Assembly (NCBI GenBank): GCA_012862575.1
Contig: BLSF01000034.1
Location: 317,712-381,711, forward strand
DNA from: Parietichytrium sp. I65-24A
Lineage: Eukaryota; Sar; Bigyra; Thraustochytrida; Thraustochytriidae
Reading direction: 5' to 3'
Length of the DNA: 64,000 nucleotides
The notes below the pieces were generated by a model. That model had not been told where the DNA came from, did no database searches, and saw only the letters and a list, made by a program, of their open reading frames with translations. This document shows, piece by piece, positions 1 through 64,000 of this stretch (positions within the stretch are counted from its first letter, which is position 1; every line of letters begins with the position of its first letter). The translations under genes and the position numbers were made by a program.

Positions 1-324
1 AATGAGCAGCAAGAAGTCGACCAAGCAAAGGTTGTCACCCCAGCTCCTATCCAGGAGAGTGCCGAGGAGTCCGAGACTGGACAGGGTGCCGAGGACGCCT
101 CTGCGTACTTTTCGAAACAAACTGTTCCAGTACAAGTTAGCTCAAACAAGCCAGTGTCGGGCTTAACGTCACTTAGAAAGAGTGTGCCAGCGTCATTGGC
201 ACCAGAACGCGGTGGCGGCGAGTCAGCCTTGGCGCCCCCGCCCAAGCCTTCTTTGAATCCGAATGCCAAGCAATGGACGCCCAATCCCAATGCAAGAGAA
301 TGGGTTCCACCCTGGCTAAAGTAG
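1..324 (+). CDS. C-terminus of a PAM2-motif protein (5' partial)
   Basis: Reading frame 1 is open from the first base to the TAG at 322-324, giving the last 107 residues of a protein whose start lies outside the window. The visible part is a low-complexity, acidic then Pro-rich tail. It ends in SLNPNAKQWTPNPNAREW followed by VPPWLK and the stop. That string holds two overlapping matches to the PAM2 consensus (L-N-x-x-A-x-x-F/W-x-P). In ataxin-2, LARP4 and related proteins this motif binds the MLLE domain of poly(A)-binding protein. The aromatic is Trp here, as in the LARP4 PAM2w variant, rather than the usual Phe. I infer a cytoplasmic mRNA-associated protein, but the catalytic or RNA-binding part is not visible, so no family can be named. 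Confidence 0.75.
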   Translation, partial: NEQQEVDQAKVVTPAPIQESAEESETGQGAEDASAYFSKQTVPVQVSSNKPVSGLTSLRKSVPASLAPERGGGESALAPPPKPSLNPNAKQWTPNPNAREWVPPWLK

Positions 325-1191
325 AGCTCTAGGATTCATCGTCTTCTAACATATCCATGTACCATGCATGCCCCAAGGTAGTTTGGCCACCGGTAGTACC
401 GAAATAACATAATGAGGGAAAACTCGATAAAGAATTAATTGGCCGGAAAAGTCAGGTTAGGTTTTCTATCTCGTAATTTCTATGTTTTGTCAGCAGAAGA
501 ACTCGACACCATGCGGGTGTTGGGAAAGCGCAAAATTATTTTGAATGCACTTGCTTTGACCTCGCTGAACTTGAGCTGCAGGGCTTGTTCTAGTCTTCTA
601 TTTGTGTGATTGACAGCGATTCACAGTCAATACCCACTCTATAAGAACTGCATCAGTTTACAAACTTTGGTATCACTTGTTGGAATCAAATTGTTACCAT
701 CGTGTTTATAAACAGTGCACTTGCTCCCATTCGGTGTTGATTCAAACTTGCCAAGTATACATAAATCTCCATACCCTCGATACTGACGCCGACACTCCTC
801 CATGTAGTCTCCGCTTCTCTCGTCTTCTTCTCTTTCCCTTTCTCCACTGGGGAAGCGTACAGTCTCCTGCCTAAAGTATAGCTCTCAAGGCTCACATACC
901 CATGTCCATGGACTCCATGGCCATGCAAGTTGTTTTCACTGTAAATTTAAAAAAACTCTTCTCGATGTTTGTTCGCATTGCTCTCTTTGATGGGAGGAAG
1001 GAAAGCAGGGCATTGGAACGCATATGCTTGATTGACTGATCAAGATTGATTAATTTGTGCGTTAAAAAAAAAAGAGTTAAATAATAAAAAATGATTTTCA
1101 CGAACGGTAAGGATAAGTACAGACGGCTCTTCGCCGATTTTTTTTTAAATGTATTCACAAATTTGATGCTTCAGACGATGCATGAGGCGCG
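325..1191. other. Convergent intergenic spacer
   Basis: AT-richer spacer between two convergent genes. Short ORFs here (for example 677-874) have no recognisable composition or domain. I see no RNA gene or mobile element. Confidence 0.5.
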
Positions 1192-2964
1192 TTACGAACG
1201 ACCGTCAAGCCTCGCGAGTAGCACGCGCTTGAAGCGCTCCGAGAAGTCAGCCATCGCTTGCCAGTCGAAGCCGTCCTCGAAAGATTCGCCTGACTTGGCG
1301 GTGCCGAGCCAGTCCAACCCCGCGCAGTCAACCATGTCCTTCAATTCACCGGACTGAATTACTCTGCCAATCTCGTACAGAGTGTGGCCGCGCGAAGCCA
1401 TGGCTTTGAGGAGCTCAGTGCTTACGCAGAGAGAGGTGAGCTCTTCCATCCCTAGCCCGTTCCCGAGCGAGCTGCGCAAAAGCTTCACATCTTGCTTCGC
1501 GTCCAGGTTGCGAATGTACTCTTTGGCATCCGGCAGAAAGGGTTGTTTCGCTTGTGGCCAGTTCATCCATTCAAGAACAATGCATTCCTCGTCGGTGGCA
1601 GTGTCCGAGTCTGAGGTGCGGGACAATTGAGAGATTTTAGGAAGACAGAGCCCGTGGTCGATCGGGACCAGCCGGATCTCGTGTGGCGCCGAGCCACCAC
1701 CACAAAAGCTCTCCGAACGGCGGTTGTAGCGCCTCGTTGGTGCGCTGGAAAACTCCTTGGAGGCCTTTGAGTTGGTGTAACCATCCCTCTCCACGGTTTG
1801 AATCAAGATGTTGCCGCCATGCCGATCCAAGTTGAGGAGCCGAACGTCAAGAATTCCGATGCGCTGAACCGACTCCAGAGGAAACAACGAGCAACCAATG
1901 TCGTCTGCGCTACTGTGGTGAGACACGTATGCCTGCAACGACCCAACCTTGGAGGCTAGCGGGACACAGTTTTGCGACCGATTTGGTGGCGTTGATGCAT
2001 GGCTGCTTCCAGAAGCATTGCACGGCGGAAAGTCCATATCTAAAGACAGCTGTTCGGCAAAGGAAAGCGAGAGGCTCATTGCTCTACTTCCCACGCCACG
2101 CCGAGAGCGTAGCCCATCGGCCATGGTGCCGTGATGGTGTGCAGAGCCTGGAATATCTCTTGGCCGGCTGCTAGACTTGGCTCCTACGTTCTTGGGAGAC
2201 GCTGCACTGACGATGCGATTGAGTACAGGCGCCTCTTCGGGCGCCTTCTTTTGCCAAGAGTCAGAGTAAACTCTCGTCATTGTAGTTGCTGGGACCCCGG
2301 CGAAGGCTTGGTGATCTAGCAAGTAAGCGGCAACCTCGCGGAAGCACCCCTGGCCGTTCGGTACCCCGCTGCGCATGATCTTGAAGACCTGCTCTGCGCA
2401 GCGAGGGCTCCCAGGCTCTTCGTCAGAAGGTTTGAAGACTGCGGCCAGGCCCGCCTCCGACCGGAGGTAATAGCACCCGCCTTCCGAGATGTTCTCCACA
2501 ACGGCGGGGCCCAGCCCCATCTCCAACCCCTTCTTACAGGCGTCAATGAAGCGCAATTCCTTCGTCGGCTTGCCATGCATCGCGAGGTCCAGCACCAGTT
2601 CCAAGGTGTCTTGCAACCTCTCCTCAGGTTCCAGACCGTCTTGATCAGGTAGATCGAAACTCCTCGACCTGGCGAACGTGGAAGGTGGCGGTCTCGGAAG
2701 TTCATCCACGTCAAACATGTCCACCTCCTCCTCCGCAGCTTCGTCATTGTCATTGTCATTACTGCCTTCATGGTGAAACATTCCGCATGCGACATCGTCA
2801 TCTTCGTAATAGTCGCCAGCAGTGCCCGATGAAGAGCTTTTGTGCTCCTCCTCCTCGTCTTCTTCAAACCCAGCCTGTAATTTGCTCTCATCATCTTCAT
2901 CAGACCATTTGCGCCCATCCATGCTGCGTGCCATCGCCCTCATTTCAAGTTTGCACAAAGACAT
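1192..2964 (-). CDS. Gamma-type phosphatidylinositol 4-kinase (PI3/4-kinase-like)
   Basis: Single-exon gene of up to 590 aa; in-frame Met codons at residues 1, 8 and 11 make the exact start uncertain. Residues 1-115 are acidic and disordered. The kinase-like core begins near residue 155: a substitute nucleotide loop (EGGCYYL), the lysine block AVFKPSDEEPGSP near 176, and the family-typical CFREVAAYLLDH with FAGVPATTM. The catalytic segment DVRLLNLDRHGGNIL lies near 378 and the metal-binding VPIDHGLCLP near 435, followed by LEWMNWPQA. This order matches the plant and protist type II-like PI4K gamma family, some of which act as protein kinases rather than lipid kinases. A Ser-rich insert of about 130 residues sits between the N-lobe and the catalytic loop. 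Lipid versus protein substrate cannot be told from sequence. Confidence 0.88.
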   Translation of the reverse strand: MSLCKLEMRAMARSMDGRKWSDEDDESKLQAGFEEDEEEEHKSSSSGTAGDYYEDDDVACGMFHHEGSNDNDNDEAAEEEVDMFDVDELPRPPPSTFARSRSFDLPDQDGLEPEERLQDTLELVLDLAMHGKPTKELRFIDACKKGLEMGLGPAVVENISEGGCYYLRSEAGLAAVFKPSDEEPGSPRCAEQVFKIMRSGVPNGQGCFREVAAYLLDHQAFAGVPATTMTRVYSDSWQKKAPEEAPVLNRIVSAASPKNVGAKSSSRPRDIPGSAHHHGTMADGLRSRRGVGSRAMSLSLSFAEQLSLDMDFPPCNASGSSHASTPPNRSQNCVPLASKVGSLQAYVSHHSSADDIGCSLFPLESVQRIGILDVRLLNLDRHGGNILIQTVERDGYTNSKASKEFSSAPTRRYNRRSESFCGGGSAPHEIRLVPIDHGLCLPKISQLSRTSDSDTATDEECIVLEWMNWPQAKQPFLPDAKEYIRNLDAKQDVKLLRSSLGNGLGMEELTSLCVSTELLKAMASRGHTLYEIGRVIQSGELKDMVDCAGLDWLGTAKSGESFEDGFDWQAMADFSERFKRVLLARLDGRS

Positions 2965-3643
2965 TGATCTCGTCTTCCACTACAACTGCCAATAAACCTT
3001 TCTAAACCCCCGAAGCTTTGCGGTTTTTTATTTCTTCAAACAAGTACGGCGCTCCAGGACATGCAAGCGCATGTAAGCCTGACGCGCAAATGTGTCTGAC
3101 AACTGTGAGCAGCCAGGGCTCGTCTAACAATACGAATCAGTGCCCACTAACTTTTCTCTCCCAAAGCCAATGTCAATGTCCACGTTCGCGAGGCCTCTTA
3201 CGCGGCACTGAATGACTGAATGACTGAATAACTTTCAAATGCAACGGATTCACAACCACGCAGACCTCCTGCAGACTTTCGTTCGCCGTATTCCAGTCGA
3301 ATCTTGAAACTTGTGAACCTCAATCTCACTCCAAGATCTCCACTTTTTTCTTCCCACCTCCACACAGCCACACAGTCACACCACCTCTCCGCGAGCACAC
3401 ACCCACACACCCCCACACCAACGCACTGTCCGCGCGCACCCCCAACTTGTCTCTCTCTCTCCTTCTTTCCTTCTTTCCTTCTCTCTCTCTCTCTCCTTCT
3501 TCCACCGACACTTCCCCTCTCTCTCTCTCTCTCTGTCTGTCTCTGTCTCTCTCGCCCGCGCGCCAGAGAAGGCTCGGCTGCAGCCCAAATGTGCGTACGC
3601 GCGTACTGTGGGGTGTCCTCGCGCCAAGTTTGTGAAGGAGGAG

Positions 3644-3676
<33 letters not shown>

Positions 3677-5778
3677 AGCGGTTCTTCGGAGTGGCGTTTG
3701 GGCTTTGTTCACGGAACTTACGCTGCTAGTAGGACTCTCTCCCGCGGAGAGGAGTAGCTACCGCATTTGTTAGTGTCAAGTAAGGGGCGATGGGAGGGGC
3801 GTAGGGGTGCTAGCGCAGAGGGGTGTGCTCCTCTCCTCTGGGTTCTTCTTTTTGAACTTCCCCTCTGTAGGAAGCTGTGAGGGGACGACCCGCGGTTGTG
3901 AGGGCTGCGAAAGTTGTGAGGGGGGAAAGAACGGCATGCTAAGCTTAAAGGTAGATTAGGGGGGTAAGACGGGCGAGAAAGTATGATGGACTGCACTCAC
4001 AGCACGAGAGGGTGGCCCACTACCCCTCACTCACCCCAAAGTCTAGAGCCCACTTGTGCATCCTCCTGGTACAAGATATAGCACCTGCTACGGGATACCC
4101 TACCGTTTCCACTAGTGTCTGATAGGCTCTCAGTAGTGCAGGGAGAAGATTGCAATCCTAGAGGCCCAAGTGTGGTGACTGCTTCTGTAGCGCTTTCGTA
4201 TACCGCTATGGGTAGGCCTCGAGTAGGAGCTTTGTTTCTATTGATATACATAAGTCCACGACGTAAGGCTCGCGAGAGAAGAAATGTCCTTTGATGAGCC
4301 GTAGCGGAGCTTACTTCTCTCGCTGTTTCACTAGTGAAAACACCTGAGCAAATGTGTGTAATCTTTTCTTTTTGCAGGGTGGTAAGCTTACCGCTATATG
4401 GACACTTAACCTCCCGCGACACTAGCGCTTAGTACCCGATGGTATGTAATATATGAGTATATATGGTAATATATGTTAAGGGTCTGCGTAGCTGAACAGA
4501 CATCATTATGATGTGTAATTTGAGTACTATCGAGAATCAGTATTCACTCATTTTTGTTTTGTTGACAGCGAATGGATCTTCGCTTTGCGCGAAGATGTTG
4601 GTCGATGTTTTGAAGACCAATGCGACGTCGTCGCCCTATCCCTCCTCCAAAATATAACGTTCGGCCTCGCCTCGCCGACTTTGGTGTGCATTTCTGAGTT
4701 CCCACGTTTCTGCAAGTTTCTGCGTTCCTGCGTTTCTGTGTTGTGCACAAAGAGCAAACCAAACGTCATTCACAACTGTTGCTTCCATTTGCCATGTGAA
4801 TGAGTGAATGACTGAGTGAGTGAGTGAGACAATGAGTGAGACAGCTCGACTCTCCGCTTGTCCTGGCAATGGCACTGCCAATGGAGGCGCAGCAAAGGGC
4901 CGAGCTACGCTTGGCTACGAGTGCGGTCGATTCGAAAGAGCGATCGATGATGGAGTATTGATCAGTAGTCCATTCGCGAACGTGTGATCATGCACTATTC
5001 TAAGGGCCTCGACGGCTGGGCACCTTGCTAGCTGAACTTTTGAATACGTTGCTTGCTTTGGACAACAAAGTGGCGCAGCAAGGCAGTTGCAAAGCAGCTG
5101 AGAATTGGTTGGGAACTCCGCTTCTGTGTAGACCATGTCACGACTCCATTATTTTAACACTCTGAAAGGATTCCATCCATGATTGACGGGGAGTCCAATT
5201 CTATTCGCGCGAGCGCAAATTCTACGCAACTTCCAGATGCTCTACAGAGGCTGCATGGTGGTTGATGTTCCAGTAGCGGGCGTGCCAGTCCAGTGCACCT
5301 GCCTTAGAATTATAACTTACAACCTGCAGAGTCGAGCTGGGGAAAATGGTATCGCGACCTGCGAGAGTCCAGATTCCGGCTTGACATCAAAAGGAGCGAA
5401 TCTTTGTGTTTAGAAAGGAGTGCGGCACGTGATCTTGATTCCCTATGATGATTCCAAACTGAAAGTGAGATTTGGAACGCGAGATCCCTTCTGATTTCTG
5501 AATTCTGAATTCTGGTTTTGCAGCCTTGGTCAAGCCAACTCACTCTTCCTTGCGACGCTCCGGCCACCATGCCGACAGCCTGCCGAAATTGGCTAGAGTG
5601 GTTGAGTTGATGAAAAATAATTTGGAAACATTCTTCTGGCTTTCTGGATTATGTTCTGAACAAAATTTCGAGCCGCGGCGCGCAGCCGTAAAACGGTTCT
5701 ATTTGTCAAAATTGATTATTTGCGTTGCTCGACCTCGCACATCTTCTACTGTCTCTCTACCTACTACAGAGTTTGTAG
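2965..5778. other. Long intergenic spacer with pyrimidine tracts
   Basis: A 2.8-kb gap between two minus-strand genes. It contains the CT-rich tract at 3449-3554, GA-rich sequence at 3635-3675, and an AT-rich patch near 4440-4480. The longest ORF (4027-4422, minus) has no domain-like composition and I do not call it. The sequence from 3720 to 4430 is fairly GC-balanced and could hold a non-coding transcript, but nothing identifies one. Confidence 0.45.
3449..3554. repeat. CT/TTCC microsatellite tract
   Basis: Runs of CT, TTCC and TCTG units. On the sense strand of the minus-strand PI4K gene this is a GA-rich tract about 0.5 kb upstream of its start. Confidence 0.85.
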
Positions 5779-8700
5779 CTATAAATTGTCAATGGCGTCC
5801 TCATCTGGAGCACCATTCTTCGTAGGACTATGAGGCGCTTGCCCTCGCGGCCGCTGATTAATAACGTCTTGGATTGGAATCTGGAAATTGAGCTGATTAC
5901 CTGTCCCGTAGGTCGGCCGACGACGGCGCCTGCTCGGACTGCTATTTCGCGAGCCTTCTGGCAGCCCCCCTGGTTGAAATCTGGAGCTCGTGTTGTTGCC
6001 CGTTGATGCACCAGCTCCGCTGTTGGAACTATTTCCTGAGCTAGTGCGACGTTGAAATCGGGGGTTAGAACTTGCTTGGGGGCTGCCTCCGTTTGAAAGA
6101 TTTCCTCCGCCCTCACCATTGGCGCCACCATTCGAAAAAACGGCTAGCGGACCAGGTGTCTTTGGGGACTCCAGGCGCGAACTTTTACCAGTAAGAAAAC
6201 CAGAGTTCAAGAGACCCCTGGGCGAAGAAGCTTGGCGCATGGAGGAGCCCCAGCGCTGCAGTTCGAAGACTGGCCGACTGGTCTCCGTGTCCACGTGGGT
6301 GTATTCCCGGATTGCCCCGACATTTCGAATGATGCCCAGATCCATCAGCTCCTGGATAGTGTTTTTGTGGTTTTGAACTAAAAAGTCCTCGTACAAAGTC
6401 TCCTCCAGGCTTCGCTCCTTGAACAGTAAATATCTCCTGCTCGGAATTCCAAGAACTTTTGCAGCCTTGGAGTTGTCCACGTATTCAGAGACCGTGTCCT
6501 CTTTAACGTTTCTAAAGACCAAGAACGCGTCCAAGAAGATCGCAAGCACAATACTGAGGATGTACAGATTGACGATGAGATTGAATGACAAAAAGTACGC
6601 CACCGACAAAGCCCACCAACCCCAATTATAGTCCACGCTCAGCGAACAAAGATATAAGACAGAGTTCCACTGCTCACCGGTCATCAGTTGGAAGACGGTG
6701 ATGAACGCGTGCGGGAAGTCCTTAAAGTCCGGCTCAACCCCACTTGGATGGTTGGTGTACTTGTTTTTGGAAAAGATATCCATTCCGAAGATTGTGAACC
6801 CGTACATGATCGTAAGCAGCAAGATAAGAATCGTAGCAAGGATGCGCTTCAGCTTGGAGCACACGAAAACGATGCCCCAAAGTGTAGGGATCAGCCTCAA
6901 CACACGGTAAATGTTGCATATCATCGCAATCTGCAGTGCGCTGAGGAACCCATTCACCCCGGAGGTGAGGTACAGCACGAACAGCAGCGCCTCTAGTGTA
7001 AGCAGTATTGCACGTCCCGCGAACAGGCGCCCAGACTTCAAGCTGCTCCGAATCGGGCCGCTCAAAGCAAGAATTATTGTTTCAATAAAAACAAACGAGA
7101 TATAGACACCAATAACGACCAGAATAATACTCAGGTCAATAATCCGAAAGAGCATAAGGAATCCGAGCATGAGCACCGTGAACCAATTTCCCAGACGCTG
7201 GAACCATATCGACTGCTTGATATTTTGAAATGGGCGGCGCGCAATTGTACAACCACATATTGACACATACGGAGAAATCTCCTCCTCAGCCTTCAGTTTG
7301 ATTTTCAGTTTGATGCTATCCACGATCTGAAAAAACTCTAATAGATCAATTGTCCCGTTTTCATCTTCGTCGAGAAGCTTCATGATGATTCGCGCGTCGC
7401 TCTTTGATGAAAAGGAGTGCAGCAGCTGGCTGACAATGTCTTCCGTCAGGAAATATTTGTCATCTACGTCCAAAATCTCGAATGCGGCCACGAGAGCTTT
7501 ACGCTCGGCAATTTTCCCCGCCATTAACCTTTCGCGTTGGCGCTTCTGAAGCGGCTCGTACACTAATGGGACCGCAATGCTTTGCAAGAACATGATCGTA
7601 ACAATCACAAAACTGACCCAGTAAATTGTTGACACAAACGGCATGTACTCATATGCCGGCCAAAGCAAATCCGGAAAGCTTTCTAATGTTGTCAAGACAT
7701 AGAGGTTCAGTCCAAGCCACGGAAAAGTGTCAATTCTATACATGTTCTCAGAGGAAGATGTGCTATTTCCCCAGAATCCGATCCTGTTCTCATTGTAGAG
7801 TTCCGGGTCAAAAATCACCACGCCGAGAAGCCCGTAAATACTGATTACAAAACAGTAGGTTGCAATCACGCCGAAGAAATTTTTGAATGTTGCGCACAAA
7901 TCTCCAAAAACGTTTCGCACACTCCTGCTGAGAAAAATGACCATCGACCAGCGTAAGTAGCGATCTAACCTGAAAGCTTCCCGGTACGCGATCGCCACGA
8001 TAATGTTGACGAGATTTCCAAGACAGATGAGCATGCGCAGGTGAAAGATCCAGCTCCGCAGCGACCTTGGCTCACGGAGCGTTGCCCAGGAACGGATAAT
8101 TTGTAATTCGCGCATCCCATACGTGTAAAATGTGAGCAGACCATCGAAGATGAAAACGAGGGTGAAGAAGAAGTCCAGGCCCAGGGCAACCGAATAAGAA
8201 GGAAACTCGGCGACGTAGGCTTTGGTCATGCCGATCGTGGACACAGGCTCTAGAAACGGCAAAAGAATCATCTGTATTGCCAGCAAAAGGTATAGCGTCA
8301 GCTTCCATACCCGTGAATGCTTGAGTCGATACACAGTCAGAGGCAATCCTCGAACCCGGTGAAGCTTTGGTTCGCGGTTCTCAATGGCATCAATGAGCCA
8401 AAGCTCTGCGAGTTCGAGACGCCTCTCGTGGGTCAGTTCGCCAAGATCAGTAGCGCGACGATTTTTCTCGCCAGTGCTAAATCGTTTGGCAAAGCGGCGT
8501 CCCATTGCCCGTAACTTTCCATTCCGATATGAATAAGCTTCCCCTGTGGGGATATAGTGCGGATTGGTTATTTTACTCTTTTGCCAAAATCGGACGTCGC
8601 TCAGGCTCTCAGGCTCCTCCTTCGAATCGTCGGGATCCCGAAGCATCCCCATGTTGCTCATACCAAACCGAGGCAGTTCGATCCTGGACAACGCAGTCTG

Positions 8701-10647
8701 TAGGTTGAGACGCGGCTTTGGAGAAGGCTCCTCCTCGTCGGTTTGTATCCGAAGCTCCATCGCCGGAGTAGACTGAAAGGAGACTCGGCGGTTCAACACA
8801 GACAGCCGCTTAACTGATTCGCTTGGCCCATTTGGCGACATTCCTTCCACGGAAGAATGTGCGCGTGCAGGAAGACGTCGGATATCGGGACGCCATTCGG
8901 GTGATTTCACTTTTGGCTCCAGCTTGTTGCTAAGCACATATTCCGTAAATTTGTCCGCCTCCTCATCTTCAGTCTCTGGTCTGGCCATTTCTTTGTCATC
9001 GTCAGAAAGTTTAGCACCAGCTATATCCTTCGTATTTACCCGAAGGCTTATGGCTCCAAGTTCGATTTCCGTATCCGAAAGAGTGTGCCGCAGCCCCTCT
9101 GCTTTTTCCTCTCCTTCCTCAAATGAGTCGCCGCTGCTTTCGCGAATCGTAAACGCACTTGACCTTCGAAGCTTGGAAGAGCCGCTGTCCTCCGACCTCA
9201 ACTTTTGATCATAGGCGGCATCTTCCTCCGCTATAGCCTCGCTGATAGGACGAAATCCGCTCATTTTGCCGTTTCGAGCTGCACTGCCGCTCACTCCGTC
9301 TTTATCACCATGACGACCATTGTGACTTTCATCTACGCGCAGCAATGCATTCAGCAAATACTCGTGGTTGGTACTTAGCGAATTGTTCACAAGAATTTTC
9401 GGCTCGGTCTGAAGCGATTCACTTTGCGGTCTGAGCTCCGCAGAAGAGGATGCAGAAGAAGAAGCCAACTTTGCTAACATCGGAGTTCCTTCTGCCTGAG
9501 CTCTTGAATGTACGGCAGCGGCAGCTTTGGCATCCTTGTGAGACCTGTGATGTCCATTGCTAGCATGATCGGGAGCTGAAACGCCCCTCTCTTCTTCGGC
9601 GCGTGCGCTTGCTTTCATTCTGTTCAATTGCGCTTGCATGACTGCAGCTGGTCGGTAATTGATTAGGATGGCCACAAGAGGTGACATAGCAAACCCCAAA
9701 TTAAATATTTTGGTGAAGAAGTCCAAAAAGAACAATGACTCGGGAATTGGATTCCGGACATCCTGTGCCTCCACAAGGTATTGAATATTAATGACCAGCA
9801 ACCCTACCATGTCCATGGCTAGAAAGAGCAAAAGAACCCAAATCATGCTCCGAATATACATTAAGGTCGCCTCCGAGGCCCTTGGGCTAACGTAATTCCG
9901 CGGGAGAGAGTGTAAGAGAACCGACATCCTCAAGCTTGTTACGGTGAACAAGCAGATCTGCACACCAACTTCCAGCGAGTAATAAACTTGTGGCAGAATT
10001 GTATTGAGCAATGCGTCTTTGCTCAGACCAAACTGCATGAGCATGTAAGCCGGAAACTGCAGCAGAGAATATACGGCATAGATTTTAAACTCCCAACTTG
10101 AGGTTGAGGGCTGTGGCACGATGTTGCGCAGGGCATAGTTCAAAGCTGCAATGAGCAAAAATAGCGCATTCGACCGAACCATGCAGCCAATATTGAAGAG
10201 GGTGTTGGCAGCTGGGACCAAGACGTCTCTGTTGTATGAAGAAATGAATTGCGAGCCTGCTCTCGGGACAATGCCATCGAGGCAGCTCGAGGCGACCAAA
10301 TGTGTGCAATTAAACACCACCGAGCCGGCCTCCGGCTCTTCGCACGATTCCACGCAAGTGTCTATGTACCCCTCGTCGTACTTGGCAAAGGTCGAAATCG
10401 AATCGGACGTGATCACCAACGCAAGTGCCACCAGCAGCAGCAGGCATATAATCGCCTTGAAGTTATACTCCCTCACCCGCGACCACCTCAGGTCGCCGCA
10501 TGCCGTTCCCACCACGAAGCAATAGAAGAACACCAGGCAGAAGATCAGCGCATTCATCAGCACGCTGTCAATGTAGCTGTACGGCGACAGGTGCGTCATT
10601 TTCGCGCTCGCCTTAAACACCTCTTTCCTTCTTTCCTTCCTCAACAA
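5779..10647 (-). CDS. Two-repeat cation channel (TPC-like) with EF-hand linker and N-terminal multi-TM module
   Basis: Single open frame of 1622 aa, about twice the length of canonical two-pore channels. Residues 28-330 carry about seven hydrophobic segments (near 29-48, 64-81, 145-170, 188-205, 219-243, 265-288, 306-330) with a Cys-bearing loop at 98-122. Residues 340-740 are a Ser/Glu-rich disordered linker. Transmembrane repeat I starts near 775; its pore stretch LTTLESFPDLLWPAYEYM resembles the TPC filter (N-x-P-D-V-x-x-P-A-Y). Two EF-hands follow at about 1055-1100: a degenerate ILDVDDKYFLTED and a good DEDENGTIDLLEF. Repeat II has Arg residues in S4 (IYRVLRLIP) and a Ca-channel-like pore FQLMTGEQWN near 1319. 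The last 180 residues are Ser/Gly/Asn-rich. I infer a Ca2+-regulated, voltage-dependent cation channel of an internal or plasma membrane. The N-terminal module is not part of known TPCs. Confidence 0.88.
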   Translation of the reverse strand: MLRKERRKEVFKASAKMTHLSPYSYIDSVLMNALIFCLVFFYCFVVGTACGDLRWSRVREYNFKAIICLLLLVALALVITSDSISTFAKYDEGYIDTCVESCEEPEAGSVVFNCTHLVASSCLDGIVPRAGSQFISSYNRDVLVPAANTLFNIGCMVRSNALFLLIAALNYALRNIVPQPSTSSWEFKIYAVYSLLQFPAYMLMQFGLSKDALLNTILPQVYYSLEVGVQICLFTVTSLRMSVLLHSLPRNYVSPRASEATLMYIRSMIWVLLLFLAMDMVGLLVINIQYLVEAQDVRNPIPESLFFLDFFTKIFNLGFAMSPLVAILINYRPAAVMQAQLNRMKASARAEEERGVSAPDHASNGHHRSHKDAKAAAAVHSRAQAEGTPMLAKLASSSASSSAELRPQSESLQTEPKILVNNSLSTNHEYLLNALLRVDESHNGRHGDKDGVSGSAARNGKMSGFRPISEAIAEEDAAYDQKLRSEDSGSSKLRRSSAFTIRESSGDSFEEGEEKAEGLRHTLSDTEIELGAISLRVNTKDIAGAKLSDDDKEMARPETEDEEADKFTEYVLSNKLEPKVKSPEWRPDIRRLPARAHSSVEGMSPNGPSESVKRLSVLNRRVSFQSTPAMELRIQTDEEEPSPKPRLNLQTALSRIELPRFGMSNMGMLRDPDDSKEEPESLSDVRFWQKSKITNPHYIPTGEAYSYRNGKLRAMGRRFAKRFSTGEKNRRATDLGELTHERRLELAELWLIDAIENREPKLHRVRGLPLTVYRLKHSRVWKLTLYLLLAIQMILLPFLEPVSTIGMTKAYVAEFPSYSVALGLDFFFTLVFIFDGLLTFYTYGMRELQIIRSWATLREPRSLRSWIFHLRMLICLGNLVNIIVAIAYREAFRLDRYLRWSMVIFLSRSVRNVFGDLCATFKNFFGVIATYCFVISIYGLLGVVIFDPELYNENRIGFWGNSTSSSENMYRIDTFPWLGLNLYVLTTLESFPDLLWPAYEYMPFVSTIYWVSFVIVTIMFLQSIAVPLVYEPLQKRQRERLMAGKIAERKALVAAFEILDVDDKYFLTEDIVSQLLHSFSSKSDARIIMKLLDEDENGTIDLLEFFQIVDSIKLKIKLKAEEEISPYVSICGCTIARRPFQNIKQSIWFQRLGNWFTVLMLGFLMLFRIIDLSIILVVIGVYISFVFIETIILALSGPIRSSLKSGRLFAGRAILLTLEALLFVLYLTSGVNGFLSALQIAMICNIYRVLRLIPTLWGIVFVCSKLKRILATILILLLTIMYGFTIFGMDIFSKNKYTNHPSGVEPDFKDFPHAFITVFQLMTGEQWNSVLYLCSLSVDYNWGWWALSVAYFLSFNLIVNLYILSIVLAIFLDAFLVFRNVKEDTVSEYVDNSKAAKVLGIPSRRYLLFKERSLEETLYEDFLVQNHKNTIQELMDLGIIRNVGAIREYTHVDTETSRPVFELQRWGSSMRQASSPRGLLNSGFLTGKSSRLESPKTPGPLAVFSNGGANGEGGGNLSNGGSPQASSNPRFQRRTSSGNSSNSGAGASTGNNTSSRFQPGGLPEGSRNSSPSRRRRRPTYGTGNQLNFQIPIQDVINQRPRGQAPHSPTKNGAPDEDAIDNL

Positions 10648-12521
10648 CTACACTTCTATCCCTGCCCAACTATGTCGCCAACTTTCCGTCCGAAGTTTCA
10701 CCTTTCAATCAACGTTCTGCCACTGTGCCACTGTGCCACTATGCCACTATGCCCTCTGCTCGCCACTGGGCCGGGTGGCAAGGCAGCGCTGCACAGTGTG
10801 TCGCCGACACTTTGCAGGGCTCTGTGGCGTCTTCCCGGCCGCGCGTACCCTTGGGGTCCCCGCAGAGACCTTACGGTTTCTCCTTACGCCGCCCTACTCC
10901 TCTACTCCTTTACTCCTTCCGTCTCTCCTTGCTTTGCCCGTCTCTCTTCTCTCACTTTTTTCTCTCTCACAGCTCACACAAACATTTCCGAATTTGTCAC
11001 AACATGTCATCTGCAGTTCACACCGATCGGAGAAACTCCGAGGGGGAGTCGTTAGCACTTATTCACGCCCATGTAGACGATGTTGGTTTCGCCGAGAGGG
11101 TGGGTATTAGGTAGGATTATGGTAATAGTGTTAAAAGTTGCCCGTTGCAGGAAGATTGTCCGATAGCCCCGATGAGTGGGGGCTATGGTTAACGGTGGGT
11201 GGGCGAGTAGGAGTCCGCTGCTGGCCCATTCCTACGCTTTGCTTTGTGTGTAGGGAAGTGACAGCGAAATGAAACATAGTGAAATGAGTTTTGCATTGGA
11301 TGAGTTTGGATGAATTGGGGTGTTTTTGGGAGTGTAAATTGACACATAATTTATATGTTTCACATTGTTGGCATTGTTTCACAGTCAGAGGCGAGATGGG
11401 TTTTGCCTTGTCGGTGGTGGGATGGAAGACCAAGGCTTGCTTTCGTTTCGTTTCGTTTCGTTTCGTATTTGCAATGTTAGATTGTTTTGTGTTGCGTTGC
11501 TTTGCTTTCTTCATCAAAAGCGTTTGCAAAGCACAAAGGCTCGTTGACGAGAGAACACACGCAGCTCATGTCTCTTATGCACACTGGCAGTGACTTGGTT
11601 TTACGTGTGAGCATTATGCGTGCCACGCGTCAGACCATCGATGGATGGATCGATCGCCAAGTGTTGATTGATCCAAGATCCAAAATCTCTGATACAACAT
11701 GGAACATGGAAGGGTGGACTAGCTCACTGCCAATCAGGCATTTGAGATCCATCTCGCAATGTCTGCTGTCTGCAGGCAGGCCGAGAGCTTCGTTGTCTTT
11801 GCGCTCTGCAGAATGAATAATTCAAATTCAGAATTTGGATCTCGCGCGAGAGAGCATTGACCTTATAGGGTGTCATTTTGCAGCTACGAGCTACTAGAAC
11901 CTTGGAAATTTGCCAGCCACATCTGAGCGTTACTTTTTTGGATGGGCGAATGGGTGGATGAAGATGGATGATGAATGATGAATGATGAATTCATCTAATT
12001 GGATGAATGGACGGATGGGATGATGGAGAAAGGTAGCGCGCCAACCTCCGCTCTAGGTATACTGAGTAATACGAAGACGGTGTGTTACAGCAAATTTGAT
12101 TGACTGTGAGCCAAACAGCGCCCCAGAGCGATCGATACTTTGCCAACCAAGCTGTATATTCTTCATTCCGGGTCGAGTTACAGGCGTTCCAGCAGAGGCG
12201 AACGACAGTGAGCAGCTGTAACCCCTGCCGTAGTGGGGTGAGTTACAGGCTCCCGGCCCTTCTTTCGAAGGCGCTAGTGCCAATAGCGTCGACACATCGC
12301 AATATCTTTTAGCGCGCTGCGGGTTACCAAAGAAGGGCGGGGGGAGAGTGCTGAATCGGGATGTGCGGCCAGGATTCGTTGGTAGAAGAATGAAGAGGAT
12401 GGCGAAGGATAATAATTCGCTCGCACGGAACGAAGAGTTCGAACACGTAGACGTCTTTCTTTTACTTTTAATGGACATGGAACACTTACAGCGGTTAGCG
12501 GGAGGGAGGTCGTCGGGCTTC
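10648..12521. other. Intergenic spacer with several short tandem repeats
   Basis: A 1.9-kb gap between two minus-strand genes. It contains a TGCCACTGTG/TATG period-10 run at 10719-10757, a TTTCG pentamer array at 11441-11465, and GATGAAT-type repeats at about 11955-12025. The minus ORF overlapping its right end is a frame shadow of the TPR gene. Confidence 0.5.
11441..11465. repeat. (TTTCG)5 microsatellite
   Basis: Five perfect copies of a 5-bp unit in a spacer. Confidence 0.9.
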
Positions 12522-14312
12522 TCACGAGGCCATGAGGTCGTTCTCGTACTTGCGGGTTTCAGGATGGTCATCTCCGAGAACTTCGCGCAGGACAGTGACC
12601 GCTCTCTTGCCGTATTCATGAGTCTGCTCTGGGTTTTCGCTCGCCGTTTGCTTGTAGAGCATGGCGAGGTTGTACAAGACTTTGGCTGCCTCGACATGAT
12701 GATGCTCGCCATGTTGATGTTCGCCTTCGTGGTTTTCCTCAACGTCAAGGGCGCAGCTGAGATTTCCGACAATCTCTTCTAGGCTAACTTCGCTGTTTTC
12801 TCCCAGTTCGTTCTCCTCCCAAATTGCGAGAGCCTCCAAGAGGTTCTCCTTTGCGTCTTCAATGTGGTTGAGCTTTAGCTGGACCGACCCAAGGCTGTTC
12901 AGAGCCTTGACGACTTCCTGGTGGGAGTCGCCAAAGCATTGCCTCGTTTCCTGCAGAAACCGCCGGAATTTAATTTCAGCCTCCTCTAGGTTGCCCCTGC
13001 GCTCCATAACATTTGCAAGGTTCCCGATGATCACCCTGATGCGCATGCCATAATCGTCGTCCTCTAGTTCTAAGAGGCTGATTGCGTCCTCCAAGAGCGC
13101 TTGAGCTTCCTCGAGCTCTCCGGCATTTTGCAAAAGGAGAGCCAAGTTGTTTTTCGCAATCGCCATCACGAAGGAGGACTCTTCCCCTCCTTGAGAGCAG
13201 AGATCTATGACCTGCTTGAACAGTCGGATTGCCTCGTCCACTTCCCCATGCTTTTCATGCAAAACGGCGATGCGGTTGAGGTCCTTGGCAGCGTTCGCGT
13301 AGACGATGTCACGCTTGCGCACAATTTTGTCTGCTTGGCTGGCAAAGGAGTGAATGAACCAAGTCTCAAGCTGAGCGCGGACTTGACCCAAAACAGCGTC
13401 AAGGCCTCCAGGCACGCTACCTAGGAGACCTTCTCGATCGCTCAGGCTGCCATCATCTGGAAACGTGAGCTCCCGCAAGGTGCGGTCAAAGTACATGAGA
13501 CCGCCTTCTCTGAAGGATTGGTAAACCTCCTTTTTCGTCGGCAGCCGCGCGACCACCGTGGTTTTCAGCCCGGCTTGCTTTGCACAATACAGCTCCCACA
13601 AGCACTTTGCTTCCGTGAGTGCGGTTACTGTTTTCCGGTGCGTCGTATTGGACTCTGCACCCCAGCCATCAAAGTAGATCAAATGTTCCCCTTCAAAGTT
13701 CGACATAAAGGCTGGCAAATTTCCTTCAAAGTCTAGGCGTGCCTCCCTCGACATGAAAGGATCTACATGAAAGAGGTCAAGCCAAATGTACACGGACTTG
13801 GGGTCCTCGTCCGCGAAGTGGAGCCTCATCGCGTTGGCAAACCCGTGAAACCAAACGCTCCTCGGCACGGACACTACATACCCTTTGTACAATTCCGTGG
13901 AGAGGTGCCTTCTGTCCAGCGCATAGGCCAGCGCGCAACCATCGCTTCTGCCTCGAATAGAAGGCTTGATGACATGTTCCAGCACGTCGTCCACGTCCCA
14001 GTGCTCTCGCTTTTTGAATAAAAGCTTGCCCCGAGGGATTGAAATCATCTTTTTGGTTCCCTTGACATGGCCGCGGTCCTTGCCAAAGAAAGAAGCTCTC
14101 TTCTCGAGCTCTATCGTCGTCCCGGCGCCAACTTTCACGCTGCCGCTGCTAAAGTCGGCTTTCGACATGTACAAGGTCGTATTGCGCGCCAGAATCCCCA
14201 TCGTGATCGTGTTGTCCAGCTCCAGCAGATAGTGCAGCGTGACCGCGGAACGGCATATCGAATAATCCTCCACTCCGCCCTCCACCTCTCCACTTTCCAA
14301 CTCGGTCGCCAT
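12522..14312 (-). CDS. TIR-like domain protein with kinesin-light-chain-type TPRs
   Basis: I choose the Met at 14310-14312, giving 596 aa; the frame stays open 53 codons further upstream, but that extension is Arg/Cys-rich and unconvincing. The N-terminal half contains YKGYVVSVPRSVWFHGF, then SVYIWLDLFHVDPF near residue 172, and LTEAKCLWELYCA near 230. This order matches a TIR-like module common in protist proteins, whose usual form is a 'WiDxFxvnQ' strand followed by 'LtRaWCLWElyca'. The Glu after CLW corresponds in position to the TIR catalytic glutamate. From about residue 330 to the end are four or five TPRs of the kinesin-light-chain class (AIAKNNLALLLQNAGELEEA, VIIGNLANVMERRGNLEEAE, ALNSLGSVQLKLNHIEDA, VLYNLAMLY). 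No NB-ARC or NACHT ATPase lies between the halves. Role is unknown; a signalling or self-defence NADase is a hypothesis. Confidence 0.8.
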   Translation of the reverse strand: MATELESGEVEGGVEDYSICRSAVTLHYLLELDNTITMGILARNTTLYMSKADFSSGSVKVGAGTTIELEKRASFFGKDRGHVKGTKKMISIPRGKLLFKKREHWDVDDVLEHVIKPSIRGRSDGCALAYALDRRHLSTELYKGYVVSVPRSVWFHGFANAMRLHFADEDPKSVYIWLDLFHVDPFMSREARLDFEGNLPAFMSNFEGEHLIYFDGWGAESNTTHRKTVTALTEAKCLWELYCAKQAGLKTTVVARLPTKKEVYQSFREGGLMYFDRTLRELTFPDDGSLSDREGLLGSVPGGLDAVLGQVRAQLETWFIHSFASQADKIVRKRDIVYANAAKDLNRIAVLHEKHGEVDEAIRLFKQVIDLCSQGGEESSFVMAIAKNNLALLLQNAGELEEAQALLEDAISLLELEDDDYGMRIRVIIGNLANVMERRGNLEEAEIKFRRFLQETRQCFGDSHQEVVKALNSLGSVQLKLNHIEDAKENLLEALAIWEENELGENSEVSLEEIVGNLSCALDVEENHEGEHQHGEHHHVEAAKVLYNLAMLYKQTASENPEQTHEYGKRAVTVLREVLGDDHPETRKYENDLMAS

Positions 14313-14734
14313 ACCTATTGCCCCAGTAACTGCAAAGTCAACGGCGCGTTTTCGAACACTCGTCCTGCAAGTCCAACTTTCCAGCTCCGCACCATGAAGA
14401 GCGCCGCGTTCTCCACCAACCTCTCCGGGCTTGCAAGCATGTGCGCGAGGCAGACTACGTACAGCAATCACCTTCGCCGAGCACTGGCCTACTCGCGAGC
14501 CCCCAGCTGCCGTAGGTCTTTCCCACCGAATGCCTTTTTGCCGATGTCGTGCTCTCTCTCATTCGACTGTGTATGCTGTCTACGTTACAGCGACCCATAG
14601 ACGACGATACTGTGTACTCTGCGCTCTCAACAAACTGTTTAGTCTGTGTCGATCGTTGTTTGTGTTGTTTGGTTTTATTAGGGTGAGAATGAGATGGATA
14701 AGTTATGGCTCCTTTGTTGCTTGCTTGTCCTTTG

Positions 14735-14769
14735 CTTTCTTTCTTTCTTCCTTTCTTTCTTTCTTTCTT
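14735..14769. repeat. (CTTT)n microsatellite
   Basis: Imperfect CTTT array; purine-rich on the sense strand of the minus-strand TPR gene. Confidence 0.85.
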
Positions 14770-15904
14770 GTTTGCTCTCGTGGCGTGGCGATCATCGATT
14801 GCTGCAACAGCAAGCGCCAGGCGTTCGATTGAAGGACGAAAGAAGGCGACAGCCTTGGGTCCAACTCCAATGGAATGTGACCGACTGGGAGGCTATAAGG
14901 GCAATAAGTACTTAGAGGCAGTAGACCGTGTGTGTGTCCATGTGTGTGCGCGTTGAATCCAGGCAAGGCAAGGCAAGGCGCAGCGGCGCGGCGCTGGAAC
15001 TAGTAAAACTGCGATGAATGAAAGATGCGAGACGACTGAAGGAAGAGAAGGAAGAATGGAACGAGTGGGAAAGAAAGGACGAGCGGAAGGCTTGGCGACA
15101 CTCGATTCTTCACTGCCGAGTTTGCCACTACAGAAACTGAGACAGTAATCGTGAGACACTGCGAGAGAGCAAGCTGTGGACGATTGTGGACGAGAGCAAC
15201 ACGGCATCCTCTGCCCAGCCACTCTTGACGGGGCATAAGACGGACAAGAGAGTGATCCTTACATCCTTATCGATCGATGCACAAGATATCACAAGATGCA
15301 CAGAATGCACAGCATGAATGGAGAGACAACAATCAGATCGCTTGTCTCGCAAGCCGAACGCAATTCGCTCTCCCGCTATGGCATGATCTACTAGCTAGGC
15401 TAGAGCAAGCAAGAGGCCAAAAGCATCCAAGAGCCCACTCTCCCTCTCTCTCTCTCTCATGTCCCTCTCCCCGAGATCGAGTGTGTATCCATGCCTGTCT
15501 AATTCTAACTCATGTCTCAAGATGCTGCACAGCTGTGTGGCTACGCCTCTGACTTGTTCTGGTATATCCCTGGCTGCGAGTGTGCGACACTCGTTCACTC
15601 TGCCAGTGTGCCAGTGTGCCGCAGACGTGCACTGCACGCAAGATGGTGTTCTGTCTCTGTCTGTCTCTCTCTGTCGCAGTGTGCTGCTAGAGATCTGTCC
15701 TTTCTGTCCTTGACGAAAGTGTCGAGGAAGTAAGTTTGTGCATCAATCACAATCACATGTTCATTTTGGATGAATATGACTTTCATGTGTACTAGTATAG
15801 TACGTACTAACTACCGTTACTGTGCCATCATAGAAAACGAATGGGGTTAGAACACGGGCCGCGGGTAAGAAGTGCGCGCTTACACAAAGGCGAAGAGGAG
15901 ACAC

Positions 15905-15948
15905 GAACAAGGAGCTGAAAGAACAAGGAGCTGAAAGAACAAGGAACT
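15905..15948. repeat. 16-bp tandem repeat, 2.75 copies
   Basis: Two perfect copies of GAACAAGGAGCTGAAA (15905-15920, 15921-15936) followed by a partial copy. Confidence 0.9.
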
Positions 15949-16518
15949 AGTCCCCAAATCATGAAAACAAACACAAAGACCCCGGACGCCAATTGGCTTC
16001 AGGTTAGATCTGATCTTTCAACTTGGGCTGCAGTCCCCCTACTAAAATTCTCCAAATTACAGTTCTTTGTACTACTTGTTGGTTCTTTGATTGCATTTTA
16101 TGAGCGCCAGAACCGAACAGAGTGAGTGTTCTTTTTGTTCTTCACAATCATGTAATAGCATGCAGATAATCCTCCCTACTCTCCCGAGAAGTCGTAACTG
16201 TACACTTAACCAATATACTAACACTCAGCCAAGGACGGACCATGACAGACCATGACTCTCTCTGTACAGTTCTCTTAACAGTTTTTATTAGCTTCCCATC
16301 ACTTATCCATCGTAGCGCCACTGCTAACCTCAACACATACAAAACGCTATCTGTCGCTACGACCCAGCTACCTGATCAAGAGCGGGAGACAAGTGTGGGA
16401 AGATTTATATACATGTTCTGAAGGGCAGTAGTACTACTCTACCGTGCAAATAGCCCGAGTATCCTCGGTAAATTGCCGATACCGTACTTGCAAAGCAAAG
16501 TAAAGCAAAACAAAGCAA

Positions 16519-16519
16519 G

Positions 16520-16551
<32 letters not shown>

Positions 16552-16613
16552 AAGAGAGAGAAAGTGTTTATCGACACGTAGATAGACAGACAGACAGATA
16601 GATAGATAGATAG
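16519..16613. repeat. GA and GATA/GACA microsatellites in the carnitine acetyltransferase leader
   Basis: A GA run (16519-16563) followed by GACA/GATA units (16579-16613), then AAGC/AAGA repeats up to the ATG at 16701. The whole 180 bp before the start is almost pure purine on the coding strand. Confidence 0.85.
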
Positions 16614-16700
16614 TGAGAGGGGCAAACAAGCAGATCGTGAAGGAGAGAGTGTGGTGAAGAAAGCAAGCAAGCAAGAAATAAAGAAAGCAAGAAAGAAAAG

Positions 16701-18712
16701 ATGCTGAGCAGGGCGGGTTTCGGTCGCGCAGTGCGCGTGGCACAAGTGCGAAACGCAGGGTCGTTGGCGTCGCAGCTGCCCAAGTTCGAGTACCAGGTGG
16801 ACAAGCTGTACGAGACCAACTATTTGGGGCTGCCCAAGCTGCCGCTGCCCAAGGTGTCTGATACCCTGAAGCGGTATCTGGAGACCGTGCGAGCCATCTC
16901 GACCGACGAAGAGTACCAGAACACGGTCAAGCTCGCAAAGGAGTTTGAGAAAGAGTACGCAGCTCCGCTGCATGCGGATTTAGAGCGAAGGAACAATCAG
17001 GATGGGTACCCGTTCAGCTACATTGAGGAATTCTGGGATGACATGTACCAGGCGGGCAGATTCGAGGTGAGTTTGATATGCTGGGCGTGCTGGGTGTTCT
17101 GGGTGGTGGCCAAATGATTGCGAGTTTGGTTTTGGTTTCAGTTTCAGATTTGGCAGAGCTCGAGCAAGCGCTAACTGTCTCTCGCGTGGTTTTTCGCGGA
17201 AAGATCATGGTGGGCTCGAACCCATTTTACCTCTTCCCGGAAGAAAAAAATCCTGCGGAGCAAGACCAAGTTCGGCGGGCTGCTAGACTGGCAACTTCGT
17301 GCCTCAAGTGGTGGCAGAAGGTAGTCTCGGGCGAGCTAGAGGCGGATATGGACCGCGACAAACCCATGTGCATGTATGGGTTTGGTCTTGTCTTCGGCGC
17401 GACTCGCGTTCCAGGCGTCGGCCGCGACCACATGACCACCAATTTTAAACGCAAGCATATTGTTGTAATGTGCAACCATCAGGTATTCCGCGTTCAAGTT
17501 GTGGCTGAGGACGGATCTGCCATTAGTGCCGACAAGCTCGAAGCGCTCCTTCGCGACATCAAGCAGAAGGCGCTCTCGCAGCAGGGCAATGAACTAGAAG
17601 ACGTTGGCGTGCTCACGGCCCAGGAGCGTGACTATTGGGCCAAGCTGAGAGGCGAATTGTTGAAGGATCCTACTAGCAGGGAGACGCTTGAAGTCATCGA
17701 CGACTGCCTCTTTGGCATTGTCTTGGACGAATACACCCCAACGTCCAAGACCGACCTCTCGAACCGTTTGCTACACAGCACCAACGGCACCAACCGTTGG
17801 TTCGACAAACATAACATTATCGCCACCGCCGATGGCTCTTTGGGCTTCAACTTTGACCACACTTTCGGGGACGGGTTGACCTGGAACCGCATGCTGACCG
17901 AGGCATGGGCAGACATGCACGGAAGACCGTCAGGTTTCGCCCCGCTCCCTGAGGCGAGCTCGAGCTTTGGAGGCTCGTTCGACCAGCTCAAGTGGAACCT
18001 GCCAGAAGCAGTGCAGAGAGAGATGCCAAACGCCCTCTCGAATGCCAAAAAACTCGCTGGCGACGTCGACACGTACGTTCTCGAGTTCGAAGAATACGGC
18101 AGAGAACGCATGAAGGAGATGAAGATGAGCCCTGATGCAGTGTGCCAGATGGCCTTCCAATTGGCATACCACCGTCTTCACGGCAAGCCTGCAACTGTGT
18201 ACGAGTCGTGCGCAATGAAAAACTACTTTCATGGGCGCACAGAGACCATTCGATCGTGCACGAACGATTCTGTCGCAATGCTCAAGGCGTTTTCGCAGAA
18301 CGCCTCGGATGAAGACAAGCGCCAGAAGCTCATTCAGGCATCCAAGACCCACGTGGAGGTCGCAAAAGGAGCGAAGGCCGCACTTGGCCCATACCAAGGC
18401 GTCGATAGGCACCTCTACGCGATGAAGTGCGTCGCCCAAAAGAAAGGCATCAAAGTACCTTTCTTCGAGGACCCATTGTTCTCGCGCTCGAGCACTTGGG
18501 TTTTGTCCACCAGTAACGTCTCAGCCCCATTTATTGACATCTTTGGGTTCGGAGCAGTCGTTGGGCATGGGTACGGACTCGGCTACCTGACCCAAAAGGA
18601 CAGTGTGCCAGTCAACATTACATGCTATCGTTCAAACCCAGAGACGAACAGCTCCAAGCTTGGAGGGGCTATTCGCGACGCATTCCTGGACTTTGACCGC
18701 TTGTTCAAGTAA
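16701..18712 (+). CDS. CRAT: Carnitine O-acetyltransferase (mitochondrial), two exons
   Basis: Exons 16701-17066 and 17204-18712 give 624 aa, the usual size of the carnitine/choline acyltransferase family. The intron (137 bp, GTGAGT...AAAG) joins MYQAGRFE to IMVGSNPFYLF, restoring the conserved 'mY..gR....NsNPFy' block. The first 22 residues (MLSRAGFGRAVRVAQVRNAG) are basic and hydroxylated with no acidic residue, like a mitochondrial presequence. The catalytic His is in FNFDHTFGDG near residue 338. Later family motifs include YESCAMKNYFHGRTETIR near 454 and the STSNVSAP segment. The enzyme transfers acetyl or short acyl groups between CoA and carnitine, buffering the mitochondrial acetyl-CoA pool. 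Chain-length preference is inferred from the small size and the lack of CPT-type N-terminal membrane segments; there is no C-terminal peroxisomal SKL-like signal. Confidence 0.93.
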
Positions 18713-19102
18713 ATGCAACCACTTTGCTTCTTCTTCTGAGTAGCAACGCCAGGCTCGCGTTTTGACTCCCACAGATTTGCAGCGCACGTGGCAAAAGTAG
18801 TCACACGATGTTAGCGTTGCATAACAGAATCAAAATTTGAATTTCGGCTTGAGTGTCTCTTGTCTTCAATTGTGGCTTTGCGATCTCCACCTGTTGCGAA
18901 TGATGTAGAGCTGCTCTCCTTTCGCAATCGTTCCAAAGTTAAGTGCGTGTAGAGAAAACAATCTTTTCTTCAGTATTTTTATTGTATGACCAATCGCATT
19001 TTGCGTTTTGTCAACAAAAAGTCACTATATTCATCTATAAGTCGTAGTTGTATTGTACGTTGCTCTTCCCACTTCGAGTTGGTGAAAAAGGAGACAAAAC
19101 TG
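18713..19102. other. Convergent 3' spacer
   Basis: The two genes converge here. An AATAAA on the minus strand at 18978-18983 lies about 120 bp past the kinase stop and is a plausible polyadenylation signal for it. Confidence 0.5.
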
Positions 19103-22100
19103 CTAAAAAGGGACAGAGCGGCTTGCTAGCGAGCTTTCGTCCACGCTGTTGCTGACATGACGCCGGATCTTGTCCGAGCCGCTCCCGAGCTTGAAGTTGA
19201 TGCTGTCGCTTATTATACTTCCAGAGTCCGAGGCATAACCGGTCGCGGCGTTGTCCAGATGGTCGTCAAAGTCATGGTAGTCAAGCGAGAAGCCGAGATT
19301 TGGGTTGACATCCGAGTAGCCCATGGCAATGCTTTGCCTTCGCATCGTTGGGGTTGAAACGCCTTCACCATGAACGGATTCCCCTCTGGTTGACACGCTA
19401 CTAGAGTCTTCGTCAGCGGCGTCGGAAATGAGAAGATCGTGAAGAGGCAAGAACATCTGCTCTTGCCCCACCGCCATTCTTCGCGAAGGCCCCTTTTTAG
19501 AGACTACATTTTTGGAAGACGACTTCAAAATATCTGCGCCCACTGAGACGCGAGTTGCGCTTTTGATATTCCAGAGCATGCGTGTAAGTGTAGTACCGAT
19601 AGGTTCCTGGCTCGCATCGCGCGAGGACTTGGTAAACGAGAACGAGTCTGGATCGGTCAAGAACGAGCGCACGAAGGACGGGCGAGCGTTGCGATCGTGA
19701 CGCCAGCATTCCCGCATAAGCACCTCGTAGTTTGCGGGCCAGGTGTCTGTGTTGAAGCACTGGAGGCGTTTCTTTTCGCAGACAAATTGGCGAATGCGCT
19801 GCTGAATGTTGTCTAAATTGACATCCATGGCAAGCTCGTCCCACGGGACCCTCCCCGGGTGCGCCACCTCCCACATAAGCACCGCAAAGCTGAACACATC
19901 GGCGCTTTGATCAAAACCTTTCGAGAGCTCGACCTCCTCGTCTTGCATCACCTCTGGTGCCATCCACTGCAATGTGCCATGATTTGCGGGATTTAGAAAT
20001 CCGTACCCAGGTTTCTGCTCCTTGGCAAGGCCAAAGTCGCAAAGCTTTGGCAGATACCTGCCATCGCCAAGGTCGGTAATGAGGACATTACTACTCTTCA
20101 GATCCAAGTGCAGAATTCTCGGATTCAACGAATGCAACGTTTTCAACGCCTCTGCAATACCGATGAGGACCTTGAGACGTGCCACCCAGCTTTTGCACAG
20201 TGGAGAAACCTTGGATGGCTCTGTTTTACCGTATCTCTCTGATTCCAGATGCCAAGCAAGAGTGTGTGGCCCCCCGAGCTCGCTCACGATGAGCACCGTG
20301 TTCTCAGCAAAAATGACTCCATGTAGGTTGGTGATGTGGCGATGCGCAGGTATTTTGGAGAGAATCTTAATTTCCTCCAGGAAGGAGTCACAGGCAAAGG
20401 CCGCCTCGGTCAGCTTTTTCACAGCCACTGGGACATACCGAGAGGCTGCCGACTCGTCCTCGGCCATGCCCGCCTCACCTTCCTCAACCTTGGACTCATT
20501 GTCTGGATCCTCGCAGGTGGCCTGGTCCTTGCGGAGGAAAGCTTTGTAGACAGTCGAGAAGGCACCAGATCCCAGCACCATCGAAGTGTCCCATGGCTGT
20601 TTTCCTGTCTGATCGGAGCGCAAGGATTTGATGTTCATCACCAAATCTTCTCCGTCGTCGCGATGCCACTTACTCATGAGTACTCGGATTCGCTTTGCGC
20701 GAGGGAGCTTTGCCTCTTTCTCCGAAGGGTCGTAGAAATTCCTGGTGCTGTTGAACGAGCTGTTGGCCTGTGTTCCGCGCATGGCAAGCAAAGACCTGCT
20801 GCGCAAAGGAGACGGCGAGGCCGCCGACTGCAAAGAAGAGGGGGTTGGAGAAGGCTGAGCGGGAGACGTGGAGCTAGGTCTCAATCGCGTCAAAAAGCCG
20901 CCTGTACCGCCTGTGCCAGATCCTTGTTTGGGCATGAGACTCCTAATTGTTGCACCAAGACTGGTGTTGTTTAGTGGCTGTGGCGATGGAACAGCAGCTT
21001 CCTCGGCGTCCACTCCTTCGTCGCCTTCCTCTGAGATGGACCCGCTGGATGCTTGGAGAGAGATTGACTGCTTGCGGTGATCGGTCCACAAATCGACCAG
21101 GTCCTGGAGATTCGACACACCCAAAACTGAGAGCGCGCGCTTGGCGGCTTCCCGGGAAGGCCTTGTGCTGTGCGCGTGGCTGTAGAGGGGCGAAATTCCT
21201 CCCGCGATAATAATGCGAGCCCCGATGACGTCTACAGAAGCGAGGCACGCGAGGGCTTCAATGGCGGGCACAAAGGCAGACTCGTCGCTGCTAGCAAGTC
21301 CGCCGGACACCGTTTTGGCCGAAACGCTGCTCGGAGAGGCAAGGCGAATGAGACGAACAATGATCCCACTCTCGCAGAGCTTAATCTTGTGTGGGACGTC
21401 GATGGTCTTGCAAATGGACAGGAGGAACTGAGCGACCTCCGTCTTGGCTCCGGGAACATCCGAGCGGTACAACATGTTTAGCACCGCCGTCACGTTGTAC
21501 ACGTCAAAGGCTTCCACAGTGGCGTTGGCGATCTGCGCCGAATTTGCGCACGCGTACTGCATAACCTTCAATGCCGCCATCGTAAGCGACACCAAGTTTG
21601 CCTTCTTAGCAAGCAGCCGGCTATTCTCCTGTGCGTTGCGCCTCGCGATTTCTCGCTGACTTTCGTTGGCGGCCATTTCGGGCGCAGCATAGAGGAAGGC
21701 TGAGTGTCCTGCAGGGCGCACGGACGCCATTGAGACCGCTGATGACGGGTACTGTTGACGGTACAGGAGCTGTTGCTGCTGTTGAGCAGCGGAAGGATTG
21801 AAGCTGAAGGTTGAGAGCGAGCTATTTCGCTTCGAAGTTCCTAGTTCGGACTCCACGCTTTCTTGCTTTGGAGCGGGAGACTGCCTTCCAGTTTCGAACA
21901 TGGAAAGGTCATCTAAATCGTCAAGGCTACCGCACATATCTTCGTCAAAGTCGCTATTCATTAATGACTTTGATGTGATGGCGGCAGCTAGCTTTTGGTG
22001 CTCATTCGCGGCATTATCGGCGCGCGAGAGCACCGTGTTGAGAGTCGAGGAGATGAAGTGACTGGCCAGCCCGTCCTCCCACTGCTCCTGATTCAAGTCC

Positions 22101-23698
22101 TTGACAAGGCTGTAAAGCGCCACGAACACGACTCTCAAAAGTGACGAATGCACCAGCAAGGAGCGCTTGCTACAGATTTTAGTGAGCAGGTCGATGAGCT
22201 TGATGCGCTCGTCAGAAAGGCGTTGCAGGAGATCGAGGTTTTTTTCCGCCTTTAGCTTTTTCTCGGCATCCTCCAAGTTGAGCGCTGTGATGAAGCTGAA
22301 AGCAAGTTTCAACAGCCTCTTTTGCTCGTCAGTCAGCTGCAGTGGAACAAGGCCAAGATTTTCAAAGGCCGAGCTGTCGTCAGACGACATGTCTGATGAC
22401 ATTGTCCCGTTTGGCATCTCGTAGCCGTCGCGATCATCCAAGTCGGCTTTAGACCCCGATTCGTTTGTGAAGGCGAGCCTCTGGCCGCGTAGAACATGGC
22501 ACACCACATCAATGACCTTTGTGAACCAGTTTCTCTCCAAAAGCCTCTCCTGCCAGATTGGGCCTTTCTTGGCCAAGTCCGTGGCAATACAGATCGCAAA
22601 GGTCTGCAAGGCCGGCTCCCTGTTCTGGATTAGCTCAGTCGCGTGTCCAAGAATTTTCATAAGATTGTGCAGGCCACGCGGAATGTCGCCCCGCCCGGCG
22701 AAATCTTTCAAAACGCCGGAGGCAACGAGGCGAAGTGAAGGGTTTCTAGAGGTCGCGAGTGTTTTCAAGGCGCTCATCTCGTCTTTGGTCAAGTCCTGGA
22801 ATGACTGCGTTGAGCTCGTTTTCTCGGCACTCTCATGTATAGGCAGCCTGTGGCAGTCTTTGAGCAGGACTGCTGCGTATTCGCCTGCGTGGATCCGCAA
22901 GTCTTTGTCCGAGGCGTTGAGGCACTCTAGGGCCATCTTAATCCCGCGACCAAGCTCGTTCAAGCCCGAAGTGTCGATCGACTGTTGGCTGCTGCTTGAC
23001 AGCTGCGTTGATATGGAGCCATTGACCGTTTGTGTTGAGGAGAGTTTCATTCCACTTGGCGACGGAGGCAAATGAAATTTTCCGGGCTCTGCGATAGAAA
23101 ACAGTTTCGACTTTAGTTGCTCAGCTGCCTTTGAGTGCTCGACAAATGTTGAAGGAAGTGAATTAGCGGCTTGAAACTCGTTGACGCGCGACTGGTTGCT
23201 CGCCTGTGCATTTCGCTTTGACTTGGCAATAGCTGCTGCTTCAACTACCTTCTTCGCGCGCTCCTTGTTTGGCACTTCAGAATGAGCAGCATTTTTGTTT
23301 GACATGACCACCACAGGCTCTTCATCCATCACATGATCCCCCACCTTAGACTCCGCCCTTCCCAGCGCCTGCGCAGTATTCGCTGCCGCATGAAATCCTT
23401 CCTGGCCCGCCGCAGTCGAAGGTGGCGGCTGTACATCTCCGCTGGATTGTCTCGAGTGCCTCTGCGTAAGCAACGAGAAGAACTTTCGCGTGAGGATGTT
23501 GCTCACCCTCCTCTTGTGCTTGCTCTCCGTGCCGCTCTCCAAATTTTGCACATCGCCGCTGGCCGATCTGCTATGAGAAATCACTCGCGGGCCATGATCA
23601 TCCACGTGCTGCTCCACAGGGCCCTCACTCGCCACCTGCTTTTGACCCGCCTCCCCACTCATCTGCCCCGCCTGGACAGCAGCAACCGCTCCCAACAC
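19103..23698 (-). CDS. TKL-type protein kinase with armadillo/HEAT-like N-terminal region
   Basis: Single-exon 1531-aa protein. Met1 and Met13 are both possible starts. Residues 1-240 are Ser/Gln-rich and disordered. About 240-860 is alpha-helical and repeat-like (KMALECLNASDKDLRIHAGE, LVSLTMAALKVMQYAC, AIEALACLASVDVIGARI), consistent with armadillo/HEAT folds, interrupted by a Gln-rich linker. A Pro/Ser-rich linker follows. The kinase domain spans about 1040-1340: Gly-loop LGSGAFSTVYKAF, the lysine VPVAVKKL, catalytic loop HLDLKSSN near 1196, DFGLAKE near 1222, and WMAPEV near 1244. HLDLKSSN and GTLQWMAPE place it with tyrosine-kinase-like (TKL) Ser/Thr kinases. All core catalytic residues are present, so it should be active. 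The 190-residue tail is Ser-rich. Substrate and pathway cannot be inferred. Confidence 0.9.
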   Translation of the reverse strand: MLGAVAAVQAGQMSGEAGQKQVASEGPVEQHVDDHGPRVISHSRSASGDVQNLESGTESKHKRRVSNILTRKFFSLLTQRHSRQSSGDVQPPPSTAAGQEGFHAAANTAQALGRAESKVGDHVMDEEPVVVMSNKNAAHSEVPNKERAKKVVEAAAIAKSKRNAQASNQSRVNEFQAANSLPSTFVEHSKAAEQLKSKLFSIAEPGKFHLPPSPSGMKLSSTQTVNGSISTQLSSSSQQSIDTSGLNELGRGIKMALECLNASDKDLRIHAGEYAAVLLKDCHRLPIHESAEKTSSTQSFQDLTKDEMSALKTLATSRNPSLRLVASGVLKDFAGRGDIPRGLHNLMKILGHATELIQNREPALQTFAICIATDLAKKGPIWQERLLERNWFTKVIDVVCHVLRGQRLAFTNESGSKADLDDRDGYEMPNGTMSSDMSSDDSSAFENLGLVPLQLTDEQKRLLKLAFSFITALNLEDAEKKLKAEKNLDLLQRLSDERIKLIDLLTKICSKRSLLVHSSLLRVVFVALYSLVKDLNQEQWEDGLASHFISSTLNTVLSRADNAANEHQKLAAAITSKSLMNSDFDEDMCGSLDDLDDLSMFETGRQSPAPKQESVESELGTSKRNSSLSTFSFNPSAAQQQQQLLYRQQYPSSAVSMASVRPAGHSAFLYAAPEMAANESQREIARRNAQENSRLLAKKANLVSLTMAALKVMQYACANSAQIANATVEAFDVYNVTAVLNMLYRSDVPGAKTEVAQFLLSICKTIDVPHKIKLCESGIIVRLIRLASPSSVSAKTVSGGLASSDESAFVPAIEALACLASVDVIGARIIIAGGISPLYSHAHSTRPSREAAKRALSVLGVSNLQDLVDLWTDHRKQSISLQASSGSISEEGDEGVDAEEAAVPSPQPLNNTSLGATIRSLMPKQGSGTGGTGGFLTRLRPSSTSPAQPSPTPSSLQSAASPSPLRSRSLLAMRGTQANSSFNSTRNFYDPSEKEAKLPRAKRIRVLMSKWHRDDGEDLVMNIKSLRSDQTGKQPWDTSMVLGSGAFSTVYKAFLRKDQATCEDPDNESKVEEGEAGMAEDESAASRYVPVAVKKLTEAAFACDSFLEEIKILSKIPAHRHITNLHGVIFAENTVLIVSELGGPHTLAWHLESERYGKTEPSKVSPLCKSWVARLKVLIGIAEALKTLHSLNPRILHLDLKSSNVLITDLGDGRYLPKLCDFGLAKEQKPGYGFLNPANHGTLQWMAPEVMQDEEVELSKGFDQSADVFSFAVLMWEVAHPGRVPWDELAMDVNLDNIQQRIRQFVCEKKRLQCFNTDTWPANYEVLMRECWRHDRNARPSFVRSFLTDPDSFSFTKSSRDASQEPIGTTLTRMLWNIKSATRVSVGADILKSSSKNVVSKKGPSRRMAVGQEQMFLPLHDLLISDAADEDSSSVSTRGESVHGEGVSTPTMRRQSIAMGYSDVNPNLGFSLDYHDFDDHLDNAATGYASDSGSIISDSINFKLGSGSDKIRRHVSNSVDESSLASRSVPF

Positions 23699-26333
23699 TA
23701 CAATTACACTCGATCACACGCGGCCACACACAATCGCAGCGAAAACTCACTACTTTACACACACACAACACAAACACACACACAAACACGCAGAACAGAG
23801 CAGATTCCTCTTCGCCAGGCTCACACGGAGCGCAGATTCCACGTAGAATGCAGAACGGAGAACGCAAGACAACCCGGTTGCACCAATAAAAGCAAACGCA
23901 CACCAATAAAAGCAAAAGCGCAGTTCCGCGAATGGTCCCCGAGGACGCCTGCTAGCTAATTCCCCGCGAGGACACTTTCCTTTTGCCCGTGTGCGAGCTG
24001 TGTTTTCCTTCCAAAATGTATTGCGCGTTGTGTGTCCTAGAATTCATCCATCCGCGGCTTAGAGTATAAGCTAATCAAGCGCTACGCTCTCTCTGCCAGG
24101 TTCTTTTTGCCCTTGCAACACTCCCTTCTATGGTATACTCTAAGCCGACCATAGCACCCTCTTGCACAATGTAGCGCGTTGTAATTGAGTTCTAGTGTAT
24201 CTTGTAGATACCCGTGAAAGTGGATATGAGGAGCGGTAGGAGGTGCTAGCGAGGACATCATCCTGCTGAGAATAGTTAGGGCAATGGGGTTAGGTGGACA
24301 GTAGCAGAGGGTATGCTCCACGCCCTTTTGCTCTCTGTGCTCTCGTCGGTGAGCTACTTAGCGAATATGGTGATAACCGCTAATCCCCGGCGTTCACACC
24401 TTGCGCATGTGAGGGGGGAAAAGATTTTTAAAAATTGAACGGCACGGTGGATGTGGGATGAGGGATTGTAAAAAGAATTGCCGAGAGGGAGCGCGTTCAT
24501 TAGTATTGTGTAATACCGTGGTTAAGAGTCGGGGTCATGCGCTGACAATGATAGAGAGGTATTAGAGTATTGTATAGAAAGTAATGCCGACTCTCGTATC
24601 CAAGGAAACCCGGAGTGTGAAAAGATGGAAGAAGACAGTGTGTGCAGCATAGAGTGCTATGTAATCCACTAAATAGTGGTAAGAGACGAGAGTGTGCGTG
24701 TGCGCTGGTTTGGATATCATGACGCCATCCCCCTATCCGCTGCGTTACCTGAGGCGGATGGCGCGGATACAAAGACCACAACAAATGACGTCAGCAAGCG
24801 TGGCGTGCAGGCGTCTAGAACAAAATTTAGCCTTTAGAGAAAAAAAAAAAATAATGTTTTTATCACAATGCTTTCCCATTGTCTTATTTTGTTTTGTTTG
24901 TTTTCATTTTGTTTTCTTTCGATAGCAAAGTGAAAGACGAAGACCAGCCGCGAAGGTGCTGTAGTATGGAACTGAGTACCACTGAGTACGAGCGCAGGGA
25001 CGGCTGCGCGGCCAACCAACGCTTCAGCCCCGACGTATCTCCTTCCTTCCTTCCTCTCTCAACGCATGAGCAACATGAGCATGCATGGGCGCACACGATT
25101 GCATACTGAGAGTGCAGTAAACGATTAAACAGAGTAAACTTTGCTGCAGAGATCTCCAGAGCCATGCAGAGTATGCAGAGCCTGTGAGACTGACGCTGGA
25201 GAGGATGTTTGGCTACTCACGGTACCCAGTGTGGCCGCGGGCACATAGATTCTCGCTTGTTCAAAGATCAGTCGGGCACGTTGTTCTTTTCGTGTCGTGT
25301 TCTTTTCCCCCTCCCGCTCTCCCGGGCCTCCGCCTGCCTCTCTGCACATCCCCCTCTCTCCCTCCTTCTCCCTCCACACCACACGCTCTTCGGCATCCCT
25401 CGTAGCGCCCCGGTAGGAAGCGCGAGGCGGCAGGTTCGAAGGAGTAGTTCTATCCCCCCTCTACGTTCTCTGATGGAATTCTCTGCATGTGCGCCAACAT
25501 CATCATACATCATCAGCCTTGTCGCTTTGCGCCACCACCACCACCAGCGACCAGCGACCAGCGACCACCGCCAGTTGCAAGTTGCCAGTTGCCAGTTTGA
25601 GAGATTTGAGAGGGTGTTTGCGAAATTCGAACGAGCGACCGTCGCAGACATTCCAACTGTACGTACACGAGTGCTGTTACTGACACGGTCGATAACTTAC
25701 TGACTGCTTGATTGAAAGGTTCACTGGATTCGAGATGCTTACAGTCTTGCGTGGTTCGAACGAGCCACACCTGGCAGTGCCACACCGCACACGCCCAGGT
25801 GAGTAGCGGAACATCTGCGGCGATGAACGATCCTGACAAACCTGACAGCGAGATCATCAACTTCAATCTCAAAGATCAAAAGAAAAAGAGATCGCTTTGA
25901 CCAATGAAAGTTGGGAAAACAGATTATACTTGATGGGACCATAGGACATCATAGGACCAGAACGACACCGCGCGTGCCCTCAGAGGGCAATAGTAAGGAC
26001 ACTGGGTACATGCCACCCCAGCGGAAGCAAACGACAGTGAATGCCATCATGATAGTGGGGTGGGTTCATCTGGGTACCAGCAGTACCAGCTCCGTGTCGA
26101 GTCTTTCTAGTTGCCGTGATTCACGCCCACTGGCATTAATCTCGATGGACATCGATGGACACCACACCAAGCGCGTAAAGAGATGATTGGAGTTCTCAGA
26201 CTAAGCTTACACTGGAATTCTTCGGATCTTTTATTCTTGGCCAGTTTCATCCTGCCAGTGCACAGTGAGTGGGGTTGACACGTGGAGCAGATTTGTTTTT
26301 TGACTTGGCGGTGAAACATAATGAAATGATGTA
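23699..26333. other. Long intergenic region
   Basis: A 2.6-kb gap between two minus-strand genes. It holds CA-rich sequence at 23755-23790, the inverted repeat at 24055-24147, a CCAGCGA repeat near 25545-25575, and several AT/GC mosaic stretches. Short ORFs here are low-complexity and I call none. Confidence 0.45.
24055..24147. repeat. 14-bp perfect inverted repeat (stem-loop or tiny TIR pair)
   Basis: CGGCTTAGAGTATA at 24055-24068 is matched exactly by its reverse complement at 24134-24147, with 65 bp between. It lies outside genes. It could be a stem-loop RNA, a regulatory palindrome or the ends of a very short MITE; no target-site duplication is obvious. Confidence 0.6.
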
Positions 26334-27416
26334 TTATTCGTCCGCGCAAAACACGGCAAAGTGGTGATTTAGTAAATTGCAATTGTGCAAGCTATGAGTG
26401 GAGCCGAGAGCACCGGAAGCTTTGTTCTTGCGAAGATAGAAAACACGCCTGATGCGACTGTGCAGAAGAGCCATCGCACACATGGCACAGGGCTCATCCG
26501 TGAGATAAATGTCAAGCCCCGTGCAAAGATAGGTCTCCACAGGATCAAAAAAATCTAATTTCGTTCCGGAGGTCGCGAAGGTTTCGAGCTTCTGCTTCTT
26601 CAGCAGCGGCGCGGACTTTCCCCGAGCTTCGTGACGAGCTTCTTGTTCGGCAGTCAGCCCGTGCTCGAGATTAAATTTTACGCGACGCTCCTGGATTGCG
26701 GCACACGCGGCATTGATGCAATTCATTGCTGCATGGCGCAGAATGTGGTCCTCCTCGACTCGTGAATCCACAGCGAGTGCCACCATCGTATTTGACTTGG
26801 GCTCGACGATGCATGCGGCCTTGAGCCCTCCTTTCGAGCTCGCATACTCGACGGCAGAGCTGGCCCAACGATCTCGAGCCTCGACGCTCGCGGCATCGGA
26901 TTCCAGCTCTATTGGCGCAAGCCACGGTTTGCTGCCCAAAGTTGTGCTCTTGGAACTAAAGTGCACCGGCCAGTGAGACACAGACCACAACTTTGCCTCC
27001 TCCAAGCAGACTGGTGGAAGACTCGGCACCTCTCGAAACGCGAGCTGGCCGCCCTCCAAGAGCGCTTTCAGGGACTCCACGTTTTTTTCTGGGAACACCT
27101 CTTCCAAGCTGGCTTCTAATATAGAACCTGCCGCGCTCTGATACTTTTCCGGGGCACGGCCAAGCAGGATGGCCGTACTCCCGTCTTTTGCCTTTTCTAC
27201 CCGCTTCAGATGCACAAGACGCTGCTCCAGGCTCCATTCCGCTGACCCGAGCAGCTTGAGCGCTGGCCCAATCTTCCTCGCATCTGGCACACTAGCTATT
27301 ACGCAAGTTTCCCCCTTCGCAATGGGCAGGACAATTTTCGCGTTGGCGGCACCAATCCTTTCAATCTCGTCTCTCGCCTCTGCCGCCAGGATTTGCTTCC
27401 ACTGTCGCCCTTGCAT
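26334..27416 (-). CDS. ADAT3: tRNA-specific adenosine deaminase subunit 3 (ADAT3/Tad3-like)
   Basis: I place the start at the Met at 27414-27416 (360 aa). The frame runs 30 codons further, but that part reads through an AAAC microsatellite (FVCLFVCLG) and is probably not translated. The C-terminal half is a cytidine/deoxycytidylate-deaminase fold: zinc ligand His in ILRHAAMNCINAACAAI, then YLCTGLDIYLTDEPCAMCAM with the two zinc cysteines, then LLHSRIRRVFYLR. These motifs are diagnostic of the Tad2/Tad3 family. The catalytic Glu of H-x-E is replaced (HAAM), as expected for the non-catalytic Tad3 subunit, which partners with ADAT2 to convert A34 to I34 in tRNA anticodons. The N-terminal ~200 residues correspond to the tRNA-binding extension of Tad3 and are poorly conserved. 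No ADAT2 gene is in this window. Confidence 0.88.
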   Translation of the reverse strand: MQGRQWKQILAAEARDEIERIGAANAKIVLPIAKGETCVIASVPDARKIGPALKLLGSAEWSLEQRLVHLKRVEKAKDGSTAILLGRAPEKYQSAAGSILEASLEEVFPEKNVESLKALLEGGQLAFREVPSLPPVCLEEAKLWSVSHWPVHFSSKSTTLGSKPWLAPIELESDAASVEARDRWASSAVEYASSKGGLKAACIVEPKSNTMVALAVDSRVEEDHILRHAAMNCINAACAAIQERRVKFNLEHGLTAEQEARHEARGKSAPLLKKQKLETFATSGTKLDFFDPVETYLCTGLDIYLTDEPCAMCAMALLHSRIRRVFYLRKNKASGALGSTHSLHNCNLLNHHFAVFCADE

Positions 27417-27480
27417 CTGCGAGTCCAAGCGTTCGGCGAGAAGCCACGAAACTGACCGCAAACCCAGTACACCGAGACCC

Positions 27481-27507
27481 AAACAAACAAACAAACAAAC
27501 AAACAAA
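27481..27507. repeat. (AAAC)6 microsatellite
   Basis: Six AAAC units upstream of the ADAT3 start; they create a spurious N-terminal extension in the minus-strand frame. Confidence 0.9.
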
Positions 27508-27670
27508 ATGTAACGTTGAGCAACAGTTTCCCGCTGGCTCCCAATCTCTCCAGCTCAGCCACAACCCAAATCTCAAACCGCAACTTGCGACGGCTAATCT
27601 GCCGCAGCTTGCGCCTTGCGATCGATCCCCGACTCGCAGCCCGCGTCCAACCAAGTGCCGACCTCAGGCT

Positions 27671-27946
27671 TCAGGCTTCGTCAGCCAGTTGCACGTCTAC
27701 GTCTGCTGCGAGAGCCTGTCGCTTGGGCTCTTCCTGCTGCTGTGTCTCACGCGTGTCCTCTCGCCCTCTCTTGGGCTTGTCCAGCGCCGCAAGAGTAGCG
27801 CTGAAGCGCCGCGTCTCGGTCTCAGCCGCGTGCAAAGCCGCCTCCAGCTGGTCGTTCAGAAGCTTGACGTTCGTGACCACGCCTCCCAAAGCGCCAACGG
27901 CTTTGCGCAGCGCGGACGCAGTGCTGCCGCGAATCTCCACGGACAT
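27671..27946 (-). CDS. Possible small helical protein, unrecognised
   Basis: A 91-aa ORF on the same strand as ADAT3, 255 bp upstream of it. Residues 10-55 (ALRKAVGALGGVVTNVKLLN, then QLEAALHAAETETRRFSATL) have regular hydrophobic spacing like a coiled coil. The rest is charged and Gln/Glu-rich, containing a basic PKRGRED cluster. Size and pattern recall small kinetochore or coat-complex subunits such as DASH components, but I cannot assign it. Overlapping plus-strand ORFs are also open, so coding status is uncertain. Confidence 0.35.
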   Translation of the reverse strand: MSVEIRGSTASALRKAVGALGGVVTNVKLLNDQLEAALHAAETETRRFSATLAALDKPKRGREDTRETQQQEEPKRQALAADVDVQLADEA

Positions 27947-28435
27947 GTGCGCGCCTGTTCGGACTCTCTTCCGCGCACCTGACCCTGCGCCACGCGTCGC
28001 GAATGCTCGGAGACGCCTCCCAAATCCCTCGATACAAAGTCACCAAACTCCCGCGATACTACCTGCGAACTGTGAACTGTGAACTGCGAACTGCGAGAGC
28101 GAGAAGCGCTTTCGTGCACGTGCTGTTGATCCGCACTTTGCTGTCTTTGCTGTCTTTGCTGTCTTTGCTGTCTTTGCTGCCGCGTTGTTGGCCGCGTCGT
28201 GTGCAAAATGTAGTGTGAATTCTGATTTTCGATAGTTTTCCATCTGGCTTTGGTGGCTTTGCCAAGTGGTAGAGTACTTGCTGCCCAGGAGAAAAGGAAA
28301 GAAGGAAAAGTAGTTGGTATTTTTCGACTTTGAGAATTTGCAATTTTACAATTGGTTCAATTGGTCCAAGTAATTTTTTATCAGTTCGCTGACTGTGAGT
28401 CGGGACCGAGTCAGAAGTGGGAAAGATCCAAAGCT
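27947..28435. other. Spacer with 9-bp tandem repeat
   Basis: No gene recognised. The main structure is the CTTTGCTGT array at 28136-28180 and a run of related CGAACTGTGAACTG units near 28063-28098. Confidence 0.45.
28136..28180. repeat. 9-bp tandem repeat, about 5 copies
   Basis: Unit CTTTGCTGT repeated head to tail, the last copy diverged. It is multiple-of-three in length, so ORFs in several frames stay open across it. Confidence 0.9.
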
Positions 28436-28771
28436 TCAACAAGGAATCAAGCTGCTCGCCGAAAACAAAGGATATCCGTACAATCTGGAATCGATTGTTA
28501 CCCTTCTTTTGAAAGCGCGCTGGACGTCCGCTCGGCAAGCAAGTGCAAGCAAGATGCCTTGCGGGGAGAGCGCAGTGATTCCATGTCCTTCCTCGATTGA
28601 ACGAATGTCGTATAGTTGCGTGCCCGCAGGTCCCTTTTTTAGGGCCATCCCGAGCCCCTTCTCAAGATGATTCGAGATGTCAACAATCTGTGAGTGGTGG
28701 CACTGCCTTGTGACACCAGCTTGCGAGCTGGCGCGGAAACAACTAACCAACTTTCCGAGCTCTTTCAGCAT
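28436..28771 (-). CDS. Unrecognised ORF with protein-like composition
   Basis: A 111-aa frame. Its middle part (HLEKGLGMALKKGPAGTQLY, then DIRSIEEGHGITALSPQGIL) has balanced, globular-like composition unlike the neighbouring low-complexity ORFs. I recognise no family. It may be a short gene, an exon of an unresolved gene or a remnant. Adjacent sequence gives no clear splice sites extending it. Confidence 0.3.
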   Translation of the reverse strand: MLKELGKLVSCFRASSQAGVTRQCHHSQIVDISNHLEKGLGMALKKGPAGTQLYDIRSIEEGHGITALSPQGILLALACRADVQRAFKRRVTIDSRLYGYPLFSASSLIPC

Positions 28772-29026
28772 TCCCGAAGAACAACACCCGTTACAAGGCG
28801 AAGGAGAAAAGGCTACCGGATCCGGAAGAACGCACCGGGAGCCTGTGATGAATTGAAGGAGATCTTTGAATCGATAAGCTGTGTAACACGGCTATATCTA
28901 ATGTAAAAGAGGATTTGCGCGGCGGATATCCGCGCGCCAAAGACAGAGTGCTGGGGTAACTTGCGCGCTTTCGTATTGCTTGTTTTCAGGTTCATGGTGA
29001 CAGAGGTACCTTTACAGATGTGGCAT

Positions 29027-30134
29027 CTACAGGCGAGGTGCTGCAATCGCAACAACCACAGTGAATAGACCAGCAACGACAGCTGCTGGAGAGGATGAGA
29101 CCGGCGAGGTTGTTGGGTGAACGGACGGTCGCATTGTGGGATACGGTGTAGGGGAAGCTCCGGGTGCTGGAGTCTTATCTCCAGAAGTGGTTGGCACCTC
29201 CGCAGACCAGGTGGGGGCTCCCGTTGGCTCGGCCGGTTGGATCGTTGGCGACTTTGTTGGGCGACTAGTCTCGTACACCGAGCAGTCTTCCAGCTGCGTG
29301 GCCGCAGATGGCAAGTCCGTGTATGTGGCAGAGTACGCCGGCACTGAGCCACAGGTAAAGTTTGTCATGACGTACAAAGACTTGAGACTCTTCAGGTTAC
29401 TCAAGGATGGAATCTCCCCCAAGAATTCGTTGTCGCTGAGAACGAGATTTACCAAACTAGTCAGTCCAGAGATGGAAGACGGGATGGAAGAGTCCAGTCT
29501 ATTTCTATTCAGCCAAATATTTTCAAGGCTCTTCAAATTGCCGATGGAAGACGGGATGGCCCCGGTCAGTTCGTTGCGGTATGCTTCAAGATTTGTCAGT
29601 TTGGTGAGGTTTCCGACTGAGTCGGGTAACGGACCAGTGAGTAAATTTGCGTTCAGATTGAGAGAGGTAAGCGCTGTGAGCTGTCCAATTTCTGACGGAA
29701 TACTGCCGTGGAGTTTATTCAATGGCAGCCATAATAACTGAAGATTGGTCAGAGACCCAATCTCTGCCGGAATATCCCCCAAAACATTTCCTTGCAAGTG
29801 CCTAAAATTACCCCCCCCCAAAGATCAACAAAAAGAGTTAGCTGCCTCGATACAGCATTTTTCCCCTCCGAGCGAACACAACACCAACTTACAACCACGT
29901 CAAAGCCGAGAGTTCCGAGATGGAGGACGACAATGTTCCCTGCACTGCCACCCGCAGCTCGTTCGTTGAAATGCATGTGACCGAGGTGAGCTGCGTGCCA
30001 AACGCCACGAGGTCGTCTATGGTCCGAACGTCCGGGCAGGCCACAGGTTTGCACGTGCAGAAGCCTTCCACCGCATTCTCCCCTGTCAGCGTCGCTGCCA
30101 CCGCCGCCAACAGCGCCAATGCCTTGCCGCCCAT
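29027..30134 (-). CDS. Secreted, probably GPI-anchored leucine-rich-repeat protein, two exons
   Basis: Exons 30134-29893 and 29801-29027 (intron 91 bp, GTAAGT...TTTTAG) give 338 aa. The splice joins SALTWL to HLQGNVLGDIP, completing an LRR. Residues 1-24 (MGGKALALLAAVAATLTGEN) look like a signal peptide, followed by a Cys-bearing segment (FCTCKPVACPDV). Seven or so repeats of the plant-type LRR (L-x-x-N-x-L-x-G-x-I-P) occupy residues ~70-235, for example LTGPLPDSVGNL and LTGAIPSSIGNL. After a capping Cys pair (FTCGSVPAY, LEDCSVYE) comes a Thr/Pro/Ser-rich stalk and a C-terminal hydrophobic tail (AAVVAGLFTVVVAIA), the pattern of a GPI-anchor signal. There is no kinase domain, so this is a surface or wall protein or receptor ectodomain, not a receptor kinase. 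Confidence 0.88.
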
Positions 30135-33100
30135 CGTGCCGGCGTCTCTTTTCTCACTTTCAATCTAATCTGCTTCACCGCCCGCTCGACCTGCAACCAG
30201 TCTGCTGCAAGCGCAGGTGTGTCACAGATCGCTGACTGACTGTGAGTGTGAGTACGTTCACGGTCTGCCAACATCCTGACATCGCTGACACACTGTGACA
30301 CCAACTAGCAACAAGAAGTATACATCCCAATCTCCCACGCGTGGCTAACCCATTCCCAGTATTTCCAAGTACTGGTACTCGGTCAGTATAACCTCGTGCC
30401 CCGCTTTCTACGACTGCGGAGCGCGATGAACTTAGCTCCACTTAGTTGATTCGCGCAATGAGCGCACTGCCATCCACATGCATCCACCACCTCAATTGAA
30501 AAAAAACAACCAAACTCATCACAACATTACCAAAACATTACCAAAACATCTCAACTCAAAAACAGACAAAGATGGCGCGCTAGCTATGCTGAGCTAGGCT
30601 GAGCTGTTTTTCACTGAGCCAGCCCAGCCGCGCGCTATGTCTTTGCGTATTGGTGTTGGCTGGGAGGAGAAAGGAGACTGAAGAGACGCTCGCTCGGCCT
30701 GTCCCATAAGTGGCCTGCTAACCATAGAGCGGAAAGCGTTCAAGCACGCAGGCTAGGCTATAGCCGGACCGCCTGGCTTTTCGCTGACTTTGACGACGCT
30801 GAGTACGCTGAGCTCGGGATGGCGCGAGAGCTCTGAGAAGCGGGTTTCTACCGGAATGCTTTGTTTTGCCTCTCGACTGGCTGTGGTCTCTATGTTCGAC
30901 AATCACTGAATTGACCGGGAGATGGATGATGAGATTAGCAGTGATTCTCGAAAAATTAAAGTAATTCGAATTGAATGATCAAATGATACAGAGTACCTCA
31001 ACACCACTTGGAAAACACGGCCACAGTCATCCAACTGTACCAGGTACCAATGTAATCCTTTCTTCTGTTCTGAATGAAATTCTGTCAAATGTTGTTCTTT
31101 CGCTTCACTGGCAACCTTTCCGCAAGCTGTTCAACTGGAACACATAGAGACATGGACATCCCACTATCTCACTCTCTCTCGTCTCGTATTCATACTGCGC
31201 TATACTACACTACAATATACTACACGATACTACACTATACTCACAGTAGACACCGGATGGATTGGGCTCATAGTTAATGTTAACTGTTGGTCACACCAGC
31301 CACTAGGACTAATAGAGTCACTGAGAGGAAGTACTATTAGCTAGCCTAGGTTGTAGTACAGGAAGGAGAGCCATCGTCTCCTTGGTCCTATGGATTCGAT
31401 TAGAAATTAGCCGAGTGATGGAGATGTCAGTAAAAAAAGTCATTCCATCTTGAGTCGATCTCATCGATCAAAAATCTTTAAAAGTTAAAGTTAAAATGAA
31501 ATCAGTCAGTGCCAACCTGGTTTCGGGTCTCGATTGACTTGCTCCCAGTTCTGTTGACTGGTGTGGGTTGACGGTGAGTTGGAGTTGTTGCTGAATTCTG
31601 AATTCTGAATGCATTCGCAGAGGACGAATCGCGTCAACACTATCGATCAAACATGGCGCGCCAAACCTGTTGAGGGCTACAGAGGACTGGAGTTTCTCGT
31701 GGAGAGCGAGTAGATAAGCGTGCACTATTTTCAGCACCGGTCATCCCTGCTAATGAATCACATCGCGGCTGGAGGCTGGGGAGGCTGTGGAGGCTATGCT
31801 GCGGCGATTTGGCGGACTCAGCATGACTCAGCTCTGTCGAGTGGATCGGCCAAGGCGACCAATGCGACCAATGGTCGCGGTGTTCCAAATTCGTGACGCC
31901 ATGTGGCTCCAACTTGCAACATGTGTAACATGTGCCAAAAAACGTGAAAGTAATTCTTCCTGACTGAGAGCTCCGAGATCATCATGTCCATGCATGTCCA
32001 CCGCTTTTGCTGCGCCGCTTTTTTGCTGCCAGGCTTCATCGATAGCCTAAGGTTGCTGACAGTTAAAATCGAAAAGCGCGAGACTCGCGAGACCGTGTTT
32101 GACCCAGTCGATGCCGAACCCTGCGCCGCTGCTGTGAGTCAGAGCAAGCCATGTGACGAGGGACCGGGATGTGCCACAAGAGCACAACGCTTCGCTCGGT
32201 TGGTCGAACTTGGGCGGCCAAAAGCGTGGCCACGCCCGAGGTCCTTCGTCTATAGACTCTGCAGAGAGAGAGAGAGAGAAGGAGAGAGTTAGCTAGCTCT
32301 CCGGGTTCGCATGACCCACATAACCCACATGCACGCTTGTGCCGACTCCCATGTAAAGTTGCTCAACATGTGGACGGCTCTGGACTCTGGACGGCCATGG
32401 GCGCTGGAGCCTCTCGGCGATTGGTCCGCACTTTTGTATCGCGCGGATCGAATCCCGCGGAGCGAGTGTCAGCGATGTCAGCGAGGCGTGCTGTGCTGCG
32501 CTCGGCTACGCGACTATGATCGTCATAAAACGCAACGATGGCAATGATGGCAACGATGGATGTGTATTAGTGATTGTCCGAGATCGAAGTTCTCGCTGGA
32601 GCCGTGTGATTAGTTGACAGCCGCCCGTTCCGTTCGCGTTCGCATCGTGTCTGCTGTTTTGACTTTTCAACTTTTTAACTTTTGCGTCACTTTGCATCTG
32701 CCAATTGGGAACTCTGTAAAAATGTAAAACGTAAAATGTAAAAGGATGGTTGGCCTAAAAAAGTTCAGAATTCACTGTCAGGAAATTTTGCAATTTTTGC
32801 AGGAAAAGGTTCAGCTAGGCATCTTCGCATCTTCAATGCGTTCCGCACGTCCCTCCGAACAAGAGAACTATTCTCCCGATGTCCTACAACTTATATACGT
32901 GTCTTACGCGGTCCCAACCTCCTTTGACTGGTCAGGAGCAAAGCGTTCCGCACGTTCTCCCACCAAAACACCAAAACACCAAAACGACCACCAAACAACA
33001 ACGAAAGCAGCGAAACACAACGCAAAAGTACGGCACAAGTGTCCTCGCGCACCCCGCCCCACAGCAAACAGTCCCCACAGCAAACAGTCCCCACACCTAC

Positions 33101-33147
33101 GGCGAAGGAGTAAGAAAGAGAGATTGGGAGATTGAGAGATTGGGAGA
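30135..33147. other. Long divergent intergenic region
   Basis: A 3-kb spacer between the LRR gene (-) and the NOL7-like gene (+). It contains an AT-rich ACTACAC/TATACT repeat run near 31198-31247, the string GAATTCTGAATTC near 31592, and a GA run at 32264-32286. The final 70 bp before 33148 are purine-rich (GAGATTGG repeats). Short ORFs (for example 31984-32292, +) are not convincing. Confidence 0.45.
31198..31247. repeat. CTATACTACA-type imperfect tandem repeat
   Basis: Imperfect 9-11-bp units of the form (A)TACTACAC in an intergenic region. Confidence 0.7.
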
Positions 33148-33819
33148 ATGGCACGCGAAGAAGAGATCCTCTCGGACGACGAAGCGCCAGAAGAGGTGAC
33201 GCAATCCACGGCAGCAGCACTCCACCAGCAGCATGAGGACCACCTTGCTTCCGTCAGCAGCAGCAGCAAGAACAAGAACAAGAACAAGAAAAAGAACAGC
33301 AAGATGACGAAGAAGAAGCAGCAGCTGGAAGATGAAGACGAATTGGACGATGACGATTTGCTGCCGGATGAGATTCTGCAGGAAGCGGCGCGAGCAAAAG
33401 CTGAGCTGGATCAGGAAAGAGAGGATCAGCTGCTGGCCGCGAAGAAGCAGCGGAAGAATGGCAAGAAAAGTGCGGATCAAGGGCCCATAGTGATTGGAGG
33501 GTCCAAGCCAGAGGAAGGAGAGTCTGCCGCGCCGGCCATGCCAGTGGGATCAGGCACCATACAGCTGGCGGTGACAAAGTACGTGAACGGGAAGGAGGTG
33601 GTGTATTACCAGCAGATGGACCAGAACCGGTCAGAGTTCTTCAGCGAGTCGGAGGATGATGAAGACAATGAGCAGCCGGACATGGACGACTCGATTCAAA
33701 CCTTTGCCTCCGACTTCTTTCTCGGGAAGCGGCGCCAGCGAGTGCCCGCAAGAGTGCTTCAAAGACCGGGCCAACAGCAACAACAAAAGAGGCGCAAGGC
33801 TGTGGGTAATAGGGCCTGA
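33148..33819 (+). CDS. NOL7: NOL7-like nucleolar protein
   Basis: Intronless 223-aa, highly charged protein. Its N-terminus SDDEAPEEVT matches the hallmark 'DEAPEE-L/V-T' block of NOL7. A Lys/Asn-rich tract follows, then LLPDEILQEA, matching 'LLPDTILEKL' in NOL7. The C-terminal segment FASDFFLGKRRQRVPA resembles the start of the conserved NOL7/UTP16 C-terminal domain, but the remainder of that domain is replaced by a short Gln/Arg tail, so the protein is shorter than vertebrate NOL7 (257 aa). NOL7 acts in the nucleolus in early small-subunit ribosome processing. The start ATG follows a purine-rich leader. Comparison is from memory of the family, not from an alignment. Confidence 0.72.
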   Translation: MAREEEILSDDEAPEEVTQSTAAALHQQHEDHLASVSSSSKNKNKNKKKNSKMTKKKQQLEDEDELDDDDLLPDEILQEAARAKAELDQEREDQLLAAKKQRKNGKKSADQGPIVIGGSKPEEGESAAPAMPVGSGTIQLAVTKYVNGKEVVYYQQMDQNRSEFFSESEDDEDNEQPDMDDSIQTFASDFFLGKRRQRVPARVLQRPGQQQQQKRRKAVGNRA

Positions 33820-34016
33820 AGAATCCGCGGTCGGCATGCATGGGCCGAAAAAAATTGTACACACAAGAGAGCGAAGAGCAAGAAACTGCCAAGAATTGGA
33901 GTAACGGAGAGCGAGAGCATGCGTGGTGTCACTGTACCGCAAACAAATTAAAGTTTTGAGACTTATATTCTGGGTCGTTCAAAAAATGGGAGAGAGTAGG
34001 CAAATACAAACGGAAA

Positions 34017-37000
34017 TTATGCCAAAGAGTTTGCGCAAATGTCAGAGAATAGATCAGCTCGCGCACTGGTCAGCTCTATTACAATGCCTCTCAAAAAGGC
34101 ATCAAGATTTGGCCCGCCTTCAGTAAATGCTGCGATTCGAGCCATTACGTTGTCTAGCTTGCTTTGCCATTCAAGCTTGGAGGTTGCCGAGGCATGAGCC
34201 GGCGGTTTCCACGAAAGAATATCTCCAGAAATATCGCAAGGCTGGGCAGCCCCTCCCGCACGGGAACTCGGTTGGGCAGCGTTAGGACGTGTTGTCGCAG
34301 CGTTCGAAGCTTGCTTCTGCTCCTCAACAGGAGCCGGTCTGTCAACCTTTTCATCGTCGCAAACGTCGGCGAATAATCTGTCTCGTAAACCATTCAACTG
34401 CTTTGAAATGCCCATTAAGAAATTCTCCAATTCAGATCCACCTGTTCGGAAGGCAGCTATCTTTGCCATCGCTTCATCGACCGCCCCTTGCCATTCAAGC
34501 TTTTGCTCAGCTGTTGCGGCACTCGGCGCTTTCCAATTTAGAATATCATTAGTTGGCGGCCGAACAATTCCCTTGCACTTTCCTCCTCTGCTCGGCGAAG
34601 AACCGGCTTCTTGAGCACGGATTGCCTGAGAGGAGCCTTCCAGCGCTTGCTTGCTCCTCCTTCTCCTCTTCTCGCTCCGGAGATTGTTGCTCGGAGATGA
34701 CGGCTCTTCCGTGGACCCAGTGCTCTCGAGATTTATGGTGCATGGAGGGCCAAAAATTCTGCGGCGCTCTCCACGCATATCCGCGGCAAGCAGAGATTCC
34801 ATCACCTTGCGCTTGTCAGGAGATGCGTTGGCAATCTTTACAAGCCCCCCACGCACCAAAGCTGCCCACTCGCGAACCTGCACGGTGGTCACCCTAAGGT
34901 CTGCAGGTGGCGCCCACAAATGGGCTCGATCGTTCTCATTATAGTCGAGGCACCCATCGGTGTGCGAGCTGAGATCTTTTTTCACCTCCGGTTTAGTAGC
35001 CGAAAGCATTTGGTCAGATGCATTTTCTATCCATCGACTCATTAGATACTTTGTCACCACAGCATCCTGCTTATCAGACAAGCTGGAAGGAAATGCGATC
35101 AGCTCTCCAATCCCGCCATTGAACTCGCCGCAAGCGCCATTTGTCCCGCCAAGGGAAAGAAACTGGTTGACCGAAAACATGGCGTCATGGCCGGAACCCA
35201 CCACTTCAAAACTGCCATTGTCATATGCTAGCTCGATTCCCAAGCCTCCAAGACGGAACTTGAGCAAGCGGAACGACTCCTCCTCTTTAGCTTCTAGAAT
35301 TCGGCCTCCGCCTTTCTCTGGAGTGTATCTGTGGGACTTTGTCTTTCCAGGCTTCGCCTTTTTGGGAGCAAGAAACCCGTGTCGTGATTTAAAGGTAGGA
35401 TACTCGTTATCGAAGAGAAATCCCCCGTTCGGAAAATGGCCAAACACTCTCTCTGGAACTCCACGAACGCTATGAGGCTTGACAACCAAATAAAGCGTCA
35501 TTGGGGATGCCAAGCTTAGATCAGATGTCACCATGGAGCACCCGAATTGGACATATTGCAAGCATTCTGAGCGCTCCGTTTGGACCAGCTTTGGCTGTGC
35601 GTTTGCGTGATTAAACTTGACCTCATGCTCCAACTGCGGAGAGACTGTGAATATGGTGTTTGCTCCGGGGCTCACTCCAGACCAGCTCTGCACCTCATTT
35701 CCGTTCACGGTTTCTACACCGTTTTCAGCTCGTAGCCACAGCTGTGGCCCAACAGAGTCCATCAAATTGAGGACCTCCGAACTGGCGGCCATGTGACCCA
35801 GTTCACATTGGCTTGCTTCACTGTCACTTGTGTCGTCCTCCAACTCCATTGTATCTTCGTCCACAGTGGCCTCGAAGCTTGGCATTTCGACTGAAACGTC
35901 TTTCCACCACTTTTCTTCCAGATAAGAAATGTAGTCATCTATTTCTGTGTCGCTGAGCACCCGGGAGAACATCATCACCTCTCCAATAGACCCGCGAAAG
36001 CCGCACCCGCCGTCGACACCACCAATGGTAAGCTTGGAGGTTAGCGATAGGTGGACTGGCGACGTAGACACTACACGAAACGGATCGCGATTAAGACCTA
36101 TTGACACACCCCTGCGACCGTCCAGCTTATATTTAAGCAGGACTAACCCGTGCGAAGACAAGATATGCGTGTTATGAGCAATATGCTCCACTCGAAGTTC
36201 CTTTTTGGCAAAGAAGCTTGGAGATCCATCAGCGAATCGAAATTGTCCATCGGGATAATGCCCAAAAAATCGCTGGCCCTGTGCGTTCCAATTTGAACAG
36301 CAAAACAAAACACTAATTAGTGGCACATTACTTTTTGCAAGTTGAACGGCGACACCAAGCACTTACTCGAGCATCTCGACCAAATTTGAGCTTCTCTGGG
36401 CCAAGGACCATCAACAACGTCATCTCTTCCTGAAGTTTTGCCTCTGCACTTTCTAGAGCACATGGGAATTCAACGAGTGGGAGTTTCGGAATTTTTCCAA
36501 AGTTCAGAACTGGCTCGCCGTTCTCAGTTGCGTGGTCCTGGAATTTACAAACGAAGGACACACATTAGCTTCGCATTGCTTCCTTGACACACCAAGAATT
36601 GACTAAACTTACCTCATGTCCGAAGACTTCGTGGGTGTGCTTGTTTGTTCCCGTAGGCACAAAAGCTGCATGACTTCCGTGTTTGGACCCATCTACCCAC
36701 TTGGCCACGACGACGTTTTCCAGCTCCTGCCTGGTCTCTACACCACTGTCCGCCCGAAGCCAGATATATAAACTCTTGTCCGCTTCGATCTTTTCAATGT
36801 ACTGAGAATGTGCAGCGCTCTTTAAACTGACATCGTTCTCCACGGGTTCTGGGCTTTGCTCCAGCTCCGTTTCTACATTATGAACGTCAAGCACATCGAT
36901 TTTTGGAATAGTCGGAGACGGGGTTGGAGCGGAGGAGTCTTCGGAGAACGGAAGCGTGTCCTCTCCCCTCAGCTTTTCGAAACACTTTTCCGCGCAAAAC

Positions 37001-37449
37001 AGTGCCGCTTCTTCGTGGATCGCCGATCCTGGCCGATGGTGTGTTCTCCGTAGGCACTTTTCAACGCAGTTGTCATTAGCATTGAAGAAAGGATTTCTTT
37101 CCGCGAATTGGTCCCAAAGCCCACTTATATCATCAGTGCCAACAGCGCCATTCAAATACATCACGGCAAATACAACGCAGCTGCCAAGCGCAAGGGCGGT
37201 CACCAATTTGCAAGCCTTTCGGCCTGAACTTGTTTTTGGGCGCTTCGCCTTCGAAGGCGACATAGGCCACTGTCGAACCCCCATCTCCAGTGCCCCTTCG
37301 TCGAACGTCGACGGAGGTACTAACACCGAGAGACCATATGGCCCGCCTGACCTTTTCATCGTGACTCTGGCTGGCTTGATCCTCTCAAGTCGGCGTTGCT
37401 GACTGTCCGTGGGACTTGAGCTTCTGGAGTTGCACGCCGGCCGACGCAA
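34017..37449 (-). CDS. Type II membrane protein with two LamG-like domains and a triplicated W-rich C-terminal repeat
   Basis: Three exons: 37449-36613, 36537-36367 and 36278-34017. Introns of 75 and 88 bp have GTAAGT donors and CAG acceptors, and all junctions are phase 0. The product is 1089 aa if Met1 is the start. Residues 1-80 are basic, and one hydrophobic segment at 81-99 (KLVTALALGSCVVFAVMYLN) predicts a type II orientation. A Cys-rich stretch (DNCVEKCLRR, FCAEKCFEKL) follows. Two concanavalin/LamG-like units then occur at about 225-450 and 505-755; each starts with LxIWLRADSGVET or LWLRAENGVET and contains FGHYPDGQFRF or FGHFPNGGFLF, then GGxxGxCGxFxGxIGE. The last 300 residues hold three copies of a ~65-residue W-rich repeat. 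LamG-like folds bind glycans or proteins, so a surface adhesion or recognition role is likely. Residue numbers are approximate. Confidence 0.82.
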
Positions 37450-39065
37450 GCTTTCTTTCTTTCGGTCGGAGCTCTCTCTTCCCTTGCCTTGATATCCCGC
37501 CTCTTCTCAGCCATCGGCACTGCTTTTCCGTAGACAGCCTTCCGACCGTGAAATAAACTAGCATAGCCAACAAGCCCACCAGAGAGTACGGGCGTGTCTT
37601 TCGATAGACTCTTATTTTGCTTGTTGACAATGTTCTTGTTGTTGTAAATCACTCCTTTCTTAGCAGCAAGCCATTGCAGAGGGCCGACTCGCTCAAGCAC
37701 TTGAACTACGTGTAAGTCAGCCACAGGCAGCCAAGAGAAACGCAGCGCTCTTGTCGCCAAGAGCACTTCTCTCAGCGGACCAATTTGCTCTTCATTCTTG
37801 ACGCAAGACATTGACAAGGTGGCCATGTCAAATGACATCGAGTGATTGTTCTGTAAAATCAATGAGTGCAAGCAATGCAAAACAATTCCAGGTGATGGCA
37901 CATACAACAACGCTCGGTTGGCCGCATCCCAATTTCCTCGCTTCACAGCTCTGCTCAGACATGTTCAGACTGTTCAGACAGACAGATACTCGGACTTTAA
38001 AACAAAAGAAGAGCACGCTTGCCCAAAAAAATTCTTCGAGCAGCTATTCCACCGCACTTCCTCGCACAAGTTGCCACTTCTTCATAACGAGCTGCACTAC
38101 TGGCGTTAAATCTTAAGCGCTCATAGAGCTACGCTGTGGACTGCTATTTACAGTGTTAGTTACTATTTGACCGTTTCGTCGCGAAACGGTAACATTTTTT
38201 TCGCCTTTGCGAACTCTTAAAGTACATAGCACTCTCGACCAAACCGCTGGTCCGAAAGTTTGTTTTTGTCATCGATAGATTCATTCATTTTCAACAGATG
38301 ACCAAAGTGTTTTTTAACGTGTCAAGCTGAGAATTTAATCAAATGAGATGAGTTGAAGAAGGAAACCAAAGCATTGCGAGCGATGGATAGCTCAAGGCGG
38401 CAACTCGAAATGTGAGCGTCGCGGATGGAGGCGTCGCAGGCGGCAGGATGGGATGTGCGACGACGAAGCATCGGGAAGGGTCTGGCGGTTGAGAAGTTGT
38501 TGTTGAATGTGTCCTTCTCACCTCTTGAAGGGCCGACCGAGTATACGTAATCACAATAGCCTGCATGAGCTTGAGAGCTGTAGCAAGTTCCGAGTCAGTC
38601 ATCGCTTTCTCCATAGCTTTTCTATTTCGTCTGCCTTTTGATTGAAATAGATAGACTGCACCACGAGCACGACGATACTTTTGTTTGTGATTGTGATTAT
38701 AATTGTATTTGTATTTGTATTCGCAGAGCTGTAGACACTCCTTGCCTTGCCGCGTAGGTGACGTGCAAGCTGTGCAATCAATGGAAAGGCTGACAAGAGA
38801 GCTGCTGCTGCTTCACAGTCAAGTGCATGGTCGCGTTTGTAAGCTTTTTAACATTCCAGTAAGCAGCAGCCCTTGCCACCATCGGGCTATTGCATTTGCC
38901 GACGGGCAGTAGGTCGCGGGGGCGAGCACTAGACGGTTGTTTTACGCAGTCCACGCTCGTGCTCGGGGAGGGCTGCGGGTTGCCCACGACGCTCAGGTCA
39001 AGAGCTAAGCTAACCAAAACGAGCGCGCCGTGCCGAAAGCGTTTAGGGTTGCGACTCACTCGAGA
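37450..39065. other. Divergent spacer
   Basis: A 1.6-kb region between divergent genes. Overlapping ORFs at 37356-37946 (-) have mixed composition and could include a 5' exon of the membrane protein, but I see no matching splice pair. No repeats of note. Confidence 0.4.
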
Positions 39066-41912
39066 ATGTCGAAACGTCAACAGAAAGGCCACCAGAGCAG
39101 CGCTGAGCTGGCTCAGATGATCTTCAAAACCGCCGCGGAAGGCAGGAAACTTGCTGAGCGGCGGAAGCGCCAAGCGCAGAAGGATGAGCCCGAGCGGGAG
39201 GCTTTTCCGTTCAGTGGATTGCCGTTTGATCTGCAGGAAATGATCTTGCGGTATCTTCCCGCGAACGAGATCGGGATGTGCTGTGCGGTGTGCAAAGGGT
39301 GGGGTCACATATACCAAGGCGCAGTGGCATCGATTTTCGCAAAGGTCGTTGGCGTCGCGAGGGGGAGGAGCAAGTTGATGCGCAGGGCAGAGCTGCAGCT
39401 TGTGCATCGCCTTCGCAATACGCACGAAAAAGAAACGGCAATCGAAACGGCTTTGTGGGCAGCATTCAACGGGTACAGTGACTATGTGTTGAGGCTCTTG
39501 AGCGACCGCAAAAGTGTCATCACAATAAATACCTCGGGGTCCTCAGACTGGGACAACGCGACTCTGCTGCACGTGGCATGCAGGCAAGGGAATGTCAAGC
39601 TCGTGCGCGAGCTCTTGGCTCTGGAGGCAGACCCTGCAGCTCTCACGAAAGGAAAGCAAACCCCGTTGATCCTTGCGGCGGAATATGGATTCCCTAATGT
39701 CGTCGACTTGTTGTTGAAAAAGTGCGGACGCGCCCTCAATCTGAACGCTCAAGACGGGACTGGAAGAACCGCGCTTTTTGTGGCATGTGAGAAGGCGCAC
39801 TACGAAGTGGTTTTGTTGCTCGTGGACTGGGCCGATATGATCCAGCAAGAAACCGGGGAGGCAGACCCTATTCTCGACCTCAATCTCGGAACTCTGGAAA
39901 AGGGAAGCCCTCTTTGCGTGGCATGCAGGATGGGGCAGTCAAAAATCGTTAAACGGTTGCTCGAGTCACCTGTCAATGTCAACGCCACCACCGAAGACAA
40001 GCGAACCGCCTTCTTTTGTGCTGTTGAGCGAGGCGCTGTGAATACGACCAAAATGCTTCTTGAAAAGCGACCTCCAATCACGTCTTCTCAGATGACCGAC
40101 TTGCTGTACCGGGCAAGACCTCATGCAGGTATGGAGGCTGCGCAGCAGCTGGCAGAAACGGAGCTCGAAATTCCGAACGTGCACCCAAGCGCGGCTGGAG
40201 TGCTCGTCGACTTTGCGTCCAACACGGGCAAGACAGCGGTCTTCGTCGCTGCCGAGCGAGGCAACGTGGAGCTCTTGAACGTCCTCATCGAAGCAAACGC
40301 AGACACCAATAAGCCAACCTTCTTGAACAAAACCCCTTTATATGCAGCCACCGAAGCTGGACACACAGAGGTGGTGAAGCTTTTGCTACAACATTGCACG
40401 CGAGAGCAGGTGTTGCATCAGACAAACTTTGGAACCACGGCCCCATTTATGGCTCAAAGAAATGGGTTCATGCAGATAAAGAATCTTCTCAGTGATTTTT
40501 GCATGGAGAAACTCACCGTGGAGAAAGCAAAGAAGCGCAAGAGTAAGAAGAAGCAGAATGATGCAATGAAACGCTTGCTCAAAAATAAGGATAAAAAGTC
40601 GGAAGGAGAGAACGACATCTCCAAGGATCAAGAAGGAAAATCGAACGAAGATGATACCGAACATATATCAGAGAATGACCGGCTTGACAAAGACATTGTT
40701 CGATCCCAACAAGCAGTTGAGGCCATGTTTGGAGAAGTGGAAGCGTTGGAGGCCAACGTTTCTTTTGCTTTCGAGCAAATTCAAAGTCAAAAACTAGCCT
40801 CGCAACCACCTCCAGATCGGATTGTAAAGGCCTCATCTGTCCCTGCAGAGGAAGACGACGCCACCGCCGCCGATGATCAGGAAGGCATTGATGATGACGG
40901 CTGTGACGAAGGCGAAGGATATGGCACGGGCAGAGGAGGAGAAGAAGAAGCTGAAGAAAACAGCGGCTCACAAGACAAGCCACTTGAAGAAGAGGGCGAT
41001 GTTCCGTTTGACCAGGGAGAAAGCGTCGAGGAGGAAGAAGAAAAGGCATTGGATCCTGATGAGTTGAGTCCAACGACCAAGTCAGACGCGGACGAAGCTC
41101 AACTGCAGGCGGATCAACAGGAGAGCGTGTCAAAGACCTTGACGCCTCACAAGCCGACAACTGAGAAGCCTTCGAGGGAAGAACTCAGGAGAGAAAGAGC
41201 TTCTTATTTCGAGCAACGGTTTCAGAAGCAAGAAAACGACATACAAGAAAAGGAATCTGAGAGCAATGATCCAGCTCGCCGAACTCGGCTGGTGCCGAAG
41301 AAAGAAAAGGACATGATGGCAGCTCGAAAGTGGTCCGAAACATTTATTGATGCGGAGGATCGTGCAGATGCAAGCATAGCTGGTGAGGCATCGCTCAACC
41401 TCAAGATGGTCCGTAGCGCCTTGTTGAGCTTTTCTTCTATCACATCCAGCTACAAAATGACGGACGATATTTTTGAAAAGTCTTTCACAGACGCCTGTCC
41501 AAAAGTGCAGCCAATATTTGATCTAATGAAAGGTCCCAAGGCTATTGCAAACGCGTGGGATGTATTCGTTGCCACCACGCTTTCGACAGACGACAAGGCT
41601 GATGACAAGCTGGGATTTTGTTTCGGCCTCTTTGACTCCAAGTCGCAAGGCGAACTGGATGAAAAGGTCGCAAAAACCATGCTCAAGTGCTGCTGCAAAG
41701 CGATCAGCAAGTTAAAAAATCAGAATAACATTGTGGAGAGCAAAGACGAGATGGATGGGATCCTCTCTGATCTCGTGCAATTCGGGGCTAAGGAAGGCTC
41801 TGCAACGAACACTATTACAAAGCCCGCATTTGTGCAGTGGGCAACTGATTCTTCGCAGGGCTCGCGAATTTTCTCTACCGTTCTCAATGAGAAGCCCTCA
41901 GCCTCGACATGA
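39066..41912 (+). CDS. F-box / ankyrin-repeat protein with C-terminal EF-hand-like module
   Basis: Single exon. Met codons at 39030 and 39066 are both in frame; I use the second (948 aa) because it begins MSKRQQKG, typical of a basic start. An F-box lies at about 42-85 (FPFSGLPFDLQEMILRYLPA, then CCAVCKGW). Ankyrin repeats cover roughly 125-500, including NATLLHVACRQGNVKLVREL, TPLILAAEYGFPNVVDLL and TAVFVAAERGNVELLNVL. A long acidic, coiled region follows. The final ~170 residues (FEKSFTDACPKVQPIFDL to VQWATDSSQGS) follow the layout of calcineurin-B/frequenin-type EF-hand proteins, but the loop DSKSQGELDEK lacks a full canonical Ca2+ ligand set. F-box proteins recruit substrates to SCF ubiquitin ligases; the ankyrins would select them. 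The EF-hand-like part suggests Ca2+ or partner control, as inference. Confidence 0.85.
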   Translation: MSKRQQKGHQSSAELAQMIFKTAAEGRKLAERRKRQAQKDEPEREAFPFSGLPFDLQEMILRYLPANEIGMCCAVCKGWGHIYQGAVASIFAKVVGVARGRSKLMRRAELQLVHRLRNTHEKETAIETALWAAFNGYSDYVLRLLSDRKSVITINTSGSSDWDNATLLHVACRQGNVKLVRELLALEADPAALTKGKQTPLILAAEYGFPNVVDLLLKKCGRALNLNAQDGTGRTALFVACEKAHYEVVLLLVDWADMIQQETGEADPILDLNLGTLEKGSPLCVACRMGQSKIVKRLLESPVNVNATTEDKRTAFFCAVERGAVNTTKMLLEKRPPITSSQMTDLLYRARPHAGMEAAQQLAETELEIPNVHPSAAGVLVDFASNTGKTAVFVAAERGNVELLNVLIEANADTNKPTFLNKTPLYAATEAGHTEVVKLLLQHCTREQVLHQTNFGTTAPFMAQRNGFMQIKNLLSDFCMEKLTVEKAKKRKSKKKQNDAMKRLLKNKDKKSEGENDISKDQEGKSNEDDTEHISENDRLDKDIVRSQQAVEAMFGEVEALEANVSFAFEQIQSQKLASQPPPDRIVKASSVPAEEDDATAADDQEGIDDDGCDEGEGYGTGRGGEEEAEENSGSQDKPLEEEGDVPFDQGESVEEEEEKALDPDELSPTTKSDADEAQLQADQQESVSKTLTPHKPTTEKPSREELRRERASYFEQRFQKQENDIQEKESESNDPARRTRLVPKKEKDMMAARKWSETFIDAEDRADASIAGEASLNLKMVRSALLSFSSITSSYKMTDDIFEKSFTDACPKVQPIFDLMKGPKAIANAWDVFVATTLSTDDKADDKLGFCFGLFDSKSQGELDEKVAKTMLKCCCKAISKLKNQNNIVESKDEMDGILSDLVQFGAKEGSATNTITKPAFVQWATDSSQGSRIFSTVLNEKPSAST

Positions 41913-42238
41913 TCGCCATACAATATAGATGACGCGCGTCGAGGTGGATTACATATATACTTTCCTTTTGTGAACATACATAAAAAGATATGAATGGTGT
42001 GAACAGTGCTTAGTTTTCGTTAAATCTGTGGAAATTTCGTCAGCTCTACCTATCCATTTACGGCGACCGAGATCGATCCAGCTCAGGCGGTACACTCATG
42101 AACACAGTCCGCCATGTTGAATTGATTCCGTATTTCATCTTGATGCATCGGTGTTGAAATATATATATATGTATACTCGTATTAGGGGTTCCACCCAGGA
42201 ACTGCTGCACACCCTCGCTCTGAGGGGAGAAATGACAA
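41913..42238. other. Convergent 3' spacer
   Basis: AT-rich gap between convergent genes; includes a TATATATATG run near 42160-42172. Nothing else seen. Confidence 0.5.
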
Positions 42239-44044
42239 TTAAGCTTCTTGCTGCTTTTGAGCAAACATCTTTTCGAAATACGCTGCCCGCGCCGCGCGAT
42301 CTTGCTTGTTTGCAGGACCGGACGACCTCGCTGCGTCCGACTTTGCAGGCTTGGTGGAGGCAGACTGCGTGGGCCCACCACTTCCGAGTGCTTGACCTTT
42401 TCCAAGCTGAAACCCGCTGGCTACTTCCTCTCGAGAGCCAATCGAAGAGCTTGATGAGGTGTTGTGAACTTCGCTAGCGGGGATCTTTCCACTCAGTGCC
42501 TCTAACATCTTGGCATCCTTCTCAATTCTCTTTCTTCTAGCCTCCTCGGCAGCGCTCTTCTTCTTCTCGGCAGCGGTCGGCTTTCGCTCTTTGGTTTCAG
42601 TGCTGGACTCGTCTACTTCGGGTCTCGAAGGCGCCGCCTTCGTGGTTTTCTTCTCTCTCTTTTCCTTTGCAGCTGCATTGTTTTGATCGCTGGAGTCCTG
42701 CTTTGGCCTTGGAGAATTCATGCGAACCTCTTTGCGCAGCTTCTCGACCATTCCTGCCTTCTTCTTCTTCTCTTTTTCACCACCAGCAGGAGCCGCTTGT
42801 CCCTCTTCCGCGGCCGCCTTCTTTGGCTTTGCTGCCGGCTCTACAGCGGCGTTTCCAGCTTTGGAAGCCTTGACGTCGTCGGTCTTGGCCGAGTCTGTAG
42901 CCTTTGGAAGCTCGGTTGCCAACTTCTTGACCTTACTTGGGCGGACAAACATTCCCTTCCCAGTTTCACATTTGAAGTAGTGGCTGTTTTTCACAGAGCC
43001 ATCGCTGTTTCCCTTCGCTTCGTCGAGCTCAACTCCCAGCCAATAGCCGGGGAACAACTCCTCAATTCTGCCAATGTATCTAACTCTGCCTTTCCGACCA
43101 TCGGCAGTCTGCACTTCGTCGTCCAAGTGGAACATTGACGCTTCCTTGGTTTCGTGATACTCGCTCTTCTTGTTGCGCATCTTGAGAACCTTTGCCACAA
43201 GAGTCTTGATTACTTCTGTGTGGTCGGTTTTAGGTTTCTCCAGGACTGGCTTCGATTTACGGACCAGCGTTTTCGGTTTGTTTACAGTCGTTTTGCACTT
43301 GGGAATGTGCTTCTCAGCAGTTTCTTCCGCAAACGTTCGAGTGCAGTGTGGGCATCTCTTCATTCCTTCAGGAACAGCCGCGTCCCTTGGATCCACCTCA
43401 GCAGGCTTTTCCCCTTCCACGAGCCGTTGAAGATCTGCTCCGTTTCGAGGCAGCTCCGTGAGTGGCACACCAGCTTCCTGAAACACTTTGACGAGCCTGC
43501 CCTGCTCCACGATTCCTTTCAGGCGCTCGTGATCATCGCGCCACTTGCTTGGAGTCTTGTCCACCTCCCTGCGGGCGGTTGGGTCGATGTACTTTTCGAA
43601 GTCAGTGCCCTCGAGGCGTGTCTGACTAGCGGTCTTGAACTGCTTGCGTTTCTTCTTCTCCGAGTTGGATGCGCAAATTGACTCGTGCTTTGCAATGCGA
43701 TCTGGATTAAACTTGCGATGGCAGAATCCGCACTCTTCGCGGTAATCCTCTTCATCCGAGGAAGACTCATCATCCGAGGAGGAGTCCCCATCCTTTTGCG
43801 CTTTTGCAGGCTTCAGCGCGCGCTCTTTCACGATCTTTGGCTTGGCCATGGGCTTCTTGCGCACGACCTTGCACTCGGACATGTGCTTGTCGATCTCATC
43901 GTTGCTGACCTTCCTGAGGCACTTTTTGCATTCAGTGAAGCAGTTCTGATACTTTTTCTCGCACTGCTTGCGGTGGATAGGCAAGGAACGCTGAAAGAAT
44001 TTCTGCCCGCACAAGTCGCACAAGAGGGCTTCTGGCGGCGGCAT
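42239..44044 (-). CDS. ZC2HC zinc-finger protein with CAP-Gly domain
   Basis: Single exon, 601 aa. Three or four C2HC-type fingers occur in the first 260 residues: LLCDLCGQKFFQRSLPIHRK, CKKCLRKVSNDEIDKHMSEC, CGFCHRKFNPDRIAKHESIC and CPHCTRTFAEETAEKHIPKC. These match the ZC2HC1 family pattern (C-x2-C-x12-H-x3-5-C). A CAP-Gly domain lies at about 305-370 (FPGYWLGVELDEAKGNSDGS, then HYFKCETGKGMFVRPSKV). CAP-Gly domains bind EEY/F tails of tubulin and EB proteins; the canonical GKNDG is GNSDG here. The final 200 residues are Lys/Ala/Glu-rich and likely coiled or microtubule-binding. The end (RAAYFEKMFAQKQQEA) resembles a short motif, RASYFEQRFQKQE, seen in the F-box/ankyrin protein on the opposite strand next door. 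I infer a cytoskeletal or flagellar role. Confidence 0.85.
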   Translation of the reverse strand: MPPPEALLCDLCGQKFFQRSLPIHRKQCEKKYQNCFTECKKCLRKVSNDEIDKHMSECKVVRKKPMAKPKIVKERALKPAKAQKDGDSSSDDESSSDEEDYREECGFCHRKFNPDRIAKHESICASNSEKKKRKQFKTASQTRLEGTDFEKYIDPTARREVDKTPSKWRDDHERLKGIVEQGRLVKVFQEAGVPLTELPRNGADLQRLVEGEKPAEVDPRDAAVPEGMKRCPHCTRTFAEETAEKHIPKCKTTVNKPKTLVRKSKPVLEKPKTDHTEVIKTLVAKVLKMRNKKSEYHETKEASMFHLDDEVQTADGRKGRVRYIGRIEELFPGYWLGVELDEAKGNSDGSVKNSHYFKCETGKGMFVRPSKVKKLATELPKATDSAKTDDVKASKAGNAAVEPAAKPKKAAAEEGQAAPAGGEKEKKKKAGMVEKLRKEVRMNSPRPKQDSSDQNNAAAKEKREKKTTKAAPSRPEVDESSTETKERKPTAAEKKKSAAEEARRKRIEKDAKMLEALSGKIPASEVHNTSSSSSIGSREEVASGFQLGKGQALGSGGPTQSASTKPAKSDAARSSGPANKQDRAARAAYFEKMFAQKQQEA

Positions 44045-45209
44045 TCTCTCCCGGCTGCTCTCGGCCTCGCTGCTTCAAAGTTCCCGCCCTTGCGTTTTCA
44101 CTGTTGCTCTCGAGCGGAAATCGCGTTGGAGTCGAGCTCGTCGCGTCGGTCACGGGAGCTTTCCAGGGCAAATGGACTTGGCGCCTGGTTGGCATGCAAA
44201 CAACGCAACGTGCAAAACGGTAATCCAATCCCTATGTACTTTGCCAAGCGCGGTTTCGTTTCGAGGATGATGTGCACTCTTTCAACTCTCTACAAACTGT
44301 GTACAAGTACCATTTCCCTTCATCCTGAGCCTTGCTGCAATGATGCAAATGGTCGGAGCTTCTCTCCCCAAGGCCGGTTGTCTTGATGGAGTTTCGAAGA
44401 CTAAGTAAGCACCTTTTTGCAGTCTGGGATTCCCATGTTATCAAAAATTCACATTCGGCTCGACTCCGCCGCGCGAGGAAGAAGCTCATGAACAGGACGC
44501 ATCGATGAGCAAGCCACGCCAGGCGAGCTATCGCGCAATAGCTGATCTTTCGATGCAGAGCGCGTTGCCATCTGCTGATCTTTCAATGCAGAACGCGTTG
44601 CCATCTGGCTGGAATCCCCGCCATGCTTGGAACCCATTCATCCCCATTGAGAGAACTCTTCCGCTGTTTTGGATTCTGATCCTACAAAGCAAAGTGTCGA
44701 CGTCCTTTTAGTTATCATTGTCTTGGCTGTCTCCAAGAGCTCGCAAATAATGTGTATAAACTTATCTCCACATCGCCAAGAGGGCGAATGCTTTGTTTAC
44801 ATACAGTTTTCAATCTCCAAAAACCAAACAATCAACGGTCAAACTCAGGGAGCAGTTCACGAACACATATTCCCTGCTACAAAACAAAACCCCCCAAATA
44901 CAAATCATATCCACCACTACGCCACATGTGTGTGGCCCCCGACGCACTTCCCACTGCCTTTTTACCGCAAACGCTATCACCCACACTAGCACTCTACCAC
45001 CCCTTACCGCAAACCACCAACACCTACTAGTACAGCTCCCCTCCTCCTTCCTTTCCCGTCACCGCAGTACGCGCGCACCCCCACGCCAACCCGCTAAGAG
45101 TCGCTGCGCGAACGCTAGTCAAAACGGAAGAAGGAAAGAAATATATAAAAAAAAGAGGAGAAAAAGAAAAGAAAAAGAAAAAGAAAGGAACAGAGACAGA
45201 AAATAGAAA
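44045..45209. other. Divergent promoter region
   Basis: A 1.2-kb spacer between the CAP-Gly gene (-) and mS23 (+). It contains a duplicated 33-bp unit (44541-44606). A purine-rich leader (45119-45209, almost all A/G) directly precedes the mS23 start. Confidence 0.5.
44541..44606. repeat. 33-bp direct repeat, two copies
   Basis: Units 44541-44573 and 44574-44606 differ at two positions. The length keeps frames open on both strands; on the plus strand it would encode ADLSMQSALPS then ADLSMQNALPS. Confidence 0.9.
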
Positions 45210-46108
45210 ATGTCGGCCTGGCGCGCGTTCAAGCGGCCGATGACGCTGCTGGAGAAGACGGAAAGGCTGATGCGCGCGAAGGCAATCAAGAAACCGCTGT
45301 GGTATGACGCGCTGAAGGCGTTCCCGCCTGACCCAGTGACCGTGCCGCGCGCTCCTCGGCCAAAGGAGATCGAGTTCCCGGAGGATAAGCTGCTCCAGTG
45401 AGTTGGTTGTTTTGTAATTATATTGTCGTATTGTTATATTGTTATTTGGAGATGGATGGAGATGGAGAAGATGAATGATTGCATATTCTTGGCAGCCGTG
45501 TGTTTGTGGGGTTGGCGGGATCATGGCTAATGGCTAATGGCTTTGGCCGATCGTGAGATTGTCGGGAAGATGCGTGTGTTAAAGTTTGCGTTTGCGTTTT
45601 GCATCGTAGCCATCTGCAATTTGGTTGGAACGGCTTGCTCTGTCTGTTCGTTCTGGACAGGGTTGGGACATGGTTTTGGTTTTGGATTTGGTTTTTGCAA
45701 TTAGTTCTCGTGGCTGGCCTGGATGCTGACGATGTTGAAATGCGGGTTGCGAAATGCAGAAAGTACTTTTGGAAGAATCCCACGGAGAAGGCGACGACGG
45801 TGTTTGATCTTTTTGACCAGACCCAAAAGCCGCCAGCTGTGCTCTTTGTGTCCAGGCAGTTGGAGCTCATGACGAAGGAAGGCCTTACTGAGGAGGCCGC
45901 TTATGAGAAGACCCGCCAGGAGATGTTTGGCGGACAAGCTGCGATCGGAACCGGGGCCCCATCTTCGGCGGGAACAGAAAAGGAAGCCGCTGACAGCGAG
46001 ACAGTGTCGCTTCGTGAAAAGTTCGAGGAGTGGATGCAAGCTGAGGATGAGTTTTGGAGAAAGCAGTCCAAGACCAAAGGAGCTGTTAAAGGTAGAAGGA
46101 GGCAATAG
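45210..46108 (+). CDS. MRPS23: Mitochondrial small-subunit ribosomal protein mS23, two exons
   Basis: Exons 45210-45397 and 45760-46108 encode 178 aa, close to human mS23 (190). The 362-bp intron starts GTGAGT and ends TGCAG; the splice reads FPEDKLLQ-KYFWKNPTEKAT. This aligns with the family pattern in which an acidic 'P-E-D-x-L' is followed by 'K-F/Y-x-x-x-P/G'. The N-terminus contains the conserved KPLWYDALKAFPPDP block (compare 'PLWFDVYKAFPP' in animal mS23). VFDLF after the junction is also typical. An alternative acceptor further upstream would add a Trp/Phe-rich hydrophobic stretch, which looks intronic. The protein is a structural component of the mitoribosomal small subunit. A clear cleavable presequence is absent; the basic N-terminus may suffice for import. 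Confidence 0.85.
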
Positions 46109-46507
46109 ACCTCACCAAATGATAAACAACCCTGTTCATGACCTTCTGATTCCCTTTTCCTTGTTTTCCTCCCTTCTTCAACCTCTCCTCACGTCAAAGT
46201 ACTCGCACATTATTCTCTTGCGTTCATGGTACTGGAAAATGAATTGACCTGGCGTCCTGAGCCATTTGCTTGTATGATGCGAACAGGATTAAAACATAAA
46301 GCTGTTCTGCTTCGACTTTTGATTGCCTTTCTCGCGTCAACAGAGGTAGAGGCGACCCTTACGAATGTTGCATAGCTGATACAATTAATTCGTGGCTAAC
46401 TTGCTCAAAAGAGTTGAGGGATACAAGAAGGCATATCAAATTGAGTAATCCGCGGAAAATACCAAAAAAAGGATGCACTAGATCTTTTTGCATGTACTCT
46501 AACTTTT
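46109..46507. other. Convergent 3' spacer
   Basis: Short gap between the mS23 and IBtk-like genes; no features recognised. Confidence 0.5.
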
Positions 46508-49500
46508 TCAAGACGATGCAACAGGAGTCCTGTTCGAGACTTCTCGCTGAGGCTGGTGAGCGCGTTTGTCAGGACGACTTCGAGGTCTGCGGGTACCCCC
46601 CTCGGCGCCAGGGTTTCGACCTGATGGCTTATTGGCGTTGGATGACTTTTTAGTCCCCTTCTTCTCACTCTTAACCTGCGTAGAAGCAGACTTGTCAACG
46701 CTCTTCTTTCCACTTTGGTGGCGAGACTTGCGTTGATTCTTCTTCCTTGCACCATCAGCTGTAGCGTTGCCGCCTCTACTTGCCTGTCCAAATATTTTAG
46801 ACTGGTCCACGTTCTCCATTGCTGCAAGCTCCCTCGCAAGTCTCTCGGATTCCATTTCCATCTCCTGTTGCTGTTGAATGGCCAGCAGTGAGCCATCGTA
46901 ATCTGCTTGAAAATAGCCCCAGCTATTTTCCGTCCTCGTGGATGTTGTTACAGGCCTTCGCTCTTGCTGTTTCCTTTGCTCCTCTTGAATCTGGCTGAGG
47001 TCAAACTTAACACAAGTCTCAAACACATACGAAAGCTCCGCCTTGGGTTTCTCTACACTCCAAGGGGCCGCAGGTTTTGTGGACGTGGACTTCTTCGTTT
47101 TTTTCTCCTTGACAAAGTCGCTCAGGGATATGCCTTTGCTTCTCCTCTCTGGATCTCCTGCAGCACTAGAAGGCAAGGCAAGTGGAGTCATGAATTGAAC
47201 AGCGCTGGCTGAGCTCTTTTTCCGAGGTGTCTCGGGGGAACAGAATGACCCACTTTGGCTCGTTCGCGCTCTCTGAGGTGCGTTCCTATACAGCGACACA
47301 TCCTCAGAACCACTCATTGGCGAACCGACGATCGAACTCGAGCGGCCCTTTAGCAGCTGCTCCGTTGCCTGCCTCTTCTGAATTTCCCGAATGGAAAAAC
47401 TCCCGGCCACTGCTTCCGGGGTCTTCTCTATTGCAGGGTTTTGTTTGGATGCCCACTTTGCGTTCCCAAGCTTGGTGGTTGGGGTGGTCGACTCTACGGA
47501 ATTAAATGACAGCCATTTTTTCGATGCAGGGTGCTTTGGGCGACCCGCTTCAGGTGATTGCCCTTGCTCTGGGTGTAACTTTCTCGCTTGCATTTTGCGA
47601 TGGCGTTTGCCCGAGACGTGATACACCATACCCTCGGTACTGTGAACTCTGACATCGCACACCGAACACCAAAGAGGATCGCTTGCGCCGGACAGGTCAT
47701 TCTTGCCGTCGCCACCGAGTCTTAGGGCCAGCTCAAGGCTAACCAGGTTGGCAGATGATTCCAGCTCTTCCCGCTGTGAATTTAGAAGTTCAAGATTCTT
47801 TGGCAGTTTGGACGCCGCAGTGCCAGGGGAAGAACCCAAAGTCTGGAGCTGCTTCTCGACGACACCTTCAAGTTGGCGGCATAGCATTTCAAAGCGCTCT
47901 TGGAGGTGTTGAGTGGACATGACTTTGACGTTATTTGCCAACTTTGTGACTCTCGAGGAAGCAAGTTTAGCGGACGCTCTCTCGGCAGATGTTGATTCCT
48001 CTTTGGCTGAGGACTGAGGAGAAGAGCAGCTATTCTCCATGCTGGCTTGGGTGCTTTGCGCTTCCCAGCTGTTCAATGACTCGAAGCTAGGAGATCGGCT
48101 CCGGCAATCTGCAGGTTGCAAGAAGCTATATTCGTCGTCACCAGAGAATGTGCACCGTTCGACAATCACATTCTCGCTATTGGGATGGGCAACCAGCACG
48201 GCGTCAAAATTCAGCGCAACAAAGCGCTCACAAAAGTTTAAGAGGGACACGGAATACACGATATCAGCAAACTCCCATACAGTGAATATGTTCCAGAGAT
48301 CAATTTGATCAGCGATTGTGCGCTCACACATGCTCTGTAAGGACGGTACGGTATTCGTTCGATTGGCAGGCGGTTCTGAAAAGCCGTCGTCTTCGTCGTC
48401 TTCGCTCTCCGACAGCTCGTCGTCCTCCTCGCCCTCCTCAAATCCGCCAAGGCTGACATCACCATTGACGAGCTGGTCATCCCGAAGAGCAGTATGAGTG
48501 AGTGATGGTGATGGGAGCCCTTCATCCGGGTGCAGCTGTTTGCCGTGTTCGTAGCGGATATGATTATACTCCTCGATCGATATTTCCTTATAATCTGGGT
48601 CACAAACACTCACCAGCGCTACAGTATGCGAATCTCCCGCAGAGACATGCGAGACACGTTTCAAGGTGGACACGCGCTTCGGGACTGGCTGATACGTATC
48701 GAGCGTGCGCTGGCCAGGCTGCGAAATTCCCAGAGCCCCATCCTCACCTATTCCCCAGGTGTACAGGTTGCCATCAGAATCTAATGCGCAGGTATGTTGC
48801 TTGCCGCAGGAAACCTGGACGATTTTAGATGGTAAGAGGGAAGCAACTCGAATTGGAGTGGTTATATGCGCCTGCTGTGCGCGGTCACAGCCTTTGTTGA
48901 CATGTCCGAGCAAATTTGCGTATGTGCCCCACGTGTAGCAGTGTCCTTCGGTGCTGATTGCGGCTGCATGATTTGGTCCGCAGGAGATGTCTGCAATGGG
49001 GACTTTGCAGTCACCATTCCGCGAGCCGTATCGCCAACCATCTCCAGCTCCGCTTTCGTCAGTCTCCTCTTCCTTGATGGTGAAAGGGTCTTCTTCGCTA
49101 TTTATCCATTCTGTTGTTCGAATAGCGACCTTGTAGGGAAGGTGGGAGCCATTTCCAAACTGGAAAACTTGGCCGCGCCGTTTCAAGACTAAAGTCACCC
49201 CGTCAGAGGCGCATGCCTTCGTAACTTCTCCCTTACAGCCTTTGCTGGAGAGCACGTGTACATGCTTGGGCTCTCTACGGACGACAGAAAGATCTTTAAG
49301 CCCGAGCTGCCCTTTGTCATTGGATCCCCATGAGTACATGTGGCCGTTCGCGTCAACCGCAACTGAATGGGATGCGCTTGCAGACACCAGCACGATTTTG
49401 CACCAGCGCAATTCCTCATCTTCCGGAGTTTGCTCCTTCATCCTTAGCTGTAGCTGCGATTGCGAAATCAGTTCAGATCCGTACACCGCATCGACGGGAA

Positions 49501-50410
49501 ATCGTACTCGCAGAGGCGTATTGCACCCAGCTTGATTCGAGCCAATTCCAAGTTGGCCTTTGTCGTTTTGCCCCCACGCAAATACAGCACCTTTGTGGGT
49601 CACAGCCAAACTGTGGTCGCGCCCTGCAGCCACATAGACGACGCGCTCACGCGCAATAAGCCCGGCCACTCGGGTCGGCAGGATTCGGGTTGTGTCATCG
49701 CCCAAGCCAAGGCGGCCGCCAAGGCCGTGGCCCCAGGTCCACACTGCCCCCGAGGAGTCCACGGCCATCGTGTGATGTGCGGCAGCGGAGGTGCAAATGA
49801 CGTCATGAGGTTTGCCAAAGTCCACCTTCTTCGGGACAATTTGCACCGGGGAGCGATCTGAGCTCGCAAACCCGAGCTGGTAATCATTCTTCCCAAACGC
49901 GAGAAGCGTCCCAGGCGTCTCGGTCAAGTTGCTGTTGCTATCCCGCCTTCTTCTCCGCCGCTCTAAAGCCAGTTCTCGCGACACGACATCCAGAAGGTTC
50001 TGCATCATCGCGTTCTGCTGCTCTTGCCTTTGTTTCTCCTGCTTTGTGGTCACGGAAGGCTTCATCGATGGTGACTGCCCTGCCACCGACATTGAACCCA
50101 GTCTCGGGGACGCCGAGGCCGCAATGGAAGGCGATTCTTGCAGCAATTTCCTGCCCGTATTGTTTTGCTTCGCTGCCACTACCACTGCTGCCGCGAGCCG
50201 AAGTCCTTCTCTGCCCCTGCTCATGGCCGACAGTGCCATTTTCAACGCCAATGCATAATGCCCTTTCTCCAGAGCCTCTGAAACACCTCTCAGCTCCAGC
50301 CGATACACAGCCTCGTCTGCGGCGTCCCAAGTGTCCTCGCCGAGCCCACCACCTTCTGTCCCCGCTGCGTCCGTCCTACTCGCCGCCTCCATGCTGGAAA
50401 AACTCTCCAT
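46508..50410 (-). CDS. IBTK: IBtk-like RCC1-repeat protein with U1-type zinc finger
   Basis: Single exon, 1300 aa. After a short helical N-terminus (ALEKGHYALALKMALSAMSR), about seven RCC1 repeats occupy residues ~165-610, with signatures such as AVWTWGHGLGGRLGLGDDTT, FAWGQNDKGQLGIG, MYSWGSNDKGQLGL and YTWGIGEDGALGI. An acidic linker leads to DLWNIFTVWEFADIVYSVSL and CERFVALNFDAVL (~700-740), matching the BACK-like helical segment seen in inhibitor of Bruton tyrosine kinase (IBtk) proteins. A C2H2 finger of the U1/matrin type follows (CSVCDVRVHSTEGMVYHVSG with KRH, ~917-947). The C-terminal third contains FSIREIQKRQATEQL and SDFVKEKK/APWS segments like the IBtk tail, and ends in a basic Lys/Ser/Arg-rich stretch. 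Animal IBtk is a CUL3 substrate adaptor; the ankyrin and full BTB domains expected there are not evident here. Confidence 0.8.
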   Translation of the reverse strand: MESFSSMEAASRTDAAGTEGGGLGEDTWDAADEAVYRLELRGVSEALEKGHYALALKMALSAMSRGREGLRLAAAVVVAAKQNNTGRKLLQESPSIAASASPRLGSMSVAGQSPSMKPSVTTKQEKQRQEQQNAMMQNLLDVVSRELALERRRRRRDSNSNLTETPGTLLAFGKNDYQLGFASSDRSPVQIVPKKVDFGKPHDVICTSAAAHHTMAVDSSGAVWTWGHGLGGRLGLGDDTTRILPTRVAGLIARERVVYVAAGRDHSLAVTHKGAVFAWGQNDKGQLGIGSNQAGCNTPLRVRFPVDAVYGSELISQSQLQLRMKEQTPEDEELRWCKIVLVSASASHSVAVDANGHMYSWGSNDKGQLGLKDLSVVRREPKHVHVLSSKGCKGEVTKACASDGVTLVLKRRGQVFQFGNGSHLPYKVAIRTTEWINSEEDPFTIKEEETDESGAGDGWRYGSRNGDCKVPIADISCGPNHAAAISTEGHCYTWGTYANLLGHVNKGCDRAQQAHITTPIRVASLLPSKIVQVSCGKQHTCALDSDGNLYTWGIGEDGALGISQPGQRTLDTYQPVPKRVSTLKRVSHVSAGDSHTVALVSVCDPDYKEISIEEYNHIRYEHGKQLHPDEGLPSPSLTHTALRDDQLVNGDVSLGGFEEGEEDDELSESEDDEDDGFSEPPANRTNTVPSLQSMCERTIADQIDLWNIFTVWEFADIVYSVSLLNFCERFVALNFDAVLVAHPNSENVIVERCTFSGDDEYSFLQPADCRSRSPSFESLNSWEAQSTQASMENSCSSPQSSAKEESTSAERASAKLASSRVTKLANNVKVMSTQHLQERFEMLCRQLEGVVEKQLQTLGSSPGTAASKLPKNLELLNSQREELESSANLVSLELALRLGGDGKNDLSGASDPLWCSVCDVRVHSTEGMVYHVSGKRHRKMQARKLHPEQGQSPEAGRPKHPASKKWLSFNSVESTTPTTKLGNAKWASKQNPAIEKTPEAVAGSFSIREIQKRQATEQLLKGRSSSIVGSPMSGSEDVSLYRNAPQRARTSQSGSFCSPETPRKKSSASAVQFMTPLALPSSAAGDPERRSKGISLSDFVKEKKTKKSTSTKPAAPWSVEKPKAELSYVFETCVKFDLSQIQEEQRKQQERRPVTTSTRTENSWGYFQADYDGSLLAIQQQQEMEMESERLARELAAMENVDQSKIFGQASRGGNATADGARKKNQRKSRHQSGKKSVDKSASTQVKSEKKGTKKSSNANKPSGRNPGAEGGTRRPRSRPDKRAHQPQREVSNRTPVASS

Positions 50411-52096
50411 TATGCACGCGTACTGTGTGTGTACTCGAGTACCCAGTGGCCGACCGCGGCGTACGCGGGTACACTGTGCCCCGCGTTGTAGATCTGTTTA
50501 TAGCTGGATGGATAGTACTTGCGAAGTTGCGTAGTTGCGTAGCTGCGGGGTTTTCCCACTCGTCTCCTGAGGACACTTGAGGACACTTGAGGACACTTGA
50601 GGACACTTGAGAGACTTGGGTGATGGAGTTAGCTGGTTGATAAGAGTTACCGTATATGAGTGTGGCGAACGTTTCCGCTCCGAGTCCAAAGTTGATTGTT
50701 CAATTGAATCAGTCAATCTTGATCAATGGGAAAGTTGAAAATGGTTTGCTGTTTGCTGAATGCTCAACTCAATGTTCTTTGAGAATTGAGAATTGAGATT
50801 GTGATGAAGGAAAGTGAGACGCCAATGCAAACACAAAGATAAAAACGACAACGAAATTAAATAAAACCAAACAAAAAAGGAAAAAAAAGGAAGAGAGAGA
50901 GAGAGAGAGATTGTGAGAGACTCACAATCAAGACTCTCCTGAGAGGACATTTCAACAATTTCAACAATTTCAACAAGAGAGAGGTCGTCTATGGTTGAAC
51001 ACCATAATCATTAGTACGTGGCATCTCCCGCTACTAACTAGCTCAGAGCAGGGACGCGCAGACCACGCTGGTGTAATGAGCGCGAGAGAGAGTGTCGCCT
51101 TCTTTTTTTGTTCATCAGCCACTGGGCCTGACTGCACTGCGAATTATTTGCAAACAAAAACCTAACAACAACATGTCCTTCATTCGAGAATTTTAAAGCT
51201 AACTTCCATTGATGTCATTCGACTGCTGGGTCTGTCTGGTCCGAGCAGGAGTCGTTCGTTCGGGCGACGTTCCAGACTGGTTTCACACAACAGACCAATA
51301 AGATGGCACTGCTATTGGGTACTACTCAACGCTTAAGTTAGTTATGCGAAAGGGAGTGAGTAAACGGAGTAAACGAGGGCTCCTTGGTAGTGTGATCCTA
51401 CAGAAGCGAGTAGCGGGAAGGAGTTGTCGTTCAAAGTTTGGTGTGCTCTTTTTCCATCGATGTTGAATCTTGTTGAATCTTCCCGAATTTTTTAGTCTAT
51501 GAAAAAAAGAGAGGGCAGTGGGAGGTCAAGACACAACTATCTCTTTCCACGAGGCTACTTTTCTCGTTTGAAATGTGCACAGATTCATGATTTCATCAGT
51601 ATTCATTGCAAGACAACAAGACGCCGCAAGACATTCAACTTTTTCCTCCGAGTCCAAGAGAAGAAGAATTTCTTTTCTTTTCCTCTCTCGGTTCATACTC
51701 TCACCGTCGCAGCCGCAGTTCAACTCCCGACCATCTGAGCTTCTCTTTCCGCTCTTTTTCGTCCTTGAACAAGGAACAAGGAACTCCTCTTAACACCCCC
51801 GGAGAACATTCTCTGCTCGCGAACACAATCCATTCCCTATCGTTCCTCCATTCCTCCAAGTTCGCTTCGCTTCCCTCCTCGTTCCCGCCCGCGGAGTCCT
51901 ACCCAACCATTAGACAACCCTACCCCGAAACGTGAAACAAGAGAGAAGATGAGAGAGAATCCAGTGTCAGTTTGTTTGTTTTGTTTGTGCAGTCGAGCAA
52001 GAGCAGAGTCCCCGGGACGAATTTCGTGCATCGCGAAAAAGCAGGAAAGCATCGATTTTGCGGGTAGCAGCGCGTGCAGACTCTTGAGGAAGAAGA
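50411..52096. other. Divergent promoter region (IBtk-like / proteasome alpha)
   Basis: A 1.7-kb spacer with a 10-bp array (50571-50610), a GA run (50892-50913), and a short CAATTTCAA repeat near 50950-50980. No gene recognised. Confidence 0.5.
50571..50610. repeat. 10-bp tandem repeat, four perfect copies
   Basis: GGACACTTGA repeated four times about 160 bp upstream of the IBtk-like start; flanked by partial units. Confidence 0.92.
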
Positions 52097-53291
52097 ATGA
52101 GCTCCAGATACGACAGGTGAGTGCCAGGGATGGGTCGCTTAGATTGTGGGATGGTGAGATTGTGAAAGAGTGAAATAGTGAAATATTGGGATTGGGTTTT
52201 GCTGACGAAGGTTTGTTTTTTTGATCGCGGATGAATTGATGAATTGGTGGAATGAATGAATGAATGTATTAATGGAATGCGTTGGCGGAATGGGCAATTT
52301 TGATGTGGCGCAGAGCGTTGACGATCTTTTCGCCTGATGGGCATCTGTTCCAGGTGGAGTATGCGAACGAAGCAGGTGAGTTGGTCGTTGGTGGAGAATG
52401 GAGAATTGAGAATGTAGAATGAATGTAGAATGAGGAGAATTGGACCAAGTCTGACCCGGATGATGTGTTGTTGGTGTACTCGTTCGTTTGTGGACGTTGC
52501 GTTACGTTGATGGCGATGCTGGCTTTGCAGTGAGGAAGGGATCGTCCGTAGTTGGCGTTCGCGGCAAGAGCTGCGTGGTTCTTGGAGTGGAGAAGTATGC
52601 AGCTGCAAAGCTGCAAGATACCAGGACGATCAAGAAGATCGCAAAGTTGGACTCGCACATTATGCTTGCTTTCGCTGGTCTGAATGCGGATGCTCGTGTG
52701 TTGGTAAACAGGGCGCGCGTTGAGTGCCAGAGCCACCGTCTCACAGTAGAAGATGCCCCTACAGTGGAATACATTGCAAGGTGGGTGGCAGGAACCCAGC
52801 AACGTTACACACAGCGTGGTGGTGTGCGCCCTTTTGGTGTATGCATGTTGATGTAAGTTTTGTGTAGAAATCACCTCGTTCCCAAAGGAGGAACAACACT
52901 TTTGGATCAGTGCTAATCGTGTTTTTTTTGTTGCTGTGTTGCCAGAGCCGGATTCAATCCTGATGGAACCCCACAGCTCTTTAAAACCGAGCCGAGCGGT
53001 GTATTCTCCTCTTGGAAGGCCACCACCACCGGAAAGGGCGAGAAGTCTATTGGGGAGTACCTTGAGTCAGCATATGAGCCAGACATGGACGACAATCAGG
53101 CAATCAAGATGGCCGTGCGCGGGCTTCTCGATGTTGCGGATGGTGGAGTCAAGAACATTGAGGTTGTGGTCCTTACCCCAGACGCACCAGCAGAGACACT
53201 TTCCGAGGAGAAGCTGAAGGAGCTCTCCGAAATAATCGAGCGCGAGAAGGAAGAGGAGGCGGAGCGCAAGCGTAAGGAGGCTCAGAACTAG
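52097..53291 (+). CDS. PSMA7: 20S proteasome subunit alpha type 7 (alpha 4), four exons
   Basis: Exons 52097-52116, 52314-52375, 52531-52852 and 52946-53291 encode 249 aa, matching animal and yeast alpha-4 (about 248). All three introns (197, 155, 93 bp) have GTGAGT or GTAAGT donors and CAG acceptors. The splice product starts [20 protein letters not shown] followed by VEYANEAV, the universal alpha-subunit N-terminal signature that gates the 20S channel. Then come [20 protein letters not shown], a [16 protein letters not shown] block, and the family [16 protein letters not shown]. The C-terminus is the charged [14 protein letters not shown] tail typical of alpha-4. There is no catalytic Thr, as expected for an alpha subunit. 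The first exon is only 20 bp, so automatic gene finders may miss it. Confidence 0.95.
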
Positions 53292-53695
53292 GCCCTTTCC
53301 GTCTAAACCCCTCTGCTCGTACTGCGCACATGGATACAACAAACCCATCCCATGTGCCTAACCGTCACCCATCCCCATCCCCAGCCTCCCTTGCTTCTCT
53401 ATTCCATCGGCGTCCTTCGCCCAACCCACCTACCTAAAGAAACCAAAAAAGAAATGAAAAGAAGAACAATCTTTCTAGCCCAGCACGAATGAGAGAGAAC
53501 CTCTCGGAAAACGACCAAAACATCTCAAAAAGATAGAACATGAACATTGAAATCATCAACAAAAGAGCACGTGTACTGACTGTGAGTACACGTAGTACGT
53601 ACACGCATACGTTCCCACATATACATACACTCTGCGCACAGTCCGTCACCTCTGCTGTCCATATTGGGAGCGCGCACAACCCAAATAATGCCCAC
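53292..53695. other. Short intergenic region
   Basis: A 404-bp spacer, C-rich then A-rich, between the stop of the proteasome gene and the chosen start of the NYN gene. It probably holds both the terminator of the first and the promoter of the second. Confidence 0.5.
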
Positions 53696-56600
53696 ATGTC
53701 TCGGCACGAGGCGTTGTTGCAGCGGCTAGCTAGAGAGCAGAGCGGAAGCACGAGCTCGAACAGTCATCAAGTGGCGGAAGACCTCGAAGCAAAAGCAGAC
53801 TCGGGCGGGACGAACATAGCAAACATAGCAAACGTAGCAAACGTAGCAAATGTAGCGAGCACATCGAGCATAGCGAAACTCGTGCAACGGTTCAAGAACA
53901 GCCCGCCAGCGAGCAGAGAGGAGCGGCAGTCCGTGAGAGAGTTGTTCTGGTGGGAGCAAGGTGTGAACGGCGACGGAGGGAGTGAGAAGGCGGCACAGTC
54001 GCGGAACGAAGACGAAGGACGGCGGCGAAATGTGGCTCTGCAGACTCTGCAGTCTTGTGCAGACATTGGATTGAAGATCGCGGAAGGTGAGGCCGAGGAA
54101 GGCGGGGCTGAGGACGTGCTTGACATCCTCTCGCGAAACGCAGAAAGTGGCGAGAACTTATTCTCTGTTAAAGACGAGCTCCAGAATGGGAACGACAAAA
54201 TTTCCGCAGTTGAAGACAGCGTAGTTGTAGAAGCATCACATGCGCTCCTGGACGAAATGCCTATTAACAGCGTGGCACACGCTTCCTCTCCTGTGGCTGC
54301 CTCCTGTGAGGATCCCGACAGTATCGATGCCGAGAAAGGCACTGAAAGCATCGCGTCTACAAACGAGCAGCGGAAGCTGACTGTGGTTCTGCAATCAGCG
54401 TCAAAATCTGACAGCGATTCCGAGAACTGTGAGGACGAGGGAAAGGCAAACGAGAAGTGCGGCATCAGTGTCCAGACTGGCTTGGAAAACGCTGAAACAC
54501 CCTCTCAAGCGCTGGAAACCCAGTCAACGACACCAAAAAAGAAGAAGAAGAAGAAAAACAGGAGCAAAGCGAAGAACGGGAAAAAGGATGAAGCGTCTCC
54601 GGTCGACGCGAAGGCAGGGTCGTTCCCGACAACTCGCGAGGACCGTGAACTGTCGCCAAAGGTGTCATCTGCGACGCTCAATACTCCTCTCTCCGAAAAA
54701 GAAGTTCATAAAGTTGTACCCACGGCCACATCAGAAAACGACAAAGTCCATCGAGAGAAAAGGTCGACCTCCTCGCCACCATTGTCGATTTTGCAATCAG
54801 CATCGCCCAAAGGCTCCAAAAAGAAAATGCGCGAGCAGAAACGAAAGGAAACATTACCTGAGGCCGAAGAGTCGGGCAAATGCTTGGAAGTATCCACCTC
54901 TGCAACAAGTGCTGCAACAATGACACCTCGTGCTGGTCCTAGCGCAACGAAGGGTGGCGCTCGTGATGCTGGCGGCAAATCGCCTTCGCCGGTGGGAAAA
55001 GCAAAGGCAGTTCCGACAGTTTGCGAGGATTTTAAGGTGGTGGGAAGTGTCCCGCAAGACGCAGATGCCAGCGCGCCAGAGTCAGCATCACCCAAGAGCT
55101 CAGCGAAGAAAAGGCGTGAGCAAAAAAAAAAAGAAAGTTTGTCTGAGGCCGAGTGTTTGGACAAAAGTTCGGAAGCGCCCACTTCCACCACAAGTGTTGC
55201 GGGATCGACACAACCTGCCGATTCTGGTCATATGGGTGGTGGCGCATTTGAAACAGAGAAACGTCAAGTTACTGGCGACCAGTCGGCTGTCAGAAATGAC
55301 CATGAGAACCATTCCGATTTAAGCCTTGAAGAGAAGATGCGTGAGCTCGGAGATCTGGAAGTGCTAAATTTTGTAGATGATATGCATGTCTGGAAGGAGA
55401 GTGCTTTGGAGGCTGGTTCAAGAAGTATTTCACAGCGTGAAGCCACGGAGACCTCAGCTCTTTCGCAAAGCGCTCGAAAGAGGCGGCCCTCTCAGACTTG
55501 CAAAAGAATTCAAGTTTTTTGGGACATAGAAAATGTTTGTATCCCTGCTGATCGTGATCCGCTCAGCCTCATCGAGCAGCTGCAAAATCATTTGATCACG
55601 GTGTCGCGAAGGCTGTGGCCATCGGGCAGTCAAGATCCGATCTGTCGCATTTCGTGCTATCACAACCCCTTGTACAAAACACTGAATATGACCACGAGGA
55701 AAGTTCTTGCATCCGCGTTTGTCACGTTGGTGGACGTGGGGAAGAGCAAAGCAGGGGCTGCCGATCTCAAAATTATACAGGACATCGACCATCTGATGCA
55801 AGACTACACCCCAGAAAACCTGATTGTAGCTCTGCTTTCCTTTGATTCAGATTTTAGCCACAGTATCCGTCAGCTTGAAACCAGTGGTTTTCGAACCATC
55901 ACTTTTTGTCGTGATCATGAAAAGGCCGACGAGGAGATTGGATCAAGAATCTTTCGCCTAATATCCTGGCAAACGGTGTTTTGGAAGGAGGATATTGTTT
56001 CAAAATCATCTGCACGCTCTGCCGGAGCACCTCAAAATCAGACTTCTAACCCGAGTGGGTCGAGCGGGATGCAAGATCCGGCGACAGATCCGTCGCAGGG
56101 TAACAAAAAGAATTCTAACAAGCAACGAAAAAGTGATGATAAGAGCGAGGTAAAAGACTCACAAGTGAGTGGCGGAATGAATACGCAGATCTTGCAAAAG
56201 AATGGTCTCGGAGCAAAGATGGGTCCGCACATTAAGAGCTCGGAACAGGTGGTGCCTCAGCCGAACGCGAAGGGAAATTCTAACACGCAAATCCAAAGGC
56301 AGAGATCGGCATCGATGGCACAGACGAGCACGAAGGCCCGTCGTAATAAGCAAACGCAAACGCCAAAGCGTAACCAGGAGACGGAGACGGAAACAGAGAC
56401 GGAAACAGGGCCGGTAGAGCAACAAGCAAGTGTCAAAGCGACACGACCGCCATTGAAGGACGAGGAACAAAGCAGTCAGCAAATGAAACTGGAAAGTTGC
56501 GTGAGGGAGCTGCGCCAAGGTCTCGTGAGTCGACTTTCGTCGAGTTTGGAGGAGCGCAGAGATACGTCGAGACACACAGCTTCGTCACGATATCACACTC

Positions 56601-56737
56601 AAATACATGAAGGCTACCAGCCAACCATTACAGAGATGGAGCGCGAGATACGCTTCAACCGTGATCTCGAGACCTTGCGCATGCAAGTTGAGAAGGAGCT
56701 TGATCGAATCAGAAGTTTAAAGCGCACATCTGTATAG
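53696..56737 (+). CDS. NYN-domain putative RNase (MARF1/limkain-type)
   Basis: Single exon. I choose the Met at 53696 (MSRHEALLQRLAREQS, 1013 aa) over one 52 codons upstream whose extension is low-complexity. Residues 1-600 are disordered, Ser/Glu/Lys-rich, with a 9-bp repeat giving ANIANVANVANV near the start and an internal duplication (see findings). The NYN/PIN-like fold lies at about 602-765: KRIQVFWDIENVCIP supplies the first catalytic Asp, KAGAADLKIIQDIDHLM the middle acidic cluster, and LIVALLSFDSDFSHSIRQLE the last Asp pair. NYN domains are metal-dependent endoribonucleases; MARF1 relatives target mRNAs. The remaining 250 residues are Gln/Lys/Thr-rich, ending in a short coiled coil. 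A candidate AATAAA polyadenylation signal is at 56828-56833, about 90 bp past the stop. RNase activity is inferred from conserved acids only. Confidence 0.85.
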   Translation: MSRHEALLQRLAREQSGSTSSNSHQVAEDLEAKADSGGTNIANIANVANVANVASTSSIAKLVQRFKNSPPASREERQSVRELFWWEQGVNGDGGSEKAAQSRNEDEGRRRNVALQTLQSCADIGLKIAEGEAEEGGAEDVLDILSRNAESGENLFSVKDELQNGNDKISAVEDSVVVEASHALLDEMPINSVAHASSPVAASCEDPDSIDAEKGTESIASTNEQRKLTVVLQSASKSDSDSENCEDEGKANEKCGISVQTGLENAETPSQALETQSTTPKKKKKKKNRSKAKNGKKDEASPVDAKAGSFPTTREDRELSPKVSSATLNTPLSEKEVHKVVPTATSENDKVHREKRSTSSPPLSILQSASPKGSKKKMREQKRKETLPEAEESGKCLEVSTSATSAATMTPRAGPSATKGGARDAGGKSPSPVGKAKAVPTVCEDFKVVGSVPQDADASAPESASPKSSAKKRREQKKKESLSEAECLDKSSEAPTSTTSVAGSTQPADSGHMGGGAFETEKRQVTGDQSAVRNDHENHSDLSLEEKMRELGDLEVLNFVDDMHVWKESALEAGSRSISQREATETSALSQSARKRRPSQTCKRIQVFWDIENVCIPADRDPLSLIEQLQNHLITVSRRLWPSGSQDPICRISCYHNPLYKTLNMTTRKVLASAFVTLVDVGKSKAGAADLKIIQDIDHLMQDYTPENLIVALLSFDSDFSHSIRQLETSGFRTITFCRDHEKADEEIGSRIFRLISWQTVFWKEDIVSKSSARSAGAPQNQTSNPSGSSGMQDPATDPSQGNKKNSNKQRKSDDKSEVKDSQVSGGMNTQILQKNGLGAKMGPHIKSSEQVVPQPNAKGNSNTQIQRQRSASMAQTSTKARRNKQTQTPKRNQETETETETETGPVEQQASVKATRPPLKDEEQSSQQMKLESCVRELRQGLVSRLSSSLEERRDTSRHTASSRYHTQIHEGYQPTITEMEREIRFNRDLETLRMQVEKELDRIRSLKRTSV
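53812..53858 (+). repeat. 9-bp in-frame coding repeat
   Basis: About five copies of AACATAGCA/AACGTAGCA encoding alternating Ala-Asn-Ile/Val tripeptides near the N-terminus of the NYN protein. Confidence 0.85.
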
Positions 56738-56933
56738 CGTGGCAGCAAGTGAAACTGTCTGAGTCAATTTACACTGGTGGAGGGGCTCGAAACGCAAGGT
56801 CCATCAATATTTTTCTGCAAGATGTGTAATAAAAGTGTGTCATAGAAATATCTTTTCTTTGTCGCCTTGCGGTCGAATTTACAAAGAAGATGGAATGACA
56901 TTGCGATGTTTTTGATTCATAAAAGAAAGCGGG

Positions 56934-58272
56934 TTACATGTGATTTTCGAGCCAATCGACGGTATCTTTGATAGCGTTTTCGAGACTGTCAGGCTCTGTG
57001 TGTGCGAGAGTAAAACGTGTTAGCATATAAACATGAACGAATGCATATCGTTTTTCAAATGTTGCATAAGTCCTTTTGCTAAAAGCTTATGCAGAAAGCT
57101 ACAGTACTTACCGTTATAAAGCTCATGAAAGGAGCCTTCGTAAACTTTGAAGGTTTTGTCTTGAACCTTGGTGGATTCGTGAAACTCCTGCGATCCCTCA
57201 AACAGGCAAAGTTTGTCCGCAGTTCCGTCTGTGATGTGATACGATGTAGAGGGTTCCATGGTCAGATCAATGCGACTGTAATTTGGGAAGAACACGAACA
57301 AACTTACGCATGAGAAGATATGGAATAGGAAACGTTTCCCTAAAGGTGAGCACCTTCTGGCTTCCCTCGATAATCTGATGAAGCAACCGAACGGAGTTTG
57401 GCCCCATGTTGTTAAGAGGGTCATTGTGGTATCTGTCCACGACAGAAAGATCTCTGCAGAGCGTTGCCAGGTCGAGCGGAGTGCCAGGAAGCTTGGGGAG
57501 CAGAAATGAGATGACAGGAAGCACAGCCATCGCTCCAGGAGGGGTGATGAATTTGAGAGCAGGCGCAGACAAGACTACACCGTCAAACAGCCTTGGGGCC
57601 TCATGCACAGCGTTCGTGGCGATGAGGCCGCCCATGCTGTGTCCAATAAGGAAGGTCTTGGTTGCGTCGGGGTGCCTCTTCTTTGCGAACTCTGTGAGCT
57701 GGTGAACGTCCGCAATGTAGTCATTCATCCAGCGGACGTAGTGTCGAGTACCCTCACTTTGTCCGTGTCCTTGGTGATCGAGAGCGTAAACTGCATATCC
57801 CTTGGCGGCCAAAATGTTGCCCAAACGCTCATAGCGACCCGAGTGCTCGCCGAGCCCGTGCGAGATGACCACAACAGCCTTGACCTTTGGCTGAGCAATG
57901 GGGGTTGGTGTCCTGCGGTGGGGGGGAAACAAAGTCAAAGACACAGGTCAGTTCGCTCTTCCACTTTTTCACACTGCGTAGCATCCGCAACCGGCCGGCC
58001 CACCCACCCATCACTCACACTCACCCACCGCAGACTTACCAAGAGCGCCAAAAGATCGCCAAGCCATCTTTGTTGAAGAAGTACTGGCTCGAAAACCACC
58101 CATCCTCCGGATTGTTCTCCACAAAGCGCTGCTTGCGCTCCTTGAACGACCCGCTCACGCTTCCCTGCTGGTACTCATGCTCCTCGTCCATGTACCGCAT
58201 CAACGCGCTTCCAGCGAGCACGGCTGCTGCCGTGCCGAGGGCAAACTTGCCCAAGAAGTTGAGTTGAGGCAT
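56934..58272 (-). CDS. Monoglyceride lipase-like alpha/beta hydrolase 1, four exons
   Basis: Exons 58272-58040, 57912-57308, 57228-57112 and 56995-56934 encode 338 aa. Introns are 127, 79 and 116 bp, all GTAAGT...CAG. The N-terminus MPQLNFLGKFALGTAAAVLA is hydrophobic and probably a membrane anchor. Next comes a MDEEHEYQQG segment shared with the neighbouring paralogue. Catalytic features of the monoacylglycerol lipase/serine-aminopeptidase S33 family are complete: oxyanion block VVVISHGLGEHSGRYERL, nucleophile elbow LIGHSMGG, acid Asp in LLMHGTADKLC (formed by the second splice), and His in GSFHELYN. The last exon supplies EPDSLENAIKDTVDWLENHM. The enzyme should hydrolyse monoacylglycerols or other lipid esters at a membrane. 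Substrate is inferred from family resemblance only. Confidence 0.9.
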
Positions 58273-59194
58273 CTCTCGTACCAAACGTGTCCTTGTTCGT
58301 TTCAAGTTTGGTGGCAGAGCACCGAAACCCTTCGCCGATGAGTGTATCTGTCTGCAGCTGCCTTCCCTTCGCGACCCTTCTGCGAGCGACGGCAAGCGTA
58401 TCCTTCGTCTGTCTATCAATCAGAGCGAACTCCAAGTCTGCAAGTATCTGCAAGTGGGAGAACAGAGAAAGAGAGACATGTCCTGCCTACCTTTCCATTC
58501 TTTCCATTATTTCCATACGTGTTTCGTGTGGGTTGCGCGGTAGTGGACTTGGAGAATAGAGTTTCCAATAGGTTTGCTTCAATGAAAACAGAGTTTCATA
58601 GTTTGCGCAGATCGCAGAATACAGATCTTTCCTTGATTAGACTGCAATAGGAGCGCTGAGGAACGGGAAAAGCGCAGTTACCGCTACTTGACTGGTTGCA
58701 TCATCAATCCATCAATCCATCCATCCATCGCGAGTCGCGAGGAAAGGTGTCGCGCTTTGGACACAAGTGCAAGTGCAGTGCAGTGCAGTACAATGCAATG
58801 AGAGGAAATGATTTGCAATTTGTTCGATGTAATGCAGTGAAATGGAATGGTAAGAATGGCCTTCGTCGTTCGCTTTGTCTTCACCAGTCAGGCAATTAAA
58901 CTTGGGAGATGGTTGCATGGGGCGAAATGCAGCAGCTGGCGGCGGAAGGTGTTTTGCGGTCAGCGGCCGACCTGTGGTGCTGTGCGCTGGCGTTACTTGC
59001 ACTCACTCATTTGTAATTGCTTTTGATCTGGTCAGGAACATACATACATTTTGGCGCTACCGAGAGGCGGGAACCGTAAGATTTAAAAGTTGGAACCCAG
59101 CAAAGACGACACTTGAACAGAAAATTGTTTGGTTGGTTCAGGAAAAGCTCTCGATTCTGTGGAAGCGAATTTAGGATGCCGCGAATTGGTTTAA
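58273..59194. other. Spacer between the two lipase paralogues
   Basis: A 0.9-kb gap; includes CATCAATC/CATC repeats near 58703-58728 and GTGCAGTGCA repeats near 58765-58800. No gene recognised. Confidence 0.5.
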
Positions 59195-60714
59195 TTAAAG
59201 CGCAGCGTGAGCGGAAAGCCACTGCAATGCGCTCTGAATTGCATCGTTGTCTGCATTAGGCTCGTTAAAGAGCTCATGGAAGCCGTCAGGGTAGGTCACG
59301 AATGTTTTGTCAACCACCCTGGTGGCTTTGTGAAACGCATCGCTACCCTCCGGCGCGCAAATTTTGTCCATGAGCCCGTGCTGCAACAGGTATGGGTTTG
59401 GGAAGTTTTGCGCAAACGTTGGTACGGCATCCACAGCATTCACCAGTTCTTTGTGTGTCGAAACGATCGTCGTGCACGCCAAGGAAATCTAGTTAGTCCA
59501 GTCCTGACCAGACCTTCATGTCCTCCTCAAGAGACACAATCCAGCGAGAGAAGAAAGAATAAGAACTTACCATTGAGCAGACGAATCGTCGGCAGGGAGT
59601 GGCACACAAGCGGATCGTTAAGGTAGCGGTCCACAACCGCTTCATCGCGGCACAAGGTGGACAGATCAAGTCCAGGCCCAGGGAGCTTTGGGAACAGAGC
59701 TGCTGCGATGTGAGTGACTTTATCTGCGAATAGAGGGAGGTCGAGTTTAAGGGGAGGCGAGTTGATTACGACACCGTCAAAAAGGGTAGGAAAGCGGTAG
59801 GCGGTGTGGATCGCGATAAGTCCTCCCATACTGTGTCCGAGGAGAAATGTTTTAGAGGCGGTGGGATGGCGAGTCTTTGCAAGGTCTGTGAGTTGCTTGA
59901 CGTCCTCGGTAAAGTCTGAAAAGTGCTTCACGTATGCTCGAGTACCCTCGCTCTGGCCGTGTCCCTGGTGGTCCAAGGCGTACACCGCAAAGTGGCCCTT
60001 CTCGGCCAGCGTGGAGCCTACATTTTCGTAGCGGCCGGAATGCTCGCCGAGCCCGTGAGAAATAATGACGACACCTTTGATGTCCACCGTGTCAGGGAGC
60101 CACGACCGCCAGTAGATTGCAACGCCGTTTTTGTTAATGAAATGCTGAGCACTGTACCAGCCGTTCTTTTCAGAGTCGCGCTCCGTGCGGCTGGCGATGT
60201 TCTTCTGCGTGGAACCTTTCACGAAATCATGCTCCTCGTCCATCATGCCGCGCAGGATGCCTCCCCCGGGTAAAAACCTTGACGCTTTTCGCAGCACGGA
60301 TTTGACGCTGCTGCCCGTGCTGTAGTCAGTGTCTGCGACTGGTGGCAGCGCATCCAAGCTGACTTGCGACTCTTCGCCCTTGTCGCCCACGAGAGGCTCA
60401 GCTTCCGGCACATCGCTGGTCTCTTCAGGCGCAGACGCGTTGTCATTGTCATTGCCATTGTCATTGTCATTGTCATTGTCATTGCCATTGTCATTGTCAT
60501 TGTCATTGTCAGAGGCCGAGTTGCTTCCGTTGTCCACTGCAGGGTCCGCGCTTTCCGCTGGGGACTCTGTCTCCTCCATAGCAACCTCCTCTGACTTCTC
60601 CACCACCGTCTTCTGCGTCTGCTCACGCTCCATATGATCCATATGATCCATTTGATCCATTTGATCCGATGTTTTTCCTCTCTCTCTCTGTGTTTCTGTG
60701 TTTCTCTGTTTCAC
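59195..60714 (-). CDS. Monoglyceride lipase-like alpha/beta hydrolase 2, two exons
   Basis: Exons 60714-59571 and 59448-59195 (intron 122 bp, GTAAGT...AAAG) encode up to 465 aa. Several in-frame Met codons near the 5' end (MDQMDHMDHM) leave the start open. The splice yields TIRLLN-ELVNAVDAVPTF, which aligns without gaps to the same region of paralogue 1. Residues ~30-130 are an acidic, low-complexity extension containing an Asn/Asp dipeptide repeat, absent from paralogue 1. The hydrolase core then matches: MDEEHDFVKG, IYWRSW, VVIISHGLGEHSGRYENV, nucleophile LLGHSMGG, acid in HGLMDKICAPEG, and His in DGFHELFN. It lacks the N-terminal hydrophobic anchor, so it may be soluble or differently located. 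Adjacent same-strand position and about 50% similarity by eye indicate an old tandem duplication. Confidence 0.88.
60440..60511 (-). repeat. In-frame hexanucleotide repeat encoding (Asn-Asp)n
   Basis: GACAAT-type hexamers, interrupted by GGCAAT, encode DNDNDN/GNDNDN in the N-terminal extension of lipase paralogue 2. Confidence 0.9.
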
Positions 60715-61205
60715 TGTTTCTTCTCTTTCTTCTTTATCGTGCGCACGTACAACCGCGGACAGTACGCGCCTCTCTCACGAGTGTGTTTTTAGCTCTGTTT
60801 TTAGAGCCACCTCGAGCTCGCTTTTTTCACCCTCGTTGCACGAAATGTATGACGAGCTCGTCTCCTTCTTCTTTCTCGACGCCGGCCTAACAGATGTCTA
60901 TCGTGCGCAGTAGTACTCCCACCGTGAGAGAGTCATTTGACTATCTATCTACCTATCTATGTGTCTTCATAGCATTACTATTAGTCGTAGAGAGTATCAA
61001 GTATTGAACGGTCGTAGCACAGAGGGTGGCTATGCTAGCGTAGTCTGGTGTTAAGGTATGGACTAGGTGGCTAGTCGGGAGCAGTGAAATCTGTTTCGTC
61101 ATAGATTGGTTGATTGAGCCTACTACTAGACCGCCGGCTATGTGTGTACTGTAGTACTGAAGCATGTTGCTATCGAAAGCATAGTGACTGTTAGCTGGGG
61201 AGAAA
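60715..61205. other. Spacer upstream of lipase 2
   Basis: Pyrimidine-rich on the plus strand for the first 50 bp (purine-rich leader for the minus-strand gene). The rest shows no gene. Confidence 0.45.
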
Positions 61206-62645
61206 CGGAGAGAGAGAAGTGAAAGAAGGTACCATACTGACTGACTGACTCTGTTGCAGAGAAATCGTTTCCCACATTTTGATTGAACATTGAACGAAAG
61301 ATGAGCCCTGGTTTCTGTTAGTTTGATTTGAAAAGGCTTTTTTCGTTGTAAATTTGAATCGTTGCTTTTGTTTCTTTGTTTGTTTCTTCTCTGTTGATCG
61401 GTTCGCACGTGGAGCGGCGTGAAATGTGATCGCGTGCGAAGGCGGCGTGAAGAAGCCGATGGTGGAGAACAGTATGAGGTTGGTTGGAGACCGTGGAGCT
61501 GATGGAAAGTAGGTGGTGTTTGCGAATGGCTGCATCATCTTTCGACTCGTGTGCGGCGTTGAAGGAGAGGAAGGTTGAATGAAGGTCGCGAAGTGATGAA
61601 AACCGATCGATGCCATGGGTTGAGGACTTCCTGAAATGGGGCGAGCCAGTTTTTTACTTTAAAAAGACCTTGACGAAACGAGCACGTCAACGAAGCCTAC
61701 ACTTAGTATAGTTTGGCTCCTTGCTCCATTGCAGACTGATCTTCACGAAGCAAAGGAAACGTTGCTCGCCTCAAATCTGTTCTGAAAAAGTAAGGCAGAG
61801 GTTGATTTCTGGAGAAGAGGTTGAGGCCAAGTTTTGGGTTTCGAGTTTCGGGCTGATGTTGTTACGAACGTGAGAAAACTTCAAAGGCATCAAATCAAGT
61901 CATCATCGCTCAAGCGCCCGACCCTTCAAAATTTTTAAAAAACCAGATTTCAGAATGTCATTACTCAGAATGCGTTGACGTTTTGATGTGCCGCAGTAAA
62001 TGTTGAAAACCAAAGCAAGTCTACGGTTTTCGTAACTAGACAGTTCCTTCTGCTTTGGCTTCGTTGCACTAGGCCACCTTCCTGAATGAGAACTAAAAAA
62101 GAGCGAGAAATCCACGCTCGAAGTTCGTCTGCCGCCATCGCGCCATGTTTCTAACAAATAAATTAGAAACCGTTCATAACGAACGATAAAATATGCATAG
62201 ACTTTACCCTGGCAATCGAAACGCACCATGCGTTCCGCCCTTACAAAAGAGGAGATGTACGCGCTCTGCGATGTCCAACCCATACCGCACGACCGAGAGC
62301 GAGGACCGACCCCTCAAGTCTCGCCGCACTGAGGACGTCCCTGATAATCGTAGCACATATTCAAGTGCAAACGCAAATGCAAATGCAAATGCAAACACAG
62401 GCGCTGTTAGCCGAGGAGATGACTTCACGAACGACAATAATGACACGAACACAAGCGCTGTAGAGTCCGATGGCCGGGCAGAGAGTTGCGAGACGCAAGT
62501 AAGTGCGGCTAACGCGAGAGCTAGTGTGGACGTGGGGGATCGCAGCGAGGCAGCGCCGCTCGAGGGTCGCTCGAAGGCGGTGTTTGAGGACTTTGTGCAG
62601 CAAGACCCGTTCGAAGAAGAGCGGCGATTTCGCGGCGTTTCATGG
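61206..62645. repeat. Direct duplication, copy 1 (allelic or tandem)
   Basis: This 1.44-kb block recurs at 62647-64000 with the same order and orientation. The first ~580 bp are almost identical. The middle part differs by several small indels (near 61795-61850 and 61910-62010). It ends at an N (62646), immediately followed by the start of copy 2. Confidence 0.92.
62271..62645 (+). CDS. Acidic unknown protein, N-terminal part, copy 1 (cut by gap)
   Basis: The ATG at 62271 opens a frame of 125 codons that runs into the N at 62646. The start MSNPYRTTESEDRPLKSRRT is followed by an Ala-Asn repeat (SSANANANANANTG) and an acidic, Ser-rich stretch. After the N the sequence restarts at the beginning of the duplicated block, so the gene is interrupted by the assembly and not necessarily in the organism. 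No domain is recognisable in this part. Confidence 0.55.
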
Positions 62646-62646
62646 N
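62646..62646. other. Ambiguous base (N) at the junction of the two copies
   Basis: Single N between the two copies of the duplicated block; a likely assembly join. Confidence 0.95.
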
Positions 62647-64000
62647 CGGAGAGAGAGAAGTGAAAGAAGGTACCATACTGACTGACTGACTCTGTTGCAG
62701 AGAAATCGTTTCCCACATTTTGATTGAACATTGAACGAAAGATGAGCCCTGGTTTCTGTTAGTTTGATTTGAAAAGGCTTTTTTCGTTGTAAATTTGAAT
62801 CGTTGCTTTTGTTTCTTTGTTTGTTTCTTCTCTGTTGATCGGTTCGCACGTGGAGCGGCGTGAAATGTGATCGCGTGCGAAGGCGGCGTGAAGAAGCCGA
62901 TGGTGGAGAACAGTATGAGGTTGGTTGGAGACCGTGGAGCTGATGGAAAGTAGGTGGTGTTTGCGAATGGCTGCATCATCTTTCGACTCGTGTGCGGCGT
63001 TGAAGGAGAGGAAGGTTGAATGAAGGTCGCGAAGTGATGAAAACCGATCGATGCCATGGGTTGAGGACTTCCTGAAATGGGGCGAGCCAGTTTTTTACTT
63101 TAAAAAGACCTTGACGAAACGAGCACGTCAACGAAGCCTACACTTAGTATAGTTTGGCTCCTTGCTCCATTGCAGACTGATCTTCACGAAGCAAAGGAAA
63201 CGTTGCTCGCCTCAAATCTGTTCTGAAAAAGTAATGCAGAGGTTGATTTCTGGAGATTTTTTTTGGGTTTCGAGTTTCGGGCTGATGTTGTTACGAACGT
63301 GAGAATGAGAAAACTTCAAAGGCATCAAATCAAGTCATCATCGCTCAAGCGCCCAATCCTTCAAAATTTTCAGATTTCAGATTTCAGAATGTCATAATTC
63401 AGAATTCGTTGACGTTTTGATGTGAATGTTGGAAACCAAAAGCAAGTCTACGGTATTCGTGACTAGACAGTTCCTTCTGCTTAGGCTTCGTTGCACTAGG
63501 CCACCTTCCTGAATGAGAACTAAAAAAGAGCGAGAAATCCACGCTCGAAGTTCGTGTGCCGCCATCGCGCCATGTTTCTAACAAATAAATTAGAAACCGT
63601 TCATAACGAACGATAAAATATGCATAGACTTTACCCTGGCAATCGAAACGCGCCATGCGTTCCGCCCTTACAAAAGAGGAGATGTACGCGCTCTGCGATG
63701 TCCAACCCATACCGCACGACCGAGAGCGAGGACCGGCCCCTCAAGTCGCGCCGCACTGAGGACGTCCCTGATAATCGTAGCACATATTCAAGTGCAAATG
63801 CAAATGCAAACACAGGCGCTGTTAGCCGAGGAGATGACTTCACGAACGACAATAATGACACGAACACAAGCGCTGTAGAGTCCGATGGCCGGGCAGAGAG
63901 TTGCGAGACGCAAGTAAGTGCGGCTAACGCGAGAGCTAGTGTGGACGTGGGGGATCACAGCGAGGCAGCGCCGCTCGAGGGTCGCTCGAAGGCGGTGTTT
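62647..64000. repeat. Direct duplication, copy 2
   Basis: Second copy of the block starting at 61206; the offset between copies is 1441 bp at its start and 1428 bp near the gene start because of small deletions in copy 2. It continues past the window end. Confidence 0.92.
63698..64000 (+). CDS. Acidic unknown protein, copy 2 (3' partial)
   Basis: The ATG at 63698 opens a frame to the window end (101 codons). It matches copy 1 except for a shorter Ala-Asn repeat (two hexamers fewer), one Arg-to-His change and a few silent changes. The preserved frame with mostly silent differences supports this being a real coding region. Only the disordered N-terminus is visible, so function is unknown. Confidence 0.6.
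   Translation, partial: MSNPYRTTESEDRPLKSRRTEDVPDNRSTYSSANANANTGAVSRGDDFTNDNNDTNTSAVESDGRAESCETQVSAANARASVDVGDHSEAAPLEGRSKAVF

Follow-up and report, generated by a model that had tools for sequence, protein, structure and literature searches.

A seven-TM-like membrane module joined in one reading frame to a putative, divergent TPC-family channel in Parietichytrium sp. I65-24A

The window analysed here, the whole 64,000-nucleotide stretch of DNA (C34:317712-381711; the assembly has 172 contigs and totals 42.5 Mb), carries on its minus strand a frame whose product is, as judged from its sequence, laid out as a seven-TM-like module, a linker of about 400 residues and two 6-TM repeats separated by an EF-hand pair. 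This unusual architecture, on what appears to be a divergent channel of the TPC family, is genuine, and there is little doubt that a single gene encodes a natural one-protein fusion of membrane module, linker and channel. The best explanation as a whole, which we favour with moderate confidence, is a 7TM-like module tethered via the linker to a TPC-family channel and working by the steps proposed below.

Layout of the frame and the N-terminal module

The open frame (5779..10647, minus strand) is intact and complete, with 1622 codons and a stop, in agreement with the single continuous frame claimed in a preliminary description. Its first codon is TTG, at 10647, with an in-frame TAG immediately 5' of it, and residues are numbered here from this codon as residue 1. 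Translation likely starts at the ATG at 10599 (Met17), since a paralogue of the module begins with an identical MTHLSxxSYxD. The window is eukaryotic, as judged by gene content and GT-AG introns, and eight of the nine flanking frames scanned have Pfam matches, like ordinary nuclear genes (PI3/4-kinase, TPR, carnitine acyltransferase, kinase, ankyrin/F-box, CAP-Gly, RCC1 and NYN families). As for lineage markers, the matches to PfaD and elicitin both stayed below cut-off. Within the N-terminal module the segment boundaries are approximate, and residues called invariant are those identical in both copies, i.e. the window protein and the paralogue:

5779..10599, minus strand: probable coding sequence from the ATG (residue 17), 1606 aa; the paralogue has a matching start
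9652..10599, minus strand: seven-TM-like module (residues 17-332), probably N-out/C-in, from hydropathy and paralogue
10501..10566, minus strand: TM1, from hydropathy
10402..10464, minus strand: TM2, with invariant D82 at its end, from hydropathy and paralogue alignment
10216..10401, minus strand: luminal or extracellular loop with four Cys and one N-glycosylation sequon, from hydropathy
10141..10215, minus strand: TM3, with C155 and R158 invariant, from hydropathy and paralogue alignment
10030..10089, minus strand: TM4, from hydropathy
9928..9999, minus strand: TM5, with E226 invariant, from hydropathy and paralogue alignment
9781..9855, minus strand: TM6, with a conserved acid at 279 (D here, E in the paralogue), from hydropathy and paralogue alignment
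9661..9732, minus strand: TM7, with D309-x3-K313 and P323 invariant, from hydropathy and paralogue alignment

An N-terminal membrane module of some 330 residues with roughly seven segments had been described earlier, and is borne out by the paralogue and by hydropathy averaged over the two proteins, which gives seven segments on the GES scale and six on the Kyte-Doolittle scale (thresholds and TM bounds being our own choice). In the window module, Lys and Arg residues number 11 in the supposed cytosolic loops against 5 in the luminal loops, the paralogue having 17 and 8, respectively. N-glycosylation sequons occur after TM2, where the loop of the window protein contains one and that of the paralogue three, although one further sequon of the paralogue falls in a loop assigned to the cytosol, contrary to an N-out/C-in arrangement. 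On balance this topology is nevertheless the probable one, and would place the C-terminal linker in the cytosol, where the N-termini of TPCs lie. Of the two checks that the preliminary description had proposed for this region, topology prediction thus fits N-out/C-in as regards loop charges and sequons but yields six segments on one scale, whilst structure prediction produced no usable fold (AlphaFold2 without alignment, pLDDT 44.0, too poor for fold assignment). The loop it had termed Cys-rich deserves that name only modestly, because the four Cys of the window protein are reduced to two in the paralogue.

The paralogue, the only one found by searching the genome with the module (E 2.2e-15 for one exon and 6.6e-6 for the other), is a separate gene of 444 aa with one intron at G000:C32 (L004 3856-5272), and aligns to the window protein with 103 bits and 24% identity over 440 columns in pairwise BLASTP. 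Its stop follows a short tail past TM7 with no channel attached, and the adjacent frame, on the opposite strand, is not a channel (we take it to be peptidase-like). Because this free-standing copy has its own stop and lacks a channel, the module is on sequence grounds a discrete, separable membrane domain of an orphan 7TM-like family. Searches against Pfam, NCBIfam and PDB sequences gave no significant match to the module (weak, below-cut-off matches to CrgA and TMEM192 in Pfam/NCBIfam were treated as chance), and pattern-seeded scans of viral contigs and genome contigs confirmed no relatives.

The term 'receptor-like' from the preliminary description is not supported: no 7TM receptor family was significantly matched among Pfam families and PDB sequences, and none of the genome's own Dicty_CAR-like, Frizzled-like, PIPK-linked and rhodopsin proteins matched the module convincingly, the 7TM proteins reaching at most 3.1 bits. 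The first three (C13, C74 and C21) were rejected as kin at hhalign probabilities of 0.1-0.2%, the best being C74 with 3.1 bits, E 0.0098 (in a search of no more than three sequences) and a BLASTP value of 0.17. As observations in their own right, L037:54-3395 (G000:C74) combines a Cys-rich ectodomain with a 7TM region that has a Dicty_CAR match and is Frizzled-like by eye, and L035:2060-5431 (G000:C21) resembles GPCR-PIPK in combining multiple TM segments with a C-terminal PIP5K domain.

As to function, the tethered module would either sense something luminal or extracellular or serve as a built-in accessory subunit, biasing the opening, location or assembly of the channel by way of the linker and the N-terminal region of the TPC part. 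The whole is most likely a putative Ca2+-activated Ca2+ channel to which a candidate sensor or accessory domain is attached, the two roles of that domain being about equally likely. That the candidate module is a sensor rather than a passive accessory can be proposed only tentatively. The charged residues in the TM segments of the window module, which include D82, R158, E226, the acid at 279, D309 and K313, keep their sign in the paralogue in 10 of 10 cases, whereas in loops 14 of 35 do so (p 0.0007). We see in this moderate evidence that the module has a functional polar core, although the same comparison is significant only when counted from the window side (from the paralogue, 10/21 in TM segments vs 14/39 in loops, p 0.42); moreover, a domain that also exists without a channel should have a function of its own. 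Both points speak against a passive, built-in accessory or targeting subunit involved in assembly, trafficking or anchoring, a reading that is advanced with equal reserve and draws on three considerations: some 400 hydrophilic linker residues without a Pfam domain argue against rigid coupling, the module bears no known ligand-site signature, and animal TPC N-termini govern traffic, according to a title cited in PMC4879148.

The channel core and its kinship

The elements of the channel core, all of which lie downstream of the linker, are as follows:

8248..8415, minus strand: TPC-type pre-S1 region running into S1 (residues 745-800), from a profile search
7531..8313, minus strand: channel repeat I (Ion_trans), from Pfam
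7651..7692, minus strand: pore I TTLESFPDLLWPAY with filter Glu989, from alignment
7324..7500, minus strand: EF-hand pair between the repeats, from Pfam and by eye
6523..7125, minus strand: channel repeat II (Ion_trans), from Pfam
6667..6684, minus strand: pore II MTGEQW with filter Glu1325, from alignment

Pfam places two Ion_trans repeats in one chain (4.3e-27), and only two, in place of the four of the Cav layout. The channel is very probably a divergent member of the TPC family, as judged from the placement of repeat I in a tree and the associated AU rejections, the pre-S1 region, the PD-x3-PAY motif and the pattern of S4 in repeat I; the TPC-like core of the preliminary description is upheld on these grounds. 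A tree was built from 29 repeats, of which five four-repeat channels of the same genome contributed 20, its canonical TPC two, TPC stretches from the PDB five and the window two. In it, repeat I groups with the five TPC I rows at a support of 100/97, whilst repeat II falls into a group of Cav II, Cav IV and TPC II (92/92) with no finer placement. By AU tests performed once the tree was known, a grouping of repeat I with Cav III (0.030), Cav I (0.023) or Cav IV (0.006) of the same genome is rejected; for repeat II, TPC II (p 0.10) and Cav II (0.23) are both compatible with the data. Both window branches are very long (2.75 and 2.53), and the tree is therefore to be read as support and not as proof. 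A pre-S1 profile built from three TPC regions and searched against 559 entries, 300 of them shuffles (the best of these at 0.044), found the window protein as next best after the training protein, at residues 745-800 with E 0.0037 and a domain E of 0.017 (the five top rows being this one protein in overlapping loci); the match is weak and sits exactly where expected. Pore I retains the TPC motif PD-x3-PAY, and S4 of repeat I stops at three arginines, a pattern shared with the five TPC I rows; a fourth is present in 10 of 10 Cav I and III rows. S4 of repeat II has two arginines only.

Several comparisons nevertheless point towards half of a Cav-type channel. The filter is of EEEE type; a PDB search with the whole protein ranks Cav channels (2.3e-17) above TPC1 (1.7e-10); repeat II is not separated from Cav II; and the phmmer ranking of the 29 rows for repeat I is headed by a Cav IV repeat (19.8 bits), closely followed by mouse TPC1 I (19.3), so that phmmer does not tell the two apart. 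The highest identity of repeat I in the tree alignment, 20%, is to a Cav III repeat, and repeat I together with the EF-hands matched EF-hand proteins and a T-type Cav (0.025) in the PDB, with no TPC among the best 60 of 93; repeat I alone matched no PDB sequence. Set against the clade of repeat I, the AU rejections, the TPC-type pre-S1 region, PD-x3-PAY and an S4-I without the fourth Arg, as well as an EF-hand pair between two repeats like that described for plant TPC1 and diatom TPCs in the available text of PMC4879148 and PMC11085791, a Cav-type half-channel in place of a TPC is improbable. The EF-hand pair (residues 1050-1108) has the plant-type arrangement in sequence, i.e. two between the repeats with the second intact, at a Pfam score below the cut-off of 30 (24.6 bits, 3.3e-5); by eye, the EF2 loop DEDENGTIDLLE is canonical and the EF1 loop degenerate.

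The filter column holds Glu in both repeats (TLES/TGEQW), whereas the TPC rows compared have Ala or Cys in repeat I (5 rows) and Asn in repeat II (2 rows), so that the non-acidic filters of plant and animal TPC rows are replaced here by E989 and E1325. A non-acidic filter is not a strict TPC requirement, because acidic TPC filters are reported in Salpingoeca (PMC6259924) and an acidic filter residue in diatom TPCL (PMC11085791), in the portions of both papers at hand. For the putative TPC-family channel, two subunits would dimerise into a pseudo-tetrameric pore with a Cav-like EEEE ring and, since the dimer would present four glutamates, a Ca2+-selective pore is predicted. EF-hand 2 would confer activation by cytosolic Ca2+, by analogy with plant TPC1, which is opened by cytosolic Ca2+ binding to the second EF-hand and whose N-terminal region contacts the EF-hands (PMC4879148, in the part available), and the thin S4 of repeat II would make for weaker voltage control. 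An AlphaFold2 model of the channel without alignment was too poor for use (pLDDT 41.8).

The same genome encodes a canonical TPC at C64 (L021:3550-6313), which resembles the window protein in having two repeats and in its TPC repeat I clade, and differs in having a short N-terminus (MGERERLLLGG...), no module, other filters (TCNSPKVMLPAF and VVNDW, animal-like) and no Pfam EF-hand match; it has one intron, before S6-II. The N-terminus of the C64 protein contains LLL, possibly a dileucine sorting signal. A separate membrane block ahead of the core was found in none of 16 other channel loci (the C64 TPC included; the genome listing has 98 Ion_trans matches), compared by hydropathy on unspliced frames, three of them (L042-L044) cut at the 5' side. 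Extra segments occur in L029 and L044 (one each), in L042 (three, adjoining its partial match) and in L041 (eight), the last being read as channel repeats because Pfam finds four Ion_trans there. Among these channels, L041:157-6999 (G000:C1) has four Ion_trans and three cyclic-nucleotide-binding stretches in one frame and appears to be a tandem CNG-type channel. L032 (G000:C56) is a four-repeat channel with A/A/K/D in the filter column instead of four acids, with a local gap at repeat II.

The linker and the continuity of the frame

8419..9615, minus strand: linker of about 400 residues, hydrophilic and S/E/A/R-rich, with five [RK]Rx[ST] sites and no Pfam match
5782..6462, minus strand: C-terminal tail, S/G/N-rich, its only Pfam match being KwaB (0.029, below cut-off)

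The linker is coding, as the preliminary description had supposed in reporting some 400 residues between module and core. Residues 345-762 (418 codons) contain no in-frame stop (P 1.7e-9), whereas the same strand, read in its other two frames, has 18 and 20 stops there. When the codon score is compared across all six frames, the coding frame comes first in each of the 11 linker windows (those starting at codons 321-721) and in 35 of the 39 windows in total. The architecture would be an illusion of annotation if two neighbouring genes shared one frame, with separate transcripts or an internal start in the linker, and the paralogue does end soon after TM7, in a short tail of the kind expected from a gene of its own; the stop-free codons and the codon signal throughout the linker make this very unlikely.

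In the fusion that we favour, the linker is apparently disordered and cytosolic. Its five [RK]Rx[ST] sites exceed the 0.97 expected by shuffling (p 0.0015), none being found in the tail of the paralogue, and a phospho-switch at these sites is plausible from the sequence.

Known systems and the question of reception

To our knowledge, no TPC has a second membrane domain, and a TPC with a 7TM module was absent from the open-access literature among the matches listed. There is a close likeness to Arabidopsis TPC1 and the diatom TPC1 group, which share the two 6-TM repeats and the EF-hand pair in the I-II linker with its second loop intact (diatom TPC1s carry EF-hands according to the accessible part of PMC11085791), the AtTPC1 chain also having PD-x3-PAY in pore I. 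Compared with the plant and diatom proteins, the window protein adds the 7TM-like module and the linker and has only two arginines in S4-II; plant filters are without acidic residues (PMC4879148, in the part available), in contrast to its two glutamates.

The order of N-terminal 7TM-like domain, cytosolic stretch and effector recalls the GPCR-bigrams of oomycetes and other protists (GPCR-PIPK, -TKL, -INPP, -AC and -PDE), whose effectors are catalytic in the available text of PMC6033456 and PMC5784254. Here the effector is an ion channel and not a catalytic domain, so the definition of a bigram does not extend to the window protein, and the PIPK-linked protein of the same genome bears no convincing similarity to the module. 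A Phytophthora infestans survey retained proteins with 5-9 TM segments and discarded ion channels (PMC5784254), and on this part of its account a protein of the 7TM-channel type would therefore be missed. Oomycetes also have PKDRR fused channels and, in some cases, several TPCN homologues (PMC4820453, in the part available); PKDRR channels are likewise lineage-specific fusions of a domain with a Ca2+ channel, but combine a polycystin channel with RyR domains and have no 7TM module.

Should the module gate the pore, the fusion would be a compact natural design leading from 7TM sensor to Ca2+ flux in one chain. The coupling of a module signal to the channel, i.e. the one-protein signalling unit of the preliminary description, is something we infer, and receptor function of the fusion is a testable hypothesis, not a result. 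A full receptor-channel, in which a luminal or extracellular ligand, or light via a chromophore on Lys313 of TM7, acts on the 7TM module and directly gates the EEEE, Ca2+-activated two-pore channel, is rather unlikely; if true, Ca2+ release or entry would be receptor-operated and need no G protein. The double-glutamate filter on a TPC-type scaffold bears both on the origin of four-repeat Ca2+ channels from two-repeat channels and on the determinants of TPC selectivity.

Bestrhodopsins, natural rhodopsin-bestrophin fusions in which a 7TM sensor is joined to a channel, are a parallel for the natural fusion of a 7TM domain with a channel, and differ in that their channel belongs to another superfamily and no rhodopsin similarity was detected in the module. 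That the module is a divergent retinal-binding (rhodopsin-type) 7TM domain, making a light-gated channel, is most improbable: the invariant D309-x3-K313 of TM7 and Arg of TM3 recall D212/K216/R82 of bacteriorhodopsin and the [SG]DLL[AS]K of the last helix and GRYL of the third in the genome's three microbial rhodopsins, but the module has no PF01036 match, scores 0.2 bits against a profile of these three (hhalign probability 0.15%), lacks the Trp and Thr-x-Pro present after GRYL in each of them, and in both copies has 19 residues from the Lys to the next cytosolic basic residue, against 11 in the rhodopsins. The three rhodopsins (L045, L046 and L047; G000:C22, C16 and C101) have, beyond their last helix, a stretch that looks receiver-like (ILVIEPR...QRLF, for example), and by eye they resemble channelrhodopsins.
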